Below are positions 1 to 11,290 of a stretch of 11,290 nucleotides of DNA, piece by piece. The notes beneath the pieces are model-generated. The model saw only the letters and a list, made by a program, of their open reading frames with translations. It was not told the origin of the DNA and searched no databases. The translations under genes were made by a program, and so were the position numbers. The DNA is taken from positions 1-11,290 of the forward strand of contig JAGUYV010000083.1 of the NCBI GenBank assembly GCA_020061125.1. Reading direction: 5' to 3'. Source of the DNA: a bacterium. Its GTDB lineage: Bacteria; UBP15; UBA6099; DSWB01. How positions within the stretch are numbered: the stretch's first letter is position 1; the number at the start of each line of letters is the position of its first letter.

Positions 1-2
1 CC

Positions 3-1637
3 ATGCAGCCGCCGCGCACCTTCCGCGAGGCTGTGCAGGCGTCATGGACCGTGAAAAACGCCGTGGAAATCGCGCACCCCATCAACCTGCACTGCTTCGG
101 CCGCATGGACCAGATCTTTCTTCCATACTACGAAAACGACCTGGCCGAGGGCCGCATCACACGGGACGACGCCCGCGACCTCCTCGAAGAAATGCTCCTC
201 AAGGCCATGTCCCAGAACATCCGGCCCGAGTCCAACATCTTGAGCAATTTCTATCACCGCTACCTCGGCTCCACCCCCATCACCATAGGCGGCGTGAAGC
301 CCGACGGAACCGACGGCACCAACGAAGTCACCTACCTGTTTCTGGAGGCGGCGCGCGATTCCAAGGCCGTGACCAATGTGTCCCTGCGCGTGCACAAGGA
401 CGCGCCCGAGGAACTGCTTATGGCCGTGGCCGATGTGCTGCACAGCGGGTGCTCGAACCTGTCCCTGTTCAACGACGATGTGAATGTGGAAGCCATGCGC
501 CGCAGAGGGTTTTCCGAGGAGGATTCGCGCAATTACGCGGTCATGGGCTGCGTGGAGATGGAGTGCCCGGGCAAGACCGGCAGCATGAGCGCCAACGCGA
601 TCCTGTTGTGCCGCCTTCTGGACATGACGCTCCGCAACGGGGATTCGCAGACCCTCATGGGCCGCATCCGCAATGTGGGCCTCAAAACCGGGGAGCCGTC
701 GGATTTCAAAACCTTCGAACAGCTCCTGGACGCGTTTCTGGCGCAGGCGCGCCGCCAGGTCGAGATCGTGGCAAAAGCCTCGAACCTGCGCGATCAGCTC
801 TATGCGGACACCATGCCCGCGCCGTGCATCTCCGCGTTCATGGACGGATGCCTCGAATCCCGCAAAGATGTGACCCGCGGAGGCGCGCGCTACGATCTCA
901 CCGGCGTGTCCTTCATCAACAGCATCGCGAACCTGGTGGATTCCCTGCATGTCATGAAAAAGCTGGTGTACGAGCAGCAGGCGTTCACCCTGGATGAGCT
1001 GCTCGCCGCCATAGACAGCAACTACGAGGGTCACGAGCACATTCTTGAGAAAATAAAGGCGGTGGAAGGCAAGTGGGGCAACGGGGATCCCGAAGTGGAC
1101 GCCCTGGCCCGGCGCGTGACCACGGAGCTGTTCCGGGAAACCTACAAATACAAATCGCCCAAGGGCGCGCCGTTCGCTCCCTATGTGATCAGCATGATCA
1201 CGCACACGATAGACGGCCGCGTGAGCATCGCCACGCCGGACGGGCGCCGCGCGGCCATGCCCTACGCCGCGTCGTGCAATCCGTACAATGTGGAAAGCAA
1301 CGGTGTGACCGGGGCCATGCGCTCGGTGGCCGCGCTGGATTTCCGGGACATGCTCGGCGCGGCCGTGAACATGAAATTCCACCCCACGGCCATCGGGCGC
1401 GAGCCGGACGCCCGGCGCAAATGGGCCACGCTCATCCGCACCTATTTTGCGCTGGGCGGCGCACAGTTGCAGCCCACCGTGGTGTCCGCGGACATGATGC
1501 GCGCGGCCCAGCAGAACCCTGACGAATACCGGGACCTCATCGTCAAGGTCGGCGGCTACAGCGCCTATTTCACCGAACTCGGCATCGAGATCCAGAACGA
1601 AATTATCGCCCGAACCGAGCACCACCTGTCCGGTTAA
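3..1637 (+). CDS. Glycyl radical enzyme (pyruvate formate-lyase superfamily, CxE type), 5' end outside window
   Basis: This is the C-terminal 544 residues of a glycyl radical enzyme, a family that uses a Gly radical and a Cys thiyl radical for C-C, C-O, C-N or C-S bond chemistry under anoxia. The catalytic Cys is C183 in a GCVE context (the CxE signature, E185), followed by PGKT. The glycyl loop is at 515-523, KVGGYSAYF, with G518 the expected radical site. Its first residue is Lys where the family usually has Arg. The GRMDQ..LPYY segment near residue 33 and the PDGRR motif near 417 are also typical. Full-length members run about 780-850 residues with the Cys near 430-490, so roughly 250-300 residues lie upstream, and the ATG at position 3 is probably internal. 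It leads an operon with the two genes downstream (47 nt gap). The required radical-SAM activase is not visible and may lie upstream. CxE enzymes include dehydratases, lyases and arylacetate decarboxylases; I cannot assign the substrate. Superfamily is secure, function is not. Confidence 0.93.
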   Translation: MQPPRTFREAVQASWTVKNAVEIAHPINLHCFGRMDQIFLPYYENDLAEGRITRDDARDLLEEMLLKAMSQNIRPESNILSNFYHRYLGSTPITIGGVKPDGTDGTNEVTYLFLEAARDSKAVTNVSLRVHKDAPEELLMAVADVLHSGCSNLSLFNDDVNVEAMRRRGFSEEDSRNYAVMGCVEMECPGKTGSMSANAILLCRLLDMTLRNGDSQTLMGRIRNVGLKTGEPSDFKTFEQLLDAFLAQARRQVEIVAKASNLRDQLYADTMPAPCISAFMDGCLESRKDVTRGGARYDLTGVSFINSIANLVDSLHVMKKLVYEQQAFTLDELLAAIDSNYEGHEHILEKIKAVEGKWGNGDPEVDALARRVTTELFRETYKYKSPKGAPFAPYVISMITHTIDGRVSIATPDGRRAAMPYAASCNPYNVESNGVTGAMRSVAALDFRDMLGAAVNMKFHPTAIGREPDARRKWATLIRTYFALGGAQLQPTVVSADMMRAAQQNPDEYRDLIVKVGGYSAYFTELGIEIQNEIIARTEHHLSG

Positions 1638-1675
1638 CCGGGCAGTCAAACCACTAATACGATTAATCAACAAAA

Positions 1676-1682
1676 GGGAGGG
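1676..1682 (+). promoter_or_regulatory. Strong Shine-Dalgarno that decides the start of the ADC-like gene
   Basis: GGGAGGG lies just upstream of two adjacent in-frame ATG codons at 1685 and 1688. Counting from GGAGG (1677-1681), the first ATG is only 3 nt away and the second is 6 nt away. The second spacing is more usual, so 1688 is preferred. Confidence 0.65.
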
Positions 1683-1687
1683 TTATG

Positions 1688-2458
1688 ATGGGTTTCGTCA
1701 AAACGCAACAGGAGATTGATCATTACTTCAGCCTTGCGGTGCGCAAGTTCCCGGACACGGACATGCTGGGCATGCTGTACCAGACCGACCCGGAGGCGAT
1801 CAAGCGCCTGCTTCCGCCGCCCCTGGAGCCTGCGGCCGAACCCTGGGCGCTGATCTACATCTGCCACTTCAAGGACACCAACCTGGGGCCGGGCTACCGC
1901 GAATCCGCGCTGTTCATCCGCTGCCAGTACAAGGGCGAGGTTGGCAATTACTGCCTGGGAATGCCGCTTGACGGCAACGACGACCGCATCTTCAACGGCC
2001 GCGAAATCTATGGTTTCCCCAAAAAGACCGCATCCATCACGCTCAAGCGCGAGGGCAATGTGGCCGAGGGCTGGGTCGAGCGGCGCGGCATCAGGTTCGC
2101 TCATGTCAAGGCGCAGCTCATGACCAAAATGGATCAGCCGCCTCTGAAAACCGGCCCGAGTTTTTTGTTCAAGTTCCTGCCCAAGGCGGACCTCACCCCG
2201 GGGTTCGCGGGCAAGGTCGAGCTAGTGCGCCAGCGCACGGAGATCGAGTACAAATGCTTCGAGATGGGGAGCGGAACCGTGGAGTTCCAGGATTCGCCCT
2301 TCGACCCGTGGAGCGAGGTGCCGTGCAAGAGCGTGATCGGGTGCTACTACTTCACCGGCGACACCACCATGCAGCCCGGCGATGTTGTGGGCGAGGCCGA
2401 TCCCGATGTGTTCCTGCCCTATTCCTTTTCCCGAACCGACTGGGGGTATGAGAAATGA
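1688..2458 (+). CDS. Acetoacetate decarboxylase-like protein (ADC fold)
   Basis: This 256-residue protein belongs to the acetoacetate decarboxylase superfamily (members about 245-260 aa). The clearest evidence is the motif GREIYGFPKK. Its first Lys (K112 from the 1688 start) aligns with the Schiff-base Lys115 of clostridial acetoacetate decarboxylase, and the next Lys with Lys116, which lowers its pKa. The acidic stretch before it (GYRESALFIR..YKGEVG) fits the ADC barrel. The conserved lysine pair supports a real decarboxylase or another Schiff-base reaction, but several ADC-fold enzymes are aldolase/dehydratases, so the substrate is open. No signal peptide or membrane segment is seen, so it should be cytosolic. 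The gene sits 50 nt after the glycyl radical enzyme, and its stop overlaps the start of the acyl-CoA dehydrogenase as ATGA, so all three are very likely co-transcribed. An ATG at 1685 is the alternative start. Confidence 0.9.
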   Translation: MGFVKTQQEIDHYFSLAVRKFPDTDMLGMLYQTDPEAIKRLLPPPLEPAAEPWALIYICHFKDTNLGPGYRESALFIRCQYKGEVGNYCLGMPLDGNDDRIFNGREIYGFPKKTASITLKREGNVAEGWVERRGIRFAHVKAQLMTKMDQPPLKTGPSFLFKFLPKADLTPGFAGKVELVRQRTEIEYKCFEMGSGTVEFQDSPFDPWSEVPCKSVIGCYYFTGDTTMQPGDVVGEADPDVFLPYSFSRTDWGYEK

Positions 2459-3654
2459 TTGATTTCAAGCCCACCGAAGAGCAGACCGAACTGCAGAAGA
2501 TGGCGCGCAAGTTCGCCAAGGAAGTGATCCGCCCCGCGGAGATGGCCATTGACAAAATGCCGGACCCGGACGCCGCATACCAGAGTCCGGAGTTCCGCGA
2601 CACGCTGGCGCAGGCCTATGAACTCGGGTTCCACAAGATGGGCATCAACGAGCAGCACGGGGGCCTGGGCCTGGACCCGTTGAGCACGGCCATGGTGTGG
2701 GAGGAGCTGGCCGTGGGCGGCGTGGGCATCCCGGCCACGCTGCTGGCCGGTTCCGTCGCGCCCGCGTTCTTGAGCGTGCTCGCGCAGGGCAAAAAGGATC
2801 TCATCGAAAAATATGTGGTTCCTTATTGCGAGGACACAAAGGCGGACAACATTTCCGCGTGGGGCAGTTCCGAGGGCAACATCGGTTCGGACGGCAGCAA
2901 TTATTACGACACCAAGGTGCGCCACGAGACATCCGCGAAAAAGGTGGACGGCGGTTACGAGATTACCGGCGCCAAGAGCAGTTTCGTGTCCAACGGCAGC
3001 ATCGCCAACCTGTTCCTGGTGTTTGCGAATGTGGAGCCGGAAAAGGGCATCTGCGGGTCGGGCGTGTTCCTTGTGCCCCTTCAGGATGGCGTGCAGCGGG
3101 GCAAGTCCATGGACAAGCTCGGCATGCGCGCGCTCAACCAGGGCGAGGTGTTCTTCGACGCGGCGCACATTCCCGAGGACAACATGCTCATGCCGCCGAG
3201 CGACAACTACCCGTTCATTCACAACGCCATCAAGACCGTGGGCAACCTGGGCGTGGGCTATCTGGCCGTGGGCCTCATGCGCGCGGCGTTCGAGGAAGCG
3301 CTGCAGTATTCCAAGGAGCGCGTGCAGTTCGGCAAACCTATCAAGGAACACCAGGCCGTGGGCTTCCGCCTGTTCGAGTGCTACCAGGCCATTGAGGCCG
3401 CCCGCGCACTGTTGTGGAAAGCCGCGTGGACCCTCGCCAACAAGTTCATGGGCGACCTCAAGCTGTCCGCGGCCGCGCGCGTGTTCGCCACCAACCAGGC
3501 CATGAAGCACACGGTCGAGATGGTGCAGATTCTGGGCGGCTACGGCGTGTCCAAGGAATACAACATGGAAAAATACATGCGGGACGCCAAGCTGCTGCAG
3601 ATCATGGACGCCACCAACGAAATCATGACCCTCAAGGGCATTAAGTTGCTGTAA
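2455..3654 (+). CDS. Acyl-CoA dehydrogenase family flavoprotein with Asp at the usual catalytic Glu position
   Basis: This complete 399-residue protein has the acyl-CoA dehydrogenase layout: an all-alpha N-domain, a beta middle domain (AWGSSEGNIGSD near 136-147; GYEITGAKSSFVSNG near 166-180) and a C-terminal helical domain. The C-domain has VQFGKPIKEHQA near 290-300 and LGGYGVSKEYNMEKYMRDAK near 362-381, which are FAD and CoA binding signatures. These enzymes alpha,beta-dehydrogenate acyl-CoA thioesters and pass electrons to electron-transfer flavoprotein. The usual YEGTNEI segment reads MDATNEI here, so the catalytic-base position holds Asp385. I see no compensating Glu at the helix-G site used by isovaleryl-CoA dehydrogenases. 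The start overlaps the upstream stop (ATGA), with GGGGG 8 nt upstream. It converges with the DUF488 gene, leaving only 8 bp between stops and no visible terminator. Family is certain; substrate unknown. Confidence 0.95.
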   Translation: MIDFKPTEEQTELQKMARKFAKEVIRPAEMAIDKMPDPDAAYQSPEFRDTLAQAYELGFHKMGINEQHGGLGLDPLSTAMVWEELAVGGVGIPATLLAGSVAPAFLSVLAQGKKDLIEKYVVPYCEDTKADNISAWGSSEGNIGSDGSNYYDTKVRHETSAKKVDGGYEITGAKSSFVSNGSIANLFLVFANVEPEKGICGSGVFLVPLQDGVQRGKSMDKLGMRALNQGEVFFDAAHIPEDNMLMPPSDNYPFIHNAIKTVGNLGVGYLAVGLMRAAFEEALQYSKERVQFGKPIKEHQAVGFRLFECYQAIEAARALLWKAAWTLANKFMGDLKLSAAARVFATNQAMKHTVEMVQILGGYGVSKEYNMEKYMRDAKLLQIMDATNEIMTLKGIKLL

Positions 3655-3662
3655 GGAAAGAA

Positions 3663-4223
3663 TCAGAACAGTTCGAGCTGCGCGCCGGGGGGCGCTCCTG
3701 GCCCCGTGCGTCCCCCGGCCGTTGGCTTGATATCCTCGTGCGCAACCACGGACCCGTCGCCGCGAATGTGCCGCACCTCGAAACCGCGTGCGATCAGCCC
3801 CGGCGCAATCAGCAGCGCGCGGTGGCATTTGGCCGGATCTTCCTCGCTGCACATCACGGCCGTGGCCTGGCCCCGCGCCAGGTCCGCCAGCCGGTCCAGC
3901 CCCGTCACGAATTTGGGTGATGCGCCAAGCTTTTCATAGTCCACGCCCCCGGACGCGAGCGCATACGCCGTGTCCGCGGGCTTGCCGCCGATCATGTTTC
4001 CCATGTACTTGTAATACATGAAATATTTGACCAGCGCGGGTTCAAGTTCGCCGTAATTGAAATGCGGGGCGATGCGCGAGTAGGGAGCGCTGCGCGCGTC
4101 CGCCACCATCTTGACGCCGTATTTTTTCAGCAGCGCCACGAACGCGGGCAGCCTGTGCCTGCTGTGGCCGATGGTGTACGCCACAGGCGCATCGGGCTGG
4201 TTGCTGCTGCCGGGAGAAGTCAT
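3663..4223 (-). CDS. DUF488 family protein
   Basis: This 186-residue protein matches the DUF488 pattern in order: TIGHS at 17-21, the DARSAPYSR block at 42-50 (usually DVRS.P.SR), FNYGEL near 55-60, IGGKP near 78-82, and MCSEEDPAKCHR at 124-135 with Cys125, Cys133 and His134. The biochemical role of DUF488 is not established. The last five residues, QLELF, resemble the QL(S/D)LF peptide that proteins use to bind the bacterial beta sliding clamp, which would suggest a DNA-related role; this is inference. The chosen ATG (4223-4221) overlaps the galT stop as ATGA, so the gene is the distal member of a galT operon. The reading frame stays open further upstream, but that extension runs inside galT in another frame and is not real. 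The C-terminal Pro/Gly-rich stretch before QLELF is probably flexible. Confidence 0.88.
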   Translation of the reverse strand: MTSPGSSNQPDAPVAYTIGHSRHRLPAFVALLKKYGVKMVADARSAPYSRIAPHFNYGELEPALVKYFMYYKYMGNMIGGKPADTAYALASGGVDYEKLGASPKFVTGLDRLADLARGQATAVMCSEEDPAKCHRALLIAPGLIARGFEVRHIRGDGSVVAHEDIKPTAGGRTGPGAPPGAQLELF

Positions 4224-5239
4224 TTTTCGGGCGGGGGCACGGCGCGCAGGAATTCCGCGGTTTCCTCGGGCCTGGCCGTGGAGATATAAATGCCGCTGGA
4301 CAGCTCGAACCCCACAGACGCGGTCACGCGCGGGATGATCTGCGCGTACCAGTGGTATTTTTCGCGGTAGCGCGTGTTGGTGGGCGACGCCTGGATGAGA
4401 TAATTGTAGTCCGGATCTCCCAGCGAGGAGTACATGCGCCAGAGCATGTCCCGCATGATCTCGGCCAGCTCGCGGCATTCGTTGTTGGTGATTTCCCCGA
4501 ACGAGCAGCAGTGGCGCTTGGGCACGATCCAGGTCTCGAACGGGGACTGGGACGCGAACGGCTGGAACACCACGAAGCGCCGGGTGTTCAGCACCACGCG
4601 CTCCTTGACCTGCAGGGTGCGCTCGACCATGTCGCAGGTGATGCACTTGTTATGAATCTGGTAATACTCCTTGGCCATGTTGAGCCGGTGCTGGATACGC
4701 GTGGGGATGATGGGCGTGCCCAGGACCTGGGAGTGCGGATGTTCGAGGGATGCGCCTGCCTTGCGGCCGTAATTGCGGAAAATATTGATGAGCAGGATGT
4801 GCTCGTTTTTTTCGAGCTGGCGGTATCGTTCCCGATAGATGAAGAACAGGCGCTCCACATCGGCCAGGGGCATGGTGGCGATGGTGAGATCGTGGCGCGG
4901 GTGATCAATGATCACATCGTGAACGCCGTAGCCCGCCACGGCATTGAAGAAATTAACCTCGTTGAACCAGGTGGCCTCGCCGCGCGGGTCCAGGGCGGGG
5001 TACTTGTTGGGAATCACGCGCACCTGCCAGCCGGGCGCGTTGGCCTCGGTGTCCTCGCGGTCGGCCAGGCTCTCGGGCGGGGTCATGCTCTCGTTGCCCG
5101 GGCAGAACGGGCAACTCGCCTTGTGCTCGGGAATGGGCGGCTTTTCCTCGTGCGTGTGGAAGTCCTCGGGCCGGCTCGCGCGCTCGGACGCGATGATCAC
5201 CCACTCCCCGGTTATCCTGTTCTGCCGCAGTTCGGACAT
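4220..5239 (-). CDS. galT: Galactose-1-phosphate uridylyltransferase family (GalT)
   Basis: This complete 339-residue protein has the two-domain GalT architecture of the HIT superfamily. Visible motifs are RQNRITGEWVIIASERA..RP at the N-terminus, the zinc pair CPFC (C43, C46), and the catalytic EHPHSQ at 166-171. H169 aligns with the nucleophilic second His of the HPHGQ motif of E. coli GalT. The C-terminal half has YHWYAQIIPR near 295-304 and GFELSSGIYI near 310-319. GalT exchanges UMP between UDP-glucose and galactose-1-phosphate in the Leloir pathway. Close relatives act as ADP-glucose phosphorylases or other hexose-1-phosphate nucleotidyltransferases. No galK, galE or other sugar gene is present, so the exact substrate is uncertain. 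It is the first gene of a two-gene unit with DUF488, with a promoter about 50 nt upstream. No clear Shine-Dalgarno precedes the ATG. Confidence 0.88.
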   Translation of the reverse strand: MSELRQNRITGEWVIIASERASRPEDFHTHEEKPPIPEHKASCPFCPGNESMTPPESLADREDTEANAPGWQVRVIPNKYPALDPRGEATWFNEVNFFNAVAGYGVHDVIIDHPRHDLTIATMPLADVERLFFIYRERYRQLEKNEHILLINIFRNYGRKAGASLEHPHSQVLGTPIIPTRIQHRLNMAKEYYQIHNKCITCDMVERTLQVKERVVLNTRRFVVFQPFASQSPFETWIVPKRHCCSFGEITNNECRELAEIMRDMLWRMYSSLGDPDYNYLIQASPTNTRYREKYHWYAQIIPRVTASVGFELSSGIYISTARPEETAEFLRAVPPPEK

Positions 5240-5289
5240 AGTCGCTTATTCGATAAAACCCGATTGTTCCCGTCTTCAATATTTGAACA

Positions 5290-5318
5290 ATAATAATGAT
5301 GTGCGCATGTCCAGTCAA
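5290..5318 (-). promoter_or_regulatory. Sigma70-like promoter for galT-DUF488
   Basis: On the minus strand, TTGACT (5318-5313) and TATTAT (5295-5290) are separated by exactly 17 nt. Each hexamer differs from consensus at one or two positions. The predicted start of transcription is near 5283, giving a leader of about 44 nt before the galT ATG. Confidence 0.6.
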
Positions 5319-5463
5319 TAAGAGTCGTGCGGGGCGGTTGTGCCAGTGCGCGGTTTCAAGGCGCCTACGAACAGCCAGCCAGCTTTTCAAAAAAAATAAT
5401 AATTTGATAGAAATTCTTCTTAAATATCAGAATTTGCCGGTGCTGTATGTTTCAATATACGGC

Positions 5464-5492
5464 TTGATTTTTTCAATAACTTTTTATATATT
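5464..5492 (+). promoter_or_regulatory. Sigma70-like promoter for hppA
   Basis: TTGATT (5464-5469) and TATATT (5487-5492) are separated by 17 nt. They lie inside the only AT-rich stretch of the window (about 5385-5535), whose A/T runs upstream of the -35 could act as an UP element. The predicted start is near 5499, leaving a leader of about 170 nt before hppA. Confidence 0.55.
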
Positions 5493-5546
5493 CTGCATGT
5501 TTGTGAAAGATTGCACTTTTATTTGCATGTCATTTTTCCGAATCCC

Positions 5547-5657
5547 GGCCCGTGCGCAACCCGCACGCGGCCTTCGAGATAAACCGCAATCCCTCATCGG
5601 TTTTGCGGGCAGAGGACGCGGGAAAACCCTGAATCCCGCGCATCCTTAACGACAAGG
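5547..5657 (+). promoter_or_regulatory. Structured 5' leader of hppA, no recognised riboswitch class
   Basis: The leader holds three hairpins. The first pairs 5547-5556 with 5562-5572 (10 bp, one bulged C, loop CAACC). The second has two mutually exclusive forms: AAACCG 5581-5586 with CGGTTT 5598-5603, or CCGCAA 5584-5589 with TTGCGG 5603-5608. The third pairs CGCGGGA 5617-5623 with TCCCGCG 5634-5640. A weak CCTT/AAGG pairing (5644-5647 with 5654-5657) could cover the edge of the ribosome binding site. The structures are direct sequence observations; a regulatory role is inference, and high GC content makes chance hairpins common. The rest of the 5240-5672 gap holds only the two promoters. 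Confidence 0.35.
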
Positions 5658-5672
5658 GGGGAAAACCTGCAC

Positions 5673-7895
5673 ATGGACGTATCACAGTTGAGAACCATCA
5701 GCATTTATGCGTTCCCCGTCTTCGGCATCGCGGCCCTGCTTTTCGCCTTCATGAAGGCGAGCTGGGTCAAGGCGCAGCCCGAGGGCGACGCGAACATGGC
5801 GACCGTTAGCAAGTATATCAATGAAGGCGCCATGGCGTTCCTGAAAAGAGAATACAAGGCAATCGCAATATTCGGCATTATCGTGGCCGTGGCCCTGGTG
5901 TTCCTGGGCCAGCAGGCGCATCCCAAAACGCCGTTCGTGTTTGCGGCATTTCTTTATGGCGCGATTTCATCCGCAACCGCCGGGTGGATCGGAATGGGCA
6001 TCGCCACAAAGGCCAATGTGCGCGCGGCGCAGGCGGCCCGCACCGGCCTGTCCAAGGCCCTGGATGTCGCGTTCAGCGGCGGCACGGTCATGGGCATGTG
6101 CGTGGTGGGCCTGGGCGTGCTCGGCCTGGGCGTGCTGTTCCTCATTGCGGAACTGGGCAACCCCGGCATGCTCGGCAAACTGGTGGACGGCTTCGTGGTT
6201 GATCCCATGCCCACCATCAGCGGCTTCGGCCTGGGCGCCAGCTCCGTGGCGCTGTTCGCCCGTGTGGGCGGCGGCATCTACACCAAGGCAGCGGATGTGG
6301 GCGCGGACCTCGTGGGCAAAGTCGAGGCCGGCATTCCCGAAGACGACCCGCGCAACCCCGCGGTCATCGCCGACCTGGTCGGCGACAATGTTGGCGATGT
6401 TGCCGGCATGGGCGCGGACCTGTTCGAGTCCTATGTCGGATCCATCATCGCCGCCATGGTCCTTGGCCTGGGCGTGGTAGATCACCCCTATCGCGGCATC
6501 ATGATCGGCCCCATCCTCGCGGCCGTTGGTATCGTCGCTTCCATCATCGGCACCTTCTTCGTCAAGACCAAAGAGGGCGAGAACCCGCAGAAAGCCCTCA
6601 ACCTGGGTTCCATCTATGTGTCCGGTATACTTATGCTCATCGGCACCTTCGCGGCCATCAAGCTGGTCATGCCCCCGACCTTCTCGTTCGCGGGCGTTGA
6701 CAAGATCTTCACCTGGTACGGTTGCGCCATCGCCACGGTCAGCGGCCTCATCGCCGGCGTGTCCATCGGCATGATCACCGAGTTCTACACGGCCGAGAGC
6801 AAGGGGCCGGCCCAGGCCATCGCCAAGCAGTCCGTGACCGGCGCGGCCACCAACATCATCGCCGGCCTGGGCACGGGCATGAAATCCGTGGCCTGGCCCA
6901 TCGTGTGCCTGTCCATCGCAATTCTCGTGGCCTACACCTTCTGCGGTCTGCTGGGCATCGCCCTGGCCGGCCTGGGCATGTTGAGCACCACCGGCATCAT
7001 CCTGGCCGTGGACGCTTACGGCCCCATCGCGGACAACAGCGGCGGCATCGCCGAGATGTGCCTGGGCGAGAAAGAGCCGGAAGTCCGCAAGCGCACCGAC
7101 AAACTCGATGCCGTGGGCAACACCACCGCGGCCATCGGCAAGGGCTTCGCCATCGGTTCCGCGGCCCTCACCGCTCTGGCCCTGTTCGCCGCGTTCGCGC
7201 AGGTTGTGGACCGCGAACTCGGCAGCAGCATCAAGCTGTCCATTGACATCCTTAGCCCCGCCGTGGTCGCCGGCCTGCTCATCGGCGCCATGATGCCCTT
7301 CCTGTTCGCGGCCATGACCATGAAGGCCGTGGGCGACGCCGCGTTCGACATGATCGAGGAAGTGCGCCGCCAGTTCAAGTCCATCCCCGAACTCGCGGCC
7401 GTGCTCAAGATCTTCAAGCGCGAGCACGATGGCGAAAAGATTTCCGACGAGGAAAAAGAAGCCGCGTTCCGCGCGGCCGAAGGCAAGCCCGAGTACGGCA
7501 AGTGCGTGGAGATCTCCACGGGCGCGGCCATCAAGCGCATGATCGTTCCCGGCGTCATGGCCGTGGTCGTTCCCCTGGCCGTGGGCATCATCGGCAAGTT
7601 CGTGGATCCGAGCCAGCCCGCCGCCATGCTGGGCGGCCTGCTCGCGGGCGTCACCTCCAGCGGCGTGATGATGGCCATCTTCATGGCCAACACAGGCGGC
7701 GCGTGGGACAACGCCAAGAAGTTCATCGAAGCCGGCGGCGGCAACCTCGGCGGCAAAGGCTCCGATGCGCACAAAGCGGCAGTGGTTGGCGACACCGTCG
7801 GCGACCCGTTCAAAGACACCTCCGGCCCGGCTCTGAACATTCTCATCAAGCTCATGAGCCTCGTGTCCCTGGTGTTCGCTCCGTTCCTGTTCTGA
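5673..7895 (+). CDS. hppA: Membrane-bound ion-pumping pyrophosphatase, K+-dependent, probably Na+-transporting
   Basis: This 740-residue integral membrane protein (family about 660-770 aa, about 16 helices) hydrolyses pyrophosphate to pump H+ and/or Na+ across the cytoplasmic membrane. Substrate and Mg-binding motifs are intact: [11 protein letters not shown] at 208-218, [17 protein letters not shown] at 237-253 (D238, D242), and [17 protein letters not shown] near the C-terminus. The segment [11 protein letters not shown] has Ala486 and Gly489 at the two positions that distinguish K+-dependent from K+-independent enzymes (the latter have Lys and Thr). Glu252 in DLFES lies at the membrane-helix-6 site typical of Na+-pumping and dual Na+/H+ enzymes; plant-type H+ pumps carry the Glu about one turn later. 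Ion preference is therefore predicted, not proven. The start is preceded by AGGGGGG (5655-5661), a rather long 11 nt away. It is monocistronic: own promoter upstream, terminator downstream. Confidence 0.97.
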
Positions 7896-7933
7896 TTCAC
7901 GCAGGCGCATCGAGCGGTTAACAAAGAAATACG

Positions 7934-7970
7934 GCCCGGACCGCCCCTCAAAGGCAGTCCGGGCTTTTCT
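7934..7970 (+). terminator. Intrinsic terminator of hppA
   Basis: A perfect 8 bp stem GCCCGGAC (7934-7941) / GTCCGGGC (7957-7964) is followed immediately by TTTTCT. It lies 38 nt after the hppA stop. A further GCC/GGC pairing extends the inner part of the hairpin. Confidence 0.9.
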
Positions 7971-8038
7971 ATTGTTTGACACGGCGTTTCCTGCCGCGTT
8001 TTTTGCTTTTTTCGCGTGTGCGCCCGCAGCCGCCTGAC

Positions 8039-8044
8039 TATAAT
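8039..8044 (+). promoter_or_regulatory. Possible -10 element (TATAAT) for the M20 peptidase gene
   Basis: A perfect TATAAT lies 3 nt before the first candidate ATG (8047) and 39 nt before the second (8083). No good -35 hexamer is found at 15-19 nt spacing. A TG dinucleotide upstream is one base too far to make an extended -10. If this box is used, transcription would start near 8051, past the first ATG. Confidence 0.3.
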
Positions 8045-8082
8045 AAATGCCTGACATCTCCGGGAAGGGTTCCTCACGATTC

Positions 8083-9444
8083 ATGCCGGACACTCACGAA
8101 TTCTCCGCATCGGACCGAAAGCGCATCTACCGCGAAACCCTGGATCATCTCAAAAATCTAATCCGCATAGACACAACCAACCCGCCGGGCAACGAGATCG
8201 CGGCGTGCGAGTATGTGCGCACGGTATTGGCCGCGGATGGCGTTGAGAGCGAAATTCTGGAATCCGCGCCCGGCCGCGGCAACATCATCGCCCGCCTGCG
8301 CGGCGACGGCAGTAAAAGGCCCCTGCTTCTTGGCGCGCATCTCGATGTGGTGCCCGCCATGGCCGAAAATTGGAGCGTGCCCCCGTTCGACGCCGTGGAA
8401 AAGGACGGCTTCCTCTGGGGCCGCGGCGCCATTGACTGCAAGCATCAGGTCGCGTTCATGCTTCAAACCTTTCTGGAAATCAAGCGCCGCGCCCTGCCCC
8501 TCAAGCGCGACATCATCCTGTGCTTCACCGCCGACGAGGAGGGCACCTGCACCTACGGCATGGGCTGGATGGTCAGAAACCACCTGGACAAAATCCAGTG
8601 CGAGTTCGCGCTCAACGAGGGCGGCGGCTACGCCATCCCCCTCGAAGGCGCAAACATCTATTTCTGCCAGAACGCGGAAAAGGGCGTGTTCTGGCTCAAG
8701 CTCATCACCGAGGCGGAGCCGGGCCACAGTTCCGTGCCGCACAAGAACAACCCCATCGCGCGCATGGGCGCGGCCCTTCACGAACTCAACAAGCCGCGCT
8801 CCATCCGCAGAACCGCCATCATGGAAACCCTGCTCGACGAACTGGCCGCCCTTCTGCCGTTCCCCAAAAACCAGGCCGTGCGCCAGTTGCTCAACCCTGT
8901 GTTGAGCGATGTCGTGCTCACCGCCATCAAGTCCGAACAGCCCCAGATCGCCGATGTTATTTCGTCCCTATTACGCAACACAACATCCCCCACGCAGGTG
9001 AACGCCGGGTACAAGGAAAATGTGATTCCCGAGCGGTGCGAAGCCATCATAGACTGCCGCATCCTGCCCGGAATGACCGCCGAAAAATTCACGAAAAAGC
9101 TGATGCGCCAGGTGGCCGTGGACCGCTGCGAGCCGCTCGACGCGCCCCAGCCCAACCCGTCGGAAAGCCCCATAGACACCGAGATGTACCATGTCATCCG
9201 CCGGGTCATCACGCGCCGCGACCCCGGGTCAGTGGTCACGCCGTTCCTGTTCTTCGGCGGCACGGACAACGGGTTCCTGCGCGACAAGGGCATCACCGCC
9301 TATGGGTTCTGTCCCATGAAAAGCAAGGTGCACCCCGGCGAATATCTGAATACCGCGCACGGCGTGGACGAACGCATCCCCCTGGACGCCATCGAGTACG
9401 GCGTCACCGTGTATTTCGACATCGTGGCCGAACTGTGCTGCTGA
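8083..9444 (+). CDS. M20 family zinc metallopeptidase / amidohydrolase (carboxypeptidase- or deacylase-like)
   Basis: This 453-residue cytosolic enzyme has the complete M20 metal site: H86 and D88 in GAHLDVVPA, D118 in WGRGAIDCK, E152 (general base) and E153 in ADEEGT, E179 in LNEGGG, and H426 in AHGVDE. The dimerisation (lid) domain starts near PGHSSVPHKNNP, at about residue 208. The LNEGGG form and the long insert around 230-310 resemble the carboxypeptidase S / aminoacylase group more than ArgE or DapE, but the substrate is not predictable; it hydrolyses some peptide or N-acyl bond. I prefer the ATG at 8083 to the one at 8047. The 12 intervening codons include GGG, TCA and CGA, unlike the body of the gene, and GGAAGGG at 8063-8069 reads like a leader, although its 13 nt spacing is poor. 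It is a single gene between the hppA terminator and the repeat block. Confidence 0.9.
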   Translation: MPDTHEFSASDRKRIYRETLDHLKNLIRIDTTNPPGNEIAACEYVRTVLAADGVESEILESAPGRGNIIARLRGDGSKRPLLLGAHLDVVPAMAENWSVPPFDAVEKDGFLWGRGAIDCKHQVAFMLQTFLEIKRRALPLKRDIILCFTADEEGTCTYGMGWMVRNHLDKIQCEFALNEGGGYAIPLEGANIYFCQNAEKGVFWLKLITEAEPGHSSVPHKNNPIARMGAALHELNKPRSIRRTAIMETLLDELAALLPFPKNQAVRQLLNPVLSDVVLTAIKSEQPQIADVISSLLRNTTSPTQVNAGYKENVIPERCEAIIDCRILPGMTAEKFTKKLMRQVAVDRCEPLDAPQPNPSESPIDTEMYHVIRRVITRRDPGSVVTPFLFFGGTDNGFLRDKGITAYGFCPMKSKVHPGEYLNTAHGVDERIPLDAIEYGVTVYFDIVAELCC

Positions 9445-9483
9445 TGCGTTTCGGCAAGCAGTAACTCCAATATATCCAATGTA

Positions 9484-9830
9484 AAAGGATTGACGCAGAG
9501 AGCGCGGAGATGCGCAGAGAACGCAGAGGGAAAGGCTCTATTTGCGTGGAATTTCATGCCTGTGTAGGGCGGCGTCGCCGAAAGCCGCCGCCGCGGAGCA
9601 CAACATATACGCCACAGGCGAAAAGACAATCATTACCACAGAGGCCACAGAGGAAAAGCAAAAGAATTTATCCACGAAGAGCACGAATAATGCACGAAGA
9701 ATGACAAGGGCGCGGCCTGTGGCCACGCAAAACAAAACCTCCGTGACTCCGTGAAGCCTTCGTGTTCTCCATGAAAAACCGCCGTTTCCTCCGCGCCTCC
9801 GCAGGGTCCTTTCAAAGGACTGACGCAGAG
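9484..9830. repeat. Intergenic block of short periodic repeats in opposed orientations
   Basis: Most of the gene-free stretch 9445-9914 is this block. The left part has CGCAGAG-type units starting at 9494, 9503 (CGCGGAG), 9513 and 9522. The middle has CACAGAG at 9637 and 9646, then CACGAA at 9673, 9682 and 9693, so most steps are 9-11 nt. The right part carries the same family reversed: tandem CTCCGTGA at 9739-9746 and 9747-9754, CTTCGTG at 9758-9764, and CCTCCGCGCCTCCGC at 9788-9802. The block is bounded by a 17 bp direct repeat, AAAGGA(T/C)TGACGCAGAG, at 9484-9500 and 9814-9830 (one mismatch). The right copy also forms GTCCTTT-C-AAAGGAC. A GGCGGCG/CGCCGCC hairpin lies at 9568-9592. No credible gene is seen here; short open frames run through the repeats and look spurious. 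Confidence 0.75.
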
Positions 9831-9850
9831 GCAACAAACCCGGACGACGG

Positions 9851-9882
9851 AAAACGAAAACGGGGCGCGACTCGCGCCCCGT
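9851..9882 (-). terminator. Intrinsic terminator of the dapF-dapL operon
   Basis: An 11 bp perfect inverted repeat (9860-9870 with 9872-9882, core GGGGCGCG/CGCGCCCC) has only one central unpaired base by sequence. On the minus strand it is followed by TTTTCGTTTT. It lies about 33 nt after the dapL stop. On the plus strand no T-run follows, so it appears to serve the minus-strand transcript. Confidence 0.88.
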
Positions 9883-9914
9883 GTGCATATTCGCAATTAT
9901 TGCAGTCTTGCATT

Positions 9915-11084
9915 TCAGAATTTCAATTTGCCGATGCGCTCCATGGCTTCTTCGAGCCGTTTGCTGTTGAGCGTGAACGAGATGCGGAAGAAGCGCTTGA
10001 CCTCGTCCTCGGCCCCGAACGCGGTGCCGGGCGTCACGGCCACATGCGCCTCTTCGAGCACGCGCGCCACGAACTGCACGCAGTCCATGCCCTCGGGCAC
10101 AGGCGCCCACACATAGAATGTGCCCTTGGGTTTCTCCAGCTTCCAGCCCATGGAATTGAGGCTGTCCACCACGAGGTTGCGGCGTTCGGTGAATGTCTGG
10201 AGCATCTCCTGCATGTCGTCGGACACTTCGTCCAGAGCCGTGATGCCCGCGTGCTGGATGGCCTGGAACAGGCCCGAGTCCACATTGGTTTTCACCTGCG
10301 CCAGCCCGGCCAGGATGTCGGCGTTGCCCACGGCGAACCCGCAGCGCCAGCCCGTCATGCAGTACGATTTGGACAGGGAGTGGAACTCTATGGCCACATC
10401 TTTGGCGCCCTCGACTTCGAGGATGCTGGGCGCCTTGTATCCGTCGTAGGTGATTTCCGAATACGCGTTGTCCGAGCAGAGCACGATGTCGTGCTCCCTG
10501 GCGAAAGCCACGGCGCGCTTGTAGAAATCGAGGCTGGCCGTGGCTGCCGTGGGATTGTTCGGATAGTTCACGAACATGATGCGCGCCTTGTCCAGGGCTT
10601 CGGCGGGAATGGCGTCGAAGTCGGGCAGAAAATTGTTGCGCGACAGCAGCGGCATCACGAGCGGCGTGCCTTCGGCCAGAATGGTGCCCGCGTTGTACAC
10701 GGGGTAGCCCGGGGAGGGAACCAGGGAGATGTCGCCGGCCTGCACGAACGCCGGGTAGATGTGCGCGATGCCTTCCTTGGAGCCGATCAGGGACACGACT
10801 TCCTTTTTGGGATCCAGAGTCACGCCGAAGCGCTTGTGGTACCAGCGGGCCACGGCTTCCCTGAATATGAGCATGCCCTCGTAGGAGGGATACTGGTGGT
10901 TGGCGGGGTTGGCGGCCTCTCGGGCCAGGGTTTCGATGATCTTTTTCGGGGTGGGGATGTCGGGGTCGCCCACGGCCAGGCTGATCACATCCGCGCCTTT
11001 CTCGATGAGCGCGGCCTTTTTGCGGTCGAGTTCCGCGAACGGGTACTCGGGAATTTTCTTGAGCCTCTTGGCGTATTTAATGAT
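9915..11084 (-). CDS. dapL: LL-diaminopimelate aminotransferase-like class I/II PLP aminotransferase, apparent ATC start
   Basis: This 389-residue fold-type I aminotransferase has VGDPDIPTP at 38-46, PSPGYPVY near 123-130, YPNNPT at 174-179, SDNAYSE at 204-210 (D205 contacts the PLP pyridine N), SLSKSYCMTGWR at 236-247 with the Schiff-base Lys239, and R367 in FFRISF for the substrate carboxylate. The N-terminus IKYAKRLKKIPEYPFAELDRKK is characteristic of LL-diaminopimelate aminotransferases, which convert tetrahydrodipicolinate to LL-diaminopimelate in one step. dapF lies directly upstream, the next enzyme of that pathway, which strongly supports the call. A broader alanine/aspartate aminotransferase is the main alternative. 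No ATG, GTG or TTG lies at the expected start. AAGGAGG (11099-11093) is followed 8 nt later by ATC at 11084-11082, exactly where homologues have Met. The nearest in-frame ATG upstream (11207) lies inside dapF and would add 41 unlikely residues. Confidence 0.88.
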   Translation of the reverse strand: MIKYAKRLKKIPEYPFAELDRKKAALIEKGADVISLAVGDPDIPTPKKIIETLAREAANPANHQYPSYEGMLIFREAVARWYHKRFGVTLDPKKEVVSLIGSKEGIAHIYPAFVQAGDISLVPSPGYPVYNAGTILAEGTPLVMPLLSRNNFLPDFDAIPAEALDKARIMFVNYPNNPTAATASLDFYKRAVAFAREHDIVLCSDNAYSEITYDGYKAPSILEVEGAKDVAIEFHSLSKSYCMTGWRCGFAVGNADILAGLAQVKTNVDSGLFQAIQHAGITALDEVSDDMQEMLQTFTERRNLVVDSLNSMGWKLEKPKGTFYVWAPVPEGMDCVQFVARVLEEAHVAVTPGTAFGAEDEVKRFFRISFTLNSKRLEEAMERIGKLKF

Positions 11085-11092
11085 AACAATCG

Positions 11093-11099
11093 CCTCCTT
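11093..11099 (-). promoter_or_regulatory. Strong Shine-Dalgarno of dapL
   Basis: The minus strand reads AAGGAGG here, the best ribosome binding site in the window. It places initiation about 8 nt downstream, at the ATC codon 11084-11082. It sits 35 nt after the dapF stop codon and argues against initiation at the distant ATG at 11207. Confidence 0.85.
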
Positions 11100-11134
11100 G
11101 GACGGGCGCGCGGCCCTTTGCGTTCTTGTTTGAA

Positions 11135-11290
11135 TTATCCGGCCCAGACGCCGGTGTACGCGGTCTGCGCGGGGCCGGTCATGAGAATGGGGCCTTCTTC
11201 GATCCATTGGATATTCAGGTCTCCGCCAGGCAGGTGCACGGTGGCTTTGCGGTCCGCGCGTCCGGTGGCGTACGCTGCGGCCAGGGTGGC
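11135..11290 (-). CDS. dapF: Diaminopimelate epimerase, C-terminal 51 residues (rest beyond window)
   Basis: Reading the minus strand from the window edge, the frame encodes 51 residues ending at TAA (11137-11135). The segment TVHLPGGDLNIQW followed by GPILMTGPAQTAYTG is the standard C-terminal end of DapF (typically V.LPGGDLEIEW...MTGPAE.VF.G). DapF interconverts LL- and meso-diaminopimelate for lysine and peptidoglycan synthesis; its two catalytic Cys lie outside the visible part. It is upstream of dapL on the same strand with a short gap, so the pair forms a diaminopimelate operon, although the genes run in reverse of pathway order. The identification rests on a short piece but on the most conserved tail motif. 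Confidence 0.88.
   Translation of the reverse strand, partial: ATLAAAYATGRADRKATVHLPGGDLNIQWIEEGPILMTGPAQTAYTGVWAG

Follow-up and report, generated by a model that had tools for sequence, protein, structure and literature searches.

Organization of the operon

The window, an 11,290-nucleotide stretch that comprises the whole of contig C274 in a genome assembled as 513 contigs, carries three genes on the plus strand. Open reading frames and Pfam searches confirmed that they encode a truncated glycyl radical enzyme (GRE), a protein with the acetoacetate decarboxylase (ADC) fold and a flavoprotein resembling acyl-CoA dehydrogenases (ACAD). The GRE sequence (positions 1–1637, ORF 3–1637) covers the C-terminal 544 residues of the enzyme and matches PF02901 (350.9 bits, E = 2e-104) and PF01228 (73.3 bits, E = 2.7e-20); the ATG at position 3 is an internal methionine codon and not a gene start. 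The ADC-fold protein (1685–2458) matches PF06314 with an E-value of 1.4e-52, and in the ACAD (2455–3654) the N-terminal, middle and C-terminal domains (PF02771, PF02770 and PF00441) all scored above cut-off. The 5' end of the ADC gene reads ATGATGGGT and is preceded by AGGGAGGG. Since the N-terminus is MGF in most relatives, the second ATG, at 1688, is the likelier start. The gap between the GRE and ADC genes is 47 nt when counted to the first ATG or 50 nt to position 1688, and the ADC and ACAD genes overlap by 4 nt. The initial annotation, which had described a one-strand operon of a CxE GRE, a Schiff-base-fold partner and a flavoenzyme with exactly these spacings, is thus borne out by the reading frames, Pfam domains and motifs. 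A selenocysteine was considered for matches to GRE paralogs that contained one TGA, and was rejected because this TGA is the terminal stop codon.

Full-length relatives of the GRE have about 850–880 residues. The copy in the window lacks the N-terminal part and begins at the equivalent of residue 329 of the GRE L045. Another contig of the same genome, C5 (3,037 bases), encodes a GRE N-terminal part equivalent to L045 residues 20–255, and about 220 nt of the gene are absent from both contigs. C5 contains the first part of a short-chain dehydrogenase/reductase (SDR) gene and an HpnA-like reductase gene on the minus strand, followed on the plus strand by a TetR regulator gene and a GRE gene that is cut off by the contig end after its first part. 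No overlapping bases were found between C5 and C274, and we infer from the gene order in relatives that the two contigs adjoin.

Phylogeny of the glycyl radical enzyme

In a tree of 68 rows, 47 GREs formed one clade with a support of 100 on a long branch. Its members are at least 47% identical to the full-length relative L009, whereas the other fetched GREs, CxE eliminases included, are about 30% and at most 32% identical, a gap that describes this sample of sequences gathered by homology searches. Scoring of L009 against the NCBIfam equivalog models gave TIGR01774 and HypD as the best matches. The scores stayed far below the cut-off of every GRE equivalog, among them HypD (NF043068, 442.7 against 1100 bits) and the sulfopropanediol enzymes HpsG and HpfG (416 and 395 against 1000 bits), and with 379 against 1050 bits for CutC (TIGR04394) the protein does not qualify as a choline trimethylamine-lyase. 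Three sequences that do pass the HypD cut-off (L025, L026 and L027) fall outside the clade. The GRE shares its domains and CxE loop with the known eliminases (HypD, CutC, glycerol/diol dehydratase, and the sulfopropanediol and isethionate enzymes), but membership in one of these families is already contradicted at the family level by the scores and the tree, and with the loss of HypD residues described below we regard it as extremely improbable. A decarboxylase of acetic acid side chains is also very improbable: the hydroxyphenylacetate and indoleacetate decarboxylases are among the NCBIfam matches, but their scores (253 and 296 bits against cut-offs of 1150 and 1100) are far too low and lie below those of all CxE eliminase models. 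Tight clustering with a known enzyme, which would have refuted the initial annotation, is thus not seen, as the GRE fits no curated NCBIfam family and belongs to a clade of its own. The family is undescribed in the sense that no description of it was found in the open-access literature, including that on Asgard GREs and candidate phyla.

The clade is divided by its active-site loop. Clade A has Cys-x-Glu in 20 of 20 rows (GCVE), whereas its sister, clade B, has Cys-x-Asp in 27 tree rows and in one further fragment outside the tree. The GREs of G041 and G102 are the first to split off within the 47-member clade, at a fork with a support of 81, so that clade A may be a grade and not a clade. An ADC gene occurs on the same stretch for 15 of the 20 clade-A GREs against none of the 27 in clade B (Fisher p = 2e-8, a value that ignores shared descent and uses linkages counted by hand). 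Two of the five clade-A GREs with no ADC gene beside them are cut at contig ends and two have an ADC gene elsewhere in the genome.

Active site of the glycyl radical enzyme

The PFL-like and Gly_radical domains, the cysteine loop and the glycyl loop place the protein in the GRE superfamily. The CxE loop reads GCVEM, with the cysteine at 549–551 and the glutamate at 555–557, and the glycyl radical loop reads KVGGYS (glycine at 1554–1556), with lysine at the consensus arginine position. The conserved histidine of the NLHC loop is encoded at 90–92 and the C-terminal RTEH stretch is kept. The β1 histidine of the catalytic network (GHV) is carried by contig C5 and is present in relatives as well. 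In HypD the corresponding His160 and Glu436 are essential, and the glutamate acts as base in CxE GREs with HypD as the exception (PMC7077986). Judged from the CxE loop, the β1 histidine and the glycyl loop, the GRE has a predicted eliminase-type active site.

The domains, the Cys-x-Glu motif, the β1 histidine (His164 of glycerol dehydratase, His160 of HypD) and the radical-SAM activase are common to the window family and the CxE eliminases HypD, glycerol/propanediol dehydratase, CutC, IslA and HpsG/HpfG. In contrast, the family has KVGGYS where these enzymes have RVxGY, a one-residue insertion (INSIAN versus V-GLAN) and different gene neighbours, and the substrate-contact residues of glycerol dehydratase and HypD are mostly lost. 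Asn and Gly occupy the places of HypD Asp278 and Asp339. Among the diol contacts of glycerol dehydratase (His164, His281, Ser282, Asp447, Tyr339 and Tyr640), His164 is kept, His281 is kept in most rows and Ser282 is Cys or Ser. Because Asp447, Tyr339 and Tyr640 are not kept, a vicinal diol as substrate is only a guess. A predicted structure of the GRE, made from six input sequences and with a pLDDT of 46, was rejected for reading the pocket.

Conservation of the gene cluster

The order of the three genes, for which conservation across genomes had been proposed as a check, recurs in relatives from the same taxonomic order, in G041, G102 and G427 and in L009. In G002, G003 and G004, of this taxonomic order, the SDR and HpnA-like genes are transcribed divergently from the TetR-GRE-ADC-ACAD set. 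G006 repeats this layout as far as the contig end, G001 has TetR-GRE-ADC-ACAD, and G005 has the cluster divided between contigs, the second of which carries ADC-ACAD-activase. The arrangement TetR-GRE-HpnA-like-SDR-ADC-ACAD is found in G041 and G102, from a different phylum (seven genomes). In G427, TetR-GRE occupies one contig, and on another the GRE end is followed by activase-HpnA-like-SDR-ADC-ACAD. L009, from a Syntrophomonadaceae metagenome-assembled genome (MAG), adds an activase to the set, along with transporters of the TauE and GPH types. The TetR, HpnA-like reductase and SDR genes are thus recurring neighbours of the GRE.

In Asgard archaea the GRE and ADC genes are accompanied by a GlcD-like FAD oxidase (L008, L010, L103, L119 and L120) and no ACAD; L008 has an HdrD/GlcF-like Fe-S protein in the cluster. 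A helarchaeal genome (L100) has the ADC, oxidase and Fe-S genes on another contig than the GRE. On comparison of these sequences, the window holds the 3' half of a conserved cluster in which GRE and ADC co-occur in bacteria and Asgard archaea. That three unrelated metabolic genes lie together by chance might be suspected from a single window on a truncated contig, but this is almost certainly not the explanation, since ADC-ACAD comes after the GRE in L009, in G041, G102 and G427 and in the relatives from the same order; the same gene order thus accompanies this GRE family in several bacterial groups, and the frequent ADC linkage in clade A also argues against chance. No publication pairing GRE, ADC and ACAD was found in the open-access literature, in agreement with the initial annotation, which had recognized no characterized pathway combining them. 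The ADC-ACAD order also occurs with no GRE in G046, G530 and G394, where the neighbours, by reading of the sequences and not by profile search, resemble lipid-type genes.

A radical-SAM activase belongs to the cluster, because it lies inside the operon in G427 and L009 and after the ACAD in G005; the candidate of the window's own genome is on contig C351. The initial annotation had supposed that an activase and a CoA ligase might lie upstream; in relatives the activase lies within or after the operon. Neither a CoA ligase nor a microcompartment gene was seen to recur among the clusters examined, where an AMP-ligase gene lies beside a single clade-B GRE (L051), and the presumed upstream region on C5 yielded the SDR, HpnA-like, TetR and GRE genes.

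A TauE/SafE transporter gene (PF01925) lies right after the ACAD in L009 and, by sequence reading, shortly after it in L159. It would fit a GRE that cleaves a C-S bond in a sulfonate such as a sulfonolipid, with export of the sulfite, and an isethionate sulfite-lyase is known among the CxE GREs (PMC8473560). The low scores with the sulfopropanediol models make this reading improbable, and the transporter gene was not noticed beside other clusters, among which no systematic search for it was made. Moreover, TauE-family transporters also carry other anions. UroD-type methyltransferase and corrinoid protein genes accompany the clusters of the Asgard loci L008, L010, L011 and L104, and corrinoid/UroD methyltransferases also occur beside L009. 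Such TauE/SafE or corrinoid/UroD neighbours might instead mean that the substrate is a sulfonate or a methylated compound.

The partner enzymes

Alignment placed Lys113 and Lys114 of the ADC-fold protein (2021–2026) at Lys115 and Lys116 of the Clostridium acetobutylicum ADC, onto whose sequence the residue numbering was mapped, and Glu73 (codon from 1901) at Glu76. The Schiff-base lysine pair and the glutamate are present in every ADC row that covers them. Two other residues of the acetoacetate decarboxylase active site are replaced in all relatives covering the sites, Arg29 by Thr, Ala, Ser or Met and Glu61 by Ile, Ser, Ala, Met or Leu. An AlphaFold2 model (pLDDT 66, pTM 0.71) matched ADC, MppR and aldolase-dehydratases in a Foldseek search (3bgt with E = 1e-16; also 6eej, 5upb and 4jm3). 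The closest solved structures, 3bgt and 3c8w, are annotated as acetoacetate decarboxylases and are 28% identical. The protein thus has the fold, the lysine pair and Glu76 in common with the ADC-like superfamily (C. acetobutylicum ADC, MppR, Sbi_00515 and Swit_4259), but differs in Arg29 and Glu61 at 17–28% identity, and the 17 ADCs from genomes with clade-A GREs form a clade of their own (support 96/96). ADC-fold proteins are functionally diverse, and ADC-family aldolase-dehydratases were among the matched structures. In the fatty-acid metabolism of Lactobacillus, an enone isomerase of the ADC family acts alongside an alcohol dehydrogenase (PMC11719350). That linoleate saturation pathway (CLA-HY/DH/DC/ER), in which CLA-DC is the isomerase, also includes a flavin enzyme but no GRE, and the likeness is a functional analogy drawn without sequence comparison.

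The ACAD has all three domains of butyryl-CoA dehydrogenase and other acyl-CoA dehydrogenases. However, in an alignment with 5lnx and 1buc the place of the catalytic glutamate is taken by Asp385 (3607–3609), the window reading IMDAT for the IYEGT motif. Aspartate is invariant in the 15 relatives aligned, and more distant ones read IEDG. The best NCBIfam equivalog gave 203 bits against a cut-off of 640, and none was reached. An analogy with nitroalkane oxidase for aspartate as base was set aside, as the open-access literature yielded no usable text on it.

In the route of the initial annotation, the GRE would supply a β-keto acid, or its radical chemistry would work on a C-C bond, after which the ADC decarboxylates the acid and the ACAD oxidizes the resulting acyl-CoA. 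The annotation of the closest ADC structures and the retained lysine pair and Glu76 agree with this route, which we nevertheless consider fairly unlikely in view of the aspartate in the ACAD and the lack of a recurring CoA ligase or transferase in the clusters examined. The decarboxylation step is weakened because Arg29 and Glu61 are replaced and ADC-family enone isomerases and aldolase-dehydratases are known. Oxidation of an acyl-CoA is uncertain because the catalytic glutamate is aspartate throughout.

Proposed pathway

The proteins encoded repeatedly beside the GRE belong to classes whose chemistry takes place at hydroxyls, carbonyls or the adjacent carbon. Together with the occurrence of ADC-ACAD near lipid-type genes and the enone isomerase precedent, this favours an anaerobic degradation route in which radical elimination on a hydroxylated substrate is followed by Schiff-base chemistry on the carbonyl product, with flavin and NAD enzymes adjusting the redox state, a reading to which we give nearly an even chance. 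The radical-SAM activase would install the glycyl radical, and the cysteine thiyl radical would take a hydrogen from an OH-bearing carbon whose hydroxyl is deprotonated by the CxE glutamate. The ketyl radical could then expel the neighbouring OH or another heteroatom group. The ketone or aldehyde so formed would bind to Lys113 of the ADC-fold enzyme as a Schiff base. This enzyme may catalyze a double-bond shift or a hydration/retro-aldol reaction rather than an acetoacetate-type decarboxylation, and the ACAD-like flavoenzyme might add or remove the double bond. In Asgard archaea the GlcD-like oxidase and the GlcF/HdrD-like Fe-S protein would replace the ACAD and oxidize an alcohol. The HpnA-like and SDR enzymes may oxidize or reduce hydroxyls, under putative control by TetR. 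As a guess from gene context, the substrate might be a hydroxylated lipid, an isoprenoid or a cyclic polyol.

More specifically, and with distinctly less confidence, deoxygenation of a hydroxylated lipid, terpenoid or cyclitol by the GRE could yield a carbonyl that passes to an ADC-fold Schiff-base isomerase or lyase, in a route common to uncultured bacteria and Asgard archaea, with the CxD sister catalyzing another reaction by means of a shortened general base. GREs, which are oxygen-sensitive radical enzymes, carry out difficult reactions in anaerobic metabolism, and the discovery of a new family has tended to expose new pathways. The present family spans uncultured bacteria and Asgard archaea, the latter with the ADC and GRE part of the cluster. 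The fixed ADC partner narrows the possible chemistry, and the partnered enzymes offer concrete assays. The clean CxE/CxD split is a natural experiment on the residue that most GRE eliminases are held to use as general base.

Related glycyl radical enzymes

In the sister clade of the window glycyl radical enzyme (GRE), Cys-x-Glu was replaced by Cys-x-Asp (GCVD or GCTD) in every row scored. Carriers of Cys-x-Asp include a GRE encoded on contig C338 of the window's own genome (L053, 13745-16312) and those in the fetched stretches L055, L068, L077, L107 and L117, among others. Several of them are adjoined by GntR regulators and activases.

At least seven GRE-like sequences are encoded in the own genome, and the long forms among them, such as those on contigs C387 (L060, 7192-10158) and C467 (L061, 8861-11692), have a length of about 940-990 residues. 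The Lokiarchaeal cluster with a window-family GRE also contains, beside its FAD oxidase, a second GRE of another family (L010, 4116-6668; L008, 2912-5464) with 32% identity and the loop GCVEPSG.

Genomic neighborhoods

In GRE-free loci, an acyl-CoA-dehydrogenase-like flavoprotein (ACAD) of the same Asp-type subfamily is encoded immediately downstream of the acetoacetate-decarboxylase-fold gene (L160, 8910-10795; L161, 7813-9757; L162, 8492-10520). Close to these pairs lie genes that resemble lipid-type genes on sequence reading.

A TauE/SafE-type transporter gene occurs a short way past the ACAD gene in two unrelated genomes (L009, 14715-15488; L159, 9607-10338, the latter assigned by sequence reading). 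The N-terminal domain of a UroD-type methyltransferase in the Asgard locus L010 (11642-13147) matches PF25653; in the Syntrophomonadaceae locus L009 a PF25653-matching domain forms a short ORF of its own (16957-17658), which also matched the C-glycoside deglycosidase beta family PF19906 weakly, slightly under the cut-off.

According to Pfam, the remainder of the window (3663-11207) has ordinary-looking gene content, made up of DUF488, GalT-like, membrane pyrophosphatase, M20 peptidase and class I/II aminotransferase genes.
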